DNA from: Halopelagius longus
Lineage (GTDB): Archaea > Halobacteriota > Halobacteria > Halobacteriales > Haloferacaceae
Direction of reading: 5' to 3'
NCBI RefSeq assembly: GCF_900100875.1
Contig: NZ_FNKQ01000001.1
Location: 496,001 to 560,000, forward strand
DNA length: 64,000 nucleotides
A model generated the notes under the pieces. The model was not told where the DNA came from and ran no database searches. It saw only the letters and a program-made list of their open reading frames with translations. The translations under genes were made by a program, and so were the position numbers. Below, piece by piece: positions 1 through 64,000 of the stretch (position 1 is the stretch's first letter; each line of letters begins with the position of its first letter).

Positions 1-212
1 TCAAGCAGGCGCTCCGCGAGGGCAAAGTCGACCTCGTGGTCTCGCGTAACCGCGACGCGCTGGAAGTCTGCGTCGAGGAGGACGTGACGTACTTCTCCAC
101 GCACGCCTCCGCGAAGGCGGCGCTGGAAGCGCTCGACGCGAAAGACGCTCCGCTCGACGTGGAAGCCATCTCCGACCGCCCGAAGCGGACGGCCCGCTGG
201 GGCGGCGAGTAA
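1..212 (+). CDS. carB: Carbamoyl-phosphate synthase large subunit, C-terminal end (partial)
   Basis: Only the last 69 or so codons are inside the window, ending at TAA 210-212. The residues read as the end of a methylglyoxal-synthase-like domain: a segment EGKVDLVVSRNRDALEVCVE followed by a short helix and a tail ending RWGGE. This domain closes CarB and binds allosteric effectors of carbamoyl phosphate synthesis, which feeds pyrimidines and arginine. The assignment rests on a short fragment, so another MGS-domain protein such as an IMP cyclohydrolase is possible but less likely, because the position at the extreme C-terminus fits CarB. The start lies left of the window. Confidence 0.6.
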   Translation, partial: KQALREGKVDLVVSRNRDALEVCVEEDVTYFSTHASAKAALEALDAKDAPLDVEAISDRPKRTARWGGE

Positions 213-311
213 GCCGACGCGTCCCGCGAGTTCCCCCGACTTCCGATTTCGCCGCACCGCTCTCTTTTCGCAGTTCGTACCGAGGCCGTCTCTGTCCGTC
301 CCGAACGCCGT

Positions 312-1136
312 CTAGTCGAGTTTTCCGAGCGCCTCGAAGAAGTCGGAGGTCGGCCCGGCCAGCCGAACCGGGTCGTCCGCGGCGGAGACGGTCACCTCGG
401 TCGGCGGTTCGACCTCTCGGCGCGTCCGTCCGTCGCTGACGACCACCGCCCGCTCCGCGTCGGTGAGCGTGATGCTCACTTCCACGTCGGGCGCGACGAC
501 GAGGGGCGGCATCCCGCTTTCGGGGACCATCTCGTTGACGACGAGTCCGCCGACGCTCGGGTGGACGAGCGGCCCGTTCTCGCTGAGGTTGTACGCGGTG
601 CTCCCGGTGGGCGTGGCCACGAGGACGCCGTCCGCGTGACCGCCGCTGTACAGCGACCCGTCCACCCGGACTTCGATACCGACGCCGCCGCCGTGGCCCC
701 GGCGCGTGCCCGTGACGGTGACCTCGTTCATCGCGGGGTCCTCCGTCCATCCGTCGCCGGAGGCGGCGATTCGCGGCACCTCGCGGGCGACGATGTCGCC
801 GTCCTCTCTGAACGCCGCGACTTCGTCCATCACGGCGTCCACGGCGTTCTCCGGGCCGACGGCGTTCAGAAAGCCGACTTCCCCGAGGTTCACGCCGAGG
901 ATGGGCGTCCGACCGGCCCCCCGCGCGGCGTAGAGGAACGTCCCGTCGCCGCCGATGCTGACGACGAGGTCCGTCGAATCGAACTCGTCGGCCGGCGTCC
1001 CCGCGATATCGAGCGTCGTCGCCGTCTCCGTGTCCACGCGAACTTCGACGCCGGACTCCCGGAGGCGTTCGCGGAGTTCGTCGGCGAGGAACGCCGCTCG
1101 GCTGTTGCCACGCTGTGCGAGGATACCGACCTTCAT
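312..1136 (-). CDS. nadK: NAD(+) kinase
   Basis: A 274-residue protein that phosphorylates NAD to NADP with ATP in the cytoplasm. It begins [11 protein letters not shown], the usual beta strand of the ATP-NAD kinase fold. It carries the GGDGT phosphate-binding motif within [14 protein letters not shown] near residue 60, an NE motif in AMNEVTV, and the conserved [20 protein letters not shown] stretch. Length matches archaeal NAD kinases. The start at 1136 is chosen because homologs start at this methionine; the in-frame region upstream is Arg/Gly-rich and not protein-like. It is divergent from the KaiC-like gene on the other strand. Confidence 0.93.
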
Positions 1137-1328
1137 GTTCGTGCAGGCGGCTTTGCGTCCCCCCGGGAAAAACACACCGTCCGAGCGGACCCCTCGCTCG
1201 CGGGCGTCGCGAGAATTCTCTCGTTCCGCCACGGGCAACATTCATGCACTCCGACTTCCTCCTTCCGACGACTGCGATGGACGCGACCCGTACGCCGCGC
1301 GGCCGCACCCCCCGAGGGAGTGGTCGAC

Positions 1329-2693
1329 GTGGGTGACGACGACTGGTTCGAACGCGCCCTCCGGGACGACGACTCGGAGGCGACCGACGGCGACGGTTCG
1401 GCCGCGGCCGACGACGGCCCGGACGCCGACCCGAGTGACGCCGACGGGGGAGCGTCGGCCGCCGGAACAGACGCCGACGCGGACGACGAACTCGGTTCGG
1501 CGGCGGACGCGGAGGCGGACGCCGCAGAGGCGGACGCCGCCGGCGAACCCGCGGAGCGACCCGAAGAGTCACGCTCGGCCGACGACGAGGGGGGTTCGGA
1601 CGCGGACCCCTTCGGCGGCGTTCGCGCCGGTCCGCCGGAACCGCCGAGCGAGAGCGTCGCGGGCGGACGTCCGTCCGAGGATTCGGACGGCGAGACGACC
1701 GATCCGGATTCCGGCGCCGCGGACGACGGCGGCGGTGCGGGCGAGTCGAACGGCGAGTGGGACGACTTCGGGTCGGCGTTGGAGAACGCGCCCGGACCGA
1801 ACCGCTCGGAGTCGGGACCGGCGGAGTCGGGGGCGGACCCCTTCGGCGGCGGGTCCGGCGGACCGCTTCGCGACCGTTCCGGCGGGTTCGGCCCCGACGA
1901 CGGCGGAGGGTTCAGGAGAGGTGGCGGCGACTTCGACGCCGCGGGACCGCCGCAGGGCGGCCCTGAGGAGTTCGACGAGGAGGACTTCGAGTCCGAGATA
2001 GACCGCCTCGACATCGGCATCGACGGCCTCGACGAGATGATTCTCGGCGGCGTCCCCGTCCGGTCGCTCATGGTCGCGATAGGCTCCGCCGGGACGGGGA
2101 AGACGACGCTCGGCCTCCAGTTTCTGAACTGCGCGCTCGAGGCGGGCGACAGCGCGGCGTTCATCACCCTCGAAGAGAGCCGAGAGCGCATCCTCGACAC
2201 CGCCGAGGAGAAAGGCTGGCAGTTCCGAGAGTACGAGTCCGAGGGACGCCTCGCCGTCGTCGATTTAGACCCCGTGGAGATGGCCAACAGCCTCGAAAGC
2301 ATCCAGAGCGACCTCCCGAGACTCGTCGAGGAGTTCGGCGCGGACCGCCTCGTCCTCGACTCCGTCTCGCTGTTGGAGATGATGTACGACCGCCCCTCGA
2401 AGCGCCGCACCCGCGTGTTCAACTTCGCTCGCTCGCTCAAGGAGGCGGGCGTGACGACGATGCTCACCTCCGAGGCCAGCGACGACAACCCGTACGTCTC
2501 GCGGCACGGCATCGTCGAGTATCTCGCGGACGCCGTCTTCGTCCTCCAGTACGTCCGTCCGGACGACTTCCGCGAGACGCGTCTGGCCATCGAGATTCAG
2601 AAGATACGCGACGCGAACCACTCTCGGGAGACGAAGCCGTACGAACTCACGAGCGACGGAATCAGCGTCTACGGACGCGCGAACATCTTCTGA
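1329..2693 (+). CDS. KaiC/RAD55-type RecA-fold ATPase with long acidic N-terminal tail
   Basis: A 454-residue protein. Residues 1 to about 215 are low-complexity, rich in Asp, Glu, Gly, Ser and Ala, and look disordered. Residues from about 225 form one RecA/KaiC domain with Walker A GSAGTGKT (about 252-259), an acidic catalytic stretch ITLEES, and Walker B RLVLDSVS. Only one RecA domain is present, whereas KaiC has two. Haloarchaeal proteins of this type have been called HTR-like or RAD55-family ATPases and are thought to work in signalling; no substrate can be inferred. The GTG at 1329 is preferred because GAGGGAG lies about 8 bases upstream; GTG 1320 is an alternative. Confidence 0.8.
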   Translation: MGDDDWFERALRDDDSEATDGDGSAAADDGPDADPSDADGGASAAGTDADADDELGSAADAEADAAEADAAGEPAERPEESRSADDEGGSDADPFGGVRAGPPEPPSESVAGGRPSEDSDGETTDPDSGAADDGGGAGESNGEWDDFGSALENAPGPNRSESGPAESGADPFGGGSGGPLRDRSGGFGPDDGGGFRRGGGDFDAAGPPQGGPEEFDEEDFESEIDRLDIGIDGLDEMILGGVPVRSLMVAIGSAGTGKTTLGLQFLNCALEAGDSAAFITLEESRERILDTAEEKGWQFREYESEGRLAVVDLDPVEMANSLESIQSDLPRLVEEFGADRLVLDSVSLLEMMYDRPSKRRTRVFNFARSLKEAGVTTMLTSEASDDNPYVSRHGIVEYLADAVFVLQYVRPDDFRETRLAIEIQKIRDANHSRETKPYELTSDGISVYGRANIF

Positions 2694-2797
2694 CGCGTCG
2701 CATCTGCGACGACGTCCGCGCCTCGCAGGCCATCGACGAACCCCGTGGGGAAATCCCACCCAGAAGCGATACTCGTACTCAGTCCGATAGCGCCGAC

Positions 2798-3211
2798 TTA
2801 GGCCCCTTCGGTGGTCGTCTCGTTGCCGAGGGCGCCGCCTTCGGTGGTCGTCTCGTTGCCGAGAGCACCGCCTTCGGTGGTCGTCTCGTTGCCGAGAGCG
2901 CCGCCTTCGGTCGTCGTCTCGTTACCGAGGGCACCGCCTTCGGTGGTCGTCTCTTCGGCGGCAGCGCCTTCGGTGGTCGTCTCCTCGCCGCCGAGGCCAC
3001 CTTCGGTGGTCGTCTCTTCTGCAGCGCCTGCGCCGCCTTCGGTGGTACCTTCGCCGCCACCGCCGCCACCGCCGGAACAACCGGCGAGTGCCAGCGTGAG
3101 CGCGGTGCCACCTGCGGCGACGAACGCCCGACGACCGAGTCCGTCACGCGATTCTTGCTCCACACCCGATTGTGTGGTCTCTTCACAGTCCTGCAGCGTC
3201 TTGTCGGACAT
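2798..3211 (-). CDS. Tat-exported lipoprotein built of Thr-rich repeats
   Basis: A 137-residue protein. Residues about 27-51 form a twin-arginine signal (GRRAF followed by a hydrophobic stretch) ending in a lipobox LAGC, so it should be exported folded and lipid-anchored. The mature part has no domain: it is a Gly run followed by eight TTEG-type units, the last being near-identical 11-residue copies of ETTTEGGALGN. The Thr-rich units are plausible O-glycosylation sites. I chose 3211 because a TATA box lies 24-31 bases upstream, consistent with a leaderless message. The protein could be a surface spacer or a decaying longer lipoprotein; no function is assigned. Confidence 0.75.
   Translation of the reverse strand: MSDKTLQDCEETTQSGVEQESRDGLGRRAFVAAGGTALTLALAGCSGGGGGGGEGTTEGGAGAAEETTTEGGLGGEETTTEGAAAEETTTEGGALGNETTTEGGALGNETTTEGGALGNETTTEGGALGNETTTEGA
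2803..3050. repeat. 33-bp tandem repeats inside lipoprotein gene
   Basis: The DNA between these positions consists of tandem 33-bp units (and shorter diverged units toward the right end) that encode ETTTEGGALGN. The four units nearest the gene's 3' end are nearly identical, so copy number could change by slippage or recombination. Confidence 0.85.
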
Positions 3212-3234
3212 GGCACCCGATGTACATCCCGGCC

Positions 3235-3242
3235 ATGTATAA
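3235..3242 (-). promoter_or_regulatory. TATA box of lipoprotein gene
   Basis: TTATACAT on the minus strand sits 24-31 bases before the ATG at 3211, the standard haloarchaeal spacing for a leaderless transcript. Confidence 0.55.
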
Positions 3243-3565
3243 TTCATTCGCTATTCTTCCCTTACATTATCGAGTTGGTTTTTCATCGATAGTGAGGTAA
3301 AACTGCACGACGGAACCGACTTAATAACGGAATTAAATCCTCCTATCGTACTATCTCGAAATAGTGTAAGTTAGACAGAGGTGACTCTAGTCGGCACCAT
3401 TAACGTGGATGATATTCACAAGGTTGGAAGTGGAGTCCGCTCGCGGTGACCGCCCGCGGCGGGAATCGGTGTCGGGAAAGCCCGCGGCGAGACGGTCCGA
3501 CCGAAGGCGGAACGGACGACTCCAAGAGGGAGAGAAAGGAGGGGTCGAACCCGAACTAACGCCCG
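3243..3565. other. Intergenic region between lipoprotein and nitroreductase genes
   Basis: The left half is AT-rich upstream DNA of the lipoprotein gene, with several T/A-rich patches such as around 3330-3345. The right half is GC-rich 3' flank of the nitroreductase gene and includes a short GCGGTGACCGC inverted repeat near 3450 that could help terminate transcription. No convincing reading frame is visible. Confidence 0.5.
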
Positions 3566-4252
3566 TCAGTCGTCGGCGGAGGCGGGCGTCTCCGCGGGCA
3601 GTTCCGTCGAACCGAGGGGGTCGAACTCGTCGTAGTGGACGATTTCGTCCACGGGGCGGCGGTACTTCCGTTCGTTCTCGACGTCGGGGGCGTCCTCGGC
3701 GGCGTAACCCATCGTGACGAGCATCACGGGTTCGTACCGGTCGGCGTCGATGTCGAACTCCTCGACGACGCCCTCGGCGTCGAACCCGCCCATCGGGCAG
3801 GTGGCGACGCCCTCGTCCCACGCGGCGTTCAGGAGTGCGGACGCGGCCAGCGTCGTCGAGCGAACCGTCCAGACGCGGCGTTCCTCCTCGGGGAGGGCGG
3901 CCATCCCGTCGATGCTCTCCATGACGGCGTCTCGGGCCTCCTCGTTCGGGAGGTAGCCCTTGTTCAGCCAGTCGTCGAGGACGGCGTCGGCGTGCGCCGA
4001 GGGGTCCTTGTTACCGAGGACGACGACGGCGACGGGCGCGTCGGTGACGTGTTCTTGGTCGTACGCCACAGACCGGAGACGTTCGCGGTTCTCGTCTTCG
4101 GTGAGGACGAGGAACTCCCACGGTTGGAGGTTGTAACTCGACGGGGAGTGTCGGACGCGTTCGAAGATGGCCTCGATGGTCTCCTCCTCGAGCGCTTCGT
4201 CTGTGTACTGGTGAACGGAACGTCTGCTCGTGACGACTTCGCTGAACTCCAT
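3566..4252 (-). CDS. Nitroreductase-family FMN oxidoreductase
   Basis: A 228-residue cytoplasmic flavoprotein of the nitroreductase superfamily, which reduces nitro-aromatics, quinones or flavins with NAD(P)H. The N-terminus has the FMN-binding RRSVHQYTDE segment, followed by SPSSYNLQPWEFLVL, the signature for flavin and substrate contact. The C-terminal half holds the GVATCPMGGFDAEGV segment typical of the family. The start at 4252 is the first methionine that aligns with family members; upstream codons are not protein-like. The true substrate cannot be read from sequence. A 16-bp palindrome overlaps its expected promoter. Confidence 0.88.
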   Translation of the reverse strand: MEFSEVVTSRRSVHQYTDEALEEETIEAIFERVRHSPSSYNLQPWEFLVLTEDENRERLRSVAYDQEHVTDAPVAVVVLGNKDPSAHADAVLDDWLNKGYLPNEEARDAVMESIDGMAALPEEERRVWTVRSTTLAASALLNAAWDEGVATCPMGGFDAEGVVEEFDIDADRYEPVMLVTMGYAAEDAPDVENERKYRRPVDEIVHYDEFDPLGSTELPAETPASADD

Positions 4253-4271
4253 CACGTTTCGGTAGGGCCGT

Positions 4272-4287
4272 CCGGTACAAGTACCGG
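4272..4287. promoter_or_regulatory. 16-bp palindrome over nitroreductase promoter
   Basis: CCGGTAC-AA-GTACCGG is a perfect inverted repeat with a 2-base spacer. It lies 20-35 bases before the nitroreductase ATG, exactly where the TATA box should be, so a dimeric repressor bound here would block transcription initiation. Confidence 0.45.
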
Positions 4288-4376
4288 AGGGCACCGGCGC
4301 GGATGGCCGATTCCAAATCGTGTTCTCAGCCCTCGTGCCTCCCGTGTAACCCGGTTACGTCGGTGATACCGAGCGG

Positions 4377-4799
4377 TCACCTGACGATGGTGACGGGCAC
4401 CGGCGACCGCCGGACGACGTACTCCGCGGTGCTACCGAGGATGATGCGCGAGATACCCTCCCGTCCGTGACTCCCCATGACGACGTGGTCGAACTCGCCC
4501 TCGCCGGCGACGCTGACGATGCTTTGGGCGGGACGGCCCACCTCGATTCGCGTCCGAACGTCGTCGTCGTCGTCGAACGCCGCCCGGGCCTTCGCTAACA
4601 ACTCCTCGGACTCCTCGCGCATCTCCTCGTACCACTCTTCGGACCCGCCCGGCAGGGCACTCGGACGCGGGTCCGTGGCGACGGGGTCGATGACGTGCAG
4701 AAGCGTCACCGCCGCGTCTTCCCACTCCGACGACGCGAAGTGAAGCGCTTCGACGGACTGCGGCGACCCATCGACGGGCAGGAGCAGGTGTTTCGACAT
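4377..4799 (-). CDS. Universal stress protein, UspA family
   Basis: A 140-residue single Usp domain. It begins MSKHLLLPVDGS, the first strand and nucleotide-contact Asp of the fold, and ends with the ATP-binding signature GSHGREGISRIILGSTAEYV followed by the VPVTIV strand. The full G-2x-G-9x-G-S/T motif suggests an ATP-binding Usp. It is a cytoplasmic stress-linked protein of unspecified partner. A TTTTAC box 24-29 bases upstream of 4799 supports this start. It sits between the nitroreductase and herA genes on the same strand, with gaps of 124 and 84 bases, so it need not be cotranscribed. Confidence 0.92.
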   Translation of the reverse strand: MSKHLLLPVDGSPQSVEALHFASSEWEDAAVTLLHVIDPVATDPRPSALPGGSEEWYEEMREESEELLAKARAAFDDDDDVRTRIEVGRPAQSIVSVAGEGEFDHVVMGSHGREGISRIILGSTAEYVVRRSPVPVTIVR

Positions 4800-4822
4800 A
4801 CGAGAACGTACGGCACGGACGA

Positions 4823-4828
4823 GTAAAA
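4823..4828 (-). promoter_or_regulatory. TATA-like box of uspA-family gene
   Basis: TTTTAC on the minus strand, 24-29 bases before the ATG at 4799, fits a leaderless haloarchaeal promoter. Confidence 0.45.
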
Positions 4829-4883
4829 CTCCGCGCAACTGTCGACTCGCGGATACGATCCGACGGACCGCCGGGAGGGGCCG

Positions 4884-6767
4884 TTACTCGCCGTGCCGCG
4901 TCACGCACGTCGAGAGGCCGCGGAGTTCGACCGGTTCGGAGTTGTCCGGCGAGTAGACGACCATCTGGCCTTTCTCCATGTACGGCACCTTCCCTTCGAG
5001 GTTCGGCGGGATGTTGACGCTCTTTATGGCGTCCTCGTCGCCGAGGTTCAACACGAGTCTCGTGTTCACCTGTTTGAACACGGGTTCGGCGATGTCTTGG
5101 GGATCTTGGGTGATGAGAAACAGCCCGAGTCGTTCCTTCCGGCCCTGTTTCGCCGCCTCCGTGAACTTCGAGACGACTTTGCGGGCTTGGACGGTGTCGG
5201 CGTCCGACAGGAAGTTGTGCGCCTCGTCCATCCCGAGAACGAGGGGCGTCTCCTTGATTCGCTGGGAGTCCGGCGCGTTCGACAGTTTGTCGTCGATGAG
5301 CATGCTCGACACCGCGAGGACGAACATCTCCTTCGCGCGACTCGTCGAGAGGTGGTACGTCGGAACGACGGTCAACCCGCCCGGCCGGACGAGTTCGTGG
5401 TCCAGTTCCGTGATGGGCCGGGCGGACTGGTCGAACACGCCGTTCGGGACGCCCCGGACGCGGCGCTTGACCGCGTCGTACGTCGCCTCGTGGACGCGCC
5501 CCGCCTCGTGGAGCTCCTCCTTCAACGCCGGGTCGTCCAGGAACGTCAGGAACTCGTCGTACGTGCCGTCGTCGCCGTGGTCGCGGAAGAACCGCCGCAG
5601 GAGTTCCCGCAGGGCGGGGTACTGGTTCTCGTTGAGGCTACTGCCGGCGACCAACCACGGCCTCTCGCGGGCCATCGAGAAGGGGATGGTGAACTCCAGT
5701 TGCTCCGCGCCGTGGTTCTCCCCGCCGTAGGGGACGCCGTCCTCCTTCGGCACGAGAGCGAGGGTGTCGTCGTGGCCGCCGTGGGCGATGCCCTCGCGTT
5801 CGTACCGGCGGGCCACGTCGTCGTCCATCGACGGGTTGTCGTCGTGCATCTGGGCGTACTCGTCCTGCGGGTCGAACTGCACGACGGCCATCCGCGCGTT
5901 CCGCCCGTCGTCCATCCGGTACGTCCGGTCGGAATCGAGCAGTTGTCGCAGCAGGTTCTTCGAGGCGTGCGTCTTCCCCGACCCGGTGCCGCCCGCGACG
6001 AGGGTGTGCCGGAAGACGAGTGGGTCGCCGTCGGCGTAGTCGTCCTTCAGGCGGTAGTCGATGGTCGGCGGTTCCGCCGCGGTGCGAACCTTCTCGCCGC
6101 CGACCGAGAGATGTCCGAGGAAGACGCCCTCGGAGGGGATGTTCAGCCCCGTCTTTATCTGCTCTGCGTCTTCGGCCTCCGCGACTATCGCCCGCGGTTT
6201 CGGCACGCGGTCCACCATCCGGCGCTTCATCTCCTCGCCGTCGTCGAAGAGGACGGCCACGGGGTCCAGCGTCGCGACGAACTTGTAGTCGCGTTCGTCG
6301 AAGTCGTCGCGCCGCATCGCGCGCCGGGCGTGTATCTCGGTGGCGTCGTCGGCTTGGAACTCTTGTGCGTACTCCAGAGAGCAGATGCGACAGAACAGCA
6401 GTTCGTCGTCGGGGTACGGGACGAGGAGGTACTTCCCGAGGCGGACGTTCTCTCGGTTCCCCGTCGTGACGAACGCCCGAAGCGAGGTGTCCTCGCCGTC
6501 CTCGGCCACGCGGAGTCCCTTCGAGACGGCTATCGCGCCGATGCCGCGGTCCGTCCCCGCGGGTTCGACGTCCATCTCGTCGAACGCGAGTCCGTCTTCG
6601 CTCGACCCGTTCGACGCGCCGGACGCGCCCGTCGCGGACGCCCCCGCGCCCGAACCGGTCGGGGCGGGCGCGGCCGGTTCCTCCGACGCCGACTCGTCCG
6701 ACGCGGACGAGTCGGACGACCCGTTCCCCCCGTTCATCTCCTCCTCGAAGTCGCCGAGGTCCACCAT
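4884..6767 (-). CDS. herA: HerA-like DNA-translocating ATPase
   Basis: A 627-residue member of the HerA/FtsK clade (DUF87). Residues 1-70 are an acidic, Ser/Ala-rich tail. A beta-barrel HAS-type region covers roughly 75-240. The ATPase core has Walker A GGTGSGKT (259-266), FDPQDEY, Walker B LVLGMDEA (509-516) and the sensor ITQDPQDIAEPVFKQVNTR. HerA forms hexameric rings that pump DNA and work with the nuclease NurA in end resection. A nurA gene lies about 0.5 kb upstream on the same strand, separated by one convergent gene. A TTTTAG box precedes 6767. Whether this is HerA proper or a paralog cannot be decided without a tree. Confidence 0.85.
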   Translation of the reverse strand: MVDLGDFEEEMNGGNGSSDSSASDESASEEPAAPAPTGSGAGASATGASGASNGSSEDGLAFDEMDVEPAGTDRGIGAIAVSKGLRVAEDGEDTSLRAFVTTGNRENVRLGKYLLVPYPDDELLFCRICSLEYAQEFQADDATEIHARRAMRRDDFDERDYKFVATLDPVAVLFDDGEEMKRRMVDRVPKPRAIVAEAEDAEQIKTGLNIPSEGVFLGHLSVGGEKVRTAAEPPTIDYRLKDDYADGDPLVFRHTLVAGGTGSGKTHASKNLLRQLLDSDRTYRMDDGRNARMAVVQFDPQDEYAQMHDDNPSMDDDVARRYEREGIAHGGHDDTLALVPKEDGVPYGGENHGAEQLEFTIPFSMARERPWLVAGSSLNENQYPALRELLRRFFRDHGDDGTYDEFLTFLDDPALKEELHEAGRVHEATYDAVKRRVRGVPNGVFDQSARPITELDHELVRPGGLTVVPTYHLSTSRAKEMFVLAVSSMLIDDKLSNAPDSQRIKETPLVLGMDEAHNFLSDADTVQARKVVSKFTEAAKQGRKERLGLFLITQDPQDIAEPVFKQVNTRLVLNLGDEDAIKSVNIPPNLEGKVPYMEKGQMVVYSPDNSEPVELRGLSTCVTRHGE

Positions 6768-6794
6768 GACGTTCCACGACAGGAAGTCCCTCGA

Positions 6795-6800
6795 CTAAAA
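6795..6800 (-). promoter_or_regulatory. TATA-like box of herA
   Basis: TTTTAG on the minus strand lies 28-33 bases before the ATG at 6767. Confidence 0.4.
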
Positions 6801-6867
6801 CACCACCCATCGCAGTCCTCCCGCGCGATTCGTGGGTCTCGCCCACATCTCTCGGCCTCCACGCGCC

Positions 6868-6873
6868 TTTTCA
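6868..6873 (+). promoter_or_regulatory. TATA-like box of 113-residue gene
   Basis: TTTTCA lies 24-29 bases before the ATG at 6897. The same TTTTCACC box occurs at the same distance ahead of larC (22332). Confidence 0.4.
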
Positions 6874-6896
6874 CCCTCGGGGACGTACCGTCGGGC

Positions 6897-7238
6897 ATGC
6901 TCTTAGTTCGCGGTTACGGCGGCGGGACGACGCTGACGGGGACGATATACGAACGGGGCGAACGCGCGCCGTCGTTCAAGGGCGCGCCCGACGAGGACGC
7001 CCCGTACGTCTGGGTCTGCGACGAGTTCTACGAAGTAGAGAGCGGCGGCACGCAGACGGAGATCGGCGGCCGGACGCTGAACGTCGCGTTCGACGCGCCG
7101 ATGCCCCGCGGGTTCGACACGCGGGAGCAGGCGCTGAACGCAGCGAAGGACCACGTGAAGACGCAGTTCGCCCGCGTCGGCGTCACCGAAGACGACGTGA
7201 ACATCGAAGTCGTCAAGACCGAACCCGACGCGGCCTGA
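6897..7238 (+). CDS. Conserved haloarchaeal protein between herA and nurA
   Basis: A 113-residue soluble protein that I do not recognise as a characterised family. It starts MLLVRGYGGGTTLTG and has a central segment DAPYVWVCDEFYEVESGG and a C-terminal helix rich in charged residues. There is no signal peptide or membrane segment. It is divergent from herA and convergent with nurA, its stop lying only 4 bases from the nurA stop. The placement between two DNA-end-processing genes hints at a related role, but the opposite orientation makes this only an inference. Codon use and GC are like its neighbours. Confidence 0.8.
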   Translation: MLLVRGYGGGTTLTGTIYERGERAPSFKGAPDEDAPYVWVCDEFYEVESGGTQTEIGGRTLNVAFDAPMPRGFDTREQALNAAKDHVKTQFARVGVTEDDVNIEVVKTEPDAA

Positions 7239-7242
7239 GTTC

Positions 7243-8499
7243 CTACTCGTCGGGCCCCCACCGAACGTCGTCGTACCGGCGCACCGCGTCGGACTCGAAC
7301 TCGTCTTCTAACTTCCGCCGCAGGGCGGCCTTCTCGTGTGCGCTGATGCGCGCCAACTCGTCGGCCTTCTCCACCGCCTCCGGCGGGCCGCGTTGGGCGG
7401 CCACGTCGCGCAGAATCTGCGTCGCGAGCGCGCGCCTCGTCTCCTCCTTCCGGGTGAACGCGTACGGCGCTTCCGCGCGGTAGAGGACGTCCGTCCGGGG
7501 GTCGTAGACGACGAAGAACGTCACCTCGTACAGTTCGGCGTCGAGTTCCCGGTCGATGCCGTAGGCGTCGCCGTCCGTCGAGAGCGCCCGGTCTGACCCG
7601 CCCCGAGAGCGGAACCAGTTCGTGAACGTCAGGTCGCGCGTCCTGCGGCCCTCGTTCCCGTGTCCGGGGGCGTCGCGGCGTTCCAACAGGCGGGTGAAGA
7701 ACGCCGTGTCGTCGGTCCACGGGGCCTCCATCTCTCGCTCGCGGACGGTCCGGACGACGTGCTTCGCGCTCGGGTTCTTCACGAACCCCACGAGGGGAAC
7801 GTCCCGCCGGACGAACGACTCGACGAGTCGGACGTAGTTCTCGACGACGCTCTGCGGCTTCGCCTCCCGCGCTAACTCGCCGAGTTCCTCGTCTCTGTCG
7901 CGCCAGTTCAACAGTTCCTTCGGGTAGAGGGGGCCGTCGAGGACGAGCAAGTCCTCCACCTCCTCCGCGTGTTCGAGTGCGTGCGTGCTCTCTGCGAGGT
8001 ACAGAGAGAGCGCGTGGACGACGCCCTCGGCGTACCGACTCACGCGCGGCGACTGGACGACCCGCCAGCGACAGTACCCGTCGTCGAGTTTCCGCCACGG
8101 TTCGTCGAGGGCGGCGGTGGCGTCGTTCGAGTGGGCGGTGGCGACGATGCTCCGGCACCGGTGCAGGTCGAGGTCCGAGGGGACGGCGGCCATCGCCGCC
8201 TGCGCCAAGTCGAGGACGAGTCCGTTCTTGAACGTCGTCGGGTTGATGGTGCCGGAGTCGAGGCCGTGGACCGTCTCGAACGGCGCGTCCGCGAGGGCCA
8301 CGTCGTCGATTTCGACCGCCTGCAGGCGCTTCTCTCCGAGCACGTCGAGTACCACGTCGCCGTCGGGGCCGTACAGGGGTTCGAGGAACTCCTCCCAGAC
8401 GCGCCGGGCGAGGTCGGTGTGTTCGCGGTCGTCCACGCGCTTCGCGAGGTAGCTCGCGAGGTTCGCGATGCCGTCTACGTGGACGGGGTCGAGCGTCAT
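7243..8499 (-). CDS. nurA: NurA-domain nuclease
   Basis: A 418-residue protein with the NurA fold, a 5'-3' exonuclease and ssDNA endonuclease that acts with HerA in double-strand-break processing. The catalytic Asp motif is visible as GLDSGTINPTTF (Asp81), and acidic and His residues continue through the C-terminal half, ending in a segment (PYAFTRKEE) typical of haloarchaeal NurA. Length matches haloarchaeal NurA proteins. I chose ATG 8499 because a TTTTTGCC box lies 24-31 bases upstream; GTG 8505 is two codons further out. The gene is on the same strand as herA, about 0.5 kb upstream of it. Confidence 0.85.
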   Translation of the reverse strand: MTLDPVHVDGIANLASYLAKRVDDREHTDLARRVWEEFLEPLYGPDGDVVLDVLGEKRLQAVEIDDVALADAPFETVHGLDSGTINPTTFKNGLVLDLAQAAMAAVPSDLDLHRCRSIVATAHSNDATAALDEPWRKLDDGYCRWRVVQSPRVSRYAEGVVHALSLYLAESTHALEHAEEVEDLLVLDGPLYPKELLNWRDRDEELGELAREAKPQSVVENYVRLVESFVRRDVPLVGFVKNPSAKHVVRTVREREMEAPWTDDTAFFTRLLERRDAPGHGNEGRRTRDLTFTNWFRSRGGSDRALSTDGDAYGIDRELDAELYEVTFFVVYDPRTDVLYRAEAPYAFTRKEETRRALATQILRDVAAQRGPPEAVEKADELARISAHEKAALRRKLEDEFESDAVRRYDDVRWGPDE

Positions 8500-8522
8500 T
8501 GTCACGCCTGTTGCGACGGGTC

Positions 8523-8530
8523 GGCAAAAA
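8523..8530 (-). promoter_or_regulatory. TATA-like box of nurA
   Basis: TTTTTGCC on the minus strand, 24-31 bases before ATG 8499. Confidence 0.4.
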
Positions 8531-8600
8531 CCCCGTCGTCACGGAACGTCGGACTCGCCGCCGACGGCGTCGGAACTGTCGGCGCGGAAGGACAAGCGTC

Positions 8601-9287
8601 ATGCCCGTCCCGCCCCAACTTCGGGTCGTGACTATCCGGGCGGTCGGTTTCGACTTGGACTACACGCTCGCGGTGCCGACGAGCGACCGGACGACGATTC
8701 TCAACGAGGCGGCCGCGGCGACGGGCGCGCCGGAGTTGTCGCGGAGCGCCTACCTCGACGCGCACAGTCGAAACCTCACGAGCGAGACGCGGACGCCCAT
8801 CTTCGAGCATCTGCTCGCGGAACGGGGCTCCGACGTGGACCCGGCGGCACTCGCGGCGGCGTACCGCGAACGCATCGCCGACGCCCTCGTCCCCATCGAC
8901 GGCGCGCGCGAGTTCCTCGCGACGCTTCGGGAGACGTACGCGGTCGGACTCCTGACGAACGGCCCGCGCGTCGCCCAGCGTGACAAACTGGAGACGCTGG
9001 GGTGGACCGACGCGTTCGACGCCGCCCTCGTCACCGGCGAACTCCCCGCCGGGAAGCCCGACCCGGCGGCGTTCGAGGCGCTTCTGGACGCGCTCGGAAC
9101 CGCCCCCGAGGAGACGGTGTACGTCGGCGACGACGTGGACGCCGACATCGGCGGCGCGGCCGCCGCCGGACTCGTCCCGGTGCAGGTGGTCTTCGAGGGC
9201 GGGCCGGACCCCGACCCGAAGGCGGCCGCGCATGTCCCGCGCGAGGAACTCACGACGCGACTGCCGACGCTGTTAGCGGAGCTATAG
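8601..9287 (+). CDS. HAD-superfamily hydrolase (subfamily IA)
   Basis: A 228-residue (or shorter) HAD phosphatase. Motif I is GFDLDYTLAVP with nucleophile and acid Asp residues, motif II is LLTNG, motif III is the Lys in AGKPDP, and motif IV is YVGDDVDADI. A cap region of about 80 residues lies after motif I, so the substrate is a small soluble phosphate ester or phosphonate. ATG 8601 has a weak GGAAGGA site 8 bases upstream. GTG 8628, giving MTIRAVGFDLDYTL, fits family members equally well and may be the real start. The gene is divergent from nurA. Confidence 0.85.
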   Translation: MPVPPQLRVVTIRAVGFDLDYTLAVPTSDRTTILNEAAAATGAPELSRSAYLDAHSRNLTSETRTPIFEHLLAERGSDVDPAALAAAYRERIADALVPIDGAREFLATLRETYAVGLLTNGPRVAQRDKLETLGWTDAFDAALVTGELPAGKPDPAAFEALLDALGTAPEETVYVGDDVDADIGGAAAAGLVPVQVVFEGGPDPDPKAAAHVPREELTTRLPTLLAEL

Positions 9288-9354
9288 TCCGGTCGAATCG
9301 GCGTCCGTCGTACGGGTCGGCGCTCAGAAAAAGGCGAGACGCGAGTCGCGAACC

Positions 9355-9738
9355 TCACGCACGGAACGTTCTCACGATGCCGCGGCGGGCCACGCCGATG
9401 AGGAACAGCGCGAACACCGCCACGAGGAGCCACCGGCCCGTCTCGGTGCTGAGGGCCTCTGCGAACATCCCCAGCAGGTCGAGGCCGACGGCCTGCCCGA
9501 TCGCGAACAGGAACAGTACGAAGCCGGCGACGGCGAGTCCCCAGCGCAACGCGGCGCTGGCGAACAGTGCGCCGAGTCCGGACCGGACGTCCGCTCGGCG
9601 TCCGGCGGGCCGCGACTCCGCGGCCGGTCGGTTCTCGGCGCGGGGCTCGCCGGCGGGTTCCTGCGGCGTCTGTCGGTCCGTTACCGCTGAATCGCCCTGT
9701 GCGCGCCGTGGGTCCGCATCTTCGCCTTTTCGGGGCAT
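9355..9738 (-). CDS. Small two-helix membrane protein
   Basis: A 127-residue protein. Residues 1-50 are hydrophilic, charged and rich in Arg, Ala and Pro. Two hydrophobic segments follow, LAVAGFVLFLFAIGQAVGL (about 68-88) and a second at about 103-118, separated by a short acidic loop, and the protein ends RTFRA. I do not recognise the family. It is the last gene of a possible minus-strand cluster that starts at 11117. The gap to its upstream neighbour is 95 bases. Confidence 0.7.
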   Translation of the reverse strand: MPRKGEDADPRRAQGDSAVTDRQTPQEPAGEPRAENRPAAESRPAGRRADVRSGLGALFASAALRWGLAVAGFVLFLFAIGQAVGLDLLGMFAEALSTETGRWLLVAVFALFLIGVARRGIVRTFRA

Positions 9739-9833
9739 AGTGACACCCCACTCGGGTCAGGAGACGGACGCATTTGGTTACTCGGTGTTTAGATGCCGTT
9801 TCGGGCCGTTTCACGCCGTTTCGGCCGTCAGAT

Positions 9834-10214
9834 TCATGCGTCCGCGACGGCCCGAAGCGCCGGCAGCAACCACTTCACCTGCGCGCCGTCCTCGACGAAC
9901 ACGAGCGTCCGCGGCGGACGGACGGCCTTCGGACGGACGCGCAGACCCTCGGCGTCGGCCGCCTCGGCGGCGACATCCACCGCGGTGACGAACTCCGCGC
10001 GGGCGCGGTCGGGGTGGACGTACACCTCGGCGACGGCGTTACCTTCGCCGTCCGCTTCGGTCCGGACGATTCGATACGCGAACGCGCCGTCCTCGGTCGG
10101 TTCGACGTCCGGGTCGGCGTCGGAGACGGCGAGGGGGAGGTCCTCGTGGCCCTCGACTTCCGAGGCGACGAACTGCGCGATTCGCTTCCCGTCCGTCAGT
10201 CTGTCCTCGACCAT
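9834..10214 (-). CDS. Conserved haloarchaeal protein, unknown function
   Basis: A 126-residue soluble acidic protein starting MVEDRLTDGKRIAQ. The N-terminal half alternates strands and acidic loops (DPDVEPTEDGAFAYRIV), and the C-terminal half has a VYVHPDRARAEF stretch and ends in an amphipathic helix. No catalytic motif, signal or membrane segment is visible. It follows the DUF2240-like gene by 44 bases on the same strand, which suggests cotranscription. The family is not recognised. Confidence 0.7.
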   Translation of the reverse strand: MVEDRLTDGKRIAQFVASEVEGHEDLPLAVSDADPDVEPTEDGAFAYRIVRTEADGEGNAVAEVYVHPDRARAEFVTAVDVAAEAADAEGLRVRPKAVRPPRTLVFVEDGAQVKWLLPALRAVADA

Positions 10215-10258
10215 GTTCGCCGTTCGTCCGCCCGCCGTTTAGGCCGCGCGGTTCGCTC

Positions 10259-10705
10259 TCAGTTCCCGAGTTCGCCCGCCGCCTTCTTCGCGGCGTCGCT
10301 CACGTCGACGCCCCGGCGCTTTGCGTACACTGCGGCTGCGGCTTCGACGCTCACGGCGAGTTCTCGCTGGAGTTCGTTCACGCCGGCGACCGCCTCCTGT
10401 TTGTCGTGGCCGGCGGCGACGAGGGCGTCGAGCATCTGCTCGAACGCCGACTGCTCGCGGAGAATCGACTCGTCGGGTTCGTACTCTTCGGGCACCGACA
10501 CCGCACCGGGGTCGAACGAGGCGACGACGTCGCCGTCCTCGCGAGCGAGGAGTCCGCGCCCGGCGGCGACGTCGATGAGTCGCTTCGCTTGGTCGGGGGA
10601 GAACCAGTCTCGGTCCAAAGAGAGGGCGACGACGAACTCGCCTTCGCCCAACGTGTCGGTCCCCCGTTGCTTGAACGGCACCGCGACGGCCACCTCGAGA
10701 CTCAT
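10259..10705 (-). CDS. DUF2240-like protein
   Basis: A 148-residue soluble protein beginning MSLEVAVAVPFKQRG, with a segment LSLDRDWFSPDQAKRLIDVA followed by GLLAREDGDVVASFD. This resembles the archaeal DUF2240 family and reads like a winged-helix-type fold, though no DNA-binding role is shown. The start at 10705 is the methionine that begins the conserved region; upstream in-frame codons are Ser/Pro/Arg-rich and come from the antisense frame of the next gene. It is 55 bases downstream of the HalOD1 gene and probably cotranscribed. Confidence 0.7.
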   Translation of the reverse strand: MSLEVAVAVPFKQRGTDTLGEGEFVVALSLDRDWFSPDQAKRLIDVAAGRGLLAREDGDVVASFDPGAVSVPEEYEPDESILREQSAFEQMLDALVAAGHDKQEAVAGVNELQRELAVSVEAAAAVYAKRRGVDVSDAAKKAAGELGN

Positions 10706-10760
10706 GGCTCCTCGTGGGACGGCGACGGACAAGGAGTTCCCGGTTCGGTCGGCGGGCGCG

Positions 10761-11117
10761 TCAGTCGTCGGCGGTTCGCTCGCCGCGTTCGGACTCCGCG
10801 TCCCTCTCGACGCCTCCGGCGGCCCCCGCGGGGACGACGGTGACGTGACCGTCCGAGGTGACGGTGACCTCGCAGCCGGCAATTTCGAATATGAGACGAC
10901 CCGGGCCGCGTTCTCTCCCGCCGCGTTCCTCGAACACGCGTTCCAGCGCGTCCGGGTCTACGGCTTCGTTCAGTTCGACCGGCAGGTCGTTCGGGTGACA
11001 GTCGAGCGCTTCGGAGAGCGCGTACACGACCGTCGTCGCGAGATGTTCGTCCGAATCACGCGTCACCTCGACCGGACGGATGGGGCTGTCCGGGCCCGAG
11101 CCGACGTCGGAAGACAT
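10761..11117 (-). CDS. HalOD1 output-domain protein
   Basis: A 118-residue protein holding a single HalOD1 domain, a small output domain found almost only in haloarchaea and often attached to two-component sensors. The pattern is HLATTVVYALSEALDC, then PVELNEAVDPDALERVF, then FEIAGCEVTVTSDGHVTV. It has an acidic N-terminal tail and a charged C-terminal tail, no membrane segment, and no attached receiver or PAS domain. A perfect TATA-like box lies 25-32 bases upstream, so it heads the minus-strand cluster 11117-9355. A second stand-alone HalOD1 gene is at 28832. Confidence 0.82.
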   Translation of the reverse strand: MSSDVGSGPDSPIRPVEVTRDSDEHLATTVVYALSEALDCHPNDLPVELNEAVDPDALERVFEERGGRERGPGRLIFEIAGCEVTVTSDGHVTVVPAGAAGGVERDAESERGERTADD

Positions 11118-11141
11118 GTTCGGACCGACGCGTTCGGCCGG

Positions 11142-11149
11142 TTTAAAAT
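11142..11149 (-). promoter_or_regulatory. TATA box of HalOD1 gene
   Basis: ATTTTAAA on the minus strand, 25-32 bases before ATG 11117; a strong AT island in GC-rich surroundings. Confidence 0.5.
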
Positions 11150-11249
11150 TATCCGGACGCTATCGAACGTGATAATCGGAAAACACGAAGGGGTGTGCGT
11201 TCTGCGCTGAGTCGAGCGATTCAAGTAGTTACCGGGATTCTCACCGCGT

Positions 11250-11627
11250 ATGAAGGACCAAGGACGCTCGAAGCGAAAGCGCACCGGAGGCCGACTTCGG
11301 CGCTCCAGCAACAAGAAGCGCTACCAACTCGGCCGCGAACCGACGGAGACGACCGTCGGCGAACCGCGGTTCCGCACCGTCGACTCCCGCGGGAACCAGA
11401 AGAAGGTCCGCGCCCTCTCGACGAACGTCGCGCAGGTCGCAGACGGCGACACGGTCACCGAGGCCGAAATCGAGAACGTCGTGGACAACCCCGCGAACAT
11501 CAACTACATCCGACGGAACATCATCACGAAGGGCGCAATCCTCGAGACCAGCGAGGGCCGCGCCCGCGTGACCTCCCGCCCCGGTCAGGACGGACAGGTC
11601 AACGCCGTCCTCGTCGACGAGGAGTAA
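11250..11627 (+). CDS. rps8e: 30S ribosomal protein S8e
   Basis: A 125-residue protein of the archaeal/eukaryotic S8e family of the small ribosomal subunit. It opens with the basic MKDQGRSKRKRTGG stretch, typical of S8e, then GNQKKVRALSTNVAQVAD and the C-terminal NYIRRNIITKGAILETSEG and RVTSRPGQDG segments. Length is normal. The ATG is preceded by a TTCAAGTA stretch about 25 bases upstream. It stands alone between the HalOD1 gene (divergent) and the AbrB/PhoU gene (convergent). Confidence 0.96.
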   Translation: MKDQGRSKRKRTGGRLRRSSNKKRYQLGREPTETTVGEPRFRTVDSRGNQKKVRALSTNVAQVADGDTVTEAEIENVVDNPANINYIRRNIITKGAILETSEGRARVTSRPGQDGQVNAVLVDEE

Positions 11628-11731
11628 CGCCTTCGAGCGACCGCCGTTTTTCTTCGGAGTCTCCGCCGCGTAGCGTCGTCGCCGTCGATTCCGGCGTCGG
11701 AGCGAAACAGTCGGAGTTCGAGGACCGTCGT

Positions 11732-12733
11732 TCAGGGCGTCGGCGCGGCCTTCTGAAGCGCCGTCTCGGCGATGTTACCGCCGTAGTCGGCGCTCCGGGA
11801 GACGGAGTCCACGATGAGACCGAGTAGTTGCGCGCGCGCGGGGTCGAGTTCGCGCAGGAGTTCGTCGATGGCGCGGGCGCGTTCGTCGATGGCCTGCACC
11901 GATTCGCGCGCCTCGTTCGCGAGGCGCGTCGCCTCGGAGCTCTCCTCCGTGAACAGCGCGTCCATCCCGTCGTCTACGACCCTCGTGGCCTCCGTGTACA
12001 GTTCGCGCAGGGCGTCGGCCACGTCGTCGGGGACGGGTTCCTGAATCTCCAGCGTGAGGTGGGCAATCTTCGTCGCGTGATCCGCGACGCGTTCGAGCTG
12101 TCTGGCCGCCGACTGGTAGTCGAAACACACCTCCCGCGGGAGGCCGAGTTCCTCGGCCGCCTTCGGCGTTCGGAGCGTCGCCCGGAAGATGCGCGAGACG
12201 ACCATCCAGAGTCGGTCCACGTCGTCGTCGCGTTGGATGACGTCGAGCGCCATGTCTTGGTCGAGCTCCGTGAGCGCCTCGATGGCGTCTTCGAGCATCG
12301 AGAGGGCGATGAGGCGCATCCGCGTCACCGCGTTGTGGATGGACAGTTCCGAGGAGTCCAACAGGTCGCGGATGACCACGCGGTCGCGCGTCTCTTCGAG
12401 CACCTCCAAGCCGACGAGACTCTGCGTCGCCTCGCGGATCGTCCGACGTTGGTCGGTCGTGATGCGTCCGCTCTCCAACCCGATGATGTCGAACCCGCTG
12501 ACGTACATCGTCATCACCGCGCGCATCAGCTCGTCGCTCTCTAAGTTCGTGATGTCGAGCGTCCCCTCCGTCCGTTCCTCCTCCGTTCGGGGGGTGAGAA
12601 ACAGCGAATCGCCCTCGGGGTAGAACTCCACTTCGCTCCCCGCGGAGATTCCGTTTGCAGTCGCCCAGTCTTTCGGGATGGACACCGTGAACGTCGACCC
12701 GCCCGTCACCTGCACCTTCCGGGTTTCGACCAT
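11732..12733 (-). CDS. Phosphate uptake regulator: AbrB-like DNA-binding plus PhoU domains
   Basis: A 333-residue fusion. Residues 1-45 (MVETRKVQVTGGSTFTVSIP) form a swapped-hairpin AbrB/SpoVT domain, so the protein probably binds DNA. Two PhoU-type three-helix units follow, about 95-190 and 200-325, with the acidic metal-binding pattern visible in ARQLERVADHATKIAHL and ADYGGNIAETAL. PhoU proteins report phosphate status from the Pst transporter. The gene is divergent from pstS across a 483-base region and may control it, an inference from domain and position. A TTTATG box 25-30 bases before 12733 supports the start. A canonical phoU closes the pst cluster at 18058. Confidence 0.88.
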   Translation of the reverse strand: MVETRKVQVTGGSTFTVSIPKDWATANGISAGSEVEFYPEGDSLFLTPRTEEERTEGTLDITNLESDELMRAVMTMYVSGFDIIGLESGRITTDQRRTIREATQSLVGLEVLEETRDRVVIRDLLDSSELSIHNAVTRMRLIALSMLEDAIEALTELDQDMALDVIQRDDDVDRLWMVVSRIFRATLRTPKAAEELGLPREVCFDYQSAARQLERVADHATKIAHLTLEIQEPVPDDVADALRELYTEATRVVDDGMDALFTEESSEATRLANEARESVQAIDERARAIDELLRELDPARAQLLGLIVDSVSRSADYGGNIAETALQKAAPTP

Positions 12734-12757
12734 ACGAGGGTGTGTGATTGTATGGGA

Positions 12758-12763
12758 CATAAA
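12758..12763 (-). promoter_or_regulatory. TATA-like box of AbrB/PhoU gene
   Basis: TTTATG on the minus strand, 25-30 bases before ATG 12733. Confidence 0.45.
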
Positions 12764-13146
12764 TCTGCCTTTTCCTATATACTATTGCCGTCCCCTCCGG
12801 TGTTGTCGTTCAGAGAACCGACGTTCGCCCGTACACGCGCGCTTCGAGGCGCTACGGTGGCGGCCCGGAATAGGGAATTTCGGACGATCGAGGGCAAATC
12901 ACCGCCGAACGAGGATCCTAAGCCGGGTCACCATACCACTATATACAACGGCCTCCGCTACTCGAACTGTTCTGTGATGGAGAATGAACCCGCCCTCGAA
13001 TCAGTTCCGTTCGCAGAAATACCACGAGACGGTCAATAGCTTCGAGATTCATATCCCGAATAGAGGCGCTGAACGGCCGGTATTCGTCCTCCACCGAGCG
13101 AAAGATGAAGCACAAGTGTCAATTGTGGGCGGGTGGACGTACAACT
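12764..13146. other. Divergent regulatory region of the phosphate cluster
   Basis: This AT-richer DNA separates the AbrB/PhoU gene from pstS. Visible AT islands are CCTATATAC near 12774 and ACTATATAC at 12938-12946, either of which could be a TATA box for the pst transcript. Short open frames exist (for example a 20-codon one at 12977), but none looks convincing. No clear inverted repeat was found. Confidence 0.45.
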
Positions 13147-13233
13147 ATGAACGAATATTTTGTCTATATAGCCATATTAGCAGGGGTTTTAGTCTGTCTT
13201 GCGATATCTACGGTTGATGACGCGCCAAAGTAA
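13147..13233 (+). CDS. Candidate 28-residue hydrophobic peptide overlapping pstS start
   Basis: ATG at 13147 opens a 28-codon frame that reads MNEYFVYIAILAGVLVCLAI and then a short polar end, stopping at TAA 13231, 17 bases inside pstS. The product would be a single membrane helix with a negatively charged C-terminus. In-frame ATG 13105 would add 14 residues. The overlap could couple its translation to pstS. The region is AT-rich because it is promoter DNA, so a chance hydrophobic frame is quite possible. Confidence is low. Confidence 0.25.
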   Translation: MNEYFVYIAILAGVLVCLAISTVDDAPK

Positions 13234-14281
13234 GCGGACGGGATCGAACCTCTCACGCCGTAAGTTTATCGTCGGTGCCGGTGCGGCCGGCGTCGCGGGA
13301 CTGGCCGGATGTACGCGAAGCGGCGGTTCCTCGGGAAGTCCGACCGAGTCGGGCGGCGACTCGACGGACTCCGGCGGCGAGGGGACGGAGGGAACGCAGA
13401 GCGAGACGCTCTCGGGCGACATCAACGTCGCCGGCTCTTCTACGGTGTTCCCGCTCGCTACTGCGATGGCCGAGCGATTCCAAAAGAATCACTCGGGAGT
13501 CAGCGTCAACATCCAGTCTACCGGGTCCGGCGGCGGCTTCGCCAACTACTTCTGTACCGGACAGACGGACTTCAACAACGCGTCGCGTCCCATCAAGAAG
13601 GAGGAGAAACAGCAGTGTTCCTCCAACGACGTCGAACCCGTCGAGTTGAAAGTCGCGACGGACGCGCTCACGGTCATCGTCAACAACGACAACGACTGGA
13701 TCGGCGAGGGCCTCACCGTCGAGCAACTCAAGCAGATCTGGTCCGCGGAGACCAAACCCAAGACGTGGGCGGACGTCAACTCCGAGTGGCCCGACGAACC
13801 CCTCGAACTGTTCGGCCCCACCGACGCTTCGGGGACGTACGACTACTTCATCGAGGCCGTCCTCGGCGAGGAAGGGCCGGGTCACCGTCAGGACTACTCC
13901 GCGACCGAACAGGACCGCACCATCGTGCAGGGCGTCCAAGGGTCGAAGTACGCGATGGGGTACCTCGGCTTCGCCTACTACAGCGAGAACCAAGACGCCG
14001 TGCAGGCCGTCCCCATCAAGGACGGCGACGGCGGCTACGTGGAGCCTTCGCTCGACAACGCCCTCCAAGGCAAGTACACTCCCCTCTCCCGTCCGCTGTT
14101 CACCTACGCCGCGAAGTCGTCGCTCTCGAAGAACCACGTCGCCGAGTTCGCCAAGTTCTGGCTCGAGAACGCCACCAGCAAGAAAATCGTCGCCGAGGAA
14201 GTCGGCTACGTTCCGCTCAGCGACAAGGAGCAGAGCCAGATGATGGACAAACTCGAATCCGCCATCCAAGAGGCGAACTAA
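13217..14281 (+). CDS. pstS: Phosphate ABC transporter substrate-binding lipoprotein PstS
   Basis: A 354-residue Tat-exported lipoprotein that captures phosphate outside the cell. The signal has SRRKF and a hydrophobic stretch ending in lipobox LAGC, followed by a Gly/Ser/Thr-rich linker. The mature domain begins INVAGSSTVFPLATAMAERF, the PstS phosphate-binding loop, and includes STGSGGGFANY and GPTDASGTYDYF, which contact the ligand. ATG 13217 is preferred over TTG 13199 because it places the twin-arginine motif at a normal distance. It is the first gene of pstSCAB, with pstC 63 bases downstream. Confidence 0.93.
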   Translation: MTRQSKRTGSNLSRRKFIVGAGAAGVAGLAGCTRSGGSSGSPTESGGDSTDSGGEGTEGTQSETLSGDINVAGSSTVFPLATAMAERFQKNHSGVSVNIQSTGSGGGFANYFCTGQTDFNNASRPIKKEEKQQCSSNDVEPVELKVATDALTVIVNNDNDWIGEGLTVEQLKQIWSAETKPKTWADVNSEWPDEPLELFGPTDASGTYDYFIEAVLGEEGPGHRQDYSATEQDRTIVQGVQGSKYAMGYLGFAYYSENQDAVQAVPIKDGDGGYVEPSLDNALQGKYTPLSRPLFTYAAKSSLSKNHVAEFAKFWLENATSKKIVAEEVGYVPLSDKEQSQMMDKLESAIQEAN

Positions 14282-14344
14282 GGCCTCACTAGCCGGAATC
14301 TACTAACGAAGCGTTTTTTCATAACCCACGACTCATACCACACA

Positions 14345-15304
14345 ATGAGCACAGACGACTTAGAATCTGACCTCACGCGGCAGACGGAGAACTCGCCGCG
14401 TGAGTTGCTGACGCGGTCGTTCTTTTTCCTGTGCGCGGCGCTCTCCGTCGTTACGACCGTCAGCATCGTCGCCCTTCTCGTCACCGAGGCGGCGAAGTTC
14501 TTCAGCATCACGGCGCCGCTTATGGGCGTCGAAGGCGAAACCGCGTCCCTCGTCGAGTTCCTCACTGGGACGACGTGGCAGATAAACAGCCAGGAGTTCG
14601 GCGTGCTGGCGCTCGTCTCCGCGACGTTCATGATTACCATCGGGTCGGCGGTCATCGCGCTTCCGCTGGGGGTGGCCACCGCCATCTACCTCAGCGAGTA
14701 CGCGAGCGCGCAGGCCCGGTCGGTGCTGAAGCCGGCGCTCGAAATCCTCGCCGGCGTCCCGACGGTCGTCTACGGCTTCTTCGCGCTCATCTACATCACG
14801 CCCGCGTTGGAGGTCATCTTCCCGAGCATCGGGACGTTCAACCTCCTGTCGGCGAGCATCGTCGTCGGCATCATGATAATCCCGATGGTCGCCTCCATCA
14901 GCGAGGACGCGATGTCCGCCGTCCCGGACGAACTCCGGCAGGCGGGCTACGGGATGGGCGCGACGAAGTTCGACGTCTCGACCGGAATCGTCGTCCCCGC
15001 GGCGCTCTCCGGCATCTTCTCCTCGTTCATCCTCGCGCTCTCGCGGGCCATCGGCGAGACGATGGCCGTCACCGTCGCCGCGGGCTCGCAGGCGAGGTTC
15101 CTCAACCCGCTCGACCCGACCTCCTTCCTCGAAGGGGCGCTTCCGATGACCGCCGCGATGGTCCAACTGCTCACCGGCGACATCACCGGGGGCGGCCTCG
15201 CGTACCGCAGCCTGTTCGCCATCGGTCTCGTCCTCTTCGTCATCACGCTCGTCATGAACCTCGTAAGCGACATCGTCGCCCAACGCTACCGGGAGGAGTA
15301 CTGA
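14345..15304 (+). CDS. pstC: Phosphate ABC transporter permease PstC
   Basis: A 319-residue inner-membrane permease with six predicted helices: one after a polar N-terminus (about 28-48), then the ABC permease core. The EAA-type loop that docks PstB is seen in VPDELRQAGYGMGATKFDVS, followed by LSRAIGETMAVTVAAG, a conserved PstC stretch. It pairs with PstA to form the phosphate channel. The pstA ATG begins one base after its stop, indicating tight cotranscription. Confidence 0.95.
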   Translation: MSTDDLESDLTRQTENSPRELLTRSFFFLCAALSVVTTVSIVALLVTEAAKFFSITAPLMGVEGETASLVEFLTGTTWQINSQEFGVLALVSATFMITIGSAVIALPLGVATAIYLSEYASAQARSVLKPALEILAGVPTVVYGFFALIYITPALEVIFPSIGTFNLLSASIVVGIMIIPMVASISEDAMSAVPDELRQAGYGMGATKFDVSTGIVVPAALSGIFSSFILALSRAIGETMAVTVAAGSQARFLNPLDPTSFLEGALPMTAAMVQLLTGDITGGGLAYRSLFAIGLVLFVITLVMNLVSDIVAQRYREEY

Positions 15305-15305
15305 G

Positions 15306-16964
15306 ATGGCAACCGAAAACGAAGCCGGGCAGGTGCAGAGCTTCGGACAGGTCAGCCGGACGGTCGGCACCGTCTTCCGGTACCTGCTCATGGCCGCGAC
15401 GATGTTCGGCATCGTCACGCTCGGCGTCCTCCTCGTCTACGTCGCAAACGACGCGATACAGCCGCTCTCCGCCGACCCCGGCTGGTATCTCGTCTTCTTC
15501 GTGACGCTCGTGCTCCCCTCGACCCTCCTCGGCGGATATCTCGCCCTGCGGCGGATGCCCGCGCTCAAACTCGGCGGGATGGTCGTCGGGATGCTCGTCG
15601 TCACCCTCATGTTCAGTGGCGGCGTCGCCGTCGTCTTCGTCGACATCATCCCGCCGCTCGTCGGCTTCTCCTACGCGGTTGCGTTCGCCCTCCCGACGGT
15701 TGCCGTCGTCGGCCTGATGAAGTACGACCGACACATCGGCTTCACGACTCGACTCGTTTCGACCGCCGCCCTCTTCTACCTCTCGCTGTTTGGCTTCCCG
15801 GGCCCGGTCGGTGAAGCGCTGGGACTCCCGCCGCTCCTTCACGGCGTCGCCGGACTCGTGCGGTCCGCGCCGTTCGTGCCGCTCGATTGGGTGATGGTCA
15901 CGCTCGTCGTCGGTTCGGTGCTGGCCGTCGCAGTCGGCCGGTACGTCGCCAAGATATTCGAGTCCGCACGCACGGGCGCGTACGCGGGCGTCGCCGCCAT
16001 CGCCGCGACGGCCGCGGGCGCACTCGTCGGCCCGGTCGTCGGCGTCGACCCGGTTTCGATGGCCATCGTCACCGGCGTCGCGCTTGTTCCCACCGCCACG
16101 TACGCCGGGGGGTCGGCCGTCGTGCGCGAGGAGGACCGACTCGGACTACTCTTTGCCGCCGTCGTCATCGGCGGTTCGCTCCTCGGCGCCGCCGCCGTGG
16201 ACGTCCTCGGCTTCGCGGGGCCGCAGTCGTGGGTCGATTGGCAGTTCCTCACCAGTTCCCACAGCGGGGCCGCCGAGAACGCCGGTCTGTACCCGGCCAT
16301 CGGCGGGTCGATACTGCTTATGTGTACGGTCGCCGCGCTGTCGTTCCCGCTGGGCGTCGGCGCCGCGGTGTACCTCGAAGAGTACGCCCCGAACAACGCG
16401 TTCACCCGGTTCATCGACGTGAACATCTCGAACCTCGCTGGCGTCCCCTCCGTCGTCTACGGTCTGCTCGGACTCGGCGTGTTCGTCACGTACCTCAACC
16501 GACCGACGGGGACGGTGCTCATCGGCGGCGCGACGCTCGCGCTCCTCATCCTGCCCATCGTCATCATCTCGGCGCGGGAGGCCATCCGGTCTGTCCCCTC
16601 GGACATGCGGCAGGCGTCTTACGGGATGGGCGCGACGCGGTGGCAGACCATCAAGAACGTCGTGTTGCCCGAGGCGTTCCCCGGCATCCTCACCGGGACG
16701 ATTCTGGCGCTCGGACGCGCCATCGGGGAGACGGCGCCGCTCATCATGATCGGCGCGCCGAACGTGCTGTTTAACCTGCCGACGGACCTCACCTCGAAGG
16801 TGAGCGCGATGCCGCTTCAGGTGTACGCGTGGTCGAGTCTGTTCGCCAGCGAAGACTTCTACACCAAGGCAGTACCCGCCGGCGTGGTCGTGTTGCTGGC
16901 GGTGTTGCTCGCGATGAACTCCATCGCGATCGTCCTCCGGAACAAGTATGAGAACGAAACCTAA
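15306..16964 (+). CDS. pstA: Phosphate ABC transporter permease PstA with N-terminal membrane extension
   Basis: A 552-residue permease. The C-terminal 260 residues are the normal PstA core, with the docking loop VPSDMRQASYGMGATRWQT and the LGRAIGETAPLIMIG motif. The first ~290 residues hold about seven or eight extra hydrophobic helices (for example 22-42, 57-77, 92-120) not found in bacterial PstA, which is about 290 residues. The extension has no motif I can name. Similar long PstA proteins are, to my knowledge, usual in haloarchaea. It starts one base after the pstC stop. Confidence 0.93.
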   Translation: MATENEAGQVQSFGQVSRTVGTVFRYLLMAATMFGIVTLGVLLVYVANDAIQPLSADPGWYLVFFVTLVLPSTLLGGYLALRRMPALKLGGMVVGMLVVTLMFSGGVAVVFVDIIPPLVGFSYAVAFALPTVAVVGLMKYDRHIGFTTRLVSTAALFYLSLFGFPGPVGEALGLPPLLHGVAGLVRSAPFVPLDWVMVTLVVGSVLAVAVGRYVAKIFESARTGAYAGVAAIAATAAGALVGPVVGVDPVSMAIVTGVALVPTATYAGGSAVVREEDRLGLLFAAVVIGGSLLGAAAVDVLGFAGPQSWVDWQFLTSSHSGAAENAGLYPAIGGSILLMCTVAALSFPLGVGAAVYLEEYAPNNAFTRFIDVNISNLAGVPSVVYGLLGLGVFVTYLNRPTGTVLIGGATLALLILPIVIISAREAIRSVPSDMRQASYGMGATRWQTIKNVVLPEAFPGILTGTILALGRAIGETAPLIMIGAPNVLFNLPTDLTSKVSAMPLQVYAWSSLFASEDFYTKAVPAGVVVLLAVLLAMNSIAIVLRNKYENET

Positions 16965-16973
16965 CTTCAAACC

Positions 16974-17861
16974 ATGAGCCAAGAAGACACAGAGACGGAC
17001 TTCGGTTCGACGCGGGAACGGGGTGACGAGGACCCGACGAACGACGACATGCTCGTCGAGACGGACATCAGCGAGAGCGTCTCACCCTCGGAGTCACAGA
17101 CGCACCGCCGGAACACCATCGTGCGCGCGGAGAACGTCAACGTCTGGTACGGCGACGATCAGGCGCTGAACGACATCACGATGGAGATTCCCGAGAACAG
17201 CGTCACCGCGATGGTCGGCCCCTCGGGGTGCGGGAAATCGACGTTCCTGCGCTGTATCAACCGGATGAACGACCTCATCGACAGCGCTCGCGTCGAGGGA
17301 AAACTGACCCTCCGCGGGAAGAACGTCTACGACTCCGACGTGGACCCCGTCGCCCTCCGGCGCCGCGTCGGGATGGTGTTTCAGGAGCCGAACCCGTTCC
17401 CGAAGAGCATCTACGACAACGTCGTCTACGGCCTCGAAATTCAGGGGAAGGGCGGCGACTACGACGAAATCGTCGAGCAGTCGCTCAAGCGCGCCGCCCT
17501 CTGGGACGAGGTGAAAGACCGACTGGACGAGTCGGGTCTGGAACTCTCCGGCGGCCAACAGCAGCGTCTCTGCATCGCGCGGGCCATCGCGCCGGACCCT
17601 GAAGTCCTCCTGATGGACGAACCGGCGTCGGCGCTCGACCCCGTCGCCACCTCCCAAATCGAGGACCTCATCGAGGAACTCGCCGAGGACTACACCGTCG
17701 TCATCGTCACTCACAACATGCAACAGGCCGCCCGCATCTCCGACCAGACGGCCGTCTTCCTGACGGGCGGGGAACTCGTCGAGTTCGACGACACCCAGAA
17801 GATATTCGAGAACCCCGACAGCCAACGCGTCGAAGACTACATCACCGGCAAGTTCGGATAA
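16974..17861 (+). CDS. pstB: Phosphate ABC transporter ATP-binding protein PstB
   Basis: A 295-residue ATPase that powers the Pst transporter. Residues 1-45 are a polar acidic tail; the ABC domain follows with Walker [11 protein letters not shown]-loop VFQEPNPFP, signature LSGGQQQR, Walker [10 protein letters not shown] and the switch His in IVTHNM. The final YITGKFG is the usual PstB ending. The start lies 10 bases after pstA, so the gene is in the same operon. Confidence 0.96.
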
Positions 17862-18027
17862 CGCTCGCCGCGTCTCCGCCGGCGGCACTCCCGCCGTCCG
17901 TCTTCTTGGCTTTTCTCGCCGACCCCCGTTACTCCCGTAGAGTCTCCCTATTTCGACGGATGAGTACTGAACGGCGTCTCCCGACGGACGGCAGTATATA
18001 GTGCTAAATACGTATATATGCGACACC

Positions 18028-18034
18028 CTTATTC
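18028..18034 (+). promoter_or_regulatory. TATA-like box of phoU
   Basis: CTTATTC lies 24-30 bases before ATG 18058, suggesting phoU can be transcribed separately from pstSCAB. The preceding 30 bases are also AT-rich (TATATAGTGC, CGTATATATG). Confidence 0.45.
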
Positions 18035-18057
18035 CGCCGCCTCACCTCCCCACAGAT

Positions 18058-18735
18058 ATGCCGCGACAAGAGTATCAAGCGTCCCTTCAATCACTCCGCG
18101 ACGACGTTCTCTACTTGAGCGAGATCGTCGCGGAGCGTCTCCGAACGGGACTCACCGCACTCGAACAGAAAGATACGGAGTTGGCCCAAGAGGTCATCGA
18201 AGGCGACGACGAGGTTAACCGGCTGTACTTGGAACTCGAACAGGACTGCATCGACCTCATCGCACTCCAGCAACCGGTCGCCTCGGACCTGCGATTCATC
18301 GCCGCGTCGTTCAAGATAATCACCGACCTCGAACGCATCGGCGACCTCGCAGTGAACCTCGCGGACTACACGCTCTCGGCCAAACGAGACCTGTTCCCCG
18401 AGGTCAACGTCCAGCAGTTGGGCGAAGTGACGATCGGGATGCTCGACGACGCGATGGAGGCCTACGAGGAGAGAGACACCGAACTCTGCTACAAGGTCGC
18501 CGAACGCGACGACGAACTCGACTCGATGTGCGAGGTGGCGAGCGAAATCGTCGTCCGCGACCTCATCGAGTCGGACCCCTTCTCCGACGAGGACCTAAAC
18601 TCCGAGGATTACATGGAGGACGTCTCCCGACTGCTCCTCACCATCCGTGACCTCGAACGCGTCGGCGACCACGGGGTCAACATCGCCGCCCGGTCGCTGT
18701 ACATGATCGAAGACGACGACGAACTTCTCTACTGA
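18058..18735 (+). CDS. phoU: Phosphate signalling protein PhoU
   Basis: A 225-residue PhoU with two three-helix bundles. The metal-binding signatures are present as FKIITDLERIGDLAVNLADY (about 98-117) and RDLERVGDHGVNIAARSLYM near the C-terminus. PhoU binds the Pst transporter and restrains phosphate uptake. The start 18058 (MPRQEYQASL) aligns with family members; the in-frame ATG-less stretch upstream is AT-rich promoter DNA. It follows pstB by 196 bases and has its own TATA-like box. Confidence 0.93.
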   Translation: MPRQEYQASLQSLRDDVLYLSEIVAERLRTGLTALEQKDTELAQEVIEGDDEVNRLYLELEQDCIDLIALQQPVASDLRFIAASFKIITDLERIGDLAVNLADYTLSAKRDLFPEVNVQQLGEVTIGMLDDAMEAYEERDTELCYKVAERDDELDSMCEVASEIVVRDLIESDPFSDEDLNSEDYMEDVSRLLLTIRDLERVGDHGVNIAARSLYMIEDDDELLY

Positions 18736-18743
18736 AACCCACC

Positions 18744-18800
18744 TTTTTCGAGGGGGTCCTCGGCGACGGCAAAGCCGTCGCCTCGAACCCCCTCCAAAAA
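18744..18800. terminator. Large hairpin after phoU
   Basis: TTTTT (18744-18748) and AGGGGGT (18751-18757) pair with ACCCCCT (18787-18793) and AAAAA (18796-18800). Inside, GGCGACGGC (18762-18770) pairs with GCCGTCGCC (18774-18782) around an AAA triloop. The T and A arms make it suitable as a terminator in either direction. Confidence 0.5.
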
Positions 18801-18811
18801 TCTGGACCACT

Positions 18812-18906
18812 ACCAGAAATCTCCGATTTCTGGTCGTTCAGCCAGAACGCTTCGCGTTCTGGCGACAAAAAGGGCCGCGAGGCTCGGGCTTCGCCCTCGC
18901 TCGCGG
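18812..18906. repeat. Three further tandem hairpins with triloops
   Basis: ACCAGAAATC-TCC-GATTTCTGGT (18812-18834) and GCCAGAACGC-TTC-GCGTTCTGGC (18841-18863) are perfect 10-bp stems with 3-base loops. CCGCGAG (18875-18881) pairs with CTCGCGG (18900-18906), enclosing GGGC-TTC-GCCC. With the hairpin just upstream they form a row of four within about 160 bases. Function is unknown; the form resembles intergenic repeats of haloarchaea. Confidence 0.6.
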
Positions 18907-18973
18907 TACAACCCGATGGCCGACCCCAACAGGGACGACTGCCAACTCGTACGATGGTGTCCAAGAGGTGATG

Positions 18974-18979
18974 TTTATG
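18974..18979 (+). promoter_or_regulatory. TATA-like box of DUF6176-like/GNAT unit
   Basis: TTTATG lies 30-35 bases before ATG 19009, right after the hairpin row. Confidence 0.4.
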
Positions 18980-19008
18980 CTGACGTGTGATGATCGTGCA
19001 CTGACAGC

Positions 19009-19353
19009 ATGTCCGAGGTTATTCTGACTAAAAATAGAATCGAGCCGGGGAAGAGGGACCGACTTCGGGAGTGGATGACGGAAATCACGACCCGGCGCGA
19101 GGAGGCCATCGAAACTCTCCGATACGAGGGTATGATTTCGGAAGCGGCCTTTCTAGAACAGACTGACGATGCCGACTACCTCGTGTACTACATGGAAGCG
19201 GAAGACATAGACGGGGTTTACGAAGCGTTCCAATCGTCCCCGTACGAAATCGACCACGAACACGGGGAGGTTCTAGACGAGGTGTTAGCCGACGACCAGC
19301 CGAAGCGAGATATCGAACTCCTCTATCATCTCGTGAACCCGGAACACCGATGA
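19009..19353 (+). CDS. Small conserved protein, DUF6176-like
   Basis: A 114-residue soluble protein beginning MSEVILTKNRIEPGKRDRLREW, with an ETLRYEGMISEAAFLEQ segment and YLVYYMEAEDIDGVYEAF. The alternation of strands and helices looks like a ferredoxin-like dimeric alpha-beta-barrel fold, and the sequence resembles DUF6176. No active site can be named. Its stop overlaps the next gene's start by 4 bases (ATGA), so the two are translated together. Codon use is slightly more AT-rich than in neighbouring genes. Confidence 0.75.
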   Translation: MSEVILTKNRIEPGKRDRLREWMTEITTRREEAIETLRYEGMISEAAFLEQTDDADYLVYYMEAEDIDGVYEAFQSSPYEIDHEHGEVLDEVLADDQPKRDIELLYHLVNPEHR

Positions 19354-19793
19354 GCGAGACCGACGTACGGACGCTCTCCCCCGACGACGCTGACGAACTC
19401 GCCGCCCTCTACGAGGAGTACGAGTGGTGGGCCGACCGGGACGCAGACGGCGTTCGTACGGCGTTAGCCGAGACGGATGTCGCGGTCGGCGTCGAACTCG
19501 ACGGTACTCTCGTCGGCGCGGCGCGTATCCTGACCGACTACACCTACTACGCGAACGTCTTCGACGTCGTCGTCGCCGCCGACCACCGCGGCGAGGGTAT
19601 CGGTGGAACTCTCATGGAGGCCGTCACGGACCACCCGCAACTCCGGGACGTACCCGGCCTATCGCTCCTCTGTCGTCGCGGACTCGTCCCTTTCTACGAG
19701 TCGGTCGGTTTCGAACTGTTCGACCCCGAAGTCGAGATTCCGGAGGGCGGTACCGAGAGGTTGGTCCGGATGACGTACGAACAGGGTGATTGA
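19350..19793 (+). CDS. GNAT-family N-acetyltransferase
   Basis: A 147-residue acetyltransferase that transfers an acetyl group from acetyl-CoA to an unknown amine. The acetyl-CoA loop is AADHRGEGIGGTLMEA, preceded by the ANVFDVVV strand and followed by LLCRRGLVPFYESVGFELF, the usual C-terminal GNAT pattern. It overlaps the upstream 114-residue gene by 4 bases, forming a two-gene operon flanked by hairpin clusters. It converges with cdc48. Confidence 0.9.
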   Translation: MSETDVRTLSPDDADELAALYEEYEWWADRDADGVRTALAETDVAVGVELDGTLVGAARILTDYTYYANVFDVVVAADHRGEGIGGTLMEAVTDHPQLRDVPGLSLLCRRGLVPFYESVGFELFDPEVEIPEGGTERLVRMTYEQGD

Positions 19794-19848
19794 GCCGCGA
19801 ACCGTTGGCTGCCTCTGAGCGAAAAAACGAAAAGCGGGATAGAGGGAA

Positions 19849-19942
19849 CTGCACCGCGACGAGCGTAGCGAGTCGCGGAAACTTTTTGGTGCAGATTTTT
19901 GCGACGAGTGGTGCGCCGAAGGCGCACCCGAGTCAGCAAAAA
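19849..19942. terminator. Paired hairpins between convergent GNAT and cdc48 genes
   Basis: CTGCACC (19849-19855) pairs with GGTGCAG (19888-19894), enclosing an inner stem CCGCGAC (19854-19860) and GTCGCGG (19872-19878). A second structure has TTTTTGC (19896-19902) with GCAAAAA (19936-19942) around GGTGCGCC-GAA-GGCGCACC (19910-19928). The T and A arms at the convergent gene ends suggest a bidirectional terminator. Confidence 0.55.
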
Positions 19943-19946
19943 GGTG

Positions 19947-22172
19947 CTATTGGAACCCGATGCGGCCGTCGCGCCGACCTTCGAGTTGGTCGCCGCCGCC
20001 GCCCTTGAACTGGTCCTGCATCTGCTCGTAGTAGTCCATCAGGTCCTCGGTGATGGTCGGGCGGACCGACTCCATCGCCTTCCGGAAGTGCCGCATCTCG
20101 ATTTCGACGGCGTCGTCGTCCTCGCGCAGGGCCTCGATGGCCGCCTCGCGCGCGATGGATTCGAGGTCCGAACCGACGTAGCCGTCGGTTATCTCGGCTA
20201 TCTCCCGCAGGCTCACGTCGGGTGCGAGCGGACTGTCGCGGGTGTGAATCTTCAGAATCTGCTCGCGGCCCTCCTCGGAGGGTTCGCCGATGAGCACCAA
20301 CCGGTCGAAGCGACCCGAGCGGATGAGCGCGGGGTCTATCATGTCCGGCCGGTTCGTCGCGCCGATGACCATCACGTCGCCGTTCTCCTCCAGTCCGTCG
20401 AGTTCGGTCAGGAGTTGGTTGACGACGCGTTCGGAGACGTTGTTGCCCATGTCGTTGCCCCGACTGGGCGCGAGGCTGTCGAGTTCGTCGAAGAAGATTA
20501 TCGTCGGCGACACCTGCCGGGCCTTCCGGAACGTCTGCCGGATGGCCTTCTCCGACTCGCCGACCCACTTCGACAGCAGTTGCGGGCCGCGCACCGAGAT
20601 GAAGTTCGCGTTCGTCTCGTTGGCGACGGCCTTCGCGATGAGCGTCTTCCCCGTGCCGGGCGGGCCGTACAGCAGGACGCCCTTCGGCGGGTCGATGCCC
20701 ATCCGCTCGAACTTACCCCTCGACGTGAGGGGCCACTCGACGCTCTCTTTGACCTTCTCTTTGGGCTCTTCGAGTCCGCCCACGTCGTCCCACGTAATCT
20801 TCGGGAGTTCGACGAGGACTTCGCGCATCGCCGAGGGTTCCACCTCGTTGAGTGCGCCCTCGAAGTCCTGTCGCTTCACTATCATCCGGTCGATGAGGCT
20901 CGGCGGGATGTCCTCCTCGTCTAAGTCTATCTCGGGGAGGTAGCGCCGGAGCGCCTTCATCGCGGCCTCCTTCGTCAGCGCCTCGATGTCCGCGCCGACG
21001 AAGCCGTGCGTCTCGTCGGCGAGGTGGTCCAAGGAGACGTCGTCCGAGAGGGGCATCCCGCGGGTGTGAATCTGCAGGACCTCCTTCCGTCCCGTCTCGT
21101 CGGGGACGCCGATTTCGATTTCGCGGTCGAAGCGGCCGGGGCGGCGGAGCGCCGGGTCCACCGAGTCGACGCGGTTCGTCGCCGCGATGACGATGACCTG
21201 CCCTCTGGTTTCGAGGCCGTCCATCATCGTCAGCAGTTGGGCGACGACGCGGCGTTCCACCTCGCCGGTCACGTCCTCGCGCTTGGGCGCGATGGAGTCG
21301 AGTTCGTCGATGAAGATGATAGACGGCGACTCCTCCTTTGCGTCCTCGAATATCTCGCGGAGTTGCTGTTCGGACTCCCCGTAGTACTTCGAGATGATCT
21401 CGGGGCCGGCGATGGAGAAGAAACTCGCAGACGTCTCGTTGGCGACGGCCTTCGCCAGAAGCGTCTTCCCCGTGCCCGGCGGGCCGTGGAGAAGCACCCC
21501 TTGCGGCGGTTCGATGCCGAGTTTCTTGAATATCTGCGGGTGCTTCATCGGGAGTTCGACCATCTCCCGGACGCGCTGAATCTCGTTCTGCAGGCCGCCG
21601 ATGTCCTCGTACGTGATGCCGCCGCCGGTCTTCTCGAACCCGGAGATGGGCTCCTCGCGGAGTTCCACCTCGGTGTCCTCGGTGACCAGACAGACGCCCT
21701 CCGGGTCGGTTTCGACGGCGATGAGCGGAATCGCCTGCCCGGGCGACCGCATGAAGGGGTGGTTCGTCGAGGACATCACGGGAACGATGTCGCGTTCGAC
21801 GACCGGCCGCTTCAGAATCTGCCGTTTCACCATGCCGGCGGCGTCGGAGCCGAACTGGACGCTCGCCTCCTCGGGCGGGGCTAACACGAGTTTCTCCGCC
21901 TTCTTCGCTTCGGCTTTTCGGATGGTCACCCGTTCGCCGATGCCGACGTCGGCGTTCTGCCGGGTGAATCCGTCGATGCGAACCGTATCGGTGTTCCAGT
22001 CTTGCCGGTCTGCACGCCACACCTTCGCTGCGGTCGTCTCGCCGCCCTCTATCTCGATGATGTCGCCCGGTGAGAGCTTGAGATGGAGCAGCGTGTCCGG
22101 GTCAAGACGGGCGATACCGCGACCCGAGTCGTTCGGGTACGCCTTCGCCACTTCGAGTTGGACTTCGTTCAT
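19947..22172 (-). CDS. cdc48: CDC48/p97-type AAA ATPase
   Basis: A 741-residue archaeal CDC48 (VAT) that unfolds or extracts proteins, often feeding the proteasome. Residues 1-180 form the double-psi barrel N domain ([19 protein letters not shown]). Two AAA modules follow, each with Walker A GPPGTGKT (230-237 and 503-510), Walker B (IIFIDELDS and IIFFDELDS) and the arginine-finger region. The C-terminus ends in a helix and GGGGD tail. A CTTAAC box about 45 bases upstream suggests a short leader. It converges with the GNAT gene. Confidence 0.96.
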
Positions 22173-22266
22173 GATTGCCTCGCGGGGATGCCTCAGATTC
22201 GGTCACGGCGAGGGTTAAGTGCTTCCCTGACCCCGCCGGTAGAGTGTCGAAACTCAGTCTGTGACA

Positions 22267-22283
22267 CTTACTGGCACAGTAAG
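22267..22283. promoter_or_regulatory. Inverted repeat between cdc48 and larC
   Basis: CTTACTG-GCA-CAGTAAG is a perfect 7-bp inverted repeat with a 3-base spacer in the divergent cdc48/larC region. It lies about 50 bases ahead of the larC TATA-like box and could bind a regulator of either gene. Confidence 0.35.
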
Positions 22284-22331
22284 CCGCGAGGCTACTAATC
22301 CCTACCGACTCCGACACCGAATGCCGCATCG

Positions 22332-22337
22332 TTTTCA
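22332..22337 (+). promoter_or_regulatory. TATA-like box of larC
   Basis: TTTTCA lies 24-29 bases before ATG 22361, consistent with a leaderless message. Confidence 0.4.
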
Positions 22338-22360
22338 CCGCGCGACGCGTTCGCTCGGGC

Positions 22361-23749
22361 ATGCGTACTCTCGCGTTCGACGGACGGATGGGCGCAAGCG
22401 GCGACATGATTCTCGGGTCGTTGCTCGCCGCCGGCGCGGACCGGTCCGCCCTCGCTCCCGTCGAGGAGGCACTCGACGTCCGCTACGACGTCGGCACCGC
22501 CGAAAAGAACGGCATCGCCGCGACGAACGTTCGCGTCCTCGCGGACGGCGAGGCGGACGACGGCGACGCCGACGGACACGACCACGCTCACGACGAGGAA
22601 CACCATCACCACGCACGCGGCGACGACGAGGGTCACCGCCACGGCGATTCACACGACCACGGACACGCCCACGACGGGGACCACTCGCACGGCGACGACC
22701 ATCACCACCACTCTCACGGCGACGGCCACCACGACGGAGAGACGCCGGCGGAGGGGCACGGCCCCCACCGGTCGTACGCCGAAGTCGTCGAACTGGTCGA
22801 GTCGATGGACCTGCCGGCGGACGTCGAGTCGGACGCGAAGGCGGTGTTCCGCATCTTGGGGGAGGCGGAGGCGGCCGTCCACGGAACGGACCTCGAATCG
22901 ACCCACTTTCACGAAGTCGGCGCGGACGACGCCATCGCGGACGTGGTCGGTGCGTGTCTCCTCCTCTCGGACCTCGGCGTCGAACGCGTCGTGACGACGC
23001 CCGTCGCGGCAGGCGGCGGCGAGACGACGATGAGTCACGGAACCTACCCCGTGCCCGCGCCGGCGGTGGTCGAAATCGCCGAACGCGCCGACTGGGCGCT
23101 GAAAGGCGGCCCCGTCGAGGCGGAACTGCTCACGCCGACGGGCGCGGCGATACTCGCGCACGTCGCGGCGGGCGTCGATTCGCTTCCGCCGCTTACGGTC
23201 GATTCCTCGGGGTACGGTGCGGGCGGATGGGAGTTCCCCGACCATCCGAACGTCCTCCGGGCCCTCGTCGGCGACGGGTCCGGCCGCCTGACGCGAGACG
23301 AGATAACGGTCTTGGAGACGAACCTCGACGACGCGACGCCGGAACTCCTCGGGAGCCTGCAGGAGTCGCTGACGGAGGCCGGCGCGCGCGACGTGACGGT
23401 GCTCCCGGCGACGATGAAGAAGTCCCGGCCCGGCCACCTCGTGAAAGTCGTCGCGCGCCCGGAGGACGCCCAACGCGTCGCGCACCGACTCGCCGTCGAG
23501 ACGGGAACCTTGGGAATCCGCGAACACGGGGCCGGACACCGCTGGATTGCCGCCCGGGAGTTCGAGACGGCGACGCTCGAAATCGACGGCGAGGCGTACG
23601 AGGTGGCGGTGAAGGTGGCGTCCGACGCGACGGGCGACCCGTACGACTACAGCCCCGAGTACGACGACGCCGCCGCCGTCGCCCGCGAGACGGACCTCCC
23701 CGTCCGCGAGATCATGCGCCGCGCCGAGTCGGCCGTCCGCGACGAGTAG
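22361..23749 (+). CDS. larC: LarC, nickel insertion into pincer cofactor, with His-rich insert
   Basis: A 462-residue protein. LarC inserts nickel into the pyridinium dithiocarboxylate nucleotide to make the nickel-pincer cofactor of LarA-type enzymes. The start MRTLAFDGRMGASGDMILG is the family signature, and ESTHFHEVGADDAIADVVG and LETNLDDATPELLG follow. Residues 73-136 are an insert with 24 histidines among Asp/Gly/Ser, probably a nickel store or relay. Both LarC halves are in one frame with no frameshift, unlike some bacteria. No larA, larB or larE is in the window. A TTTTCA box supports the start. Confidence 0.9.
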   Translation: MRTLAFDGRMGASGDMILGSLLAAGADRSALAPVEEALDVRYDVGTAEKNGIAATNVRVLADGEADDGDADGHDHAHDEEHHHHARGDDEGHRHGDSHDHGHAHDGDHSHGDDHHHHSHGDGHHDGETPAEGHGPHRSYAEVVELVESMDLPADVESDAKAVFRILGEAEAAVHGTDLESTHFHEVGADDAIADVVGACLLLSDLGVERVVTTPVAAGGGETTMSHGTYPVPAPAVVEIAERADWALKGGPVEAELLTPTGAAILAHVAAGVDSLPPLTVDSSGYGAGGWEFPDHPNVLRALVGDGSGRLTRDEITVLETNLDDATPELLGSLQESLTEAGARDVTVLPATMKKSRPGHLVKVVARPEDAQRVAHRLAVETGTLGIREHGAGHRWIAAREFETATLEIDGEAYEVAVKVASDATGDPYDYSPEYDDAAAVARETDLPVREIMRRAESAVRDE

Positions 23750-23776
23750 CGCTCCGCCTCCGGCGGCGGGCCGCCC

Positions 23777-24541
23777 TCACTCTTCCGTCGAGTCGCCGTC
23801 GCGGGAGTTCCCCCGGATTCGGTGTTCGTCTAAGGCCTCCGCGACGGTCAGTTCGCCGGCGGCCACCCGACGGGCGAGTTCCTCGTCGATGGTGCGGTTG
23901 TCCTCCGACTCGTGCCGGGAGCGGTCTTTGATTCGCTGGAGTTCGCCCGATGTGGGTTCGATGTCGCGCGACTCCACGACCGACCCCTCCCGGCGGGCGA
24001 TGTTGACCGCCGCGAGGACGTCGCCCATCCCGCGCGCGCCGGTGCCGAGGTACGGCGTCGTCCCCGTCTCGTCGACGAGTTCGACGGTCACGTCTTCCAG
24101 TTCGTTGACGATGGTCGCGCCTTGGATGCGCGCGCCGTCGCCGACTCTGACGACCGGGTCGGGGACGTCTTCGACTTCGCGGCGAATCGTCTCTACCGCG
24201 TCCGCGAGGGGGACGTGGAACGCCGAGACCACCGTCTCGCCCACGAGGACGGCGACGCCCGGCCGAGTGCCGGGGTCGACGCCGACTATCGTCCGCCCGC
24301 CGCCGCCCCGAAGCACCGCGATGGCCTCCTCGACGGCCTTCCGGGACTCTGCCGCCGTGGCGACGACCGTCTCCGCGCCCTCCGGCACCGACACCTCGTC
24401 GGTCGGCGAGACGATGAGCACCTCCGCGCGGTCGGGGAACTCCTCGTCCGGTTCCGCGGTGGTGAACGACACGCCGCGGTCGCGGAGTTCCCCGACCACG
24501 TCGTGATAGAGTTCGAAGTCTGCGGTAGCGACGACTATCAC
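23777..24541 (-). CDS. RNase H/RuvC-fold (YqgF-like) predicted nuclease
   Basis: A 254-residue protein. Residues 1-80 form a small alpha/beta domain (MIVVATADFELYHDVVGELR). Residues from about 84 start an RNase H-like fold with IVGVDPGTRPGVAVLVGE, the first catalytic Asp strand, followed by VVRVGDGARI and an ELVDETGTTPY segment with further acidic residues. This resembles RuvC/YqgF-type proteins, but nuclease activity is an inference. GTG 24541 is preferred because a TTTTAC box lies 25-30 bases upstream. The C-terminal 60 residues are charged and helical. The gene is divergent from radB. Confidence 0.7.
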   Translation of the reverse strand: MIVVATADFELYHDVVGELRDRGVSFTTAEPDEEFPDRAEVLIVSPTDEVSVPEGAETVVATAAESRKAVEEAIAVLRGGGGRTIVGVDPGTRPGVAVLVGETVVSAFHVPLADAVETIRREVEDVPDPVVRVGDGARIQGATIVNELEDVTVELVDETGTTPYLGTGARGMGDVLAAVNIARREGSVVESRDIEPTSGELQRIKDRSRHESEDNRTIDEELARRVAAGELTVAEALDEHRIRGNSRDGDSTEE

Positions 24542-24565
24542 GCCGTCGGATTCGACGCCGGAGGG

Positions 24566-24571
24566 GTAAAA
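24566..24571 (-). promoter_or_regulatory. TATA-like box of RNase H-fold gene
   Basis: TTTTAC on the minus strand lies 25-30 bases before GTG 24541 and decides that start. Confidence 0.45.
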
Positions 24572-24681
24572 CGTGTCGCGACTCCCGGCCGGCGGCGAAC
24601 GGCGAACGACGGACGGCGAACGCTCCCGCCGCCGGTTATCGGCGATGAGAGCCGGACCGGGGGCTTTTTCGGCGGACGCCC

Positions 24682-24687
24682 CGGAGG
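24682..24687 (+). promoter_or_regulatory. Ribosome binding site of radB
   Basis: A full GGAGGT lies 7 bases before GTG 24695. It decides the non-ATG start and shows that radB mRNA has a leader. Confidence 0.7.
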
Positions 24688-24694
24688 TTCTCCC

Positions 24695-25393
24695 GTGTCC
24701 GAAGCAGTAACCACCGGGTGCCGCGTACTCGACGACCTTCTCGGGGGCGGGTTCGAACGCGGCACCGTCACGCAGGTGTACGGTGCGCCCGCCGCGGGGA
24801 AGACGAACGTCGCCCTCTCGGCGGCGGTGCGCGCGGCGGCGGCGGGGGGTACCGTCGTCTACATCGACACCGAGGGGCTGTCGGTGGACCGATTCAGCCA
24901 ACTCGCCGAACACGTCGCCGGCGACGACCAGTCCGTCGAGGACGTCACCTCCCGCCTCATCATCTCGGAGGCCCACGACTTCGAGGAACAGGAGGAGGCC
25001 GTCCGCGACGTCGAGGAGTTCGCAGAGCAGGCGGACTTGGTCGTCCTCGACAGCGCCACCGGCTTCTACCGCCTCGAACGCACCGCGGAGGGCGGCGACG
25101 GCGGCGAATCGCTCCGCCGGGTGGCCCGACAGGTGACTCACCTGCTGTCTCTCGCGCGGAAACACGACCTCGCGGTGGTCATCACCAATCAGGTGTTCAC
25201 CGATCCCGACACCGACCGGGCGAAAGCGCTCGGCGGCCACACCCTCGAACACTGGACGGGGGCCGTCGTCCGCCTCGACCGCTTCCGCGGCGGAAACCGC
25301 CGCGCCACGTTGGAGAAACACCGCGCGAAACCCGCGGGCGAGACGGTCACGTTCAAAATCACCGACGCCGGGTTGGAAGCGGCGGACGTCTGA
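24695..25393 (+). CDS. radB: DNA repair and recombination protein RadB
   Basis: A 232-residue RecA-fold protein, the archaeal RadA paralog that assists recombination. It lacks the N-terminal helix-hairpin-helix domain of RadA. Walker A is GAPAAGKTN (about 29-37), Walker B is LVVLDSA (about 110), and VVITNQVFTDPDTDRAKALG corresponds to the DNA-binding L2 region. The segment LGGHTLEHWTGAVVRLDRF is characteristic of RadB. The GTG start is set by a full GGAGGT site. It is divergent from the RNase H-fold gene. Confidence 0.93.
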   Translation: MSEAVTTGCRVLDDLLGGGFERGTVTQVYGAPAAGKTNVALSAAVRAAAAGGTVVYIDTEGLSVDRFSQLAEHVAGDDQSVEDVTSRLIISEAHDFEEQEEAVRDVEEFAEQADLVVLDSATGFYRLERTAEGGDGGESLRRVARQVTHLLSLARKHDLAVVITNQVFTDPDTDRAKALGGHTLEHWTGAVVRLDRFRGGNRRATLEKHRAKPAGETVTFKITDAGLEAADV

Positions 25394-25602
25394 GGCGATG
25401 CCTCGTCCGCGCGAGACACGGCCCTCTTCTCGGAGCGATCTCTCCTATGAGTTCGATGGCTAGTCGAGAGTACAGTGTGAGCGACCGGTCTGTCCGACGG
25501 TGCGGACCGCGCCCTCGCCGGTCGAACGAACCGCTCCGTCGGTGAAACCGACCGTCTCCCCGTCGGACTGAAAAAGAACGCTCGAACTCGTGGGGTCGCC
25601 GC

Positions 25603-26745
25603 CTACAGTTCGCCGAGTTTCCGGACGAGTTGGCCGCGGTACTTCTCGTCGGCGTTGACGCCCTTCACTTCGAGGACGTTCCGTTCGAGTTTGTCGAGTG
25701 CGACGTGGAACGCGTGCTCGGACCCGTAGCCTTCGCCACTCCCGGCGACCTGCCCGTGACTCGTGCGGAGGCGAATCTGACACTGGATGAGGGGCGTGCC
25801 GCGGAGTTTCTCCTTGTGTTCGTGGAAGCGGACGTGGGCGTGGTGGACCTGCATCTGCTGGTACTTGTCCACGACCTGCGTGATGTTCTCGACGATGCTC
25901 TCCCGTGAGAGCGTCTCCAAGAGGTCGATGTTCGTTATCTGGACGTCCATCTGTCGCTCCTCGGTGAACGTGAGCGCTCGGAGCACGTCCGTCTTCGTGA
26001 CGATGCCGGAGACGGTCGAATCGCTGTCGGTGGGCGTCACGACGAGTCCCGACACGTCGCTTTCGAACATCTCTTCGACCACGTCGCGGACGGATTCGCC
26101 CGGTTGCGCGGTGATGACGGGCGCACTCATCAGGTCGTAGACGGGCAAGTCGAGCATCCGGTCAATGTCGCCCCGCCGGTCGCCGCGGCCCTGCCGGTCG
26201 GCGTCGCGCACCACGAAGTCGATGATGTCGTGGGTCGTCAGGATACCTTCGAGGTTGCCGTCCTCGCTGACGACCGGAAGCCGGGAGACGCCGTGTTCGC
26301 GCAGGCGGTTGATGGCCTGCCCGATGTGGGACTTCTCGCCGACGGTCACCACGTCTTCAGTGTAGATGTCCTCGACGCGGATGGCGTCGAGGTTCTCGAT
26401 GACGGCTTCGAGGATGTCGTCGCCGGTGACGATGCCGTAGAGCTTTTCGCCCTCGTAGACCGGCGCTATCTTCGTGTCGCCCTCGACGAGCATCCGCGCG
26501 GCCTCGCGGACGTCCTCGTGGCGGTCGATGCGGGGAGCGGACTTCATCACGACCGACGCCTTCGTGTCGTCTTCCATCCGCGAGCGGACGAGTTGCTTCT
26601 CGCCGATGACCCCCGCGTACACTCCGTCTTCCGTGACGATGATGCCTCGCGGCTTCTCGCGCTCGAAGATAGAGCGGATCTTGCCGAGCCGCTTTCCGGC
26701 GTCGACTTCCACGAAATCGGGAGTGGCGATATCAGTAATATCCAT
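25603..26745 (-). CDS. Four-CBS-domain protein with RaiA/HPF-like C-terminus
   Basis: A 380-residue soluble protein. Four CBS motifs occupy about residues 5-60, 72-125, 132-187 and 205-270, forming two Bateman modules that usually sense adenine nucleotides. The last ~95 residues (VHHAHVRFHEHKEKLRGTPL, then QCQIRLRTSHGQV and HAFHVALDKLERNVLEVKG) alternate strand and helix like the ribosome-hibernation factor RaiA/HPF fold; this assignment is by eye. Such a fusion could link energy state to ribosome dormancy. The start 26745 aligns with the first CBS strand. The upstream region to 26883 is AT-rich promoter DNA. Confidence 0.8.
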   Translation of the reverse strand: MDITDIATPDFVEVDAGKRLGKIRSIFEREKPRGIIVTEDGVYAGVIGEKQLVRSRMEDDTKASVVMKSAPRIDRHEDVREAARMLVEGDTKIAPVYEGEKLYGIVTGDDILEAVIENLDAIRVEDIYTEDVVTVGEKSHIGQAINRLREHGVSRLPVVSEDGNLEGILTTHDIIDFVVRDADRQGRGDRRGDIDRMLDLPVYDLMSAPVITAQPGESVRDVVEEMFESDVSGLVVTPTDSDSTVSGIVTKTDVLRALTFTEERQMDVQITNIDLLETLSRESIVENITQVVDKYQQMQVHHAHVRFHEHKEKLRGTPLIQCQIRLRTSHGQVAGSGEGYGSEHAFHVALDKLERNVLEVKGVNADEKYRGQLVRKLGEL

Positions 26746-26883
26746 ATACGAGTCCTCCACTCCGAGATACACCGGCCGCGGTATTGAAACTTTGTCTCAT
26801 TCCATATCCCCTAGACAATGTGTATGGTTTATATTCTCACGGTAAGTGAACGGCCGTCGGCCGACGGTCGGCGAGTTGCGGCG

Positions 26884-27573
26884 TCACGGGGCCCGACGCG
26901 GCGCGTCGAGGACGTCGCGCAGGTCGCTGAGGCTCTCGAGAACGTAGTCGGGTGAGTGGTCGCCGGGGTCGGCGTCGGCGGCGACGGGACACCACGCCGC
27001 GCGCAGACCGGCGTCCTGCGCGCCCGCGACGTCGTGTTCGAGCGAGTTTCCGACGTGGAGCGTCGCCTCCGCCTCGACGTCGAGTCGCGCCAACGCCCGG
27101 TCGAAGGGGTCGGAGTGCGGCTTTCTGCGCGGCACGTCGTCGGAGAACACGCGCACGTCGAACGCCTCCTGGAGGTCGAGCGCCGCGAGTTTCGTCGTCT
27201 GACGGCGCTCCGGTCCGTTCGTCACGAGCGCCACTCGTCCGAGTTCGCGCGCACGTTCGAGGGCCGCCGCCGCGCCCGGCCGAAGCGAGACGGCGGTGTA
27301 GTCTACCGCGTCGAGAAACCCTCGCGCTAACGCGCCCGTATCGACCGACTCCTCCCCGTACTGCGCCGCGACGCGGTCGAACCCCTCGCGCAGGTACGCC
27401 TCCTGTCCGTCCGCGGGCGGCGGACCCGAGAGGGCCGTCCAGAGGTCGCTCGGGGCGCCGAACGGTTCGACGCCCGCCGCCTCGAACGCGCCGCGGTAGA
27501 GCGTCTCCTCGGACTGTTCGTGCCGACAGAGGGTGTCGTCGAGGTCGAACAGTACCGCTTCGAACCCGCTCAC
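26884..27573 (-). CDS. HAD-superfamily hydrolase
   Basis: A 229-residue HAD phosphatase of subfamily IA. Motif I is AVLFDLDDTLCRHE, motif II VALVTNGPE, motif III the Lys in PRRKPHSDPF, and motif IV LHVGNSLEHDVAGAQDAG. The cap lies between motifs I and II. GTG 27573 (MSGFEAVLFDL) is chosen because it starts just before motif I; no ATG is available. It resembles the HAD protein at 8601 in motif layout but is clearly a different gene. It lies 56 bases downstream of the TrmB-type regulator on the same strand and may be cotranscribed with it. Confidence 0.88.
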   Translation of the reverse strand: MSGFEAVLFDLDDTLCRHEQSEETLYRGAFEAAGVEPFGAPSDLWTALSGPPPADGQEAYLREGFDRVAAQYGEESVDTGALARGFLDAVDYTAVSLRPGAAAALERARELGRVALVTNGPERRQTTKLAALDLQEAFDVRVFSDDVPRRKPHSDPFDRALARLDVEAEATLHVGNSLEHDVAGAQDAGLRAAWCPVAADADPGDHSPDYVLESLSDLRDVLDAPRRAP

Positions 27574-27629
27574 GGCGGGTCCCACGGCGCCGACCCACAA
27601 AACCTCTACGTCGGTCGGGGCTCCCGCCG

Positions 27630-28430
27630 TCAGGACGCGTTTTCGACGTCGAACCCGACGGTTTCGAGTCGGGCGAGGAGGAGCGGTCGCAGCCACGCGG
27701 TGAGTCCGTGACCCCCGCTTCGCCCCCACATCCCGGACTCGTCGCTCGCTTGCGGGACGAGTCCCTCCCGGACTTCGCTCAGAAGCACCGTCGTCCGGTC
27801 GACCAACAGCAACCGTCCCGGCTCTTGGCCGTCGGACAGTCCCGCCGTGAACGGCGACGGCGACACTCGGACGGCCGCCTCGGGCACCCTCGTTCGGAGG
27901 TGTTCCGCCGCCGCTTCGTCGGGCACCTCCACGAAGACGGAGACGCCGCGGTGACACGCCGCTTCGAGCACGTCCAGCAGTTCGTCTTCGAGGAGGCTCT
28001 GCTCGGTGACGAGGAGGTACACCTCCTCTTTGGCGTCCTCGACGTGCATCTGCGCGCGGAGGACCACGTCCTCCGCGGTCGCTATCTTCCAGACGCCGTC
28101 GTCGTCGTCGGTCTCCCGCGATTTCAGCTCTTCCAGCTGTTCGCTCGCCTTCTCTAAGTACTCGTTGTACTCGCGCCGGAGTCGCTTCAACGCGACCGGC
28201 GGCGGCATCGCCCTGAACGTCCTCGGTTCGGACTCCTGTACGTCGATGAGCCCTTTCTGGTAGAGTCGTTCGGTCACGTCGTACACCCGAGATTGGGGGA
28301 CGTCCGAGACCTGACTGACCTCCTTTGCCGTCCCGCGGGAGAGCTGAGTCAACGCCACGTAACACCGCGCCTCGTACTCGGTGAGGCCCAACTCGGTCAG
28401 CGACTCTGTTATCTCAGCCGTCGATACCAT
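27630..28430 (-). CDS. TrmB-family transcriptional regulator
   Basis: A 266-residue regulator. The N-terminal winged helix reads LTELGLTEYEARCYVALTQL followed by GTAKEVSQVSDVPQSRVYDV and a wing with RLYQKGLIDVQ, the TrmB signature. A helical linker (about 85-105) leads to a PLD-like sensor domain (EEVYLLVTEQSLLEDELLDV) seen in many TrmB proteins that bind sugars or other small effectors. The ligand is unknown. It precedes the HAD gene by 56 bases on the same strand, a possible clue that a sugar phosphate is involved. Confidence 0.9.
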   Translation of the reverse strand: MVSTAEITESLTELGLTEYEARCYVALTQLSRGTAKEVSQVSDVPQSRVYDVTERLYQKGLIDVQESEPRTFRAMPPPVALKRLRREYNEYLEKASEQLEELKSRETDDDDGVWKIATAEDVVLRAQMHVEDAKEEVYLLVTEQSLLEDELLDVLEAACHRGVSVFVEVPDEAAAEHLRTRVPEAAVRVSPSPFTAGLSDGQEPGRLLLVDRTTVLLSEVREGLVPQASDESGMWGRSGGHGLTAWLRPLLLARLETVGFDVENAS

Positions 28431-28831
28431 CGTACTCGTTACTCATTTGGAGGACCATTGACACGAAACGTTCATTGGGACATACTCTCAACCTTGGCTC
28501 TGTTCTCGTCCGTTCGACCTGATTCCCGCCCCTCGGGAGAGGGGAGACGCTCGGCCGGTTCGACCGGTTCCGCGGCGTGCCGTCCCGCGGAAGCGTTTCC
28601 GTACGAGGAGGCACGTGCCGTCCGAGTCGAGGCCGCTCGACGAGGGCCCCACCTGGGCGGTACCTCCCATACCAGTGGTAGATGTATCCACCCCCGCTTA
28701 CTGTTTACCAAATTGTTATCGCAAAACCGAGTCGTATACTACTACTAAACTCCTTTGGCTACTGAGCGAGGGAAACTGCCGAAAGAATAGTAAAGGAGGT
28801 ACCCATCCGACGAACCAAGGATATACTTTGA
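28431..28831. other. Intergenic region between TrmB regulator and HalOD1 gene
   Basis: This divergent 400-base region becomes AT-rich on its right side (28680-28830). A full GGAGGT occurs at 28797-28802 but lies 30 bases ahead of the HalOD1 ATG with no better start in range, so it probably does not serve it. No RNA gene or convincing reading frame is visible. Confidence 0.45.
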
Positions 28832-29107
28832 ATGAACTCCCCAAACGAAAACTCTAATTACCGTCCCTCTGTCGCAGTCGTCGAACACGTCGCCGAACAC
28901 CTCGACTCCGACCCGTTAGCGTTGAAACCGTTGTCCAACGCCATCGACCCGGACGTGTTGGACACGTTCGCGGAAACCGGGTCCGTCGCGCCCGACTCCG
29001 AACTCCGATTCTCCTATCTCGGGTGCGACGTCGTCGTCTTCGGCGACGGGCGAGTTCAACTCTCGCAGGCGGACGACGCCGGTGACTCTTCCGACCGAGA
29101 TGAGTGA
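28832..29107 (+). CDS. HalOD1 output-domain protein (second copy)
   Basis: A 91-residue protein that is essentially one HalOD1 domain: SVAVVEHVAEHLDSDPLALK, then PLSNAIDPDVLDTFAE, then FSYLGCDVVVFGDGRVQL. Both tails are polar. A TGA lies directly before the ATG in frame, so the start cannot be further upstream. It precedes the subtilisin-like gene by 164 bases on the same strand. It is a divergent relative of the protein at 10761. The partner sensor is unknown. Confidence 0.82.
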   Translation: MNSPNENSNYRPSVAVVEHVAEHLDSDPLALKPLSNAIDPDVLDTFAETGSVAPDSELRFSYLGCDVVVFGDGRVQLSQADDAGDSSDRDE

Positions 29108-29271
29108 CTTCCGGGCGAAGTAACTTCGATTGACGCCGGGGCGCTAAGTTAGTTTGGGCGAACCGAGGGCTGAACCTGTCGGGCGAGTGCGATATCGTTT
29201 TCACCGCGGACGCGAATCTCCGGAGCGATGCCCCTCCACCGAGACGGTTCCGCCGCCGCGTTCGGACAGCC

Positions 29272-30642
29272 ATGACCGCCGACGCCCGTCGAACGCTCCT
29301 CGTGGTCACCGTCTGCGTCGCCCTCGTCGCCGCCGGCGTCGGGTCCATCGCCGCGTGGCAACCCCACCCCTCGCCGCGGCCCGCGGACGACGCGTCCGCC
29401 TCCGCGTCGCCCGGCGACGACCCCATCACCCGACTGCACGCCGCCGGCGTCACCGGCGAGAACGTCACCGTCGGCATCGTGGACCCGACCGGGTTCGACC
29501 TCGACCGGACGAACCGGTCGGCGAACGTGGTGGCGACGCGCACGTTCGGCACGGAGTCGTCCGTCCGAAACGGCGGCCGGAACGACCACGGCACCGCCGC
29601 GGCGACGACAGTGGCCCGCGTCGCGCCCGACGCGAACCTCGCGTTGGCGACGTTCGACTCCCCTGCGGGGTTCCGCGAGGCCGTCGCGTGGGCGGTCGAA
29701 TCCGACGTGGACGTCGTCGTCGCGCCCGTCTCGTTCCTCGGGGCGGCGGGCGACGGGAGCGGTGCGGTGTCCCGCGCGGCGACGAACGCCACCCGCGAGG
29801 GCGTCGTGTTCGTCGCGCCGACGGGCAACATCGCGCGCGGCCACTGGCGGGGCCGGTACGACGCGGTGGAGAACGGGACGCTCCGGTTCGGGGAGACGAA
29901 CCGGGCGTACCTCTCGGGGGACCGCCGCCGCGTGACGGTGTGGATATCGTGGGACGAGGCCCGTAGCCGCGAGGACTACACCGCGGAACTGTACCGGACG
30001 AGCGGCGGTCGAACCCGACTCGTCGCGCGGTCGCAACCGTACGGGGGCGACGGCGTGCCGAACGAACGCCTCGTCGCCCTCGCGCAACCGGGGACGTACC
30101 ACGTCGTCGTCCGCGGCCCCGAGAACGCGACGGGGACGCGCCTCGAACTGGAATCGCCGACGCACGACTTCCGGCGGGCGACGCCGAAGCGGAGTCTCAC
30201 CGCCCCGGCGACGGCCCCGGGCGTCCTCGCGGTGGGCGCGTACGACCCCCGGACCGGCCGGCCGGAACCGTTCAGTTCCCGCGGGCCGACGGCGGACGGC
30301 CGCCTCGGCGTCGACGTCGTCGCGCCGGACCGCGGCGTCGCGCCGACGACGGGCGAGGCGTTCGTCGGGTCGTCGGCGGCGGCGCCGTACGTCGGCGGCG
30401 CGGCCGCCCTCATCCTCTCGGTGGCCCCGGAGCGGTCCCCCCGCGAGGTGGAGGTGGCACTCGAACGAACGGCCGCCGACGCCGGGCGACCGGGAGCCGA
30501 CTTCGCGACGGGTCACGGGCGCATCGACCCCGTCGCGGCGGTCCGCGCCGCATCCGAGGCGGCGAACCGAACCGCCCGCGAGGCGAACGCGACGGCCGAA
30601 CCGACGACCGACCGCTCAAAGAGGGATTTGACCTACGGGTAG
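29272..30642 (+). CDS. Membrane-anchored or secreted subtilisin-like (S8) serine protease
   Basis: A 456-residue protein. Residues 8-30 form an N-terminal hydrophobic segment (signal peptide or anchor) followed by a Ser/Ala/Asp-rich linker. The catalytic triad is visible: Asp71 in VGIVDPTG, His106 in NDHGTAAA and Ser368 in VGSSAAAPYVGGAAAL, with the oxyanion Asn186 in PTGN. A region of about 110 residues (200-310) inserted before the Ser motif looks like a beta-rich P-domain-like insert. Asn-Ala-Thr and Asn-Arg-Thr sites near the C-terminus could be glycosylated. It faces the cell exterior. No propeptide is obvious. Confidence 0.82.
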   Translation: MTADARRTLLVVTVCVALVAAGVGSIAAWQPHPSPRPADDASASASPGDDPITRLHAAGVTGENVTVGIVDPTGFDLDRTNRSANVVATRTFGTESSVRNGGRNDHGTAAATTVARVAPDANLALATFDSPAGFREAVAWAVESDVDVVVAPVSFLGAAGDGSGAVSRAATNATREGVVFVAPTGNIARGHWRGRYDAVENGTLRFGETNRAYLSGDRRRVTVWISWDEARSREDYTAELYRTSGGRTRLVARSQPYGGDGVPNERLVALAQPGTYHVVVRGPENATGTRLELESPTHDFRRATPKRSLTAPATAPGVLAVGAYDPRTGRPEPFSSRGPTADGRLGVDVVAPDRGVAPTTGEAFVGSSAAAPYVGGAAALILSVAPERSPREVEVALERTAADAGRPGADFATGHGRIDPVAAVRAASEAANRTAREANATAEPTTDRSKRDLTYG

Positions 30643-30703
30643 CGCTTAGTACCCGGCCGAACGACGACGAACGAACGCGACCCTTCGCGCACCCGAACTC
30701 ACG

Positions 30704-31309
30704 ATGTCCGGACTCATCGACCGCATACAGGACCGAACCGCCCGCACCGACGAACGACCCCGCGTCCTCGACGTGGGCGACGAGGAGGCCGACGCCGTCA
30801 TCCGAGCGCTCTCCTCCGACACCCGTCGGGAGGTGTTCCGAACGCTGTTCGACGACCCCGGGACGGCCTCCGAGATAGCCGACCGCCTCGACACGTCGGT
30901 GCAGAACGTCCACTACCACCTCTCCAGTCTGACCGACGCGGGACTGGTCGAGGGCGTCGACACCCGCTATTCGGAGAAGGGCAACGAGATGGTCGTCTAC
31001 GGCCCGGCGAACGACCCCATCGTCTTCGTCGGCAACCGCGACATCGGCCCGAGCGTCCGCCGTTCTCTCGTCGACGTGGTGGCCGGACTCGGCGTTCTCG
31101 GCCTCGCGTCTGCGTTCGTCCAGTGGGGCGCGGAACGACTCGCCGGGCGGACGACGACGGGCGTCGGCGTGGTCGAACCGGCGAGTCGTGCGCCGACCGC
31201 CGACCCCTCGCTGCCGTCCCTCCTGTTTTCTACGGTCGAACCGGGACTGCTCTTCTTCGCGGGCTGTCTTCTCGTCCTCGCTCTCGTCGCCGCCCTCCGG
31301 CGGCGGTGA
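30704..31309 (+). CDS. Winged-helix (ArsR-type) regulator with C-terminal membrane helices
   Basis: A 201-residue protein. Residues 20-95 are an ArsR-type winged helix (IRALSSDTRREVFRTLFDDP, then SEIADRLDTSVQNVHYHLSS and a wing). Two hydrophobic segments follow: about 110-130 (LVDVVAGLGVLGLASAFVQW) and 178-198 (LLFFAGCLLVLALVAAL), joined by a loop rich in Thr, Pro and Ser. It is thus a membrane-tethered DNA-binding protein. Its location 61 bases after the S8 protease and beside a surface protein suggests envelope control, which is inferred only. Confidence 0.85.
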   Translation: MSGLIDRIQDRTARTDERPRVLDVGDEEADAVIRALSSDTRREVFRTLFDDPGTASEIADRLDTSVQNVHYHLSSLTDAGLVEGVDTRYSEKGNEMVVYGPANDPIVFVGNRDIGPSVRRSLVDVVAGLGVLGLASAFVQWGAERLAGRTTTGVGVVEPASRAPTADPSLPSLLFSTVEPGLLFFAGCLLVLALVAALRRR

Positions 31310-31372
31310 CCGGAAAAAGAGTCAATTGGGGGACCGAGCGTTTCGGCGACCGAGTGTTCCGGAGACCGAGCG

Positions 31373-32380
31373 TTACGTCCGGAACAGGCCGAGGAGGAGG
31401 CCGACGCCGACGACGCCGAGTGCGCACCCCGCGGCGAGAGCGCCGATACCGAACGCGTCGTCGCCGAACAAGCCGGTCTCGGAACTATCGACCGACGCGG
31501 GCGTCGCAGTCGCAGTTTCCGTCGTCGCGGTGGCCCTCGGTGTCTCGCTCCCGTCCGAGACGGTCGGCGCTTGGTGGACGACCATCGACCCCACGTCCGC
31601 GGGGTCGCCGGAGCCGTTCTCGCCCGGATAGACGGCCACGGGGTAGTCGCCGGGGTCTACCAGCGATTCGAGCGACGACTCCTCGATGGGGTCGAGTGCG
31701 GTCCGTCGCCCGTCGTCGAGGACGCTCGCTGTCGTCCGCGGGGTGCCGGCGTTCTCCGTGTGGAAGAGGACCACCGCTCGGCCGTCGCCGTCCCGGTCGC
31801 GGACGGTCGCGGCGTACCGGTAGTTCACCTCCTCGCCGCCGACGACCACCGTCACCGCCTCGTTGTCGCCGAACGTCACCGGGATGCGCGCGGTCCGCGA
31901 CCGGGTCACCTCGGTGACCGACGCGACGCCGACGCTGTCCGTCGAGAGCGTCGCTTCCCCGCCGAAGGCGTCGCGTTCCGTCGCCGTGGCGTCCGCGCAG
32001 TCGCCGTCGCAGGGGGCGAGTTCTCCCTCGGCCTCGGCGAGTCGTTCCCCGTCGTGGACGACGGTCACGGCGACCGACCCGTTCTCGGAGACGTCGCTCA
32101 GGTCGAAGCGCGCCTCGAACGTGCCGTGCTCCGTGACCGTGGCCTCGACCGTCTTCAGGAACGCCGGTTCGGTGTCGCCGGTCGACCGCATCCGGACGTT
32201 CAGCACCGACCCCGGGGGGAGCGTCGTCTCGCCCGAGACGACCTGTCCGGGCCCGGCTTCCAAGGTGAGAGCGTCCCCCTCGTAGACGAGAGTGACGCTG
32301 TCGTCCGCGGCGGCGGCCGCCGCCGGACTCGCGACCGTCAGGAGGACGCAGGCGAGGACTGCGACGCGGAGGCGCGTCAT
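31373..32380 (-). CDS. BGTF-type surface protein with signal peptide and C-terminal anchor
   Basis: A 335-residue exported protein. The N-terminal signal spans about 5-26 (VAVLACVLLTVASPAAAAAA). The body is beta-rich and acidic, with LVYEGDALTLEAGPGQVVSG near the start and GDNEAVTVVVGGEEVNYRYA in the middle, a pattern of the BGTF domain of haloarchaeal surface proteins. A Thr/Ala-rich stretch (about 285-305) precedes a C-terminal hydrophobic helix ending LLLGLFRT. Several Cys residues (CDGDC) may form a disulfide. It converges with the winged-helix gene. Role: cell-surface component of unknown ligand. Confidence 0.75.
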   Translation of the reverse strand: MTRLRVAVLACVLLTVASPAAAAAADDSVTLVYEGDALTLEAGPGQVVSGETTLPPGSVLNVRMRSTGDTEPAFLKTVEATVTEHGTFEARFDLSDVSENGSVAVTVVHDGERLAEAEGELAPCDGDCADATATERDAFGGEATLSTDSVGVASVTEVTRSRTARIPVTFGDNEAVTVVVGGEEVNYRYAATVRDRDGDGRAVVLFHTENAGTPRTTASVLDDGRRTALDPIEESSLESLVDPGDYPVAVYPGENGSGDPADVGSMVVHQAPTVSDGSETPRATATTETATATPASVDSSETGLFGDDAFGIGALAAGCALGVVGVGLLLGLFRT

Positions 32381-32575
32381 CGCTCACCTCCGTCGGTTCG
32401 ATTCCGTTCCGCTCGATTTCGTTCGGAGGGCATCACGTCTAGCCGCGTGAACGTCCGGGAAGATAGTACGTCCGATAGCTCAAACGGCGCGTTGAGGTAC
32501 GTCGTCGGGGACTCCCGAGGGACGCCGGCGAGAGTCCCGTTACTCCGAGAGTACCGCTCCGGTTCCTTCCTCGTC

Positions 32576-35500
32576 TCAGTCGTCGGACGCCGACGCCACC
32601 GTCGGGAGCGTGAAGGAGAACGTCGCCCCCTCGCCGGGTTCCGACTCGACCCATATCCGTCCGCCGTGGCGTTCGACGATGCGTTCGCACAGCGCCAACC
32701 CGATTCCCGTTCCGGAGTGCTCGTCGGGGGCGTGGAGGCTCTGAAACACCTCGAAGACCCGGTCGGCGTCGGCCGGGTCGATGCCGATGCCCTCGTCGCG
32801 CACCGAGACGACCCACTCCTCGCCGTCCCTCTCGGCGGAGACGTGGGCCCGCGGCGGGTCGTCGCCGCTGTAATCGATGGCGTTGGCCAGCAGATTCTGT
32901 AACACCTGTTTGAGCTGACTTCTGTCGCCGTAGACCCGCGGGAGACGCTCGGCGGTGATGTCGGCGTCGCTCTCGGATATCTTCATCTGGAGGTCCCGAC
33001 GGACGTTCTCGAAGACGGCGTCGAGTTCGACCGCCTCGAAGGGGTTACCTCGGGTATCGACCCGGGAGTACTGGAGCAACCCCTCTATCATCTCGCGCAT
33101 GCGGTCTGCGCCGTCGACGGCGAACTCGAGGAACTCCTCGCCGTCCTCGTCGAGGGCGTCCTCGTACCGCCGTTCGAGCAGTCGGAGGTAGCTCGACACC
33201 ATTCGCAGGGGTTCCTGCAGGTCGTGGGAGGCGGCGTAGGCGAACTGCTCTAAGCGCTCGTTGGACTCCTCCAGTTTTCGCTCGTACTCCCGGCGCTTGG
33301 TGACGTTCCGGACGACGAGCATCCCCGCGTACACCTCGTCGTCGGCGTTCCGGACGGGGAGCGTCCGGTTGAACAGGTTCCAACCGGCGTACTCGGTCTC
33401 GAAGGTGCTGGCCTCGCCGTCGAGTGCGGCTCGGAAGTACGGTTCGACCTGCTCGACGAGGTCGTCGGGGTAGAGTTCGCGGATGCTGGCCCCGATTCGG
33501 TCCTCGGGGTCGATGTCGTCCTCCTTCAGGAGTTGGCCGCCCGCGGCCGTGTAGCGGAGGTCTTCGTCGAACAGCGCGACCGCCCCGTCGGGGAAGTCCT
33601 CCACGAGCGTCCGGTAGCGACGCTCGGACTCCTCGAGTTTCCGCTCTCGTTCGACGCGTTCGGTCACGTCTTCGGCGATGCCGACGATGCGCTCCTCGCC
33701 CTCGTTGCGGACCACCCCCGCCCGGGCGTCGAGCCACCGGATTTCGCCGTCTGGCCGGACGATACGGAACTCCTCGTCGATTCCCTCCTCCGGTATCTCG
33801 TCGTACGCGGTTTCGACTCGCCGTCGGTCCTCGGGGTGGACCGCCTCGAGGAACGTCGCGGGGTCGTCGTATATCGGCTCTCTGTCGCGGCCGTATATCT
33901 CCTCGTAGGCGGGGTTGAGATAGAGGACGTCCCGCGTGCCGGGGTCGGATATCCAGACCATCTCCTCGAGGTTCTCGGTCAGCATCCGGAACTTCGCCTC
34001 GCTCTCTTCGAGGGCCCGTTCGCGCTCCTTTTGTCGGGTGATGTCTCGGCCGACGCCCACCACCACCGGGTCCCCGTCGGGGTCGTCCAGTTTCGATGCG
34101 ACGAACTCGTAGGGGACGCGCTCGCCGTCCTTGGTGAGAATCTCCGCCTCCTCCTGGGTGCTGCCGGTTTCGAGCACTTCGGCGATGGCGTTCGCAATCG
34201 TCTCCTGTTGGTCCTCGGCGAAGACGTCCAGCGCGTGCATCGACGCTATCTCCGCGTCGGAGTAGCCGGTCACCTCGCAGACGCTCCGATTCCACCGCTG
34301 GAGGTTCCCGTCGGCGTCGAGGACGTAGAACACGTCGTCGATGGCGTCCAGGATGCGGTTGGTGTACTCCCGGTACTGTTCGAGTCTCCGCTCGTACCTC
34401 CGGCGTTCGGTGTCGTCTTGGACGACGAGCATCCCCGCGTCTACCTCGCCGTCGGCGTTCCTGACCGGGAGCGTGCGGGCGTGCAGGTACCGGCCGCGGT
34501 ACTCGACGTCGAAGGTGCTGGCCTCGCCGTCGAGGGCGGCCCGGAAGTACGGCTCGATGTCTTCGAGGAGGTCCTCGGGGTGGAGTTCGGTGATGCTGCG
34601 TCCGATCCGGTCCTCCGGGTCCACATCGAGCGTATCGAGCAACTGTCCGCCGACTGCGGTGTACTCCAAGTTCTCGTCGAACAGCCCCACCGAGCCGTTC
34701 GGGAAGTTCTCCACGAGCGTCCGATGGCGGCGCTCCGACGCTTCGAGTTTGCGCTGGACCTCCTCGCGTTCGGTGATGTCTTGGGACATCCCCAGCGCCG
34801 CGAACACGTCGCCGGCGTTGTCCCGGACCGGCACGACGCGGAACTGGTAGATCCGCTCGCCGAGTTCGATTTCGAACGTGTCTTCGGTTCCGTCGAGTGC
34901 GGCCTCGTAGCGCGGAACCAACTCGTCGGCCAGATTCGGCGGCAGTATCTCCCCCACCGGCCGGTCTCTCACCTCCTCGGCCGTGACGCCCGCCACGTCC
35001 AACGGCGTGCCGCCGACGGTCCGATAGCGGAGGTCGTCGTCGACGAGTGCGACGGCGCCGTTGGGGAACTGTTCGACGAGCGTCCGGTATCGCCGTTCGG
35101 ACTCTTCGAGGGCCCGCTTGCGCGCCTCGTCCCGACGCCCGGCCTCTCGAAGCGCGCGTTCGCGTTCCGTCCGGGCGATGGCCGACCCGAGAACGTCGGC
35201 GACGCTCCGGACGAACTCGACCTCGTGGGCGTCGAACTCCCGTCGCTCGGCCGCGTACGCTCCGAGTACGCCCCACGGCCCCTCGCTCGAACCGACGCCG
35301 ACGCAGATACCGCTGACGGCGTCGTGACCCCTCAACAGCCCGGGCGCGGAGAACCGCGTCTCGGCCCGGTGATCCTCGACGACGACCGGTTCGTCGGTGC
35401 GGAGGGCGACCCCCGCCTGCGAGTCCGGGTCGGCGGACACGGTCGCAGTCCCGACAACGCCGTCTCGCCAGCCGACGCCCTGACGCAGGACGCCCTCCTC

Positions 35501-35689
35501 CTCGTCCGAAAGTAGCTCGATTACCCCGCAGTATTCGGTACCCAGCGTCTCGGCAACCGCCGTCGTCGCTTCCCGCATCAATCGGTCGATATCGCCGGCG
35601 TCGAGTGCTCGCTGGCCGAGCTCCGCGACAACCTCCTGCTGTCGGAGTCGCGTCCGCAACGAGGACTCCGACTCGGAAGTCGTATCCAT
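32576..35689 (-). CDS. Multi-PAS/GAF sensor histidine kinase
   Basis: A 1037-residue soluble kinase with no membrane segment. A GAF domain (about 20-170) is followed by five PAS domains (about 195-300, 315-430, 435-555, 560-685, 690-800), several near-identical in wording (LVENFPNGSVGLFDENLEYT and relatives), showing internal duplication. The HisKA domain has phosphoacceptor His822 in AASHDLQEPL; the ATPase has NLLANAIDY, VRDEGIGIDP and GTGIGLALCERI. No receiver domain or response regulator is adjacent. The start 35689 has a TATA-like box at the leaderless distance. Its kinase core closely matches that of the protein at 60957. Confidence 0.93.
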   Translation of the reverse strand: MDTTSESESSLRTRLRQQEVVAELGQRALDAGDIDRLMREATTAVAETLGTEYCGVIELLSDEEEGVLRQGVGWRDGVVGTATVSADPDSQAGVALRTDEPVVVEDHRAETRFSAPGLLRGHDAVSGICVGVGSSEGPWGVLGAYAAERREFDAHEVEFVRSVADVLGSAIARTERERALREAGRRDEARKRALEESERRYRTLVEQFPNGAVALVDDDLRYRTVGGTPLDVAGVTAEEVRDRPVGEILPPNLADELVPRYEAALDGTEDTFEIELGERIYQFRVVPVRDNAGDVFAALGMSQDITEREEVQRKLEASERRHRTLVENFPNGSVGLFDENLEYTAVGGQLLDTLDVDPEDRIGRSITELHPEDLLEDIEPYFRAALDGEASTFDVEYRGRYLHARTLPVRNADGEVDAGMLVVQDDTERRRYERRLEQYREYTNRILDAIDDVFYVLDADGNLQRWNRSVCEVTGYSDAEIASMHALDVFAEDQQETIANAIAEVLETGSTQEEAEILTKDGERVPYEFVASKLDDPDGDPVVVGVGRDITRQKERERALEESEAKFRMLTENLEEMVWISDPGTRDVLYLNPAYEEIYGRDREPIYDDPATFLEAVHPEDRRRVETAYDEIPEEGIDEEFRIVRPDGEIRWLDARAGVVRNEGEERIVGIAEDVTERVERERKLEESERRYRTLVEDFPDGAVALFDEDLRYTAAGGQLLKEDDIDPEDRIGASIRELYPDDLVEQVEPYFRAALDGEASTFETEYAGWNLFNRTLPVRNADDEVYAGMLVVRNVTKRREYERKLEESNERLEQFAYAASHDLQEPLRMVSSYLRLLERRYEDALDEDGEEFLEFAVDGADRMREMIEGLLQYSRVDTRGNPFEAVELDAVFENVRRDLQMKISESDADITAERLPRVYGDRSQLKQVLQNLLANAIDYSGDDPPRAHVSAERDGEEWVVSVRDEGIGIDPADADRVFEVFQSLHAPDEHSGTGIGLALCERIVERHGGRIWVESEPGEGATFSFTLPTVASASDD

Positions 35690-35712
35690 CTACCGAGGTG
35701 AGACGAGCGGGA

Positions 35713-35720
35713 CTGATAAG
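35713..35720 (-). promoter_or_regulatory. TATA-like box of multi-PAS kinase
   Basis: CTTATCAG on the minus strand, 24-31 bases before ATG 35689. Confidence 0.45.
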
Positions 35721-36096
35721 AGTCTTCGTTCGCCGGTCCTCGCGTGAGAGGGAGTTTACATCTCGGTCGGAGAGGGCGGGGCGGGTTCGTACCGGTGGAC
35801 TGGGTGATCGGGATGCTCGCCCTGTAGTACGTCGCGAGAATGTAGTGGATTGGCCAGGAACGAAATATTTCACTCGTCACACCTCCGAATTCGTCGAAGT
35901 CGAGACGGTGAACATGCTGGCGGCGTCGTTCCTCTAATTCCTCTATCCAATCTGGCTGGTCATAGTAGGAGTTCAGAACCCGCAACGATCGCAACTAGCG
36001 TCTAATCCCAAGAGCACGGCTACCAGAGAGGTCTGTGTATCCTGTGGGACGATAACCCAGAATCATGTGTAAGTTGAACACTACCTTTTGATAGGA
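35721..36096. other. AT-richer intergenic region left of the tRNA-side patch
   Basis: From about 35840 rightward the DNA is clearly richer in A and T than the flanking genes. On the minus strand a frame beginning just after a TAG at about 35994 reads LNSYYDQPDWIEELEERRRQ and continues for roughly 45 plausible residues before turning into Arg/Ser-rich antisense sequence; it may be a gene remnant. No RNA gene is visible. Confidence 0.4.
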
Positions 36097-36104
36097 TTTT
36101 TAAG
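36097..36104 (+). promoter_or_regulatory. TATA box of 58-residue membrane gene
   Basis: TTTTTAAG lies 23-30 bases before ATG 36127. A GAGGTGAT ribosome site (36117-36124) also precedes the start, so both signals support this small gene. Confidence 0.55.
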
Positions 36105-36126
36105 AGGCGTTGTGTCGAGGTGATAC

Positions 36127-36303
36127 ATGGATACAGCCTCGATACTATACGCCGTCCTGATCGCTTTCACCGTAATCGTCTGTCTCCCGTACGCATTTAT
36201 TATAGCCGGAGAGTTCCTCACGGGGGTAGTTGCCGTCTTCTTAGCGGTTCTTGTGTTCGAAATACACCAACTCCGACGTGTAGTGGCGGCCACAGAGGCG
36301 TAA
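36127..36303 (+). CDS. 58-residue two-helix membrane protein
   Basis: The frame reads MDTASILYAVLIAFTVIVCL, then a short turn, a second hydrophobic helix (about 31-45), and a charged end HQLRRVVAATEA, stopping at TAA 36301. Two helices separated by a Gly-Glu turn suggest a membrane hairpin with a basic cytoplasmic tail. A TATA box and a GAGGTGAT ribosome site both precede it at correct distances. Codon use is AT-richer than in the flanking genes. It lies 153 bases upstream of the AN1/CAP gene on the same strand. The family is not recognised. Confidence 0.65.
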   Translation: MDTASILYAVLIAFTVIVCLPYAFIIAGEFLTGVVAVFLAVLVFEIHQLRRVVAATEA

Positions 36304-36424
36304 CTGTGTCCTCATGGGGGGACCTTCTCATGTATCATCTAGAATCACGTGGGGTGGGGGTATTCTCGAAGTTCGCCGCTCTTAGAGGCGCCTGCTAACC
36401 GCGAAAGTTCTTCATTTCTAACTA

Positions 36425-36434
36425 GTATTATTAC
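36425..36434 (+). promoter_or_regulatory. TATA box of AN1/CAP gene
   Basis: GTATTATTAC lies 23-32 bases before ATG 36457, giving a leaderless message independent of the 58-residue gene. Confidence 0.5.
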
Positions 36435-36456
36435 GGTTACTCTATTTTGATCTGAT

Positions 36457-37317
36457 ATGGCACAGTGTGAGTTATGCGATAACAGTCAAGGTTTGTCTCA
36501 TACCTGTAATTACTGCGGCGGAACGTTCTGTAATACGCACAGACTCCCCGAGAACCACAAATGTGCGGGGCTAAAGAGAGGTACTCGGAAGAGCGAACCG
36601 TGGTTTAAGTCGGAGACAGGTACGAAAAGCCACCAGACGCGAGGAAAGACGGTTTCTCGCACCTATTCTAAGATGTTTAGCAGAAGCAGTATCTTGGCAG
36701 TAGTACTCCTTGCTTCTGTTATTGCTATGAGTATTCATCTCGGTATTTTAGGATACTCTAATGGTCGCCCGACGTTCGACAAAGAACGATTAGACAGCAT
36801 TCCAGCCGGAAACAACTCGTCAACTGCCGACGTCCTTCCGAACGTCAGTCTCGAAATCGATACGACACATAACGAGTCGGTACTTGAGCGTGAGATACAT
36901 AAGGAGATAAACGAGCGACGACAGAGCCATGGCCTCTCTCCGTTGAAATCAGATTCTCAGTTGAGTAACGTCGCGAGAAGCCATTCTCAGGACATGGCGA
37001 CACGAGATTACTTTAGCCACGATTCGCCTGAAGGACGTGATTTTGACGATCGGTATCAGCAGCATGGGTACGAATGTCGAGTTCAGATTTCAGACAGGGA
37101 ATATGCAACCGGGGGTGAGAACATCGCGTACCGGGCATCATCTGGATTGGAGACAAACGAATCAGAGTTAGCTGACGAAATTGTGAACGGTTGGATGAAT
37201 TCAACGGGACACCGTGAAAACATTCTTCGGCCGTACTGGCGTGTGGAGGGTATCGGAGTTACTGTGACGTCCCGGGATGATATGACTGCAGTCTACGTCA
37301 CACAGAATTTCTGTTAG
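36457..37317 (+). CDS. AN1 zinc finger, membrane helix and CAP domain protein
   Basis: A 286-residue protein. Residues 1-40 are an AN1-type zinc finger with ligands Cys4, Cys7, Cys17, Cys20, Cys25, His28, His34 and Cys36. After a basic linker comes one transmembrane helix (about 77-99). The rest (about 137-286) is a CAP/SCP domain outside the cell with the usual signatures: HSQDMATRDYFSHDSPEG, GGENIAYR and NSTGHRENIL. The finger would be cytoplasmic and the CAP domain external. Several N-glycosylation sites are present. The gene is AT-richer than its neighbours, suggesting recent transfer. Function is unknown. Confidence 0.88.
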   Translation: MAQCELCDNSQGLSHTCNYCGGTFCNTHRLPENHKCAGLKRGTRKSEPWFKSETGTKSHQTRGKTVSRTYSKMFSRSSILAVVLLASVIAMSIHLGILGYSNGRPTFDKERLDSIPAGNNSSTADVLPNVSLEIDTTHNESVLEREIHKEINERRQSHGLSPLKSDSQLSNVARSHSQDMATRDYFSHDSPEGRDFDDRYQQHGYECRVQISDREYATGGENIAYRASSGLETNESELADEIVNGWMNSTGHRENILRPYWRVEGIGVTVTSRDDMTAVYVTQNFC

Positions 37318-37581
37318 TACGGATTGATACTCACGGAGTACTTTCCACCGTTACCCCCGAACAGTCTCTTATACAACTACCGTTGAGGCAGTGGTCGTCG
37401 GAGCGAAGTGGTATCTCTTCGCACCTCGGCGTAGCCGTACTATCTACTTGCTCTCGAATCGCAGTCCGGCGGCGTCATCGGACACGAACGCGTCCCGAAC
37501 GCCCGAATTGAACGCCGGGTTTCAGCGAGAATCCGCAGACGGCGTGACGATTCGCTACGTGAGTTATAAGCGTCGAAGAAG
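37318..37581. other. Spacer between AN1/CAP gene and tRNA-Val
   Basis: No reading frame with protein-like composition is visible. The tRNA 3' end faces this spacer, the usual insertion side for mobile elements, but I found no second copy of the tRNA 3' end here or in the AT-richer patch. Confidence 0.4.
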
Positions 37582-37656
37582 TGGGTTGGGGCAGATTTGA
37601 ACTGCCGGCCTCCTCCATGTCAAGGAGGTGTCATAACCAGACTAGACCACCAACCC
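37582..37656 (-). tRNA. tRNA-Val (anticodon GAC)
   Basis: The reverse strand folds as a standard cloverleaf. The acceptor stem GGGTTGG pairs with CCAACCC, the anticodon stem CCTCC/GGAGG encloses loop TTGACAT with anticodon GAC, and the T-arm is GGCAG-TTCAAAT-CTGCC. The discriminator base is A. CCA is not encoded and no intron is present. A TTATATCC box lies about 60 bases upstream (37714-37721). Confidence 0.95.
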
Positions 37657-37936
37657 GTCCGGTTTGTGCGTGCTGACGCGCCCTATCCGAGCGCATTACT
37701 TCGTATCCCGGGGATATAATTGAAGGTTTCGGATTGGAACTCCGTCTCCCGATTCCGCCGCTGCGACCCCTCTTATTGCCGCACGGCCTCGGTTTGTCGA
37801 ACCCTCACCCCCGCCGGGTATCGTCACCGCTCCCCACGGATTGCGCCCCGCGCCAAGTATCCGCACCTCCGACACGCTTAAGCCGATGAACGAATTTGTA
37901 CATTGTAACCCGAACCAGTACATCGGTGGTCACCAC

Positions 37937-38974
37937 ATGACGCTTCAGGATTACATCGAACGCGCGACGGAGGGCGAGGACCTGACGCTCGAACAGTCCC
38001 GCGAGGCCGCACGCCTCGTCTTCGAGGACGCCACGGAGGCCCAAATCGGGGCGCTCCTGGCGGCCCTTCGAGCGAAGGGCGAGACAGAGAGCGAAATCGC
38101 CGGGTTCGCACGGGGGATGCGCGACGCCGCGCGGACCATCGAACCCGACCGGACGCCGTTGGTCGACACCTGCGGCACGGGCGGCGACGACTACGACACC
38201 ATCAACGTCTCGACGACCAGCGCTATCGTCGCCTCCGGCGCGGGCGCGGCGGTGGCGAAGCACGGCAACTACTCCGTCTCCTCCTCGTCGGGGAGTGCGG
38301 ACGTACTCGACGTCGCGGGCGTGAACGTCGAGGCGGAACCGCCGGCGGTCGAGGCGGCCATCGAACGCGACGGCATCGGCTTCATGCTCGCGCCGGTGTT
38401 CCACCCCGCGATGAAGGCGGTCATCGGCCCCCGGAAGGAACTCGGAATGCGCACCGTGTTCAACGTCCTCGGCCCCCTGACGAACCCCGCGGGCGCGGAG
38501 GCGCAGGTGGTCGGCGTCTACGACCCGGACCTCGTTCCCCTCCTCGCGAACGCCCTCACGGAGATGCCCGTCGAACGCGCCCTCGTCGTCCACGGGGCCG
38601 GCATGGACGAAATCGCGCTCCACGACGAGACGGTGGTCGCGGAAGTCGACGGAAACAGCGTCGAGGAGTACACGCTCGCGCCCGAGGACATCGGCCTCGA
38701 ATCCGCGCCTGTGGACGCCGTCGCCGGCGGCACGCCGCAGGAGAACGCCGAGGACCTACGCGGCATCGTCACCGGCGAGGTGACCGGCCCCAAGCGGGAC
38801 ATCATCCTCGCGAACGCGGGCGCGGCGGTGTACGTCGCCGGACTCGCCGACTCAATCGAGGAGGGCGTCGAAGCCGCGGCCGAGTCCATCGACTCCGGCG
38901 CGGCGGCGGCGAAACTCGACGACCTCTGTGCGTCCACCGCCGACGCCGACGCGGAGTCGGAGGTGGAGGCCTAA
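37937..38974 (+). CDS. trpD: Anthranilate phosphoribosyltransferase
   Basis: A 345-residue enzyme that attaches phosphoribose to anthranilate, the second step of tryptophan synthesis from chorismate. The PRPP-binding signature is DTCGTGGDDYDTINVST, followed by AKHGNYSVSSSSGSADVL and NVLGPLTNP. The acidic C-terminal tail is typical of halophiles. ATG 37937 (MTLQDYIERA) matches the usual first helix; ATG 37886 would add 17 unusual residues (MNEFVHCNPNQYIGGHH) and is less likely. It opens the trpDFEG cluster, the order known from Haloferax volcanii. Confidence 0.94.
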   Translation: MTLQDYIERATEGEDLTLEQSREAARLVFEDATEAQIGALLAALRAKGETESEIAGFARGMRDAARTIEPDRTPLVDTCGTGGDDYDTINVSTTSAIVASGAGAAVAKHGNYSVSSSSGSADVLDVAGVNVEAEPPAVEAAIERDGIGFMLAPVFHPAMKAVIGPRKELGMRTVFNVLGPLTNPAGAEAQVVGVYDPDLVPLLANALTEMPVERALVVHGAGMDEIALHDETVVAEVDGNSVEEYTLAPEDIGLESAPVDAVAGGTPQENAEDLRGIVTGEVTGPKRDIILANAGAAVYVAGLADSIEEGVEAAAESIDSGAAAAKLDDLCASTADADAESEVEA

Positions 38975-38978
38975 CCCG

Positions 38979-39686
38979 ATGGTGCGGGCGAAAGTCTGCG
39001 GCGTCACGAACGAATCCGACCTCCGCGCCGTCGAACGCGCCGGGGCGGACGCCGTCGGCGTCATCTCCGAGGTGACCGTTGACACGCCGCGGGAAGTGTC
39101 GCTGTCGCGTGCCTCGGCGCTCTTCGAGGCCGCGTCGCCGTTTCTCACGACGACGCTCGTCTCGATGCCCGCCTCGGTGACTCGGGCGGTCGAACTCGCG
39201 TCGGCGGCGTCGCCCGACGTGTTGCAACTGCACGGCGACTTCGACGCCGACGAGTTCCAGCGAATCAGCGTACAGACGGACGCCCGCGTCGTCGCCGTCG
39301 TGGACGCCGAGTCGTCCGCCCGCGCGCGCGCCGTCGCGCACGTCGTGGACGGCGTCCTCGTCGATTCCGTCTCCGAGGACGGCGCGGGCGGGACGGGCGA
39401 GACGCACGATTGGACGGCCACCGCCGAGGTGGTCGAGACGCTCGACGCCCCCGTGACGCTCGCGGGCGGACTCACGCCCGAGAACGTCGCGGAGGCGGTT
39501 CGGACGGTCCGTCCCTACGCCGTCGACGTCGCAAGCGGCGTCGAAGCCGAGGGCGGCGTGAAGGATCACGACGCCGTCCGAGCGTTCGTTCGGAACGCGA
39601 AGGCGGCGGCCGACGCGTCCGAACGCGCCCGGGACGACGGCGGAAGCGAGGGCGACCGGGACGGCGAACGGGAGGTGCCGTCGTGA
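38979..39686 (+). CDS. trpF: Phosphoribosylanthranilate isomerase
   Basis: A 235-residue TIM-barrel enzyme that isomerises phosphoribosylanthranilate to the carboxyphenylamino-deoxyribulose phosphate. The N-terminal VRAKVCGVTNESDL carries the catalytic Cys, the acid Asp lies in VVDGVLVDSVS, and LAGGLTPENVAEAV with DVASGVEAEGGVKDHD forms the phosphate site. The last ~30 residues are a charged halophilic tail. The ATG starts 4 bases after the trpD stop, and its own stop overlaps the trpE start. Confidence 0.94.
   Translation: MVRAKVCGVTNESDLRAVERAGADAVGVISEVTVDTPREVSLSRASALFEAASPFLTTTLVSMPASVTRAVELASAASPDVLQLHGDFDADEFQRISVQTDARVVAVVDAESSARARAVAHVVDGVLVDSVSEDGAGGTGETHDWTATAEVVETLDAPVTLAGGLTPENVAEAVRTVRPYAVDVASGVEAEGGVKDHDAVRAFVRNAKAAADASERARDDGGSEGDRDGEREVPS
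39671..39677 (+). promoter_or_regulatory. Ribosome binding site of trpE
   Basis: GGAGGTG inside the end of trpF lies 5 bases before GTG 39683 and decides the non-ATG start of trpE. Confidence 0.65.
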
Positions 39687-41308
39687 CGAACGTCTCGCTC
39701 TCCCGTTCGCGCGAGGAGTTCGCGTCCCTTCTCGACGCCGAGGAGGGACGTGCCGTCGCGCACCTGACCGCCGACTTGCCGGCCACCTCGCCGCTTTCGG
39801 CCTACGCCGCGCTCTCGGACCGGAGCGACTACGGCTTCCTCTTAGAGAGCGCCGAGAAGACGCCCTCCTCCGATCCGGACGGCGCGTTCGCCGCCGACGG
39901 CGACGGCGACGGCGCGGACGCCGACCGCCACGCGCGGTACTCGTTCGTCGGCTACGACCCGGAGGCCGTCGTCACCGTCGGCCCCGACGGCACGGACGTG
40001 GAGACGCTGGGCGGCCGCGCCGCCGAGGTGGTCGCTGAGGCGTGTTCGGGTTCTCGGGACGGAGACGTACTCGACAATCTCCGAACCGCGCTTCCGGACC
40101 TCCCGCGCGTCGGGTTCCCGGACGACGAACGCCAGCAACTCCGCGGCGGACTCGTCGGCTTCCTCGCGTACGAGGCGGTGTACGACCTCTGGCTCGAAGA
40201 GGTGGGCGTCGAACGCCCCGACTCGCCGGTGCCGGACGCGCAGTTCGTCCTGACGACGCGGACGCTCTCGTTCGACCACGCCGAGGACACCGTCCGACTC
40301 GTGTTCACCCCCGTCGTCGGACCGGACGACGACCCCGACGCGGTGTACGACGAACTGCTCTCGGAGGCGCGCGCCGTCGCCGAGACGCTCTCGGCGGCCG
40401 AGGAACCCGAAACCGGAGGGTTCGTCAAGTCCGGCGAGACGGCCGGCCCGCAGGACGAGTACGAGGACGCCGTTCGGCGGACGAAGCGGCACGTCCTCGA
40501 CGGCGACATCTATCAGGCCGTCATCTCCCGCGTGCGCGAACTCCGCGGGTCCGTCGACCCGATGGGACTGTACGAGGCGCTTCGGGAGGTCAACCCCTCG
40601 CCGTACATGTACCTGCTCCGGCACGACGACCGGGTCGTCGTCGGCGCGAGTCCGGAGACGCTGGTCTCCGTGCAGGGGCGGCGCGTCGTCTCGAACCCCA
40701 TCGCGGGCACCTGTCCCCGCGGGACGAGTCCGGTCGAGGACCGCCGCCTCGCCGGCGAGATGCTCGCCGACGGGAAGGAACGCGCCGAGCACACGATGCT
40801 CGTGGACCTCGCGCGAAACGACGTGCGCCGCGTCTCCGAACCGGGGAGCGTCCGCGTCGAGGAGTTCATGAACGTCCTGAAGTACAGCCACGTCCAGCAC
40901 ATCGAATCGACCGTCACGGGGACGCTCGCGGAGGAGAACGACGCCTTCGACGCCACCCGCGCCTCCTTCCCCGCGGGCACCCTCACGGGCGCGCCGAAGG
41001 TGCGCGCGATGGAGATAATCGACGAGTTGGAACTGACGCCCCGCGGCGTCTACGGCGGCGGCGTCGGCTACTACTCGTGGTCCGGCGACGCCGACTTCGC
41101 CATCGTCATCCGCACCGCGGCGGTGCGACGCGGCGAGGAGGACGTAATCACCGTTCGGGCGGGCGCGGGCATCGTCGCCGACAGCGACCCCGCCGCCGAG
41201 TACGAGGAGACCGAACAGAAGATGGGCGGCGTCCTCGCCGCCGTCGAACGAATCGAACGCGAACCCGACGCGTCCGACTCCGCGGCGGCCGGGGAGGTGC
41301 CCCGATGA
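39683..41308 (+). CDS. trpE: Anthranilate synthase component I
   Basis: A 541-residue chorismate-utilising subunit that makes anthranilate using ammonia from TrpG. The N-terminal half holds the tryptophan-sensing region, including LLESAEKTP, which contains the feedback-inhibition motif. It is followed by an acidic insert (about 62-78) typical of halophiles. The chorismate fold includes DGDIYQAVISR, SPYMYLLRHDD, NPIAGTCPRG, PAGTLTGAPKVRAMEI and RAGAGIVADS. The GTG start overlaps the trpF stop and has a full ribosome site. Its stop overlaps the trpG ATG. Confidence 0.95.
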   Translation: MTNVSLSRSREEFASLLDAEEGRAVAHLTADLPATSPLSAYAALSDRSDYGFLLESAEKTPSSDPDGAFAADGDGDGADADRHARYSFVGYDPEAVVTVGPDGTDVETLGGRAAEVVAEACSGSRDGDVLDNLRTALPDLPRVGFPDDERQQLRGGLVGFLAYEAVYDLWLEEVGVERPDSPVPDAQFVLTTRTLSFDHAEDTVRLVFTPVVGPDDDPDAVYDELLSEARAVAETLSAAEEPETGGFVKSGETAGPQDEYEDAVRRTKRHVLDGDIYQAVISRVRELRGSVDPMGLYEALREVNPSPYMYLLRHDDRVVVGASPETLVSVQGRRVVSNPIAGTCPRGTSPVEDRRLAGEMLADGKERAEHTMLVDLARNDVRRVSEPGSVRVEEFMNVLKYSHVQHIESTVTGTLAEENDAFDATRASFPAGTLTGAPKVRAMEIIDELELTPRGVYGGGVGYYSWSGDADFAIVIRTAAVRRGEEDVITVRAGAGIVADSDPAAEYEETEQKMGGVLAAVERIEREPDASDSAAAGEVPR

Positions 41309-41928
41309 CGCTCCGCCTCCTCGTCGTGGACAACTACGACTCGTTCACGTACAACCTCGTGGAGTACTTCTCCGAGCGGCGAATCGAGGGCGAACCCGTC
41401 GAGGTGGTGGTCCGGAAGAACACCGCTTCTCTCGACGAGATTCGGGACCTCGACCCGGACGCCATCGTCATCAGTCCGGGACCGGGCCACCCGAAGAACG
41501 ACCGCGACGTGGGCGTGACCACGGAGGTGTTGACGACGCTCTCGACGGAGGTGCCGACGCTCGGCGTCTGTCTCGGCCTCGAAGCCGCGGTGTACGCCTA
41601 CGGCGGCACCGTCGGCCACGCGCCGGAACCGATTCACGGCAAGGCGTTCCCGGTGGACCACGACGGACGCGGCGTCTTCGCGGGCCTCGAACAGGGCTTT
41701 CAGGCGGGGCGGTATCACTCGCTCGTCGCCACGGAGGTGCCCGACTGCTTCGAGGTGTCGGCGACGACGGACCACGAGGGAACTGACCTCGTCATGGGCG
41801 TCCGCCACCGCGAGTACCCCATCGAGTGCGTGCAGTTCCACCCCGAGAGCGTACTGACGGCCGTCGGCCACGACGTAGTCGCCAACTTCCTGCGGACCGT
41901 CGTCTCGGACCGCGCGTCCGTCGTCTGA
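41305..41928 (+). CDS. trpG: Anthranilate synthase component II (glutamine amidotransferase)
   Basis: A 207-residue class I amidotransferase. It begins LLVVDNYDSFTYNLVEYF, has the oxyanion SPGPGHPKN, the nucleophile Cys in GVCLGLEAAVY, and the His/Glu pair in VQFHPESVLT. The residue after LG in the Cys motif is Leu-Glu rather than His-Gln; this seems tolerated because the triad is intact. It delivers ammonia to TrpE. The start overlaps the trpE stop by four bases (ATGA). This ends the trpDFEG cluster; trpC, trpB and trpA are not in the window. Confidence 0.94.
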   Translation: MTLRLLVVDNYDSFTYNLVEYFSERRIEGEPVEVVVRKNTASLDEIRDLDPDAIVISPGPGHPKNDRDVGVTTEVLTTLSTEVPTLGVCLGLEAAVYAYGGTVGHAPEPIHGKAFPVDHDGRGVFAGLEQGFQAGRYHSLVATEVPDCFEVSATTDHEGTDLVMGVRHREYPIECVQFHPESVLTAVGHDVVANFLRTVVSDRASVV

Positions 41929-41952
41929 GGTTTCGAGGTCGATTCTCCCGCG

Positions 41953-42774
41953 TTAGTCGAACCGTTCGACGACGAGCGGAGCGGCCAGTATCGCCGCAGT
42001 CACCACGCCCGTGAGGAGGACGACGGCCGCCGGCGGCGGGTCGAGTTTCGTGGCCACGTACCCGGCGGCGGCGAGGAAGGGCAGGACGCCGACGACGAGG
42101 ACGGCCTGTTCGCGGCGCGACTCCACGCCCGGGTAGACGTCGAACGACTCCCAGGTGAGGGCCGCGCCCGCCGACGCGCCGAAGATGGCGAGTCCGTCCT
42201 GACTGGCACCGCTGACGAGGAGTGCGACGGTGCCGACGGCGGCGGCCAACCAGAACGCGTACCGGGGGACGTGCTTCGTCAGCGATATCGCGGCGAGGAG
42301 GAAGAGCGACCCGAACAGGACGCCCGCGACGACGTCTCTGACGTAGTGGACGCCGAGGACGACGCGCGAGAGGGCGATGAGGGCGACGGCGACGGACGCG
42401 ACGGCGAACCTGACCCGCCGCGTCCCCTTCCGGAGGTCGTACGCGAGGATGCCGTAGGCGATGGTCGACATCGTCGCGTGTCCGCTGGGGAAACTGAACC
42501 CCGAGGCGGCGATGACGGCCACGTCAACCGACGGACGCGGTTCGCCGAAGAACGCCTTCAGGGCGACGACCAACCCCGCGCCCGCGATGGCCAATCCGAG
42601 CGAGTGCGCGCCGCGTTTCGCGTCCACGAACCAGTAATCGACGGTGAACAGAGTGAGGACGAAACCGACGCCGCCGAAGAACGTGACGACTATGAACAGC
42701 GGTATCAGTTCCGGCGGGACCACCTGACGGATGGTGTGACCCAACTCTGCACCCACGACTTGTGACCGACTCAT
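41953..42774 (-). CDS. PAP2-family membrane phosphatase
   Basis: A 273-residue integral membrane protein with about eight hydrophobic helices. The phosphatidic acid phosphatase signature is complete: KAFFGEPRPS, then FPSGHATMST, then SRVVLGVHYVRDVVAG. Such enzymes remove phosphate from lipid phosphates or prenyl diphosphates outside or in the membrane. The C-terminal third has extra helices after the PAP2 core. The start 42774 follows from a TATA-like TCTTGTA region 25-31 bases upstream. The substrate could be a prenyl or glycan-carrier lipid, but sequence alone does not tell. Confidence 0.9.
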   Translation of the reverse strand: MSRSQVVGAELGHTIRQVVPPELIPLFIVVTFFGGVGFVLTLFTVDYWFVDAKRGAHSLGLAIAGAGLVVALKAFFGEPRPSVDVAVIAASGFSFPSGHATMSTIAYGILAYDLRKGTRRVRFAVASVAVALIALSRVVLGVHYVRDVVAGVLFGSLFLLAAISLTKHVPRYAFWLAAAVGTVALLVSGASQDGLAIFGASAGAALTWESFDVYPGVESRREQAVLVVGVLPFLAAAGYVATKLDPPPAAVVLLTGVVTAAILAAPLVVERFD

Positions 42775-42798
42775 CGTTGGGTGTAGGGGACGAGGTGG

Positions 42799-42805
42799 TC
42801 TTGTA
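42799..42805 (-). promoter_or_regulatory. TATA-like box of PAP2 gene
   Basis: TACAAGA on the minus strand, 25-31 bases before ATG 42774. Confidence 0.35.
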
Positions 42806-42890
42806 GGTGATGGCATCGCTCCGCCCGCCGTTCGACTCGCCCGCGGAACCGCCCGTCAACTACATTCGTCTCGTCTCCGTCGCCCGTCCC

Positions 42891-43430
42891 ATGGTTGATA
42901 TAATCGGCCACGTCGGAATGGCGCTCATCTGGTTGGCCGTCGGATGGTTCCTGTACGCCGAACGGGCGGCGCTCGGATTCGTCGCCCTCGGCGCGCCGTT
43001 CGGCCTGCTTCCGGACATCGACCTCTGGTTGAGCCGGGCGTTTCCGACGGTTCACCACCACGGCATCACGCACACGATACTGTTCGTGAGCGTCGCGGCG
43101 GTGGCCATCGGCGCGATACTCGGAAAGTGGGTCGTGCCGTGGCTCGAAGCCCACTACGTCCCGGCCTCTGAAATCGGCAACCGGTACGCCTACGCCATCG
43201 GCGCGGTGTGGGTGGCGACCCTCAGTCACCTGTTCGCCGACATGCTGTCGGCTCCCGACATCGCTCAACCCATCGAGCCGTTCTGGCCGGTCGTCGGACA
43301 GGCCGTGGGCCTCGACGTGTTCTACTACAACTCCCCGCTCGTCAACTGGGGACTGTTCGTCGCGGGCCTCGTCCTCACGGCTGTCCTCTGGTGGTGGGAC
43401 GACGACGCGCGCGCGGTGGCCGAAGCGTAA
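42891..43430 (+). CDS. Membrane-bound metal-dependent hydrolase (YdjM/DUF457 type)
   Basis: A 179-residue protein with about four hydrophobic helices. The family hallmark is seen as GHVGMALIW near the start, then LLPDIDLWLSRAFPTVHHHG and ITHTILF, then LSHLFADMLSAPDIAQPIEP. The Asp and His residues in these motifs are the predicted metal ligands. Members are annotated as inner-membrane metal-dependent hydrolases without a defined substrate. ATG 42891 is chosen because homologs begin at this methionine; GTG 42807 or ATG 42810 would add a 27-residue non-conserved extension. Confidence 0.85.
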   Translation: MVDIIGHVGMALIWLAVGWFLYAERAALGFVALGAPFGLLPDIDLWLSRAFPTVHHHGITHTILFVSVAAVAIGAILGKWVVPWLEAHYVPASEIGNRYAYAIGAVWVATLSHLFADMLSAPDIAQPIEPFWPVVGQAVGLDVFYYNSPLVNWGLFVAGLVLTAVLWWWDDDARAVAEA

Positions 43431-43495
43431 GTCCCGCACTCGCCCCACCGTCACGATTCTCCGCTCCGCGGGGCGAGCGTCCCGCCGGGGACGGC

Positions 43496-43738
43496 TTACA
43501 GGACGTTGACGCCCAGCGTCGAAAACAGCAGCAGTGCGGCGATGACGACGACGGCGATGGTGACCAGTCGCCACGCCACCTTCAGGACGAGGCGGGCGAC
43601 GAGGATGGCGACGCCGATGGCGACGACGCCGACGAGCAACTGTCCGAGTTGGGTGGCGAGGAGGCCGCCCAGTTGGAGGGGGAGCGTCGCCCACGCGGCG
43701 AGCGTCTGGTCGAGGACCGGTGCGAACGTGGCGGACAT
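43496..43738 (-). CDS. 80-residue two-helix membrane protein
   Basis: The frame reads MSATFAPVLDQTLAAWATLP, then two long hydrophobic segments (about 22-48 and 56-76) with a single Lys-Val-Ala-Trp-Arg turn between, ending in a short LGVNVL tail. It probably forms a membrane hairpin. A CTTATTC box 24-30 bases upstream supports ATG 43738; ATG 43747 is three codons longer. It converges with the YdjM-type gene. The family is not recognised. Confidence 0.7.
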   Translation of the reverse strand: MSATFAPVLDQTLAAWATLPLQLGGLLATQLGQLLVGVVAIGVAILVARLVLKVAWRLVTIAVVVIAALLLFSTLGVNVL

Positions 43739-43761
43739 ACCCAACATATCGGCGCGGGAGA

Positions 43762-43768
43762 GAATAAG
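43762..43768 (-). promoter_or_regulatory. TATA-like box of 80-residue membrane gene
   Basis: CTTATTC on the minus strand, 24-30 bases before ATG 43738. Confidence 0.45.
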
Positions 43769-44175
43769 TCTGTGGGAGGACTGTCTCGCCTCCCCGGACG
43801 ACCGGCGAACGGACGAGTAATCGCCCCGATAACGATACGCCAACTGGTACGTTTCCGACTCCCCCCGACCGTCGCGGGTTGATAAAGTCGCGGGCGCGCG
43901 GACCGGGCCGACCGCCGCGGCGCGAAACTGCAGTTCGAACCCCCCATCTCTTCGGCTGGACGTGACGGCTCCGTCTTTCGATTTTACCAGTCGTAACATT
44001 ACTTTCACTCCGGTCTGAATACCGTTATGTCCGGTTGGGACCTACGGACGTACCGCGCTGTGAACGTGGGCGGGTAGAGTTCGGAATGTATGACAGAGCG
44101 ATGAGAATTTCAGTCAGACATTACCCAATACCGAAGCCTTTACCGAAGCGCCTCCATTCACAAGCCATCGTTACT
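43769..44175. other. Upstream region of ribonucleotide reductase gene
   Basis: This long non-coding region becomes AT-richer toward nrdJ. A direct repeat TACCGAAGC occurs at 44129-44137 and 44141-44149, a 12-base period, around a CTTTACC element that could be the TATA box. I looked for a cobalamin riboswitch and did not recognise one. No other gene is visible. Confidence 0.45.
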
Positions 44176-44247
44176 ATGAACGGAACTGAGCCAGCCATCC
44201 GATTCGAAATCGCCCAGCAACGGGGTGCTGGGGCGGGGGAACAGTAG
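44176..44247 (+). CDS. Candidate 23-residue upstream peptide of nrdJ
   Basis: ATG 44176 opens a frame reading MNGTEPAIRFEIAQQRGAGA and three more residues, ending at TAG 44245-44247, with the nrdJ ATG following directly at 44248. Such an arrangement allows coupled or re-initiated translation. A CTTTACC element 32-40 bases upstream fits a start site near this ATG. It may be a regulatory upstream frame rather than a functional peptide. Confidence is limited. Confidence 0.35.
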   Translation: MNGTEPAIRFEIAQQRGAGAGEQ

Positions 44248-47200
44248 ATGAGTCGCGCGGACATCTCGGCGGACGAGCTGCAGCTGCCGATAAAGCGCAC
44301 CGAGGGGGACACGCTGGAGGACCGTCTGACCGCCAACGCCTACCACAACATCCTGCCGGCGCGGTACCTCCGAAAGGACGCCGACGGCGAACTCGTCGAG
44401 ACGCAGGAGGAGCTGTTCGCTCGCGTCGCCAAGAACATCGCACTCGCGGAAGCCGTCTACGAGGCGGAGAAGCGCGACGCGACTGTCACCGTCACGCCCG
44501 ACCAACTGAAGCCCGACCATCCGCGCCGCGACGAACTGGCGGCGGAAGTGTTCGGTAAGGGTACGGCGGCGGAAGACGACGCGGAGACGGAGCTTTCCGT
44601 CTACAACGTCAACAAGTTCGCCTACGACACCGTCGTCCCCGAACTCCCCGAGGAGATTCGCGCCGAAGTCGAGGCGAAGCGCGAGGAGTTCCAGGAGATG
44701 ATGGAGTCGCTGTCGTTCATGCCGAACTCGCCGACGCTCATGAACGCCGGCGACGAACTCCAGCAGCTCTCCGCGTGTTTCGTCGACTCGCCCGACGACG
44801 ACATCACCGACATCCACCAGACGGCGAAGGAGGCCGCCGAAGTGTTCCAGTCCGGCGGCGGCATGGGGTACGCCTTCTGGCGACTCCGCCCGTACGGCGA
44901 CGCCGTGGGTTCGACCGGCGGCATCGCCTCCGGGCCCATCACGTTCATGCGGACGTACGACCAGATGTGCGAAACCATCGCACAGGGCGGCGCGCGCCGC
45001 GGCGCGCAGATGGGGGTCATGCGCGTCAGCCACCCCGACGTCATCCAGTTCATCCACGCGAAGAACAAGGACGTCTCGCTCGCGCACTCGCTTCGCCTGA
45101 ACGACCCCGACGACTTCACGCACAACTCCTTCGCCGACGCACTGGAGGAGGCGCGCGAACTCATCGACGAGGAGGGGCGCGTCCCCAAGCACCTCCGCAA
45201 CGCCGTCGAGGGCCATCTCTCTAACTTCAACATCTCCGTCGGCATCACCGACGACTTCATGGACGCCCTCTTCGCGGGCGAGGAGTTCACCTTCACGAAC
45301 CCCCGAACCGAGGAACCGCACGTCGCCACGCCGGAGACGAAGGAGATATACGAGATGTTCGGCCTCGGCGAGTACGTCGAAGTCGGCGAAGTGCTCTCCA
45401 TCCCGGCGGAGGAACTGTGGGACCACATGGTCGAGGGCGCGTGGGAGAACGGCGAACCCGGCGTCATCTACCTCGAACGCGTCAACAAGGAGCACTCCTT
45501 CGACGTGGAGGAGCACCCCGACCACCGCATCCTCGCGACGAACCCCTGCGGGGAACAGCCCCTCGAAGAGTACGAGGCGTGTAACCTCGGCCACATCAAC
45601 CTCTCGACGCTCGCCGACCTCGACGCGCCCGACTGGCGCGTCTGGTACGACGACCACGGCGACGAGTACGACAGTATCGACGACGCCGTCGACGCCTTCC
45701 TCGAAGAGGCCATCGACTGGGAGGAGTTCGACCACCGCATCGAGTACGGCACCCGCTTCCTCGAGAACGTCGTCACGATGTCGGACTTCCCCGTCGACAA
45801 AATCGAACAGAAGGTGCGCGACATGCGCAAAATCGGCCTCGGCATCATGGGACTGGCCCAGCTGTACATCCAGCTCGGCATCAAGTACGGCTCCGACGCC
45901 GGAAACGAAGTCGCAGAGCAGCTGATGACCCACATCAACCACGAGTCGAAGTGGGCCAGCCACGAACTCGCCGAGGAGCGCGGTAGCTTCAACGAGTGGG
46001 GCGACTCCAAGTACGCGAACCCGACGGAGTACCGCGAGTGGTTCGAAAAGCAGACCGGCCTCGACGCCGACGACTGGGCCGATGGTTTCGCGCTTCGGAA
46101 CCACAACACGACGACCATCGCGCCGACGGGCACCACCTCGATGATCGGCAACACGACGGGTGGCTGCGAACCCATCTACAACGTCGCCTACTACAAGAAC
46201 GTCTCCGACGACGTGCAGGGCGACGAGATGCTCGTCGAGTTCGACGACTACTTCCTCCGGGTGTTGGAGGCCAACGACATCGACGTCGAGGAGGTCAAAC
46301 GGGAGGCCCAAGAGCAGATGGCCAACAACGAGTTCGACGGCGTCTCCTCGCTCTCGACCGTTCCGGAGGCCATCACCGAGCTGTTCGTCGTCACCTCCGA
46401 CCTCTCGGGCAAACAGCACGCCGCCGTGCAGTGCGCCTGTCAGAACGGCGTCGACTCCGCCATCTCGAAGACGTGTAACTTCCCGAACTCCGCGACGCGG
46501 GAGGACATGGACGAGGTGTACCGCTACATCTACAAGAACGGCGGGAAGGGCGTCACCGTCTACCGCGACGGCACCCGCTCGAAGCAGGTGCTGACGACGC
46601 GCGCGAAGAACGCCGACTTCGCCGACGAGGGCGAGGCCGCGGAGACCCTCGTCGAACAGATGGAGGAGGTGTTCGGCGGTCTGGAGGGCTTCCTCGACAA
46701 CGAGGAGGTCCGCGCCGCACTCGACGGCGAAGTCGAACGCCTGCTCGCGGAGGCCGACGGCGACGTGGAACTCGGCTCGAAGCGTCCCCGTCCCGACGTC
46801 CTCTACGGCGTCACCCAGCGCATCGACACCGGCTACGGGAAACTGTACGTCAACATCAACGAGGACGAACACGGCCGACCGTTCGAGCTGTTCGCCAACA
46901 TCGGCAACTCCGGCGGCTTCACCGCCTCGTTCACCGAGTCGCTCGCGAAGACCATCTCGACGGCGCTCCGGACGGGCGTCGACCCCGAGGAGATCGCCAG
47001 CGAACTGCAGGGCATCCGCAGTCCGAAGGTGGCGTGGGACAAAGGAGAGCAGATAAACTCCATCCCCGACGCCATCGGCACGGCGATGCGCCGCTACCTC
47101 GACGGCGAGATAGACGAGGGCTACCCGCAACAGAAGAACCTCACGGAGGTTTCCGAGGAAGCGAACCTCGGCGAACCCGAACCCGAAGCCGACGGCGGCG

Positions 47201-47379
47201 CGGCCGTCGCCGACTCGCCGAACGCCGACTCCCCGGACGCCGACTCGAAGTCCTCGGACGCGATGGACGACTTACTCGCCGCGGGCGAGAGTCCCGAGTG
47301 TCCCGAGTGTAACAGCATGACGCTGTACTACTCCGAAGGCTGCAAGACCTGCGAGTCCTGCGGCTGGTCGGAGTGCTGA
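44248..47379 (+). CDS. nrdJ: Adenosylcobalamin-dependent (class II) ribonucleotide reductase
   Basis: A 1043-residue enzyme that reduces ribonucleotides to deoxyribonucleotides using adenosylcobalamin. The core has NSPTLMNAG, QLSACFVDS with the first redox Cys, NPCGEQPLEEYEACNLG with the thiyl Cys and Glu, and APTGTTSMIGNTTGGCEP. A ~90-residue acidic linker leads to a C-terminal zinc ribbon with SPECPECNSMTLYYSEGC and KTCESCGWSEC. No intein is present. The start follows a 23-codon frame without a gap. No class Ia or III reductase genes are adjacent. Confidence 0.96.
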   Translation: MSRADISADELQLPIKRTEGDTLEDRLTANAYHNILPARYLRKDADGELVETQEELFARVAKNIALAEAVYEAEKRDATVTVTPDQLKPDHPRRDELAAEVFGKGTAAEDDAETELSVYNVNKFAYDTVVPELPEEIRAEVEAKREEFQEMMESLSFMPNSPTLMNAGDELQQLSACFVDSPDDDITDIHQTAKEAAEVFQSGGGMGYAFWRLRPYGDAVGSTGGIASGPITFMRTYDQMCETIAQGGARRGAQMGVMRVSHPDVIQFIHAKNKDVSLAHSLRLNDPDDFTHNSFADALEEARELIDEEGRVPKHLRNAVEGHLSNFNISVGITDDFMDALFAGEEFTFTNPRTEEPHVATPETKEIYEMFGLGEYVEVGEVLSIPAEELWDHMVEGAWENGEPGVIYLERVNKEHSFDVEEHPDHRILATNPCGEQPLEEYEACNLGHINLSTLADLDAPDWRVWYDDHGDEYDSIDDAVDAFLEEAIDWEEFDHRIEYGTRFLENVVTMSDFPVDKIEQKVRDMRKIGLGIMGLAQLYIQLGIKYGSDAGNEVAEQLMTHINHESKWASHELAEERGSFNEWGDSKYANPTEYREWFEKQTGLDADDWADGFALRNHNTTTIAPTGTTSMIGNTTGGCEPIYNVAYYKNVSDDVQGDEMLVEFDDYFLRVLEANDIDVEEVKREAQEQMANNEFDGVSSLSTVPEAITELFVVTSDLSGKQHAAVQCACQNGVDSAISKTCNFPNSATREDMDEVYRYIYKNGGKGVTVYRDGTRSKQVLTTRAKNADFADEGEAAETLVEQMEEVFGGLEGFLDNEEVRAALDGEVERLLAEADGDVELGSKRPRPDVLYGVTQRIDTGYGKLYVNINEDEHGRPFELFANIGNSGGFTASFTESLAKTISTALRTGVDPEEIASELQGIRSPKVAWDKGEQINSIPDAIGTAMRRYLDGEIDEGYPQQKNLTEVSEEANLGEPEPEADGGAAVADSPNADSPDADSKSSDAMDDLLAAGESPECPECNSMTLYYSEGCKTCESCGWSEC

Positions 47380-47522
47380 ACTGAGCGACCCGTAACCGCT
47401 CCGTTCGCCGTTCTTTCTCTCTCCGTTCTCCCGTCTCTCTTCGACGCCGACTCCGATTCCGACGCTCGCACCGACGCCGCCGGAGAGAAACAGTGACGTG
47501 CGCCGCGTCCCTCGCCGCGAGC

Positions 47523-47639
47523 ATGGACCAGACGGGTCGCCCCTGTCCGCTCTGCGGCGAGTCGATGCACCGCCGCCACTGCAAGTACGTCTGCCCGCAA
47601 CACGGCGTCGTCTACGACTGCAGCGACACGTTCTGGTGA
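47523..47639 (+). CDS. 38-residue CPxCG-type zinc protein
   Basis: The frame reads MDQTGRPCPLCGESMHRRHC and then KYVCPQHGVVYDCSDTFW. It has CPLCG, a Cys after HRRH, a CPQHG knuckle and a late Cys, enough ligands for one or two zinc sites. Such very small zinc-finger proteins are common in haloarchaea, and this one resembles, from memory, the group named after HVO_2523. It lies between nrdJ and crtB on the same strand. Partner and role are unknown. Confidence 0.7.
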   Translation: MDQTGRPCPLCGESMHRRHCKYVCPQHGVVYDCSDTFW

Positions 47640-47683
47640 CTCCTCTCGAATCCGACCGGTCGGTTTCTGAGGGGAACTAACTG

Positions 47684-47689
47684 TTATGT
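47684..47689 (+). promoter_or_regulatory. TATA-like box of crtB transcript
   Basis: TTATGT lies 28-33 bases before the ATG of the short upstream frame at 47717, suggesting the message starts at or very near that ATG rather than at crtB. Confidence 0.4.
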
Positions 47690-47716
47690 CGTTGTAATCA
47701 CTAGTCAAGTAGTACC

Positions 47717-47776
47717 ATGTCTCAGGGGACGAGTGTTCGAGGAGACGTCCGGCCCCCGCACCGTGGACGATGGTGA
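47717..47776 (+). CDS. Candidate 19-residue upstream frame overlapping crtB start
   Basis: ATG 47717 opens a frame reading MSQGTSVRGDVRPPHRGRW that stops at TGA 47774-47776, seven bases inside crtB. With a TATA-like box 28-33 bases ahead, it would be the first frame on a leaderless message, so crtB would depend on re-initiation. It could regulate carotenoid synthesis or be chance. Confidence 0.3.
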   Translation: MSQGTSVRGDVRPPHRGRW

Positions 47777-48807
47777 GACGGGACCACGTCAGACGGAGCA
47801 AGGAGATACAGCGCAGGACCGGAAAGACGTTTTACCTCGCGACGCGCGTCCTCCCGCGGCGCGTGAGGCGCGCGACGTACGTGCTGTACGCGTTTTTCAG
47901 AGTCGCCGACGAAATCGTAGACGACGCCGCCGGCGCGACGCCCGCCGAACAACGGGCGGAGTTAGAGCGACTCCGCGCGGCGGCCCTCGGACGGCGCGAC
48001 ACCGACGACCCGGTGCTCTCGGCGTTCGCGGACCTCCGCGAGGAGTACGGCGTACGGGAGTCGGACGTGAACGCGTTCGTCGACGCGATGCTGTCCGACG
48101 TCTCGACGGGTCGCTACGAGACGTACGAGCAACTGGAGTCGTACATGGACGGGTCGGCGGCGGCCGTCGGTCGGATGATGACGACCATCATGGACCCCGG
48201 CGGGGCGGCGGTCGAACGGGCGCGCCCGCACGCGACGGCCCTCGGCGAGGCGTTCCAGATGTCGAACTTCCTGCGCGACGTGCGGGAGGACGTCGTCGAA
48301 CTCGACCGGATATACCTCCCGAGGGAGACGCTCGACCGACACGGCGTCTCGGAGGCGCAACTGCGGTCGTTCGACTGCGACGAGAACTTTCGGGCGGCGA
48401 TGCGCGAGGAGATGCGCCGCACCGAACGGTTGTACCGAACGGGCGTCGCGGGCATCGAGTACCTCCCGGAGGACTGCCAGTTCGCGGTCCTACTCTCGGC
48501 GGTGCTGTACGCCGACCACCACCGAGAGATTCGGCGGCGAGACTACGACGTCCTCTCGGAGACGCCGTCGCTTTCGACCCGCCGGAAACTCCTGTTGCTC
48601 GCGAAGACGCGAGCGTACTGGGCCGTCGAGAGCGACCCCGTGGCCGTGTTTCGGGCGGTGAGCGCCGTCACCTACCCCGAGCAGGCCGACCCGACGGGAC
48701 GCGAACACGGCCCGTCGAACCCCGGACCGGCGTGGTCGCTCGGCGCACCGTGCGTCCTCGGCAGGCGAGTGGCGGATTGGGTCCAGTACCTCACCAGAAG
48801 CGAGTAA
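47770..48807 (+). CDS. crtB: Phytoene synthase
   Basis: A 345-residue enzyme that joins two geranylgeranyl diphosphates to phytoene, the first committed step to carotenoids. The two aspartate-rich motifs are present: ADEIVDD (about 46-52) and NFLRDVREDVVELDRIYLP (about 163-181). YVLYAFFRVADE and GRYETYEQLESYMDGSAAAV are family signatures. Start MVRRDHVRRSKEIQRRTGKT fits haloarchaeal CrtB proteins. The gene faces crtD-lyeJ-cruF, which complete bacterioruberin synthesis, with two small or intermediate genes between. Confidence 0.93.
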   Translation: MVRRDHVRRSKEIQRRTGKTFYLATRVLPRRVRRATYVLYAFFRVADEIVDDAAGATPAEQRAELERLRAAALGRRDTDDPVLSAFADLREEYGVRESDVNAFVDAMLSDVSTGRYETYEQLESYMDGSAAAVGRMMTTIMDPGGAAVERARPHATALGEAFQMSNFLRDVREDVVELDRIYLPRETLDRHGVSEAQLRSFDCDENFRAAMREEMRRTERLYRTGVAGIEYLPEDCQFAVLLSAVLYADHHREIRRRDYDVLSETPSLSTRRKLLLLAKTRAYWAVESDPVAVFRAVSAVTYPEQADPTGREHGPSNPGPAWSLGAPCVLGRRVADWVQYLTRSE

Positions 48808-48855
48808 CGACTCGGCTCCGTCTCCCGGCCGTCCCCGTCGAAGCGCCCCGGCGAA

Positions 48856-49092
48856 TCACTCGGTCGAACCGCCGGACCCGACGGCGACGAAACTGGCGAG
48901 TACGGCCGACCCCGAGACGATTGCGACGGCGGTACCTGCGACGCCGGCGACGGTGAACGCCAGTTTGTTCTCGTATCCCGTCAGCGCGAGTCCAGCCTCG
49001 GAGAGGGCGACGGCCCCGACGCCGAGCAGAAACGCACAGACCAACAGCCAGCGACGAATCGAGCGGAGCAACGCGTCCGTGTCGGAGGGCAT
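48856..49092 (-). CDS. 78-residue two-helix membrane protein
   Basis: The frame starts MPSDTDALLRSIRRWLLVC and has two hydrophobic helices (about 14-34 and 42-70) separated by a polar GYENK turn, ending in a Gly/Ser tail. It converges with crtB and follows cruF on the same strand with a 78-base gap, so it could be the last gene of the carotenoid operon. The family is not recognised. ATG 49092 is favoured over a 17-residue extension from 49143. Confidence 0.65.
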   Translation of the reverse strand: MPSDTDALLRSIRRWLLVCAFLLGVGAVALSEAGLALTGYENKLAFTVAGVAGTAVAIVSGSAVLASFVAVGSGGSTE

Positions 49093-49170
49093 CGGTGGCG
49101 CTTCGGAAATGCGAACAATCAGTCTACCGGTACGGTTCGTCACGCACTCTCCGTGGACCGGAACTGTAAC

Positions 49171-50028
49171 TCACCGCCGCACCCGGAGCAGTCGCGCGTC
49201 GAACCGCTCTGTCTTCAGCAGTCCGACGCCGAAGGCGGCGGCGACGGCGACGGCCGCCCAGTTGCCGAACCACGCGTTTATCGCGCCCCAGAGGATGACG
49301 AACGACACCATGTCGTCGAGCATGAACTCGCAGTTTTCGAGTCGCGAGAGGAGGGCGCGGCGGTCGTACGCCCAATCGAGGGCGACGACGGCGACGGCGG
49401 CGCTCAGAAGCCACCCCGCGTAGTTCGAGAGGGGGACGCCGTAGAACGCGCCCCCGCCGGGGTACACCCAGAAGCCGAGGGCCACCGCGCCGGGGTCTAA
49501 GACGAGGTCCATCGCCACTACCGCCGCAATGACGGCGACGAGTCGAACCGCCCCGTTCTCGGCGCGTTCGCCGAGGAGCAACAGACAGAGCAGGTAGGCG
49601 TTCATCACCAACGGAATGAAGAACACGGGGAGGCCGAGGGGGACGCCGCCGACCGTCGGCCCGAGTTCGACGCCGTAGAAGAACTCCCCGTACGGAACGC
49701 CGGTTCGGACGCCGACGGACTCGATACCGTAGGCGTACAGCGTCAGGAGTCCGACGCCCGTCGCCGCCCGGCGGTCGGTGGCGGGAAGCGCACCGACGAG
49801 CAAGGGAGCGCGCATCACGACGGTCCCGAGCAACACGAGGGCGGCGTTGAACGCGAGGGGGTCCGGCAGGAGGCCCTCGGCGCTCGCGACGAGCAGAATC
49901 GCGCCGTTCAGCGGGAAGAACACCGAGATGGTGAAGCGGTTCTCGCGGACGAGGCGGTCCAACCGGTCCTCCCACTCCGCGCGCGTCCGCGGCAGTCCCC
50001 CCCAGAGCGTCAGTCCCGACTCACCCAT
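49171..50028 (-). CDS. cruF: Bisanhydrobacterioruberin hydratase CruF
   Basis: A 285-residue integral membrane protein with about seven hydrophobic helices. CruF adds water to the psi-end of bisanhydrobacterioruberin, the last step to bacterioruberin. The family (carotenoid biosynthesis, DUF422-like) signatures are visible as GVPYGEFFYGVELGPTVGG, PLVMNAYL, and LVLDPGAVALGFWVYPGGGA. The ATG overlaps the lyeJ stop, and GGAGG lies 7 bases upstream (50036-50040), showing tight translational coupling. Confidence 0.9.
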   Translation of the reverse strand: MGESGLTLWGGLPRTRAEWEDRLDRLVRENRFTISVFFPLNGAILLVASAEGLLPDPLAFNAALVLLGTVVMRAPLLVGALPATDRRAATGVGLLTLYAYGIESVGVRTGVPYGEFFYGVELGPTVGGVPLGLPVFFIPLVMNAYLLCLLLLGERAENGAVRLVAVIAAVVAMDLVLDPGAVALGFWVYPGGGAFYGVPLSNYAGWLLSAAVAVVALDWAYDRRALLSRLENCEFMLDDMVSFVILWGAINAWFGNWAAVAVAAAFGVGLLKTERFDARLLRVRR

Positions 50029-50863
50029 TGACCAACCTCCAGAGTGCGCCGAGGGTGAGCGTCGCCCCGACGACGGTGTTCAACGCGGGGTACCACCAGT
50101 ACGCCCGTTCGACGTCGACCCCCGACCGGAAGACGGCGAAGACGGCGACGGGGTACGCAGAGAGGAGTGCGCCGAGGCGAACGTCCACGAGGGCGAACGC
50201 GGCGGCGGCGGCGAGCCAACAGGCGAGACAGTACGCGTACGTCCGCGTCTCCCCGAGGAACGTCGCCGTCGTCCGAACGCCCGCCTCGCGGTCCGGTTCG
50301 ACGTCCGGAATCGCCGAGAACGTGTGCATCCCCATCGCCCAGAACCACGCGCCGACGAGGGCGGCGACGGGCGGGTGCGTCCCGGCGACGGCGGCGAACG
50401 CGGCGGCCCCCGGCAAGATGTAGAGACCGTTCGAGAGCGAGTCGAGGAACGGCGTCGTCTTGAACCGGAGCGGAGGTGCGCTGTACTCCGTCCCGAGGAA
50501 GAAGAAGCCCGCGAGGTACGGCCACGCGACTCGCGGGAGGGCGAGGAACGTCGCCGCGCCGAGGAGTCCGCAGGCGACGACGACGGCCGCGACGGACGGG
50601 TCGCCGCGCCACCGCGCCTCCCGGTCGTCTTTCTTCGGGTTCGCGGCGTCTATCTCCGCGTCGAAGGCGTCGTTGACGCCGTAGAGGTAGACGTTCGCCG
50701 GCAGGAGGAAGTACGCGAACGCGACGGCGGTGCCGGGGGTAACCAGGTCGGCGACGCTCTCGGCGGCGAACGCGACGCCGACGAGGACGGGGCCCGCGAG
50801 GTAGAGCCAAAAGCGCGGCCGAGAGAGCGCGAGCAGGTACCGGAGCCGGCCGGGGTCGCTCAT
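50021..50863 (-). CDS. lyeJ: Lycopene elongase/hydratase (UbiA-type prenyltransferase)
   Basis: A 280-residue membrane prenyltransferase that adds C5 units to lycopene and hydrates the ends, making the C50 backbone of bacterioruberin. The UbiA aspartate-rich motif is NDAFDAEIDAANPKKDDRE (about 75-95), and the second motif reads HTFSAIPDVEPDREAGVRT. About eight hydrophobic helices are present. ATG 50863 overlaps the crtD stop (ATGA), and its own stop overlaps cruF by eight bases. The order crtD-lyeJ-cruF matches that known in Haloarcula. Confidence 0.9.
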   Translation of the reverse strand: MSDPGRLRYLLALSRPRFWLYLAGPVLVGVAFAAESVADLVTPGTAVAFAYFLLPANVYLYGVNDAFDAEIDAANPKKDDREARWRGDPSVAAVVVACGLLGAATFLALPRVAWPYLAGFFFLGTEYSAPPLRFKTTPFLDSLSNGLYILPGAAAFAAVAGTHPPVAALVGAWFWAMGMHTFSAIPDVEPDREAGVRTTATFLGETRTYAYCLACWLAAAAAFALVDVRLGALLSAYPVAVFAVFRSGVDVERAYWWYPALNTVVGATLTLGALWRLVNG

Positions 50864-52368
50864 TCTCGCCCGACGCGTTCCGCCATCGACTCGGCGGTCA
50901 GTTGCCCGCTTATGAGGCACATCGGCACGCCGATCCCGGGCGTCGTGAACGACCCGGTGAAGTACAACCCCTCCACCGCCTTCGACCGGTGCGGCGGGCG
51001 GAACAGAGACGTCTGCCGGAGCGTGTGGGCCAACCCGAGCGCCGTCCCCTTCGTGCTGTTGTAGCGCTCTGTGAAGTCGTCGACGGAGAACGTCTCCTCG
51101 AAGACGATGCGGTCCCGCAACTCGACGCCCGTGTTCTCTTCGATGTCAGAGAGGACGAGTTCGCGGAACTGTTCGCGCCGTTCGGGCGTGTCCTCCAGTC
51201 CGGCGGCGACGGGGACGAGTGCGAAGAGTGTGCTGTGGCCCTCCGGCGCGACGTCGTCGTCCGTCTTCGAGGGGACGCAGAGGTAGTACGCGGGGTCCTC
51301 GGGCCACGAGGGCTCTTCGAATATCGTCTCGAAGTGGTCGTTCCAGTCCGGCGGGAGGACGAGCGTGTGGTGTGCGAGGGGTTCGACGTCGCCCTCGACG
51401 CCGAGATAGAGGAGGAAGGCGGAGGGGGCGTACGTCCGCGACTCCCAGTACGCCTCGTCGTACTGGCGCTTCTCCGGCGGGAGCAGTTCCATCTCCGTGT
51501 GGCGGTAGTCGGCGTCGCTGACGACGTAGTCGGCGTAGAACTCCTCGCTGCCCTCCGTTCGGACGACGAACGCGCCCTCGCGGCCGCGAATCTCCGAGAC
51601 GGGGGCGTTCGTCCGGAACGTCACGCCGAGTTCCTCGCCGAGTTCGGCGATGCCGTCCACGACGCCGCCGATGCCGCCCTCGGGGTAGTAGACGCCCATG
51701 TTGAAATCGACGTGGCTCATCAGGTTGTACAGCGCCGGCGTGTTGTTCGGCGCGCCCCCGAGGAAGACGAGGGTGTACTGCATTATCTGCTGGAGTTTGG
51801 GGTGGTCGAAGTAGCGTTCGACGTGGTCCTGCATCGACCCCACGAGCGACAGTCCCCACGCGTTCTTCGCCACGTTCAGGTCGAGATAGTCCGAGAGGGC
51901 CGTCCGGTCCTCGTAGACGAAGTGTTCCATCCCTATCTCGTAGTTCCGTTCGGACTTCCGGAGGTACTCCGCCAGTTTCTCGCCCGCGCCGGGTTCGTAC
52001 GACTCGAACGTCTCCTTGTTCGCCTCCAAATCGGGGACCACGTCCACCCTGTCGCCGTCCTTGAAGAAGATGCGGTAGTGGGGGTCGAGTTGCGTCAGCT
52101 CGTAGTAGTCCGACGGCGTCCGGTCGAACCTGCCGAAGAAGTCCTCGAACACGTCGGGCATCAGGTACCACGACGGCCCCATGTCGAACCGGAACCCGTC
52201 GCGTTCGAGTCTGCTGGCGCGCCCGCCCAACTGCTCGTTTTTCTCCACGAGGGTCACGTCCGCGCCGGCGTCCGCGAGGTAACACGCCGTAGAGAGGCCG
52301 CCGAACCCCCCGCCCACGACGACGACGGAGGAGTCGGCGAGCGAACGGAGGTCCGAGACGGAGTTCAT
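50860..52368 (-). CDS. crtD: Carotenoid 3,4-desaturase (CrtD/CrtI family)
   Basis: A 502-residue FAD-dependent desaturase. The dinucleotide-binding motif VVVVGGGFGGLSTACYLADA lies near residues 15-35, followed by VEKNEQLGGRASRLERDGF and FDMGPSWYLMPDVFEDFFG. The C-terminal FAD contact reads GLYFTGSFTTPGIGVPMCLI. By position with lyeJ and cruF it is best called CrtD, which inserts the 3,4 double bonds of bacterioruberin; CrtI activity cannot be excluded by sequence alone. A strong TATA box 24-31 bases before 52368 starts the operon. Confidence 0.85.
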   Translation of the reverse strand: MNSVSDLRSLADSSVVVVGGGFGGLSTACYLADAGADVTLVEKNEQLGGRASRLERDGFRFDMGPSWYLMPDVFEDFFGRFDRTPSDYYELTQLDPHYRIFFKDGDRVDVVPDLEANKETFESYEPGAGEKLAEYLRKSERNYEIGMEHFVYEDRTALSDYLDLNVAKNAWGLSLVGSMQDHVERYFDHPKLQQIMQYTLVFLGGAPNNTPALYNLMSHVDFNMGVYYPEGGIGGVVDGIAELGEELGVTFRTNAPVSEIRGREGAFVVRTEGSEEFYADYVVSDADYRHTEMELLPPEKRQYDEAYWESRTYAPSAFLLYLGVEGDVEPLAHHTLVLPPDWNDHFETIFEEPSWPEDPAYYLCVPSKTDDDVAPEGHSTLFALVPVAAGLEDTPERREQFRELVLSDIEENTGVELRDRIVFEETFSVDDFTERYNSTKGTALGLAHTLRQTSLFRPPHRSKAVEGLYFTGSFTTPGIGVPMCLISGQLTAESMAERVGRE

Positions 52369-52391
52369 ACCCCGGCGTAGGGACGTAGAAA

Positions 52392-52399
52392 GTATAAAA
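52392..52399 (-). promoter_or_regulatory. TATA box of crtD-lyeJ-cruF operon
   Basis: TTTTATAC on the minus strand lies 24-31 bases before ATG 52368; the best-matching TATA box in the window. Confidence 0.65.
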
Positions 52400-52426
52400 G
52401 AACTGACTACAGGGCGGTCCGGCCGT

Positions 52427-53278
52427 CTACAGTGCGACTGGGCGTCCGTACCGGTCCTGTTCCGCCTCGAAGATGGCGACGTACGGCGACCCCTCCTCGT
52501 CGTCCGGGCACGCCGACGTTCGCTCGACGGGGAACGTCTCGCCGGTGAGGTTCGCGCCGTTGATGTTCAGTTCGACGGGGTACGTCTTCGTTCCGAACGG
52601 GGAGACGTGTTCGTCGTAGCCGTCTTCGACGTACGCGCTGACGTGGACGGAGCGTTCCGGGTGCCCCGGTTCCGACGGCGGCCGGTACTCGCTCCAGTTG
52701 CCCGCGGCGCACACCTCGTAGTTCGGCGTCTCGACGCGTTCGGGGAGGGGCGTCGGGTTCGTCACGACGACGGACGCGACGAGCATCCGTTCGTCGTGCG
52801 ACTCCGCGAACTCGACGTCGCTCGCGGGTTGGAGTTCGTACGCGAGGCCGCCGGTGGTCACGTCCACGAGGAGGACGGCGACGGTGAGAACCGCGACGAC
52901 GCCGACGGCGTACGTCGCCCGCCGCCCCGCGACGAAGCGTTCGTCCTCGTCGAGTCGGGTGCGGACGAAGAACAGGGCGGCGGCGAGGAGCAACAGGCCG
53001 ACGACGGTCACCGCGTCGCCCGCACCGAACGCGCTCACCACCTCGAAGAACAGTCCGACGAACGAGACGACGACGACGCCGTACCCCAACAGGGTCAGTT
53101 GGTAGTCGTCGGTTCGTTGCGTGAGGGCGAACACGCCGGACAGAAACAGGAGCACCAGCGCTACCTTCGAAACCGGCGAGTAGCCCCACTGGACGTTGAA
53201 GACGAAAAAGAGGACGGCGACGGTGGCGAGGACGGCCGCCGCGCCGTTGAACAGCGTCTCGGAGTCGATGTCGACCAT
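52427..53278 (-). CDS. Membrane protein with extracellular C-terminal domain
   Basis: A 283-residue protein. Residues about 12-145 hold five hydrophobic helices with short loops, including VAVLFFVFNVQWGYSP and VVVVSFVGLFFEVVSAFG. A sixth segment may be the final helix, and the last ~125 residues are a polar beta-rich domain with Cys in YEVCAAGNW and SACPDDE, likely outside the cell. A TATTTG box 24-29 bases before 53278 supports the start. I do not recognise the family. Its stop is 58 bases upstream of the crtD start region on the same strand. Confidence 0.75.
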   Translation of the reverse strand: MVDIDSETLFNGAAAVLATVAVLFFVFNVQWGYSPVSKVALVLLFLSGVFALTQRTDDYQLTLLGYGVVVVSFVGLFFEVVSAFGAGDAVTVVGLLLLAAALFFVRTRLDEDERFVAGRRATYAVGVVAVLTVAVLLVDVTTGGLAYELQPASDVEFAESHDERMLVASVVVTNPTPLPERVETPNYEVCAAGNWSEYRPPSEPGHPERSVHVSAYVEDGYDEHVSPFGTKTYPVELNINGANLTGETFPVERTSACPDDEEGSPYVAIFEAEQDRYGRPVAL

Positions 53279-53301
53279 ACTCGTTCGTTCACGTCTGCGG
53301 A

Positions 53302-53307
53302 CAAATA
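53302..53307 (-). promoter_or_regulatory. TATA-like box of membrane protein gene
   Basis: TATTTG on the minus strand, 24-29 bases before ATG 53278. Confidence 0.4.
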
Positions 53308-53503
53308 GTACTCGTTGACACAAACGACCGTTTCAGTCTCGCCGTGCGCGCCAGTCGGTCGGGATACGAACGGCCGCGAACCGACCCCGGACGCGAAAAC
53401 CGGCGTCGCAGCGACCGAACTCCGACGCACCGACACCATTATCAAAACTCGCAAGTACGTTAACAACGTGAACGCTATTAACCACAAAGAAGGAATTCAC
53501 ATC

Positions 53504-54325
53504 GTGAACCGAATATCACGGCTCGGGCTACTAGCCACGGCGGTGCTGGCAGCGCTCTCGGTGTACGCGGCAGTCACGGAGTCGTGGAAACTACTGGGAA
53601 TCTCGTGGGTGGCGTTCCTCGCGATGGCGCTTGCGGCGCCCCTCGGCGCGCGCGCCGTCGGCGAACAGGCCAACGCCCTCGTGTGGGGGTACGGCCTCGC
53701 GAGCGGCGCGATGGTGACGAGCGCGGCGGTGTTTCTCGTCCCGCAGGCCATCGGACAGCACCCCCAGTGGGGCGGGTTCGGCATCGCGTTCGGCCTGTTG
53801 GCGGGCTTCGCCTCCCACACCATCGGCCACCGCCTCGCGCACATGGACCTGCCGATGGACCGCACGGTGGCGGAACTGTCGGCGCACGCGTTCTCCGCGG
53901 GCGCGATAATCGGCATCATCTACGGCAACATGCCCGAACTCGGACCGCTTCTCGGCGTCGCCATCGTCTCGCACAAGGGTCCGGCGGGGTACGCCGCCGC
54001 GCGCCGCCTCGTCGCCGCGGACCGCCCCGTCTCCGTCCTCCTCGTGCCCGCCTCGGGCGTCGGCGTCGCCGCGATTCTGTCGAGCACTATCGCCATCCCC
54101 GCCGCCGCCCCGATTCGGGGGCTCGTCTTCGGGTTCGCCGCGGGCGTGTTCCTCCACGTGGCGATGGACTTCCTCCCGCGCTGTGAAATCGGCAGCGAGA
54201 TTCACGACCTGCTCACGGTGAAAGGCGACGCGCACGCCCTGCTGGATAGACTCCGCGTCCACGCCGTCGCCAGCACCGCCGTCGGCGGCGCCGTCGTCTT
54301 GCTGGCGTGGCTAGCGGTCGTCTGA
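53504..54325 (+). CDS. ZIP-like divalent metal transporter
   Basis: A 273-residue membrane protein with seven or eight helices, resembling the ZIP family. Candidate metal-binding stretches are SHTIGHRLAHMD, SAHAFSAGAIIG with GNMPELGPLLGVAIVSHKGP, and FLHVAMDFLPRCE. These align loosely with ZIP transmembrane segments 4 and 5, but the classic HNxPEG and HExPHE motifs are altered, so the metal is uncertain. GTG 53504 has AAGGA nearby; GTG 53468 is an alternative with a TATA-like CATTATC upstream. It converges with the next two genes. Confidence 0.6.
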   Translation: MNRISRLGLLATAVLAALSVYAAVTESWKLLGISWVAFLAMALAAPLGARAVGEQANALVWGYGLASGAMVTSAAVFLVPQAIGQHPQWGGFGIAFGLLAGFASHTIGHRLAHMDLPMDRTVAELSAHAFSAGAIIGIIYGNMPELGPLLGVAIVSHKGPAGYAAARRLVAADRPVSVLLVPASGVGVAAILSSTIAIPAAAPIRGLVFGFAAGVFLHVAMDFLPRCEIGSEIHDLLTVKGDAHALLDRLRVHAVASTAVGGAVVLLAWLAVV

Positions 54326-54378
54326 TTCTCTTCGTCGAGTCGGTTCCGACGCCTCTTCGAGAACTGCGGTCGGCGGCG

Positions 54379-54705
54379 TTACTCCTGCAGTCGCTTCAGT
54401 TGGAGCGAGACGCCCAACGCCGCGATGAGCAGGACGACGAGGTTGAACGCCGCGAGGAACGGCGCGCGGTACTCGGGGGTGACGAACGTGTTGATGGTCC
54501 GCGTCACCGCCGAGTACAGTTGGAACACCGACACCAACGCGACGAGTATCAGGCCCGCGAGCACGGCGTAGTTGAGGTACCGCTTCAGTTGCTCCGCCGT
54601 GGACTCGCCGCCGCCCCGAGAGGGGTCGGGCCACTCCTGTCGGTCGGTCTGTCGTGCGTCGGTACCGCCGTCGTCGGGGTCTGGGTCGGGGTTTGCGTCT
54701 GTCAT
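54379..54705 (-). CDS. 108-residue two-helix membrane protein
   Basis: An Asp/Pro/Gly-rich 45-residue tail is followed by two hydrophobic segments: NYAVLAGLILVALVSVFQLY (about 46-65) and FNLVVLLIAALGVSLQL (about 86-102), the first followed by an amphipathic TRTINTF stretch. The ATG overlaps the stop of the PGF-CTERM gene (ATGA) and has GGAGGT about 8 bases upstream inside that gene, so the two are made together. The family is not recognised; it may be a membrane partner of the surface protein. Confidence 0.75.
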   Translation of the reverse strand: MTDANPDPDPDDGGTDARQTDRQEWPDPSRGGGESTAEQLKRYLNYAVLAGLILVALVSVFQLYSAVTRTINTFVTPEYRAPFLAAFNLVVLLIAALGVSLQLKRLQE

Positions 54706-55724
54706 TGGGTCCACCTCCGGGCGAGAAGGGCCGACGCGAGGAGTGCGACGACTGCGACGACCGGGCCGAATCCGGGCGTGCTCGCGTCCGTCGGTTCGCC
54801 GCCCGCCTCCGTCGGTCTCTCTCCGCCGCCGTTTCCGCCGCCTTCGAAGTCCTCCACGCGGAGTTCGACCTCCGTCTCCGTCTCGTTGACGCTGATTCGC
54901 TTCGTCGGGTCGAGGTTCGCGGCCGTCCGCGCGGAGTCCACGACGACGCCGTCTTTCAGCAACACGGCGTCGACGTAGTAGTTGTAGTCGCGCGGGACGG
55001 TCACCCGCGCCGTCGTCGTCGCGGTTCGACCGGGGCGAATCGCGCCCACGCCGGCCGTCGTCCGCGCGGCGACGATGTTCGATTCGGCCTGCCGGAGGAC
55101 GAACTGCACCTGCAGGTCCTCCGAGCGGTCGTCGCCGCCGTTCGTCAGCGACGCGGCGAGTTCGAGCGTCGTCCGGTTGTTCCCCGCGTCCGCCCGCGCG
55201 ACGGAGAAGGAGAGGGGCGGCAGCGCGTTCGTCTCGGAGAACCGAACGTCGCTTCGGGCGTACGCGGGCGTCAACGCCTCCAGACCGCTGACGGTCTTCC
55301 CGCTCTCGTCCACGCGGCGGTCGTCCTGATAGAGGACCGTCTCGATGCGGTAGCCCCCCTGTCGTTCGACCGTCACGTTCGTCGTCACGGCCGTTTCGGC
55401 GTCGTCGCGGAGGGTTCCCACGTCTACGGTTCGGCTCGTCTCGACCAGTCCGGACTCCGAGTCCACGGCGCGGACGAGGAGAGTGACGTTCTCCGTCGGA
55501 TTGCCGTGGTGTTCGATTCGGGTGTCGACCGAGAGGGTGACGGTCCCACCCCGCACCTGTGCGTCGTCGGACCCGATGTTCACCTCCGAGATGCGAACCG
55601 GGCCGGGTCGGACCGGACCGTCTTCCGTCGGGTCGGCGAGGACGCCGGGGAGTGCCACCGAAGCGAGGAGGGCGACGAGGACTACCCCGACGGCCGCGCC
55701 TGCGAGGGCGGCGTCGCGGTTCAT
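54702..55724 (-). CDS. Exported beta-rich protein with PGF-CTERM-like tail (DUF7490-like)
   Basis: A 340-residue surface protein. An N-terminal signal helix (about 7-28) leads to two beta-sandwich-like repeats, seen as VRISEVNIGSDDAQVRGGTV and a second half with LPPLSFSVARADAGNNRTTL. The C-terminus has a Gly/Glu linker then TPGFGPVVAVVALLASALLA and a basic end, the PGF-CTERM pattern recognised by archaeosortase A for lipid attachment. The sequence resembles DUF7490 proteins. A TATA box at 55748-55755 supports start 55724. It is cotranscribed with the 108-residue gene. Confidence 0.8.
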   Translation of the reverse strand: MNRDAALAGAAVGVVLVALLASVALPGVLADPTEDGPVRPGPVRISEVNIGSDDAQVRGGTVTLSVDTRIEHHGNPTENVTLLVRAVDSESGLVETSRTVDVGTLRDDAETAVTTNVTVERQGGYRIETVLYQDDRRVDESGKTVSGLEALTPAYARSDVRFSETNALPPLSFSVARADAGNNRTTLELAASLTNGGDDRSEDLQVQFVLRQAESNIVAARTTAGVGAIRPGRTATTTARVTVPRDYNYYVDAVLLKDGVVVDSARTAANLDPTKRISVNETETEVELRVEDFEGGGNGGGERPTEAGGEPTDASTPGFGPVVAVVALLASALLARRWTQ

Positions 55725-55747
55725 ACGACGACCGACAGGAGTCCGAG

Positions 55748-55755
55748 GTATATGT
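55748..55755 (-). promoter_or_regulatory. TATA box of surface-protein operon
   Basis: CATATACC on the minus strand, 24-31 bases before ATG 55724. Confidence 0.5.
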
Positions 55756-55799
55756 CTTGTGTAAATTCCCCCACAGGTGAACGTCGGCCGGCGACGTAC

Positions 55800-55805
55800 T
55801 TATTG
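55800..55805 (+). promoter_or_regulatory. TATA-like box of UspA-family gene
   Basis: TTATTG lies 24-29 bases before GTG 55829 and supports the non-ATG start on a leaderless message. Confidence 0.45.
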
Positions 55806-55828
55806 TCCGCCTCCGTGACCCCTCCCCC

Positions 55829-56233
55829 GTGACTACGTACGTACTCGGGACGAACTCCGTGGACCGAAGCGCGAAACTCTGCGATTACCTCGCGGACAGA
55901 GTGGCGGACGGCGACACCGTCCACGCGGTGAACTCCCACGTCGGCGGTGACCGGACCGACGCCGAGGCGATGCGCGACGGCGAGGACGCGTTGAACGTCG
56001 TCCGGTCGCGCCTCGGGGCGTTCTGCACCGTCGAGACGCACCAGTTCGTCCGCGGGAACGACCCGGCGACGGACCTCCTTGAGTGCGTCGAGGACGTGGA
56101 CGCCGACGAACTCGTCATCGGCATCAGAAAGCGCAACCCGACGGCGAAGATAGTGTTCGGAAGCACCGCCCAGGACGTCCTCCTCAACGCGAACGTGCCG
56201 ATGGCCGTCGTGCCGTTAGAGACGGTTGAGTGA
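55829..56233 (+). CDS. Universal stress protein, UspA family (short)
   Basis: A 134-residue Usp-domain protein. It reads MTTYVLGTNSVDRSAKLCDY at the start and ends with ELVIGIRKRNPTAKIVFGST and VPMAVVPLE. The C-terminal loop keeps G-2x to G-S/T spacing only loosely (IRKRNPTAKIVFGST), closer to non-ATP-binding members. The first strand has lost the VAxD aspartate (YVLGTN). It is divergent from the surface-protein operon. Confidence 0.85.
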   Translation: MTTYVLGTNSVDRSAKLCDYLADRVADGDTVHAVNSHVGGDRTDAEAMRDGEDALNVVRSRLGAFCTVETHQFVRGNDPATDLLECVEDVDADELVIGIRKRNPTAKIVFGSTAQDVLLNANVPMAVVPLETVE

Positions 56234-56365
56234 GGGTGTATCCGCGACTCCGCGACGGCGTCGTACGCCGCGGATGGAGCGACAGCGTCCGAGAGGCGGC
56301 CGCCCGCCGGAACGTTCGGCCCGCCGCCGAACGTCGCGCGAGACTGAACGTCCCCGAACGTACAC

Positions 56366-56373
56366 TTTTGTAG
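56366..56373 (+). promoter_or_regulatory. TATA-like box of 133-residue gene
   Basis: TTTTGTAG lies 21-28 bases before ATG 56394. Confidence 0.35.
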
Positions 56374-56393
56374 ATTAAGGACTAGTGGCCCCT

Positions 56394-56795
56394 ATGCCTC
56401 AGATACGGTTCGAGAACGGCAGGCGAGTGATCGACCGGTGGGACGACGTCTTTCGAGCGGTGTCGGCGGAACCGCGCCGGCAGGTCGTCCTCTCGCTCAT
56501 GGAGGCCGGTCCCGGAGAGACGGTGTCGTTGCCCGAGAACGCGGTCAACCCGAACGTTCCCGAGGACTCCGAGACGTTGCGGTACGAACTCCACCACTGC
56601 CATCTGCCGGTGTTGGCCGACCGGGAGTTCGTCGAGTGGGAGACCGACCCGTTCGTCGCGTCCCGCGGGCCGCGGTTCGACGAAGTCGCCGTCGTGTTCG
56701 AGGCACTACAGGCGAACTCCGCGGGTATCCCGGACAGTCTGGTGGTCGGCTGTCAGCGACTCGAACGAGAGCGACACCTCGACTCAGAGAAGTAG
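56394..56795 (+). CDS. Small winged-helix-like protein
   Basis: A 133-residue soluble protein. The segment DDVFRAVSAEPRRQVVLSLM followed by an acidic loop and ETLRYELHHCHLPVLADREF looks like a winged helix of the kind found in haloarchaeal DUF7344-type proteins, in which EPRRQVV is the first helix. The last ~35 residues form a helix with VGCQRLERERHLD. DNA binding is inferred. ATG 56394 is chosen over GTG 56385 because it aligns with the usual start. It converges with the ornithine cyclodeaminase-type gene. Confidence 0.72.
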   Translation: MPQIRFENGRRVIDRWDDVFRAVSAEPRRQVVLSLMEAGPGETVSLPENAVNPNVPEDSETLRYELHHCHLPVLADREFVEWETDPFVASRGPRFDEVAVVFEALQANSAGIPDSLVVGCQRLERERHLDSEK

Positions 56796-56846
56796 CCCGC
56801 GACGCCGTCGCGGCCGTCCGCGACCGATTCGGCGGGACGGACGCGT

Positions 56847-58229
56847 TCAGCGACCGCCGCAGGGATAGCCACCGCCGCCGTGACCGTGGTCGCCACCGTG
56901 ACCGTGACCGCCGCCGTGGTCGCCGTCGTCTCCGTCGCCGCCGCCGTCCGTCTCGTAGTACTCGCTCTCGGCTTCCGCCTCCTCCTCGCTCGCGGGGCCG
57001 AGAATCTTGTCCGCGAGCGTCGGGACGAACGTGCCGATGTCCGTCACCATGCCGATGGCTTGGGAACTTCCCCTATCGAGGAGTTGGGTGACCGTCGCGG
57101 GGTTGATGTCCACGCAGACGACGCGGACGTTCGACGGCAGGCAGTTGCCCACGGCGACGGAGTGCAGAAGCGTCGAGAGCATCAACACCATGTCGGCCTC
57201 GTGGGCCTGTTCGCGGATGGCGTTCTGCGCCTCCACCGCGTCGGTGATGGTGTCGGGCAGGGGGCCGTCGTCGCGGATAGAGCCCGCGAGGACGTACGGC
57301 ACGTCGTTCTGGACGCACTCGTACATGACGCCCTCGTCGACGAGTCCCTCCGCTACGGCTTCGGCGATGCCGCCGGCGCGGATGACTTCACTTATGGTGT
57401 AGATGTGGTGTTTGTGTCCCTTCCGCGGGTGTTCCATCGTCTCCATGTCCATGCCGAGGGAGGTGCCGTAGAGGCCGTGTTCGATGTCGTGGGTGGCGAA
57501 GCCGTTGCCCGCAGAGAGCATGTCCACGTACCCCTCGCGGATGAGGCGCGCCAGATCCATCGCGCCGCCGGAGTGGACGAGGGCGGGGCCGGCGACGACC
57601 AACACGTTGCCGCCCTCGGCCTTCGTCTCCTCTACGGCCTCCGCCACCTGTTCGATGAGCGATTCGGAGGGCCGTTCGGAGGAGACGCCGCCCTGCATGA
57701 ACCCGAACGGGCCGGAGGAGTCGCGGGGGCGTTCCGGCGGTTGCACGCGGATGCCCGCCTCGTCGGTCACCACCAAATCGCCCTCCTCGATGCCGTTCAG
57801 CACCTTCGTGTAGGCGCGCGGCCCCTCCCCCTCCTCGGGGTCGGGTTCGACGACGATGGCGCAGTCCATCTCGATGTTCTCGACGTCTATCCACTCGCCG
57901 TCGTAGCGGACTTCGGTCGGGTGGTTCGTCGTCGAGTAGAAGCCGTGCGGCACGACCCGGTCTGCGGGTGCGGGTTCGACGTGGGCGTCCACCGGGTCGG
58001 TGAGGTTCGCCCCGTTCTGGTGGAGTTCGTGGAGAATCTCCTGCAGTTGGTCCTCGGTGTCGGCGCTTATCGCCATCCGGCAGTACGACGTCTTGTCCTT
58101 GTGTTTGCCGACCTCGAACTCCTCGACTTCGAACGACCCGTCGAGGTCCATCACGATACCGAAGGCTCGCTGCATCATCCCGGAATCGATGATGTGACCT
58201 TCGAGTTCGACAGTTCGCGTCGCGGTCAT
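56847..58229 (-). CDS. LOR/SDH-type enzyme, archaeal ornithine cyclodeaminase (TIGR00300 family), His-rich tail
   Basis: A 460-residue enzyme. Residues 1-110 form the LOR-like domain (VELEGHIIDSGMMQRAFGIV), and the rest a Rossmann-like domain with VLVVAGPALVHSGGAMDLAR and GFATHDIEHGLYGTSLGM. Members convert ornithine to proline with loss of ammonia (AgrE/ArgZ-type ornithine cyclodeaminase), as known in methanogens. The last ~30 residues are a Gly/His/Asp tail with five His, not part of the fold and suggestive of metal binding. The start 58229 (MTATRTVELEG) matches family members. It lies 55 bases downstream of the hydrolase start region on the same strand; the two may not be linked. Confidence 0.85.
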   Translation of the reverse strand: MTATRTVELEGHIIDSGMMQRAFGIVMDLDGSFEVEEFEVGKHKDKTSYCRMAISADTEDQLQEILHELHQNGANLTDPVDAHVEPAPADRVVPHGFYSTTNHPTEVRYDGEWIDVENIEMDCAIVVEPDPEEGEGPRAYTKVLNGIEEGDLVVTDEAGIRVQPPERPRDSSGPFGFMQGGVSSERPSESLIEQVAEAVEETKAEGGNVLVVAGPALVHSGGAMDLARLIREGYVDMLSAGNGFATHDIEHGLYGTSLGMDMETMEHPRKGHKHHIYTISEVIRAGGIAEAVAEGLVDEGVMYECVQNDVPYVLAGSIRDDGPLPDTITDAVEAQNAIREQAHEADMVLMLSTLLHSVAVGNCLPSNVRVVCVDINPATVTQLLDRGSSQAIGMVTDIGTFVPTLADKILGPASEEEAEAESEYYETDGGGDGDDGDHGGGHGHGGDHGHGGGGYPCGGR

Positions 58230-58284
58230 CGGTGAACGGTTGGACCCCGCGGTGAAGAAGGTCACGCACCGCCCTCGACCGGCC

Positions 58285-59298
58285 CTACCGCCGGTCCAAC
58301 GTCCCGTCTGCGAACGCGATGCCGTGGCCGACGGCCTGTTCGAACGCCGCCCCCTCGTAGAGGTCGAAGTGTCCCGCGGGCAGGCGGACGAACGTGGCGT
58401 CCGACACCGACTCCGCCTTCTTCTCTACTGCGTCCGCCGAGACGACGTCGTCGCGTTCGGCGGCGATGAACAGGACCGGACAGGTGATGGCCTCCGCCTC
58501 GTCGCCCGCGGAGTACGTCGCCAGAGAGAGGAGCGACCGGGCGGGCGTCTCGTTGTTCCACTCGGAGGCGTGCGGGACCAAATCGAGGTAGCCCGCCCGC
58601 GCGCCGGGCGTCGAGAGCAGGGCCGACTCCCCGGGGTCGCCCGTCACGGAGACGGTGTGCGGCCCGGCGACGAGCGACTGGAGTTTGTCGCGGACGCCCG
58701 CGAGGACGCCCTTCGCGAGGTATCCGTACCCGTTCGTCGTCAGGAGCGACCGCCCCGAGAGGACGGGTGTCTGGGCGACGACGGCCTTGACGCGGGCGTC
58801 GTCGGCCGCCACGTCGAGGACGTGACCGCCGCCGAGGTCGGTTCCCCAGAGGACGAGTCGCCGGGTGTCGAGGCCGTCCCGTTCGCGGACGCCCGCGATG
58901 GCCGCCTCCCAGTCGGTTCGCTGACGAGACGGGGAGAGGAGGTTCCGCGGTTCGCCCTCGCTGTCGCCGTGGTTCCGGTAGTCGAACAGGAAGACGGCGT
59001 ACCCCGCCTCGGCCAGTCGCTCGGCGTACGCCGGCAGTCCGAACGAGCGCTCGCCCGCGATGCCGCCCGCCATGACGACTACCGGCGGGTCGGACGGGCG
59101 GTCCGGTCGGTAGAGCCACCCGGTGCAGCGTTCGCCGCCGCTCTCGAACCCCATCGTCACCTTCGAGAACTCGTAGCGCGACGGGCGGCGGGACCGGGAG
59201 CGGTCGCTCTCCCGTCGCTCCGGCCGTCCGCGTCGCTCTCGCACTCGCTCCCGTTTCTCCGCCCGTTTCCACTCGCCGCGCGCGGTGGGTCGGCTCAT
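58285..59298 (-). CDS. Alpha/beta hydrolase with Asp at the nucleophile position
   Basis: A 337-residue protein. A 45-residue Arg/Glu-rich tail precedes the hydrolase fold: VVVMAGGIAGERSFG, then FLFDYRNHGDSEGEPRN, then the nucleophile elbow LVLWGTDLGGGHVLDVA, where Asp154 replaces the usual Ser. The acid is likely Asp283 or Asp284 in AAERDDVV, and the His is His310 in PAGHFDLY. An Asp nucleophile is found in haloalkane dehalogenases and epoxide hydrolases; here it may mark such chemistry or loss of activity. The ATG overlaps the stop of the 115-residue gene upstream (ATGA). Confidence 0.82.
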   Translation of the reverse strand: MSRPTARGEWKRAEKRERVRERRGRPERRESDRSRSRRPSRYEFSKVTMGFESGGERCTGWLYRPDRPSDPPVVVMAGGIAGERSFGLPAYAERLAEAGYAVFLFDYRNHGDSEGEPRNLLSPSRQRTDWEAAIAGVRERDGLDTRRLVLWGTDLGGGHVLDVAADDARVKAVVAQTPVLSGRSLLTTNGYGYLAKGVLAGVRDKLQSLVAGPHTVSVTGDPGESALLSTPGARAGYLDLVPHASEWNNETPARSLLSLATYSAGDEAEAITCPVLFIAAERDDVVSADAVEKKAESVSDATFVRLPAGHFDLYEGAAFEQAVGHGIAFADGTLDRR

Positions 59299-59642
59299 TC
59301 GCCGCCCTCCAACGTGCCGAGGACGAGTTCGGAGAAGTCCTCGTCGCTCAGTTCGTACTGGTCGTACTCGCGGAACCACTCGGCTTCGGCGTGCCACGTC
59401 CCCTGCACGTCGTCGTCCGAACGGAGGACGGTGGCTTCGACGCGCTTCGGTTCCCACTCGTCGGCCGTCACCCTCTCGACGAACGTCCTGAGGGCGCGCC
59501 CCACCTCGAGGTGGTTCACGCTCTCACCCGGGAAGGCGGTGAGGTACGTGAGTTCGACCGTCTCGCCCCCCGTATCGATGGACTCGACGCTGATTCCGTT
59601 GCTCCGGAGTTCGCCCTCCACGCCGGTGATGACGCCGTTCAT
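59295..59642 (-). CDS. 115-residue protein cotranscribed with alpha/beta hydrolase
   Basis: The protein begins MNGVITGVEGELRSNGISVE, with alternating strands and loops (TVELTYLTAFPGESVNHLEV) and a C-terminal acidic helix (DEDFSELVLGTLEGGE). It is soluble and acidic and has no signal or metal motif. I do not recognise it. Its stop overlaps the hydrolase start, so both proteins are made together. ATG 59642 is supported by a TATA-like box that overlaps a perfect 10-bp palindrome at 59668. Confidence 0.75.
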   Translation of the reverse strand: MNGVITGVEGELRSNGISVESIDTGGETVELTYLTAFPGESVNHLEVGRALRTFVERVTADEWEPKRVEATVLRSDDDVQGTWHAEAEWFREYDQYELSDEDFSELVLGTLEGGE

Positions 59643-59665
59643 GCCCACCGCTTCGGAGGGCAGCG

Positions 59666-59677
59666 GCTAAACGTTTA
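59666..59677 (-). promoter_or_regulatory. TATA box with overlapping palindrome
   Basis: TTTAGC lies 24-29 bases before ATG 59642 on the minus strand. TAAACGTTTA at 59668-59677 is a perfect palindrome covering the same bases and may bind a repressor. Confidence 0.4.
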
Positions 59678-60099
59678 CCGCGCGACAGTTCGGAGAAAAC
59701 GAAGCCACCCCGCGAACGAGTCGAGGCCGGACCGGAGTCGGTAGGCTGACTCCGGCCCGGCGACAGTTGGGACGGACGACGGGAACGCCCCGGGGAGAGC
59801 GTCCCCGTCTGGGGTTCGCCGCGCGGTGCGGCGCTCGACTGACCGCCGGGCGAGAGACGGCGCCCGGCGGCGGCGTTCGCGGGGAACGCCTCGGTTACAG
59901 TGTGGTGGGTGGTGGTGGTGGTGGCGTGCGGTTCGCACGCGGAACGTCCGGGGAGACGTTCTGCCACGTCGAGCACCGGACGCAGGGTTGGGGAAGCCAC
60001 GTCCGCTTGCCGACACGTGTGACTGTGGCGAGTTTGTACATAAAAGTACCCGACCGAGTATCAAATCTGAAAACTGACCGAAATCCGAACGGAAGGGTC
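59678..60099. other. Structured intergenic region with hairpins and GGT repeat
   Basis: The divergent region holds a stem of CCGG-A-CCGGAGTC with GACTCCGG-C-CCGG (59727-59760, 8-base loop), a (GGT)n run at 59905-59923, and a hairpin GCGTGCG-GTT-CGCACGC (59924-59940). The right end is AT-rich promoter DNA. No protein-like frame is present. A non-coding RNA or operator array is possible but unproven. Confidence 0.45.
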
Positions 60100-60107
60100 G
60101 ATTATAC
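60100..60107 (+). promoter_or_regulatory. TATA box of CBS-ParB gene
   Basis: GATTATAC lies 26-33 bases before ATG 60133. Confidence 0.5.
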
Positions 60108-60132
60108 GGTCTCGGCGAACCAACGAAGGGTG

Positions 60133-60936
60133 ATGCCCCCGACGGAGTTCGACGACGTCAGCGTCGACGCCTACATGACCGAGACGGTAGCGACGGCCCG
60201 CCCCGAGGACCGCGTCGCGGACGTCGTCGAACGCCTGCGGACGGGGTCTCGGGACCGCGGCCTCCCCGTCCTCGACGACGACGGACGCCTCGCGGGGTTC
60301 GTCGGCGCGATAGACCTCCTCGGCGTCCCCGACGACGAACCCCTCCGCGCGGTGATGCGCCGAAACGTCGCCATCGCCCGCCCGGGGATGTCCCTCAAGG
60401 ACGCCGCGGGCATCCTCTTCCGGACGGGCCACCGGTTCCTCCCCGTCGTCGACGACGACGAGACGTTCCTCGGCGTCGTCTCCAACGCCGACGTGGTCCG
60501 GAGCCAGATAGAGCGCACGACGCCCTCGAAAGTCGAGCGCACCCGGAAGATGCTCGAAACGACCCACGGCGTCTCCGTCGGCATCGGCGACGCCGTCGTC
60601 GCGATTTCAGAGCTGATACCCACGCAGCGAGAGGTGTTCGCAGACGAGTTAGAGGGGCGCGCCTACGAACTGGAACACGGCCTCGCGGAACCGCTCATCA
60701 CGCTCGACTACGGCGAGGAGACGCTCCTCGTGGACGGCCACCACCGCGCCCTCGCGGCGCGCGAACTCGACATCGGCGAGATGCGCGCGTACGTCCTCGT
60801 CGTGGACCCGAGCGACGTTCCGGAGTTGGGGCTTCGGAAAGTCGCCCGCATCGGCGGACTGGACTCGCTGGCCGACGTGCGAGTCAACGAGGAAGGTCAC
60901 CACCCCGTCGTCGAACTCATCGGACTCGGGGCGTAG
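60133..60936 (+). CDS. CBS-pair protein fused to ParB/Srx-like domain
   Basis: A 267-residue soluble protein. Two CBS motifs cover about 10-65 (VDAYMTETVATARPEDRVAD) and 75-130 (RNVAIARPGMSLKDAAGIL), a Bateman module that usually senses adenine nucleotides. A helix leads to a ParB/sulfiredoxin-like fold at about 155-240, with LITLDYGEETLLVDGHHRAL and AARELDIGEMRAYVLVV. ParB-type folds bind DNA or nucleotides and some are CTPases or kinases. The combination could couple energy state to such activity; this is inferred. It converges with the large histidine kinase. Confidence 0.8.
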   Translation: MPPTEFDDVSVDAYMTETVATARPEDRVADVVERLRTGSRDRGLPVLDDDGRLAGFVGAIDLLGVPDDEPLRAVMRRNVAIARPGMSLKDAAGILFRTGHRFLPVVDDDETFLGVVSNADVVRSQIERTTPSKVERTRKMLETTHGVSVGIGDAVVAISELIPTQREVFADELEGRAYELEHGLAEPLITLDYGEETLLVDGHHRALAARELDIGEMRAYVLVVDPSDVPELGLRKVARIGGLDSLADVRVNEEGHHPVVELIGLGA

Positions 60937-60956
60937 CCGAGGGTCTGCGACCGAAG

Positions 60957-63900
60957 TTACTCCCCTGCCGCGGGGAGGGTAACGGAGAACGTCGCCCCCT
61001 CGCCGGGTTCCGACTCGACCCAGATGTCGCCTCCGTGACGCTCGACGATGCGCTCACAGAGGGCCAACCCGATGCCCGTCCCGTCGTACTCGTCGCGACT
61101 GTGGAGTCGGTCGAAGACGGTGAATATCTTCTCGTGGTCCTCGGAGTCGATGCCGATGCCGTCGTCGCGGACGGATATCACCCACTCGCGCCCCCGTCGC
61201 TCGGCGTCGACGCGGACCTGCGGCGGTTCGTCGCCGCTGTACGTGAGCGCGTTGTCCAGCAGGTTCTGGAACACCTGTCGGAGTTGGCCGGCGTCGCCCT
61301 CCACGCGGGGGAGTTCTTCGACGTGGATTTCGGCGTCGGTCTCCTCGATTCCGATCTGCAGGTTCTTCAGAGCGTCCTCGAGGACGCCGTCCAACTCGAC
61401 GGGTTCGAGGGGGTCACCGCCCGTTTCGACCCGCGAATACTTCAGCAGGCCGTCGATCATCTCGCGCATGCGGTCCGCGCCGTCGACGGCGAACTCGAGG
61501 AACTCCTCGCCGTCCTCGTCGAACGCGTCGGCGTACCGGCTCTCGATCAATCGGAGATAGCTCGTGACCATCCGGAGCGGTTCCTGTAAGTCGTGGGAGG
61601 CGGCGTACGCGAACCGCTCCAGTCGCTCGTTCGACTGCTGGAGTCGGCCGATCGTCTCCTTCAACTCCCGTTCGTGCTGTTGGCGTTCGAATTCGTAGCC
61701 GATGCACTGGCCCAACAGGTCGAGGAACGACCGCTCGGCGTCGGTGAACCGTCCCTCGCGCGGCGACTCGCTGGCGAAGCAGAGGGTTCCACGCTCGTCG
61801 GCGCCGAGGTCGACGGTCGTCGCGAAGTACGCCTTCAACCCGTACTCCTCGTGGGCGCGGAGTCCCTCTAACTCGGCTTCGGCCACGTTCGCGACGGCGA
61901 GTGGCTCTGTCGACGAGAGGTGTCGCTCACAGTAGGTGCCCGACAAGGAATCCACCACGCCCGGCTCGATACGGTCGTTCGGACCGACCGCCGCGACGAC
62001 CTCGAACTCGCGGGCGTCGGCGTCGATGCGGTTGAGGTACCCGTTCTCGAGGCTGACCCGTTCGCGCCCTAACTCGAGCAGGCGCTCGAGTTTCTCGTCG
62101 AACGACGCCCGCGAGTCGGCCACGATATCGTACAACTCCCGCTGATACCGCTCGTGTTTCTTTCGCTCTTCGATGTTCCGAACGAGTGCGAGCACGAGGT
62201 CGCGGCCGTCGAGCGTGATCGTAGAGCCGGTGACCTCCACCGGGAGGTCGTGGCCGTCCTGGTGGCGACAGTGGAGGTCCTCGCTCCACGCCGACCCGTT
62301 TCGGCGCACCTCCTCGAGGAACGTGCAGAACGATTCCAGTTCGTCGGGGTGCAGGTCGGACGGACGAAGCGACAGGAGTTCCTCGCGCGCGTAGCCGGTC
62401 AGCGCGACGGCCGCGGCGTTCGCGTCCACCAGTTCGGCCGCGTCGGGGTCGAAGATGAGGATGGCCTCGTCGCTCTGCTCGAACACCGTCTCGAACCGGT
62501 TCTTCGTCTGGCGGAGTTCGGCTTCGCGCCGCTTTCGCTCGGTGACGTCGTGCGTGACCGCCACCTGAACGGTCGTCCCGTCGGGCCGTTCGAGGGGCGC
62601 CGCGTGGGTTTCCATCTGGCGGCGCGTCCCTTCGAGGCCGACGATGTCGAACTCCAAGGTTCCGGTCTCACCGCGGCAGATTCGCTCGTTGAACTCGCGG
62701 AACCGCTCGCGGTCCTCGGGCGCTATCAGGTCGTAGACGCACGCGCCGGTCACGTCCGCGCTCGCGTCCGCCTCCACCATCTCCACTCCGGCGGGGTTCA
62801 TCTGGAGCAGGGTCCCGTCGGGGGCGACGGTCTTGATGCATTCGGGCGTCGTCTCGATGACCGCGTTCAGGTGCTCCGTTCGCTCGCGGAGTTCGCGCTC
62901 GTGCCGTCGACGCTCGAGTTCGTACTTCACCCACTGCCCCATGAGGTGGACGAACGTGCGTTCCGCGTCGGAGACGGAGTCGTCGCGGGGTTCGGTCGAG
63001 ACGAACCAGAACGTCCGGTCCTCGTCCCCGTCCATCTCCAGGTGGGTGCCGAGGTACGACCGCACGCCGAACTCCCGGTAGCAGCGGTTGCCCTCGAAAC
63101 CGGCGTCGACGGGGTCAGTCACGGCGTCGGTGAGGCCGTCTTTCGCCACGATTCGACAGTACGTCTCCGAGAGGTCCGCCCGCGCGCCGGGGACGAGGTG
63201 GTCGTGGTCGCCGCTCACCGCCTCGACTTCGAAGAAGTCGGTGTCCGAGTCCACCTTCGCCAGCCCGCCGACTTCCATGTCGAACCGCTCACAACCCACC
63301 TCGAACAGCGCGTGGAGCTTCTCATCGAACCCGCGGTCGGGGTCGGCCGTGATCTCGTAGCAGGTCCGGAGGAACCGCTCGCGGTCCTGTATCTCCGCCT
63401 TCGCGGCGACTCTGTCCCGAAGCGTCCGGAGTATCCGGTCGTTCTCGCGAGAGAGCGCGTCCTCGCCGAAGAACTCCTCGGGCGGCGTGTAGTAGAAGTT
63501 GTGACACACCGCGCCGTCGTAGATGAGATGCGGGTGACAGCGGACGACGTCCCGGATGGCTTCGGGCGAGAATCGGTCGCGGTTGTACTGACAGATCGCC
63601 AGCGACTCCGTCTCGGCGAACAACTCGTTTATCTTCTGCTCGTACTCCATGAACCGCTCGATCGACGTGTCGCTCTCCGGGACCCACGTCATCTCGGCGA
63701 CGATTCTGAGGGCGGCGTACTCCTCGGTGGCCTCGTCGACGGTGTCGGCGTAGAAGTCGATCATCTCGTCGGCGTCGAACGCGCCGTTCCGGAGGTACGT
63801 CTCCTGGACGGTGGGAAACGACAGGGCGCCGGAGTCGACGGCGGCGTCGACGTCGATACCGCCCTCGCGGAGGACCGCTTTCACCTCCTGTTCGGTACTC

Positions 63901-64000
63901 TCGTCGACGACGTACAGGATTCGTTCCCCGCGGTCGAGTCCGTGGCGGACGAACGGGACTGCGGCGGCGAACTTCTCCTCGGGGGTTTCGTAAACGTGGG
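60957..64000 (-). CDS. MEDS/GAF/PAS sensor histidine kinase (5' end outside window)
   Basis: The frame stays open to the right edge, so the start is outside. The first visible residues (VYETPEEKFAAAVPFVRHGL) belong to a MEDS domain as in DcmR, extending for about 170 residues to NFYYTPPEEFFG. A GAF domain, two PAS domains and a second GAF follow. The HisKA has its phosphoacceptor in AASHDLQEPLRMV, and the ATPase has FQNLLDNALTYS, VRDDGIGID and GTGIGLALCERI. No receiver domain is present. The kinase core is close to that at 32576, so the two are paralogs. GTG 63884 is inside the domain and is not the real start. Confidence 0.9.
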   Translation of the reverse strand, partial: HVYETPEEKFAAAVPFVRHGLDRGERILYVVDESTEQEVKAVLREGGIDVDAAVDSGALSFPTVQETYLRNGAFDADEMIDFYADTVDEATEEYAALRIVAEMTWVPESDTSIERFMEYEQKINELFAETESLAICQYNRDRFSPEAIRDVVRCHPHLIYDGAVCHNFYYTPPEEFFGEDALSRENDRILRTLRDRVAAKAEIQDRERFLRTCYEITADPDRGFDEKLHALFEVGCERFDMEVGGLAKVDSDTDFFEVEAVSGDHDHLVPGARADLSETYCRIVAKDGLTDAVTDPVDAGFEGNRCYREFGVRSYLGTHLEMDGDEDRTFWFVSTEPRDDSVSDAERTFVHLMGQWVKYELERRRHERELRERTEHLNAVIETTPECIKTVAPDGTLLQMNPAGVEMVEADASADVTGACVYDLIAPEDRERFREFNERICRGETGTLEFDIVGLEGTRRQMETHAAPLERPDGTTVQVAVTHDVTERKRREAELRQTKNRFETVFEQSDEAILIFDPDAAELVDANAAAVALTGYAREELLSLRPSDLHPDELESFCTFLEEVRRNGSAWSEDLHCRHQDGHDLPVEVTGSTITLDGRDLVLALVRNIEERKKHERYQRELYDIVADSRASFDEKLERLLELGRERVSLENGYLNRIDADAREFEVVAAVGPNDRIEPGVVDSLSGTYCERHLSSTEPLAVANVAEAELEGLRAHEEYGLKAYFATTVDLGADERGTLCFASESPREGRFTDAERSFLDLLGQCIGYEFERQQHERELKETIGRLQQSNERLERFAYAASHDLQEPLRMVTSYLRLIESRYADAFDEDGEEFLEFAVDGADRMREMIDGLLKYSRVETGGDPLEPVELDGVLEDALKNLQIGIEETDAEIHVEELPRVEGDAGQLRQVFQNLLDNALTYSGDEPPQVRVDAERRGREWVISVRDDGIGIDSEDHEKIFTVFDRLHSRDEYDGTGIGLALCERIVERHGGDIWVESEPGEGATFSVTLPAAGE

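Follow-up and report, generated by a model that had tools for sequence, protein, structure and literature searches.

Why would a haloarchaeon join an AN1 zinc finger to a CAP domain through a membrane helix, and what might the two halves do? The question is raised by one gene in a 64,000-nucleotide stretch of Halopelagius longus DNA, referred to here as the window. The gene occupies 36457..37317 on the forward strand (stop codon included) and encodes 286 residues. A sequence-only reading had described exactly this frame as a cytoplasmic AN1 finger tied through one helix to an external CAP domain, with all eight AN1 ligands and the CAP signatures present, and had named structure prediction and a search for the architecture across archaea as checks. 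Frame and architecture both hold up: Pfam places zf-AN1 (PF01428) on residues 4-40 (38.1 bits against a cut-off of 27.9) and CAP (PF00188) on residues 150-285 (70.8 bits against 21.1), with one hydrophobic segment in between. The AN1-helix-CAP architecture is almost certainly real, and its order is beyond chance, since it is repeated in 18 other haloarchaeal and three Pfam-confirmed methanogen proteins.

Sequence and predicted structure

Between stops, the frame opens with the residues SDM, with just two codons separating the in-frame stop from the ATG; the AN1 finger is therefore the true N-terminus of the protein, and no signal peptide precedes it. The finger (residues 4-40; 36466..36576, forward strand, as are all parts of the gene) contains all eight ligands (C4, C7, C17, C20, C25, H28, H34 and C36). 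Seven are invariant in alignment A1, which holds 16 of the 19 haloarchaeal AN1-CAP proteins, and the eighth, H28, is retained by at least 90% of these 16 (L105 has a cysteine there). Among sequences with known structures, phmmer relates the finger to a plant AN1 protein (1wfp, E 7.4e-6), Cuz1 (5ij4, 2.8e-4) and ZFAND1 (7yab, 0.0037). F24, directly before C25, places an aromatic residue by the zinc ligands as in Cuz1 (the Cuz1 position was matched by reading), and in the aligned AN1-CAP relatives this position holds F, Y, H or V. The LDFLP patch of the subfamily comprising Cuz1, AIRAP, AIRAPL and ZFAND1, which would follow the first cysteine pair, is absent from the window finger, which reads DNSQGLSHT instead; many methanogen AN1 relatives have LPF at this position.

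We modelled the protein with AlphaFold2, using an alignment of 32 sequences from the window and related loci. The AN1 stretch (residues 1-30) has a pLDDT of 74-81 in the full-length model, and residues 1-50 folded alone without an alignment gave a poor model (pLDDT 51.5). The structure-comparison lists are filled by CAP-domain matches and hold no AN1 row, from which we claim no absence of an AN1 fold; the assignment of the N-terminus to AN1 rests on its sequence.

The CAP fold was modelled confidently, with a block-mean pLDDT of 87-98 over residues 141-286, and together with the Pfam score this bears out the CAP signatures. Taking Pfam, alignment and fold together, the domain spans residues 138-286 (36868..37314). 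The fold matches 4ifa, an extracellular SCP protein from Bacillus (128 residues superposed at rmsd 1.9, Z 21.1), as well as BB0689 (4d53, Z 18.8) and GAPR-1 (Z 15.0-15.6). Residues H188, E221 and H252 are invariant in alignment A1, as are the cysteines C207 and C286. The protein scored under the cut-offs of two named families, YkwD (TIGR02909; 93.7 bits against 171) and the divisome-associated lipoprotein DalA (NF052539; 43.2 bits against 200). Viral contigs gave 48 matches to the CAP region, none of which extends to the AN1 part, and the viral structure search returned SCP-type matches. Papers on archaeal sheaths and S-layers in which, as far as the available text goes, "cap domain" has another meaning (PMC11576556, PMC11641113) were set aside.

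Membrane topology

The hydrophobic segment covers about residues 77-97 (36685..36747), with a mean hydropathy of 2.52 over residues 79-97, and is a helix over residues 77-94 in the model. Before it lies a K/R-rich linker (residues 41-76; 36577..36684), cytosolic by sequence statistics and of low confidence in the model, and after it a predicted external linker with N-glycosylation sequons (residues 98-137; 36748..36867).

We compared the flanks of the helix in 22 fused proteins. In 20 of the 22, the 25-residue stretch ahead of the helix has more K/R than the part after it (107 against 20 in total); the charge rule is reversed in L095 and in L281, which has several hydrophobic stretches. N-X-S/T sequons are denser after the helix (49 in 4316 residues) than before it (16 in 2873; Fisher p 0.011, among related rows). 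Six follow the helix of the window protein, whose stretch from AN1 to the helix has none. Exactly two cysteines follow the helix in 20 of the 22 proteins, and three in the remaining two. These statistics make it very probable that AN1 lies inside and CAP outside; an external CAP domain with one disulfide would fit the cysteine pattern, without this being proof. The earlier suggestion of a cytoplasmic finger tied to an external CAP domain thus finds support in charge bias, sequon density and the conserved cysteine pair.

Distribution in Halobacteria

To see how far the architecture extends, archaeal genomes were searched, and the fusion recurs in both haloarchaea and Methanomicrobiales. AN1 is present in all 292 Halobacteria genomes searched, 56 of which have at least two matches. 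Every AN1 place was searched again in 57 genomes (the 55 multi-AN1 genomes other than the window's, plus G230 and G292), and frames long enough for a second domain were read in those 55 genomes and in G350, reached through a CAP match; the extra frames left unread are shorter than 125 residues, except for a second copy in G303 that equals L091 in length and score. Sorted with profiles built from the analysed sequences, the 104 different AN1 proteins comprise 39 rhomboid-like proteins (four or more hydrophobic stretches, which is not a Pfam assignment), 19 with CAP and 46 others. There are thus at least 19 haloarchaeal AN1-CAP proteins in at least 18 genomes, the window's included, with two different ones in G303; G299 belongs to the same order as the window genome. 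A first scan of genome contigs with query P0001 found no relative. Apparent AN1-CAP pseudogenes in G292 and G270:C12 were rejected: on reading they proved to be helix-CAP genes, with matches that had extended across stops lying upstream.

Several features of this collection are recorded here as separate observations. Many AN1 proteins other than the CAP fusions end in a membrane helix, and helix-free ones often (as in L119, L120, L121, L128, L137, L138, L143, L144 and L168) have short, basic, aromatic or amphipathic tails, such as WWRRLLPW and FTRFYRYIRFW, that are perhaps membrane-surface anchors. A linker motif after AN1, [SG]PDVxxDGS[IVL], occurs, with near variants counted, in 9 of 19 AN1-CAP proteins (among them L065, L077, L081, L086, L091, L100, L105 and L160), in 16 of the 46 other AN1 proteins (among them L109, L111, L112, L118-L120, L123, L133, L135, L143, L144, L168 and L169) and in none of the 39 rhomboid-like ones; shuffled sequences gave a mean of 0.0 of 65. 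The motif is also found in the zinc-ribbon-like L359 and ahead of an RR motif in L363, and is absent from the window protein. The linker of the AN1-CAP protein at L105 6726-7934 contains another zinc-finger-like stretch (DUF7575, 21.2 bits, under the cut-off of 28.5). In L129 the AN1 finger is C-terminal, behind a winged-helix-like start that is presumably of the HxlR type.

Fused and paired genes in methanogens

In Methanomicrobiales, the order of Methanoregula sp. UBA471, AN1 occurs in 65 of 232 genomes, and 46 of these 65 also have CAP (79 CAP and 96 AN1 matches in total). Most of the AN1 and CAP genes in the 65 genomes are neither fused nor adjacent. Three genomes (G588, G563 and G545) have AN1 and CAP in one frame, confirmed by Pfam, and a fourth (G543) has a 336-residue frame identified by coordinates alone.

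The two domains also occur as neighbouring genes. A scan with alignment A1 led to UBA471 (G405). Here the AN1 protein has 107 residues and a C-terminal helix; 23 bases past the stop of its gene, on the same strand, lies a gene for a CAP protein of 262 residues. In all, six further genomes (G405, G574, G587, G252, G342 and G285) have an AN1 gene immediately 5' to a CAP gene. The CAP genes of the pairs in G405, G574 and G587 encode their own N-terminal helix; that of G587 is cut by a contig end and that of G574 partly masked. In G252 and G342, which belong to one genus, an 87-residue AN1 gene has two CAP genes behind it, all on one strand, and in G285 a 110-residue AN1 protein lies ahead of a CAP frame. 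By chance, 0.021 AN1-CAP neighbour pairs would be expected in the 65 methanogen genomes, against three seen; this expectation takes each genome to have 2,500 genes and to be independent of the others, and kinship inflates the contrast. The L199 match at 1-286 was rejected as a fusion, being two adjacent genes, and G578 (L257) was not counted as a pair, its frames being broken.

In two methanogen loci (L277 365-1447 and L282) the arrangement differs: a hydrophobic stretch comes after AN1, and a transglutaminase-like part is joined to it, for which the Pfam match in L277 is weak (DUF553, 16.2 bits, under the cut-off of 20.5).

Evolution of the fusion

We built a tree of 96 CAP domains (22 fused, 6 from split pairs and 68 without AN1) by a quick search that left 41 of its 93 inner branches open. 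Parsimony puts 12 changes of the fused label on this tree, at least three of them forced by well-supported branches; the AN1-CAP fusion has been gained or lost repeatedly. The sister of the window protein is L063 of G230 (support 97), with 74% identity over 143 CAP columns. Like other haloarchaeal helix-CAP proteins, L063 shares the helix and following CAP domain with the window protein, but starts at the helix and lacks AN1. AN1 was thus either gained in the window lineage or lost in that of L063, and since this closest CAP relative has no finger, CAP can do without AN1.

Genomic surroundings

The DNA around the AN1-CAP gene, next to a tRNA-Val (gac) gene (37581..37656, reverse strand), is strain-specific and low in GC. 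GC content is 47-51% near the gene against roughly 65-73% on both sides, and is low from about 35.7 kb on. The sister genome G001 has no similarity over 29075-37579, and similarity resumes at 37579, by the 3' end of the tRNA (37581). Within the window, a search for a repeat of the tRNA end with up to three mismatches found the tRNA-Val itself as the only copy.

Nearby genes encode a PAS/GAF histidine kinase, a DUF7827 protein, an HTH protein and a subtilase. The histidine kinase gene, encoding 1037 residues, has internal repeats at 33265-35118 and several PAS matches. Upstream of AN1-CAP, the ORF list has a hydrophobic frame of 58 residues (36127..36303, forward strand), which the sequence-only reading had raised as a possible recurring partner; gene calls at 23 other loci include nothing related to it. 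When the genes of the window and these 23 loci were clustered, the commonest other neighbour families occurred in 4, 3 and 3 of the 24. One of these families (MIIFGRKVRDKDYGEAYPIHCPNCDN...), which we take to be zinc-ribbon-like, adjoins AN1-CAP in L098 and L099 (one genome family) and lies two genes off in L090, a weak association.

A defence role, also suggested earlier, finds nothing in its favour in the protein itself. At an E-value of 0.01, neither the AN1-CAP protein nor the 58-residue frame matched a PADLOC model, although such an absence is not an exclusion. PADLOC does match the HTH protein (Csa3-type regulators, E 1.3e-11) and the subtilase (E 1.7e-11), some 5-7 kb off, and we read these matches as general HTH and subtilase similarity.

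Possible roles

We favour a protein that crosses the membrane once and has its N-terminus inside. Its finger would present a zinc-held docking surface to some partner in the cytosol; outside, CAP would be a stable, probably disulfide-locked, binding domain. That AN1 and CAP recur either within one protein or in adjacent genes makes a joint function of the halves probable. The likeliest partner would be the AAA machinery of archaea (either PAN or Cdc48, together with the 20S proteasome), and the outcome either protein turnover brought to the membrane or a CAP domain placed under the control of this machinery. In archaea, the place of the Rpt ring is taken by PAN. In the available text of the eukaryotic studies, the AN1 finger of ZFAND5 touches Rpt5, an ATPase subunit of the proteasome, and p97 is the partner with which AIRAPL works at the ER membrane (PMC11799193, PMC5943263); Cuz1 needs its finger to bind the proteasome, though the finger does not suffice, and can dispense with the LDFLP patch (PMC5035049). 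Against our reading stand the binding of Cdc48 by Cuz1 through its C-terminal Ubl rather than AN1 (PMC5035049), the missing LDFLP patch of the window finger, the two reversals of the charge rule, the sister protein without AN1 and the many methanogen AN1 and CAP genes that are neither fused nor adjacent. By analogy, there is perhaps an even chance that the finger is a docking finger; PAN or Cdc48 as its partner seems unlikely, and the proposal as a whole, with the halves acting together and AAA machinery as the likeliest partner, is a tentative one that we rate somewhat below an even chance.

Could the finger instead have no partner at all? It might be a small, stable cytosolic knob that fixes the N-in topology or the hold on the membrane, with CAP working alone. 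The ease with which the fusion comes and goes (12 parsimony changes, and a sister without AN1) would suit such a knob, as would the plain N-terminal helix or signal of other haloarchaeal CAP proteins. A mere knob, however, would hardly explain seven invariant ligands and a nearly invariant eighth in 16 diverse proteins, the repeated pairing with CAP even as separate genes, or the CAP-free AN1 proteins with a helix or a basic or amphipathic tail, which look as if the finger were the payload; we consider it possible but rather unlikely. A transmembrane receptor, in which CAP would bind an outside ligand (a lipid, an S-layer part or another cell) and AN1 relay inward, draws on the topology favoured by the sequence statistics, on ligand binding by CAP folds elsewhere (Pry1 with cholesterol, from the title of entry 5ete) and on the joining of AN1 to other membrane parts, rhomboid-like and, weakly, transglutaminase-like. 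Yet no signalling gene recurs beside AN1-CAP in the 24 loci, and the single helix is flanked by linkers of largely low confidence, leaving a receptor decidedly unlikely.

The hydrophobic stretch could also be a cleaved Sec or Tat signal, with CAP released and the AN1 part staying behind; the sequence-only reading had named a cleaved signal peptide as a refutation of its view. One relative looks the part: L006/L102 (genome G034) has a Tat-like RRRLLG after AN1 (RRRLLGLAG) and a weak hydrophobic stretch (1.45), the only one of the 19 haloarchaeal AN1-CAP proteins below the hydropathy threshold of 1.6. The other 21 fused proteins have hydropathies of 2.1-3.5, however, and in the window protein 76 residues including the finger precede the helix, with no start codon upstream of the finger, so that cleavage is very unlikely. 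As for the gene being defence cargo of a mobile island, its low GC, the missing sister-genome similarity up to the tRNA-Val 3' end, the PADLOC matches of the HTH protein and subtilase, and genes near some relatives (L090) that are presumably recombinase- and integrase-like might all be cited for it. Against these stand the lack of PADLOC matches to AN1-CAP and the 58-residue frame, the viral-contig matches that never touch the AN1 part, and the missing tRNA-end repeat, and we regard this role as extremely improbable.

Relation to known systems and outlook

The second AN1 protein of the window genome (L001) has a rhomboid-like build and is presumably an AN1-rhomboid of the RhoII type. According to the available part of the RhoII study, this haloarchaeal protein (HVO_0727) resembles the window protein in having an N-terminal AN1 finger ahead of a membrane part, but is a rhomboid protease with six membrane segments (PMC4343526), where the window protein has one helix and CAP; the Pfam list for the latter has no rhomboid domain, and it has one hydrophobic stretch. 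As RhoII is described there as affecting S-layer glycosylation (PMC4343526), AN1 membrane proteins are already placed in haloarchaeal cell-surface biology.

The YkwD/SCP-type CAP proteins (4ifa, BB0689 and GAPR-1) share the CAP fold; the window protein differs from them in carrying a predicted cytosolic zinc finger. To our knowledge, neither AIRAPL/ZFAND2B nor Cuz1/ZFAND1 has a CAP domain. These share the AN1 finger, and the p97/proteasome quality-control role is theirs, as far as the available text of the sources goes (PMC5035049, PMC11799193, PMC5943263); by the same partial text AIRAPL is associated with the membrane through a CAAX motif (PMC11799193) rather than a spanning helix. Our literature search, with most subscription journals outside its coverage, found no paper on AN1-CAP proteins, and as the architecture can be read from Pfam, databases may list it already.

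Perhaps the fusions belong to something broader. An archaeal family of membrane-tethered AN1 adaptors, comprising AN1-rhomboid, AN1-CAP, AN1 with a C-terminal helix and AN1 with a basic tail, might recruit PAN or a Cdc48-proteasome to the inner membrane face, with CAP as an outside sensor or client binder. This is quite improbable as it stands; if true, such a family would be an archaeal counterpart of AIRAPL-type quality control. In eukaryotes AN1 is tied to protein quality control, and we found little on AN1 in the archaeal literature beyond the AN1-rhomboid. The occurrence of AN1 and CAP in two archaeal groups, both fused and paired, offers a handle on what AN1 binds in archaea and what role CAP plays.
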